Below are positions 1 to 6,955 of a DNA stretch of 6,955 nucleotides, one piece after another. Where the stretch lies: contig JAIDUY010000229.1 in NCBI GenBank assembly GCA_029059965.1, positions 1 to 6,955 on the forward strand, given 5' to 3'. The DNA is from Muribaculaceae bacterium (lineage in GTDB: Bacteria; Bacteroidota; Bacteroidia; Bacteroidales; Muribaculaceae). The notes beneath the pieces are model-generated. The model had not been told where the DNA came from. It searched no databases and was given only the letters and a program-made list of their open reading frames with translations. Within the stretch, counting starts at the first letter, position 1. Every line of letters starts with the position of its first letter. The translations under genes were made by a program, and so were the position numbers.

Positions 1-273
1 GGGCTGCTCGATGTCGGCACGCCAGCAGCGGATGTCGGTGTACCAGCGGCCGTTGAACTCGCGGCTCTCGATGTCGAAGAACATGTTGACGCGGTCGCCC
101 ACTTTGAGCTGGATGCGGTCGGCGTTCTCGCCGAAGCAGGTGAAAGCGACTTTGCGGGGGAAGTTACCCTCGGTGTTCTCGAGCACGTATTCGCGCTTCT
201 TCCATGAGTTGCCGCTCTTGGACACGCCGCTCACTTCGGGCATGGCGGCGATGATGGTTCCTTTTATTTCCAT
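1..273 (-). CDS. DUF3127 family protein, 3' end cut off by the window edge
   Basis: The reverse strand reads from ATG at 273 without a stop to base 1, giving 91 residues that begin MEIKGTIIAAMPEVSGVSKS. It shows the pattern I associate with DUF3127 of Bacteroidetes: an MEI-G-II opening, the W-K-REYVLE stretch (about residues 24-32), a PRK-x-F-x-CFGE segment (about 39-50), a VGDRVNMFFDIESRE strand pair (about 57-71) and GRWYTDIRCWRADI near the end. The family is small (somewhat over 100 residues, from memory), predicted to be a beta-barrel of OB type and often likened to single-stranded nucleic acid binding proteins; its biochemical role is not established. About 30 C-terminal residues are probably missing. 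The start is chosen because a near-consensus promoter lies 40 bp upstream on the same strand and the N-terminus matches the family start. Confidence 0.85.
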   Translation of the reverse strand, partial: MEIKGTIIAAMPEVSGVSKSGNSWKKREYVLENTEGNFPRKVAFTCFGENADRIQLKVGDRVNMFFDIESREFNGRWYTDIRCWRADIEQP

Positions 274-312
274 TGTATCGTTGTTGGGATATGATTATTT
301 CGTATTATCATG

Positions 313-344
313 CAAAATTACGCATTTATTTCCGTCGCGGCAAA
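313..344 (-). promoter_or_regulatory. Bacteroidetes-type promoter for the DUF3127 gene
   Basis: On the reverse strand TTTG (344-341) is followed after exactly 20 bases by TAATTTTG (320-313), a full match to the -33 TTTG / -7 TAnnTTTG consensus of the primary sigma factor of Bacteroidetes. Transcription should start near 307-309, giving a leader of about 35 nt that is AT-rich and has no Shine-Dalgarno sequence, as is usual in this phylum. Confidence 0.8.
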
Positions 345-435
345 TAAAATGATGTCATCCGCGGGTTGTGACGCAGCGAATGCAAAAATGTTACGACAGG
401 GTTACAAAACCAAAAAGAGTTTAAAACTGTGAATC

Positions 436-471
436 CTTGTCAACTTAATCCGTAGTCATGGGTTATATTTG
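436..471 (+). promoter_or_regulatory. Promoter for the 119-aa hypothetical gene
   Basis: TATATTTG at 464-471 matches the -7 consensus TAnnTTTG exactly. The nearest TTG (437-439) lies 24 bases upstream, longer than the usual 19-21, so the -33 element is weak. The start point would be near 475-478, leaving a leader of roughly 85 nt before ATG 561. Confidence 0.6.
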
Positions 472-491
472 CAGACAATTTTAACGAACCG

Positions 492-559
492 TGTCCCCGC
501 GGATACCATCTGCCGGGACAACATTCTAAAATTCAGCCCTCGCAGGGCTATTGATAGCC
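492..559 (+). promoter_or_regulatory. Structured leader with alternative hairpins before ATG 561
   Basis: The leader contains three inverted repeats. TGTCCC (492-497) pairs with GGGACA (515-520). AGCCCT (535-540) pairs with AGGGCT (544-549) across a 3-nt loop. GGCTAT (546-551) pairs with ATAGCC (554-559) across a 2-nt turn, which is sterically tight. The last two share bases 546-549, so they cannot form together, and the second ends one base before the start codon. I do not recognise a known riboswitch or ribosomal-protein leader. A role in controlling translation of the downstream gene is inference only. Confidence 0.4.
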
Positions 560-560
560 A

Positions 561-920
561 ATGATTACCAAGCAAGTCATACAGACACTGTACAAGAAGT
601 ACCGGAAGTTGCCCGAAAGTCCGGACTATCTGGACATACCGTTGCTTTTCGACTACGCTGCTCAGCATCACAACGTCAGCATCGACATGGATGGCCCGGT
701 AGATTCTTTGGTAATCAACAGCATAGACCCTGCGTCGCCTTTCCATCGCATCGCCCTGGAGCGTATTCACGCCATCGTTCCTTTCGAGGAGTGGGTGGCC
801 ATCGTGTTGCATTCTTCCATAATTTTCCTTAACAGGAAGTCGCCCAAGGTGAGCATACACATCCGCACGCACAAGCCCGGCCTGATGGACCGCATCACAG
901 GCTTGTTCAGCAAGAAATAA
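561..920 (+). CDS. Conserved hypothetical protein, 119 aa
   Basis: Complete open frame from ATG 561 to TAA 918-920. An in-frame TAG at 555-557 fixes ATG 561 as the first possible ATG start. I recognise the general pattern as a small Bacteroidales protein without assigned function but cannot name a domain. Residues 1-20 (MITKQVIQTLYKKYRKLPES) are basic and helical. A probable small mixed alpha/beta core follows, with SPFHRIALERIHAIVPFEE at 59-77 and a hydrophobic strand AIVLHSSIIFLN at 80-91. The tail (95-119) is basic and ends in GLFSKK. There is no signal peptide and no convincing transmembrane helix, so it is probably cytoplasmic. Three histidines (H62, H70, H84) sit in the central part, but nothing shows that they are catalytic. 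It has its own promoter and terminator and so appears to be a single-gene unit. Codon use matches the neighbours. Confidence 0.8.
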   Translation: MITKQVIQTLYKKYRKLPESPDYLDIPLLFDYAAQHHNVSIDMDGPVDSLVINSIDPASPFHRIALERIHAIVPFEEWVAIVLHSSIIFLNRKSPKVSIHIRTHKPGLMDRITGLFSKK

Positions 921-953
921 TTCTTTTCAACAAAAGAACATAAGAACCAGGCT

Positions 954-1000
954 AAAGGACAATAGGGATTTTTATCTTCCTGTTGTCCCTTTCGTTTTTT
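954..1000 (+). terminator. Intrinsic terminator of the 119-aa gene
   Basis: The left arm 954-966 (AAAGGACAATAGG) pairs with the right arm 979-992 (CCTGTTGTCCCTTT) to give 13 pairs including one U-G wobble and a single bulged C, with a 12-nt loop. Six T residues follow at 995-1000. Orientation fits the plus-strand gene ending at 920. A weaker all-A/T inverted repeat, TTCTTTT (921-927) with AAAAGAA (932-938), sits directly after the stop codon. Confidence 0.65.
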
Positions 1001-1060
1001 AGACAGGAGAACAGTAGGGCGGGATTTAGACAGGAGAACAATAGAACAGGAGAACAGCAG
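998..1060. repeat. Degenerate ACAGGAGAACA direct repeats
   Basis: TTTAGACAGGAGAACA occurs identically at 998-1013 and 1025-1040 (period 27). A third, shorter copy ACAGGAGAACAGCAG lies at 1046-1060. The first two extend to AGACAGGAGAACAGTAG and AGACAGGAGAACAATAG, 16 of 17 bases equal. GGGATTT also recurs at 965-971 and 1021-1027. Related sequence in inverted orientation follows at about 1072-1105 (TTGTTCTGTTGTTA and TCTGTTGTTCTT), so the array can fold back imperfectly on itself. It lies between the two convergent terminators and encodes nothing convincing. Confidence 0.6.
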
Positions 1061-1105
1061 TTTGAATATTTCCCTTTTGTTCTGTTGTTAGTCTCTGTTG
1101 TTCTT

Positions 1106-1140
1106 AAAAAAGACAGGGAGGCAAACGATGCCTCCCCGTC
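1106..1140 (-). terminator. Intrinsic terminator of fusA2
   Basis: Read on the minus strand, GACGGGGAGGCA (1140-1129) and TGCCTCCCTGTC (1123-1112) form a 12-bp stem with one mismatch and a 5-nt loop, followed at once by six T residues (1111-1106). It lies 27 bases beyond the fusA2 stop codon, the usual place for a strong intrinsic terminator. Confidence 0.85.
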
Positions 1141-1158
1141 CGATATGTCCGATATGTC
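1141..1158. repeat. 9-bp tandem duplication
   Basis: CGATATGTC occurs twice in immediate succession (1141-1149 and 1150-1158), between the fusA2 stop codon and its terminator hairpin. It is probably a replication-slippage duplication in the 3' untranslated region; no function can be inferred. Confidence 0.5.
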
Positions 1159-1166
1159 GGGTTTCT

Positions 1167-3323
1167 TTATTCTTCGGTGTTCTTCTCGGCGTATTCGCGC
1201 AGGAGCTTGTCCTGAACGTCGCCGGGCACGAGCTCATAGCTCGAGAACTTCATGGTGAACGACGAGCGTCCGCCGGTGATGGAACTCAGAGCTGTCGAGT
1301 AGCTTGCCATCTCTTTCAGAGGTACCTTGGCGGAAATCTTCTCGAAGCCGTTCTCGCTGTTCATGCCCATGATGATGGCACGGCGTCCCTGGAGGTCGCT
1401 CATCACGTCGCCCATCACGTCGCCGGGCACGAATACCTCGACGTCGTAGACGGGTTCGAGAACCTTGGGATTGGCTTCGCGGAATGCCTGGCTGAAGGCG
1501 TTGCGGCCTGCCAGACGGAAGGAGATTTCGTTGGAGTCTACCGGATGCATCTTACCGTCGTAGATGCACACGCGCACGTCGCGGGCGTAGGAACCCGTCA
1601 GAGGACCCTGTTCCATGCGGTCCATCAGACCTTTGACGATGGCGGGGATGAAGCGGGCGTCGATGGCGCCGCCGACAATGCAGTTGCACACTACAAGCTT
1701 GCCGCCCCATGCCAGAGGAATCTCCTGGGTGTCGCGCACGTTCATCTTGAACTCCTGGTTGCCGAAGCGGTAGCTGTCGGGAGCAGGCATACCCTCGGTG
1801 TAGGGCTCTACGATGAGGTGAACCTCACCGAACTGGCCCGAGCCGCCCGACTGCTTCTTGTGGCGGTAGTCGGCGCGTGCGGCCTTGGTGATGGTTTCGC
1901 GGTAGGGGATTTTGGGCTCCTCGAAGATGATGGGGAGCTTGTCGTTGTTCTCGACGCGCCATTTGAGGGTGCGCAGGTGGAATTCGCCCTGACCGGAGAG
2001 GATGGTCTGCTTGAGCTCCTTGTTCTGCTCGACCTGCCATGTGGGGTCTTCCTCGTGCATGCGGGTCAGGATGCCTGCCAGCTTCTCGGCGTCGCTTTCG
2101 GTCACGGGACGCACGGCGCGCTGGTACTTGGGCGCGGGATATTTGATGAAGTCGAATGCTATTTCGCAACCCTTCTCGTCGAGGGTGTTGCCTGTGCGCA
2201 CGTCCTTGAGCTTGACCGAAGCGCCGATGTCGCCTGCCTCGAGGGCGTCGACGGGCGTCTTGATCTGGCCGCATACGCAGTAGAGCTGGGCGAAGCGTTC
2301 CTTGCTGCCGCGGCTCACGTTCTCGAGGTCGGCACCGGCCTTGAGCGTGCCGCTCATCACCTTGAAGTAGCTCACTTCGCCGATATGGGGCTCGACGGTG
2401 GTCTTGAACACGAACAGGCTCAGCGGGCCGGCGGCGTCGGGCTTGACTTCATTGCCTTCGGTGTCGACCGGAGCAGGCATATCGTCCACGAAGGGAACGA
2501 CGTTGCCCAGGAATTCCATCATGCGGCGCACGCCCATGTCCTTGGCGGCGCTGACGCAGAATACGGGGTATATCGAGTTGTCGATGAGGCCTTTGCGGAT
2601 GCCCATGCGAAGCTCGTCCTCGGTGAGGTGCTCCTCTTCGAAGAACTTCTCCATCAGGGTCTCGTCGTTCTCGGCGGCAGCCTCCACCAGGGCGCGGTGC
2701 AGCTCGTTGGCGCGACCCATCTCCTCGGCGGGGATTTCCTCGATTTTAGGAACGCCGCCGTCGGGGCCCCACGAATATTTCTTCATCAGAAGCACGTCGA
2801 TCATGGCGTTGAAGCCGGGGCCGCTGGCCAGGGGATACTGCACGGGCACGACCTTCGGGCCGAAGATATCGCGCATCTGCTCGATTACGTTCTCGTAGTC
2901 GGCCTTCTCGCCGTCAAGCTGGTTGAGGGCGAAGATGATGGGCTTGTTGAGGCCGGAGGCGGTGCGGAAGATGTTCTGTGTGCCCACCTCGACGCCGTAC
3001 TGGCCGTTGATGACAATCACGCCCGTGTCGGTGACATTGAGGGCGGTGATGGCGCCACCGACGAAGTCGTCGGCTCCGGGGCAGTCGATGACATTGAGCT
3101 TTTTCTCCAGGAACTCTGCGTAGAACACGGTCGAGAACACCGAACTGCCGTATTCTTTCTCTACGGGGAAGTAGTCCGAGACGGTGTTGCCGGCTTCTAC
3201 AGTGCCGCGACGTTTTATAACACCACACTCGTAGAGCATCGCTTCTGCGAGTGTGGTCTTACCCGAGCCTTTGCTTCCGAGCAAGGCTATGTTTTTGATT
3301 TCTTTGGTTTTGTAGATTTTCAT
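1167..3323 (-). CDS. fusA2: Elongation factor G paralogue EF-G2, GTPase-degenerate
   Basis: 718 aa with the full five-domain EF-G plan: G domain (1 to about 285), beta-barrel domain II (about 290-395), III (about 396-470), IV (about 471-615) and V (about 616-700). It should bind the ribosome and move tRNA and mRNA. Domain IV keeps YRETI (474-478), the QSGGSGQFGEV segment (491-501) and the tip HPVDSNE (593-599). The GTPase motifs differ from canonical EF-G. The P-loop is GSKGSGKT (16-23) instead of AHIDAGKT. Switch I RGITI is replaced by YGSSV (58-62). DTPGH becomes DCPGA (80-84), losing the catalytic His. NKMD becomes NQLD (134-137). This is the pattern of Bacteroides thetaiotaomicron EF-G2, which supports translocation without GTP hydrolysis, is induced by carbon limitation and is required for gut colonisation. 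Domain IV holds about 20-25 extra residues around 509-540. Domain limits are estimates. ATG 3323 is followed directly by the G-domain strand; lon is transcribed divergently. Confidence 0.92.
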   Translation of the reverse strand: MKIYKTKEIKNIALLGSKGSGKTTLAEAMLYECGVIKRRGTVEAGNTVSDYFPVEKEYGSSVFSTVFYAEFLEKKLNVIDCPGADDFVGGAITALNVTDTGVIVINGQYGVEVGTQNIFRTASGLNKPIIFALNQLDGEKADYENVIEQMRDIFGPKVVPVQYPLASGPGFNAMIDVLLMKKYSWGPDGGVPKIEEIPAEEMGRANELHRALVEAAAENDETLMEKFFEEEHLTEDELRMGIRKGLIDNSIYPVFCVSAAKDMGVRRMMEFLGNVVPFVDDMPAPVDTEGNEVKPDAAGPLSLFVFKTTVEPHIGEVSYFKVMSGTLKAGADLENVSRGSKERFAQLYCVCGQIKTPVDALEAGDIGASVKLKDVRTGNTLDEKGCEIAFDFIKYPAPKYQRAVRPVTESDAEKLAGILTRMHEEDPTWQVEQNKELKQTILSGQGEFHLRTLKWRVENNDKLPIIFEEPKIPYRETITKAARADYRHKKQSGGSGQFGEVHLIVEPYTEGMPAPDSYRFGNQEFKMNVRDTQEIPLAWGGKLVVCNCIVGGAIDARFIPAIVKGLMDRMEQGPLTGSYARDVRVCIYDGKMHPVDSNEISFRLAGRNAFSQAFREANPKVLEPVYDVEVFVPGDVMGDVMSDLQGRRAIIMGMNSENGFEKISAKVPLKEMASYSTALSSITGGRSSFTMKFSSYELVPGDVQDKLLREYAEKNTEE

Positions 3324-3433
3324 GTTATCAGGGTTAGTATATTTGATTTAGGGTGAGGGGTGCATGGGGCCTTCTCGAAGACCTTTGCGGCTGCAATTTA
3401 GCGATTATTTTGTTAGGTTGGATATGCAAATCA

Positions 3434-3449
3434 TATGTTCTAAAACATA
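3434..3449. promoter_or_regulatory. Palindromic operator candidate between fusA2 and lon
   Basis: TATGTTCTAAAACATA has perfect 6-bp half-sites TATGTT and AACATA separated by 4 bp (14 of 16 positions symmetric), which fits a homodimeric helix-turn-helix regulator such as a CRP/FNR-family protein. Its centre (3441.5) is about 38-42 bp before the predicted lon start point, the class II activator position, and no -33 box is present there. An overlapping repeat ATATG-N5-CATAT lies at 3422-3436. In B. thetaiotaomicron the CRP-family regulator BT4338 (Cur) activates fusA2; assigning this palindrome to its orthologue is inference. No full TAnnTTTG box was found for fusA2; the best is TAAATTGC at 3400-3393 on the minus strand. 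Confidence 0.5.
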
Positions 3450-3461
3450 AGAGCCCAAAAA

Positions 3462-3487
3462 AAATTCGTAACTTTGGCATCGAATTT
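3462..3487 (+). promoter_or_regulatory. lon promoter -7 box within an inverted repeat
   Basis: TAACTTTG at 3469-3476 matches the -7 consensus TAnnTTTG. It is enclosed by a perfect 7-bp inverted repeat, AAATTCG (3462-3468) and CGAATTT (3481-3487), that also spans the predicted start point near 3480-3483. No TTG/TTTG occurs 19-21 bp upstream. Transcription would give a leader of about 105 nt before ATG 3586. Confidence 0.55.
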
Positions 3488-3513
3488 GCAGACTAAGGCA
3501 TGTCCGACGGCTG

Positions 3514-3539
3514 CGGCGCCCCGTTCAGGCGGAGCGCCG
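3514..3539 (+). promoter_or_regulatory. GC-rich hairpin in the lon leader
   Basis: CGGCGCCCCG (3514-3523) pairs with CGGAGCGCCG (3530-3539): ten positions with one C-A mismatch and a 6-nt loop. It lies 46 nt before the lon start codon. A run of five T residues follows only after a gap of about 14 bases (3554-3558), so it is not a typical terminator, but a leader structure affecting lon expression is possible. Confidence 0.4.
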
Positions 3540-3585
3540 GAGTCTGTGCGGTGCTTTTTGTTCTCCCCTTATCTTCGTCCCCTAT

Positions 3586-6000
3586 ATGGATAATTTCAAT
3601 AAGAAAGGCGTGCAGGTCATTCAGCTCGAAGAAGTGAATATCGACGTCGAACGCCTCAATACAGCCCCGGACTACGACCGGCTCAACATCATCGCCACCC
3701 GCAACCTGGTGCTCTTCCCCGGCGTGACCGTACACTTCGAGCTGGGCCGCGAGGCCGCGCTCGAGCTCGCACGCAGCGCCAACCACGCCGCATTCCCCAT
3801 CGGCATCGTCTGCCAGTTAAATCCCGACGACGATACCCCGGCAGTGACCACCGGACTCTACCGCTACGGTGTCATCGCCGACGTCATCAGCGTACACGAG
3901 CCCGAGGGAGCGTCGCCTATTGCAATAGTACGCGCGCGTGAGCGCTTCCGCATCCTCGGCGCGGCAAAGCCCGACGGAGCCGCGCCCGTGTCGCCCCTGA
4001 TGGCAAGGGTGAAGCCCGTGGCCGACCAGGAGCCCGCCGACAGCGAGCGCTTCGCCGAGATGATGAGGCAGATCATGGAATCCGCAGGCGAGTTCTACGG
4101 TCGTGCCGGCGACCCTCACCACATCTTCGCCAACATCCGCAACATCGACGGCCCGGCCGCCGTAATCAACACTCTGGCCACACACCTGCCCTTTGAGAGC
4201 AAGGAGAAAATAGAACTGCTCTCCAAGAGCCGCCTCGCCGACCGCGCCATGGGTCTCTACTCGCAGATAAGCATCTGCCTCGACCGCCTGCGCCTGACCG
4301 AGGAAATAGCCGAGCGCGCACGCCGCACCATGGACGAGAACCAGCGCAACGCCTTCCTCCAGAGTCAGATGGAAGCAATACGCGAAACCCTCTACGGCGA
4401 TCAGGACGACGAAATAGACACCCTCGTGGCACGCGCCGAAAAATCGGGTATGCCCCCGGCCGTACTCGAGACATTCGTCAAGGAGAGCGAGAAGATGCGC
4501 CGCTACAACCCATCGTCGCCCGACTATTCTATACAGTACAGCTACCTCGACACCCTCGCATCGCTGCCCTGGAACGAACGCACCTCCATGAATGGCAGCT
4601 TCGCCGACGCCACGGCCATCCTCGAGGCCGACCACTACGGTCTCGAGCGCGTCAAGCAGCGCATCCTCGAGCAGATTGCCGTGCTGATGCACAACCCCGA
4701 GGACCGCGGCACCATCATCTGCCTCGTAGGCCCTCCCGGCGTGGGCAAGACCTCGGTCGGACGCTCGGTGGCGCGTGCGCTCGGTCGCAAGTACCAGCGC
4801 GTAAGCTTCGGCGGCCTGCACGACGAGAGCGAAATCCGCGGACACCGCCGCACATACATCGGTGCCATGCCCGGCCGAATCATCGACGCCATCAAGCGCG
4901 TCGGCGTAATCAACCCCGTCATCCTGCTCGACGAAATCGACAAGATTGGCAAGGACTACAAGGGCGACCCCGCGGCAGCACTCCTCGAAGTTCTCGACCC
5001 CGAGCAGAACTGCCGCTTCCACGACAACTACATCGACGTGGACTTCGACCTCTCCGAGGTGCTCTTCCTGGCAACGGCCAATTCGCTGACCAACATACCC
5101 CGGCCCCTGCTGGACCGCATGGAGGTCATCGACATCAGCGGCTATCTGGCCGAGGAGAAAATCGAGATTGCGCGCCGTCACCTCATTCCGAGGGTTCTCG
5201 AACGCTTCCACCTCAATGCGGACGGCTTCGTCATCGCCGACGACGCCCTGACGGCCATAATAGCCGAATACACAGCCGAAAGCGGCGTGCGCGAGCTCGA
5301 GAAGAAGATTGTGGCGCTGGCACGCAAGGCCGTGCTCGCCACGCTCGAGGGCCGCGACTTCCCCAATCCGGTGCGCAAGGAGAACCTCTACGACCTGCTC
5401 GGACTGGCGCCCCGTCAGGCCGACGTCTACGAGGGTAACGAAATAGCAGGCGTCGTCACCGGTCTGGCCTGGACTGAGGTAGGAGGCGAGATTCTGATGG
5501 CCGAGGTAAGCCTCGCCCCCGCAAAGGAGGGTGGCATGACCGTGACCGGCAACCTCGGCAACGTCATGAAGGAATCGGCAGGCATCGCCTACCAGTGGGT
5601 CAAGGCTCACGCCGAAAGCATAGGCGTCGACCGCGAGGTGCTCAACGGCAACACTCTGCACGTCCACTTCCCCGAGGGAGCCGTCCCCAAGGACGGCCCC
5701 AGCGCAGGCATCACCATAGCCACAGCCATGGTCTCGGCACTGCGACACAAGCGCGTGGCTCCGCGCCTGGCAATGACAGGCGAGATCACCCTCCGCGGAC
5801 GTGTGCTGCCCGTGGGAGGCATACGCGAGAAAATCCTCGCGGCTAAGCGAGCCGGAATCACCGACATCGTCATGAGCGTGCGCAACCGCCGCGACATCGA
5901 CGACATGCCGCAGGCCTACCGCGACGGGCTCACATTCCACTACGTAGACACCGTCGAGCAGGTACTTGCCCTTGCCGTGACCGACATCGACGCCGTCTAA
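3586..6000 (+). CDS. lon: Lon ATP-dependent serine protease (endopeptidase La)
   Basis: 804 aa, full length for the LonA family. Lon forms a cytoplasmic homohexamer that unfolds and degrades misfolded and short-lived regulatory proteins using ATP. An N-terminal substrate-binding domain begins near residue 33 ([20 protein letters not shown]) and runs to about 230; a helical coiled-coil stretch follows to about 310. The AAA+ module has Walker A GPPGVGKT (382-389, Lys388), the [16 protein letters not shown] segment, Walker B VILLDEID (445-452), a sensor-1 region ATANSL and a sensor-2 region [10 protein letters not shown]. The protease domain has the catalytic Ser706 in PKDGPSAG (701-708) and Lys749 in [15 protein letters not shown], 43 residues apart as in E. 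coli Lon (679/722). All key residues are present, so it should be active. ATG 3586 is chosen because it is the first in-frame ATG before the conserved N domain and follows a recognisable promoter. The gene stands alone, divergent from fusA2, and ends in its own terminator. Confidence 0.97.
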
Positions 6001-6023
6001 ACCCGACCCCGAAACAACACGAA

Positions 6024-6054
6024 CCGCCGCTTCCCTGACCCGGGGAAGCGGCGG
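6024..6054 (+). terminator. Terminator hairpin after lon
   Basis: CCGCCGCTTCCC (6024-6035) pairs perfectly over 12 bp with GGGAAGCGGCGG (6043-6054) around a 7-nt loop, 23 bases after the lon stop codon. No clear T-tract follows (CTCGCTTGTG), which weakens the call as a classical intrinsic terminator, but the stem is very stable. The next gene has a separate promoter starting six bases later, in keeping with a transcript end here. Confidence 0.7.
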
Positions 6055-6059
6055 CTCGC

Positions 6060-6090
6060 TTGTGAATGCGGAAAAAATTCCGTAATTTTG
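6060..6090 (+). promoter_or_regulatory. Promoter of the membrane protein gene
   Basis: TTG (6060-6062) is followed after 20 bases by TAATTTTG (6083-6090), a close match to the Bacteroidetes -33/-7 consensus. The start point should be near 6094-6097. This places any initiation codon before about 6095, such as the in-frame TTG at 6088, outside the transcript. Confidence 0.8.
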
Positions 6091-6106
6091 CAGGCGGAAT
6101 CGGGAG

Positions 6107-6136
6107 CCCGCGGCCGCTTGTGCTATCCGCCGCGGG
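6107..6136 (+). promoter_or_regulatory. GC-rich hairpin in the leader of the membrane protein gene
   Basis: CCCGCGGC (6107-6114) and GCCGCGGG (6129-6136) form a perfect 8-bp stem with a 14-nt loop inside the roughly 70-nt leader, 29 bases before ATG 6166. No known riboswitch is recognised. Confidence 0.35.
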
Positions 6137-6165
6137 GCACTTGTCCACCCGACACGTTTTCGATT

Positions 6166-6837
6166 ATGTACAAATGGTTTGCCCGTTACGGCGTCTTTAT
6201 CGCCGGTCTGTATGTCCTCACACTCGGAGTCGTGCTCATCATCAGAGCCTCCCTCGGCACATCGCCGATTTCAAGTTTCACATATGTTCTGAGCCTCTTC
6301 ACCCCGCTGTCGCTGGGTTCGGCCACATTCATGCTTAATCTCGCGCTCATCGCGGGTCAGCTGTGGTTCGTGCGCGGCATCGGCACCCGCCAGGACTACA
6401 TCGAGATTATGCTTCAGATTCCCTTTTCGGTGCTGTTCTCGGTCTTTCTCGACCTCAACATGATGCTCACGGCCTCGGTAGCGCCGGCAGGCTATGTGTC
6501 GGCCGTGGCCATGCTTGTCGCCGGATGCCTTGTGCAGGCTCTCGGCGTGGCTTTGGAGCTTAAGCCCAATGTGGTGGCAATGAGTGCCGAAGGCTTCGTC
6601 AAGTACGGCAGCCGCCGCTATCACCGCAGCTTCGGCCGTTTCAAGGTCGGCTTCGATGTGTCGCTCGTCCTGCTTGCCGTCGTGGCCTCGGTGGCTATGT
6701 GCGGCTCGGTGGCAGGAGTGCGCGAGGGCACTCTCGTGGCCGCGGTGTCGGTGGGGCTGCTTGTCAATTTCATAAATGTCAGGCTGCTGAGCCCGTCGCG
6801 TGTCGGCCGGCTGCTGAGTCTGTTCCGCCTCGGCTGA
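6166..6837 (+). CDS. YczE/YitT-like integral membrane protein (DUF6198 type)
   Basis: 223 aa from ATG 6166 to TGA 6835-6837. The open frame continues upstream to a TTG at 6088, but that codon lies in the -7 promoter box and the added residues (GARGRLCYPPRG and so on) do not look like family sequence, so ATG 6166 is preferred. About six hydrophobic segments are visible: residues 7-26, 50-68, 83-104, 108-130, 162-182 and 188-206. The motif IRASLGTSPISSFTYVLS (26-43) after the first helix and VREGTLVAAVSVGLLV (185-200) before the last are characteristic of the YczE/YyaS/YitT group (COG2364). A basic loop GSRRYHRSFGRFK (148-160) is probably cytoplasmic. The family is predicted to be an inner-membrane transporter or membrane protein; its substrate is unknown, so no function is assigned. 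It has its own promoter and does not appear to be cotranscribed with lon. I saw no terminator directly after it. Confidence 0.8.
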   Translation: MYKWFARYGVFIAGLYVLTLGVVLIIRASLGTSPISSFTYVLSLFTPLSLGSATFMLNLALIAGQLWFVRGIGTRQDYIEIMLQIPFSVLFSVFLDLNMMLTASVAPAGYVSAVAMLVAGCLVQALGVALELKPNVVAMSAEGFVKYGSRRYHRSFGRFKVGFDVSLVLLAVVASVAMCGSVAGVREGTLVAAVSVGLLVNFINVRLLSPSRVGRLLSLFRLG

Positions 6838-6955
6838 AGCCTATTCTTCCATTTTCTTCATGGTCTCTGTCGTTTTTTGATTTAGAGCCGGTTCCCCAAT
6901 ATTTGTTAACGCTGGGGCGGTCAAGCGTCGTGCAGATGTGTTCGCGCAGTGAGGG
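6838..6955 (-). other. Possible 3' end of a convergent minus-strand gene, frame uncertain
   Basis: No complete gene lies here. Two minus-strand frames are open to the window edge. One ends at TAG 6843-6841, three bases past the membrane protein stop, and finishes NQKTTETMKKMEE. The other starts SLREHICTTLDRPSVN with strongly C/G-ending codons like the rest of the window but runs on antisense into the membrane protein gene, stopping at 6779. Base use suggests the second frame near 6905-6955 and the first near 6841-6870. I recognise no family in either, so this may be coding, a broken gene, or simply intergenic. Confidence 0.3.

Follow-up and report, generated by a model that had tools for sequence, protein, structure and literature searches.

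A Muribaculaceae EF-G2 that lacks the catalytic histidine and carries a Cur-type box upstream is predicted to translocate without GTP hydrolysis

What does an elongation factor G with altered GTPase motifs do in a cell that also carries a canonical EF-G? We investigated this question for a gene in the window, a 6,955-nucleotide stretch of a Muribaculaceae draft genome (assembly GCA_029059965.1, contig JAIDUY010000229.1; 83% complete, 545 contigs), whose features are collected in Table 1. The preliminary description of this DNA had placed an EF-G paralogue here; its coordinates and its reading of the four altered GTPase motifs (GSKGSGKT, YGSSV, DCPGA and NQLD) proved exact, and the gene lies on the minus strand. 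We consider it likely that the product, hereafter called the window EF-G2, is a starvation-induced EF-G without the catalytic His, predicted to translocate without splitting GTP. This kind of protein is already known as Bacteroides EF-G2. This analysis adds an insert in domain IV, a starvation-type promoter outside Bacteroides, a near-invariant nucleotide pocket, and a stepwise history that offers natural intermediates; the insert and the upstream Cur-type box go beyond the preliminary description. A literature word search, which covered few subscription journals, found no paper on EF-G2 in Muribaculaceae.

Table 1. Positions of the EF-G2 gene, its sequence features and its neighbourhood in the window
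Feature	Position	Strand	Details
EF-G2 (fusA2-type) coding sequence	1167..3323	-	718 aa; ATG 3323-3321, stop 1169-1167
G1/P-loop GSKGSGKT, residues 16-23	3255..3278	-	Lys22, Thr23 kept
Switch I YGSSV, residues 58-62	3138..3152	-	RGITI in canonical EF-G; Ser61 for the Mg-coordinating Thr
G3 DCPGA, residues 80-84	3072..3086	-	Ala84 for the switch II His
G4 NQLD, residues 134-137	2913..2924	-	Gln in place of Lys; Asn and Asp unchanged
Putative domain IV loop I, residues 488-499 (HKKQSGGSGQFG)	1827..1862	-	11/12 identical to the 7uvp/8dmf chain
EF-G2 insert in domain IV, about residues 510-537	1713..1796	-	gap vs Thermus EF-G
Putative domain IV loop II, residues 588-598 (YDGKMHPVDSN)	1530..1562	-	11/11 identical to the 7uvp/8dmf chain
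Predicted Cur/BT4338-type box TATGTTnTAnAACATA	3434..3449	.	0 mismatches in the 16-bp core
Promoter-like element TAAATTG	3394..3400	-	33 nt after the box, EF-G2 side
lon, Lon protease gene, divergent neighbour (context)	3586..6000	+	TIGR00763, 790.5 bits

In a model search, the window EF-G2 matched the NCBIfam model NF058620 (EFG2_Bacteroid) over residues 1-716 with 1325.6 bits (cut-off 1000), whereas the canonical EF-G model TIGR00484 gave 509.1 bits, below its cut-off of 659.4, with Ala84 standing where the switch II His is expected. The name EFG2_Bacteroid does not by itself convey Bacteroides features, because the model also accepts proteins such as that of locus L096 (1024.3 bits), which is more distant and has a shorter insert, DTPG and NKLD. 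The closest solved chain, PDB 7uvp/8dmf, is identical to the window EF-G2 at 524/718 residues (73%, full length) and itself scores 1390.5 bits with the same model. The nearest named relatives, at most 93% identical, come from Muribaculaceae and Porphyromonadaceae metagenome assemblies. We also built a maximum-likelihood tree from 73 hand-picked rows, with the motif and insert columns excluded and canonical EF-G as the root and sole outgroup. In this tree, a quick one whose support comes from SH-aLRT alone and which has 17 open branches among its 70 inner ones and includes 7 of the 9 insert-free loci, the window EF-G2 falls within the EF-G2 lineage and separate from canonical EF-G, both sides being starred at 100. 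The EF-G2 identity given in the preliminary description is thus borne out by the model score, the identity to the solved chain and the place in the tree, and by sequence comparison the window EF-G2 is the orthologue of Bacteroides EF-G2.

The window EF-G2 is accompanied in its own genome by a second, canonical EF-G; members of the EFG II subfamily likewise occur together with a further EF-G, which is mostly canonical. This separate fusA, which had been called for as a check, lies on contig C268 with the genes for ribosomal proteins S12, S7 and S10 alongside, and hence in the str operon; its aligned motifs are AHIDAGKT, RGITI, DTPGH and NKMD. The window EF-G2 shares with canonical EF-G (EFG I) the five-domain layout and the His at the tip of domain IV, but lacks the switch II His, RGITI and NKMD and has the extra insert. 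Domains III to V had been described as well kept. This holds for domains IV and V, with 107.3 bits for Pfam EFG_IV (139.9 in the genome's canonical copy) and 93.0 bits for EFG_C (107.2), but not for domain III, which is much diverged (59.6 vs 112.5 bits).

We compared the GTPase motifs across 195 EF-G2 loci, comprising the best 80 of a larger number of close loci, 60 from the order Bacteroidales, and 46 insert-bearing and 9 insert-free loci from the phylum; 193 of them are distinct, since L079/L154 and L093/L160 have the same sequence. The switch II His is present in none of the 195. Lys22 and Thr23, whose retention had been pointed out before, are kept in all 194 loci readable there (one more is cut off at this point), Ser61 in 193/195 with Thr in the other 2, Asp80 in 195/195, Asn134 in 191/195 and Asp137 in 188/195. 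Among the best 80 close loci, Lys22 and Thr23 are found in 79/79 readable cases, 70 have YGYSV and 10 have YGSSV as switch I, DCPG is followed by Ala in 67, Ser in 9 and Gly in 4, and G4 reads NQLD in 77. Because the same patterns recur in these loci, the altered motifs of the window EF-G2 are not the product of chance or decay. Within the G domain, position 84 ranks at the 86th percentile of variability in the 60-locus order set and at the 67th in the phylum set of 46 loci. In the order set, residues 22, 23, 61, 80, 83 and 134 show no variation, and the G5 residue Ser258 is of middling conservation (53rd percentile). The invariance of the P-loop Lys and Thr and the switch II Asp, together with the near-invariance of the G4 Asn and Asp and the free drift of the catalytic position, suggests that the window EF-G2 has retained guanine nucleotide binding.

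The altered motifs have to be read against the EFG II subfamily, which was defined in 2011 by the loss of RGITI and by Ser at the Mg position, with YGYSV as the Bacteroidetes switch I (PMC3150367). The window EF-G2 is like this subfamily in both respects, in a P-loop that begins with Gly instead of Ala and in its companion EF-G, but unlike the 9 insert-free members, which keep the G4 Lys (NK.D in 6, TK.D in 3) and of which 7 have D.PG with Thr. Activity within EFG II varies: T. thermophilus EF-G-2 is reported to bind and hydrolyse GTP (PMC3150367; PMC3832671), whereas M. smegmatis EF-G2 is reported to bind nucleotide but to be without ribosome-dependent GTPase (PMC3150367; PMC3832671). Since its members differ in this way, the altered motifs are a mark of the subfamily and no proof of a lost GTPase. 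The idea that the four changes by themselves prove such a loss was rejected, given the EFG II-wide loss of RGITI and the hydrolysing Thermus member. Nor do they distinguish this protein, and the argument that the preliminary description built on them is not supported in that form, the His loss being common to 195/195 loci and the RGITI loss to EFG II as a whole. Papers citing Han et al. 2023 state that Bacteroides EF-G2 translocates without GTP hydrolysis (PMC12775393; PMC10294740). Orthology, together with the insert and the regulatory site that both proteins have in common, would be a better basis than motif changes for extending this property to the window EF-G2.

With the EFG2_Bacteroid model and the 7uvp/8dmf chain as stand-ins, B. 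thetaiotaomicron EF-G2 (fusA2, BT2167) resembles the window EF-G2 in its 718-aa chain, its motif types and its insert. They also differ: the solved chain has GSSGSGKT, YGYSV and Ser84 in place of GSKGSGKT, YGSSV and Ala84, and the window EF-G2, which adjoins lon, likely comes from a different Bacteroidales family. Domain IV is 81% identical between the two chains. The stretches at residues 488-499 and 588-598, which we take to be loops I and II of this domain, are conserved to the extent given in Table 1, and the tip residue of the second, His593, is kept, with His in 194/195 relatives. The insert itself has 28 residues, 19 of them identical to the 7uvp/8dmf chain, and occurs in 80/80 of the best close loci; in the alignment with Thermus EF-G the additional residues fall at about 511-536. 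Han et al. (2023, EMBO J) reportedly tied a 26-residue region of Bacteroides EF-G2 to its missing GTPase and to its release from the ribosome, and we infer that the insert at about residues 510-537 corresponds to this region. A structure prediction built from 28 close relatives was poor (mean pLDDT 45.6, pTM 0.38); the protein database search, which near relatives dominated (best 120 of 7995 scored), was used only to supply rows for this prediction.

To compare insert lengths, we counted the residues aligned to positions 509-540 of the window EF-G2, a span of 32 residues in that protein. Among the 60 order loci, the span holds 32 residues in 48, 23 in 8, 48 in 2 and 34 in 1, with L173 being broken; among the 46 insert-bearing phylum loci it holds 32 residues in 2 and 23-25 in 44, and in the 9 insert-free loci 4 residues. 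Three canonical EF-Gs have 16-18 residues in this span with DTPGH intact, so length here is not by itself tied to His loss. On the tree, insert length, grouped as 0, about 19 and about 28 residues, requires two changes, and the His and the YG pattern of switch I one each; DCPG and the G4 Lys require 4 and 5 and are therefore not single events. From these change counts, the His would have been lost first, the insert gained later in two steps (about 19 residues, then 9 more), and the YGYSV pocket acquired last, in one clade.

We next considered how the gene may be regulated. The box (TATGTTCTAAAACATA) sits between EF-G2 and the divergent lon, 110 bp upstream of EF-G2, and 4/6 of its flanking A/T positions fit the published consensus. 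The 16-bp consensus is the one published for BT4338 (PMC6989115), and the box is a predicted site. Any match at ≤3 mismatches was found in 7/200 shuffled windows, and the whole draft genome contains 3 perfect boxes and 6 places with ≤1 mismatch, while the reversed control pattern had no matches in it. A box with ≤2 mismatches is present in 67/74 related loci having 400 bp upstream, compared to 11/1480 single-letter shuffles. Combined with a promoter-like TAnWTTG element, a box at ≤3 mismatches was found in 61/78 upstream regions vs 1/3900 two-letter-block shuffles, a figure that is descriptive because both the TAnWTTG pattern and the permitted spacing of 31-35 nt were picked after viewing the same regions. 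The 78 regions are those of 77 loci and the window, leaving out L009 and L072, in which the gene start is cut off, and L042 (112 nt). The spacing from box to element is exactly 33 nt in 60 of the 61 regions with the pair, and the pair is missing in the other 17.

Among the order loci, 7/19 with DCPG and YG[YS]S, the motif group of the window EF-G2, carry the pair, compared to 0/39 others; Fisher's p of 0.00017 is only a guide, because L154 equals L079, related rows are dependent, and L210 and L212 have too little upstream DNA. Judging by this distribution, the Cur wiring seems to go with the gut clade that has the YGYSV pocket, although 12 of the 19 loci in that group are without the pair. In 32 of the best 80 close loci, EF-G2 has a divergent lon no more than about 550 nt away. 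There is also a TAnnTTTG element on the lon side of the box, at 3469-3476 on the plus strand. The idea that this box also controls lon was dropped, since no spacing between TAnnTTTG and the box recurs in more than 4/31 lon-adjacent regions.

In Bacteroides, BT4338/Cur is reported to activate fusA2 (BT2167) directly in carbon limitation, the gene being its strongest target and needed for gut colonization (PMC6989115). A Cur-type box upstream of BT2167 is reported in the same paper, and the window EF-G2 likewise has one. Autoregulation of BT4338 has been proposed (PMC3878776). In the draft genome of the window, one Crp-family gene scored above the cut-off (232 aa), with no good box upstream (best 4 mismatches); as the genome is incomplete, the true Cur may be elsewhere. 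We scanned 8 ORFs near the other boxes of the genome, and 4 of them have a Pfam family. The YceG and Dus ORFs are near one-mismatch boxes. One of the two further perfect boxes of the genome (L089) lies 130 nt before an ORF with a TonB-receptor plug and CarbopepD_reg_2, and a Reg_prop ORF flanks this box from the opposite direction. Two such proteins are typical of a polysaccharide utilization locus, and the neighborhood of that box fits a sugar regulator.

In a sample of the phylum, matches at E ≤1e-95, canonical EF-Gs included, were found in 245/296 genomes, and full-length matches of at least 555 bits in 109/296, the window's own genome among them. The insert was present in all 46 of the 109 full-length matches that were read. 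It is conceivable, and we put it forward tentatively, that all members of the insert-bearing EF-G2 clade in Bacteroidota are translocases that bind GTP and do not hydrolyse it. Such a mode would be old and phylum-wide, built stepwise by loss of the His, gain of a 19-residue insert, growth by 9 residues and acquisition of the YGYSV/DCPG pocket, and wired to Cur in one gut clade.

Other functions have to be weighed against hydrolysis-free translocation. The window EF-G2 could be an EFG II-type factor that has kept a slower GTP hydrolysis on the ribosome, Ser61 and further residues doing the work of those that were lost. The nucleotide-contact residues are indeed kept, the hydrolysing Thermus EF-G-2 belongs to the same wide subfamily (PMC3150367; PMC3832671), and one study reports that ribosome-stimulated hydrolysis by E. 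coli EF-G with the His changed to Ala (H91A) is only about sevenfold slower (PMC4532990). As that mutant keeps roughly one seventh of the rate, a lost His need not mean zero GTPase. We nevertheless think slow hydrolysis unlikely, given that the window EF-G2 is 73% identical to the Bacteroides-type chain, with the same insert and DCPG and YG.SV motifs, and that the relative of this chain is reported to be hydrolysis-free. A main role in recycling, rescue or ribosome storage, with little translocation in cells, appears quite improbable. Domain III has diverged from that of the genome's own EF-G (59.6 vs 112.5 bits), and the EF-G copies of Borrelia and of human mitochondria are reported to divide translocation and recycling between them (PMC3150367); against this, the tip loops of domain IV are kept at 11/12 and 11/11 positions, and translocation has been reported for the Bacteroides relative (PMC12775393).

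That the gene is a decaying duplicate whose GTPase motifs went through relaxed selection is very improbable. The free variation of the catalytic position would fit decay, but the 718-aa frame is intact, the P-loop and switch II residues are invariant, and domain IV remains 81% identical to the solved chain. In addition, a match at E ≤1e-150 is present in 138/149 Bacteroidales genomes, with 11 having none, and a pseudogene was rejected on this conservation. Tetracycline resistance can be treated still more briefly. Tet(Q)-type ribosome protection proteins have an EF-G-like fold, and the PDB label of the 7uvp/8dmf chain is "TetQ", despite scores of the EFG2_Bacteroid type. The likelihood that the window EF-G2 belongs to this class is practically negligible, the general model giving 254.1 bits (cut-off 775) and the Tet(Q) model 119 (cut-off 1425; NF012153/NF012154), and the solved chain itself reaches 139.6 of the 1425 bits. 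The reading was refuted by these model scores, which also complete the placement check laid out in the preliminary description: the window EF-G2 is outside canonical EF-G in the tree, which held no tetracycline-protection protein, and that class is excluded by the models.

Taken together, the favored reading of a starvation-induced, hydrolysis-free translocase could work as follows. In carbon limitation, a local orthologue of the Cur type would bind the box and turn on the EF-G2 gene. The protein, its pocket probably filled with GTP, would bind the ribosome, and the well-kept tip of domain IV would push the tRNAs and the mRNA. Without the His, and with the insert placed after domain IV loop I, binding of domains IV-V may drive a slow translocation, release of EF-G2 would not have to await hydrolysis, and the insert may assist its departure. 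GTP would be spared in starving cells, with canonical EF-G serving rapid growth.

It has long been asked whether movement of the ribosome by EF-G requires GTP to be split, and nature provides a counter-case in Bacteroides EF-G2. The lineage described here offers living intermediates: proteins with neither His nor insert, proteins with the 19-residue insert, those with 28 residues and DTPG, and those with 28 residues and DCPG/YGYSV. These form a panel with which to ask which step ended hydrolysis and which allowed exit from the ribosome without it. Conservation of the Cur-type box beyond Bacteroides points to a use of EF-G2 in starvation that reaches Muribaculaceae and their near relatives, which are common gut bacteria.

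The chain in PDB 7uvp/8dmf, the closest solved structure to the window EF-G2 (the EF-G paralogue lacking the switch II histidine), scored 1390.5 bits against the EFG2_Bacteroid profile and 139.6 bits against the Tet(Q) model, versus a cut-off of 1425 for the latter. Judged by its sequence, the PDB name of this chain, "Tetracycline resistance protein TetQ," looks wrong.

The neighbors of EF-G2 in the window are listed in the table. The head-to-head lon/EF-G2 arrangement was found in 32 of the best 80 loci kept from a larger set of close EF-G2 relatives, and is thus shared by many relatives but not all.

Features neighboring EF-G2 in the window
Feature	Position	Strand	Remarks
DUF3127 protein	1-273	-	Truncated at window edge; Pfam PF11325, 101.2 bits
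119-aa open frame	561-920	+	No Pfam or NCBIfam match
TAnnTTTG element	3469-3476		On the lon side, near Cur-type box
lon	3586-6000	+	Head to head with EF-G2
Membrane protein	6088-6837	+	Weak likeness to DUF6198 (33.2 bits) and YczE (26.9 bits, below model cut-off of 205)

Two further perfect copies of the Cur-type box, the 16-bp Cur/BT4338 consensus core, were present in the same draft genome. One (C525:5956-5971, locus L089) is flanked by a TonB-receptor-like ORF and a Reg_prop ORF, surroundings that, from their sequence, have the look of a polysaccharide utilization locus. The other (C189:635-650, locus L088) is followed 38 nt on by the start of a 411-aa ORF, for which a Pfam scan returned no match.

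Among the EF-G2 relatives, the match at L173 (G405:C36) contained a single in-frame TAG, and the open frame read was only 533 aa; this codon may be an error, mark a pseudogene or have another origin. The EF-G2s of L204 and L209 carried an even longer domain IV insert than the window protein, with 48 residues across the same span.

Over this span, insert-free EF-G2s have 4 residues, compared with 16 to 18 in three canonical EF-Gs from other Bacteroidota (L140, L141, and L144). DTPGH is intact in all three, so the loop at the insert site can accommodate extra residues while the histidine is kept.
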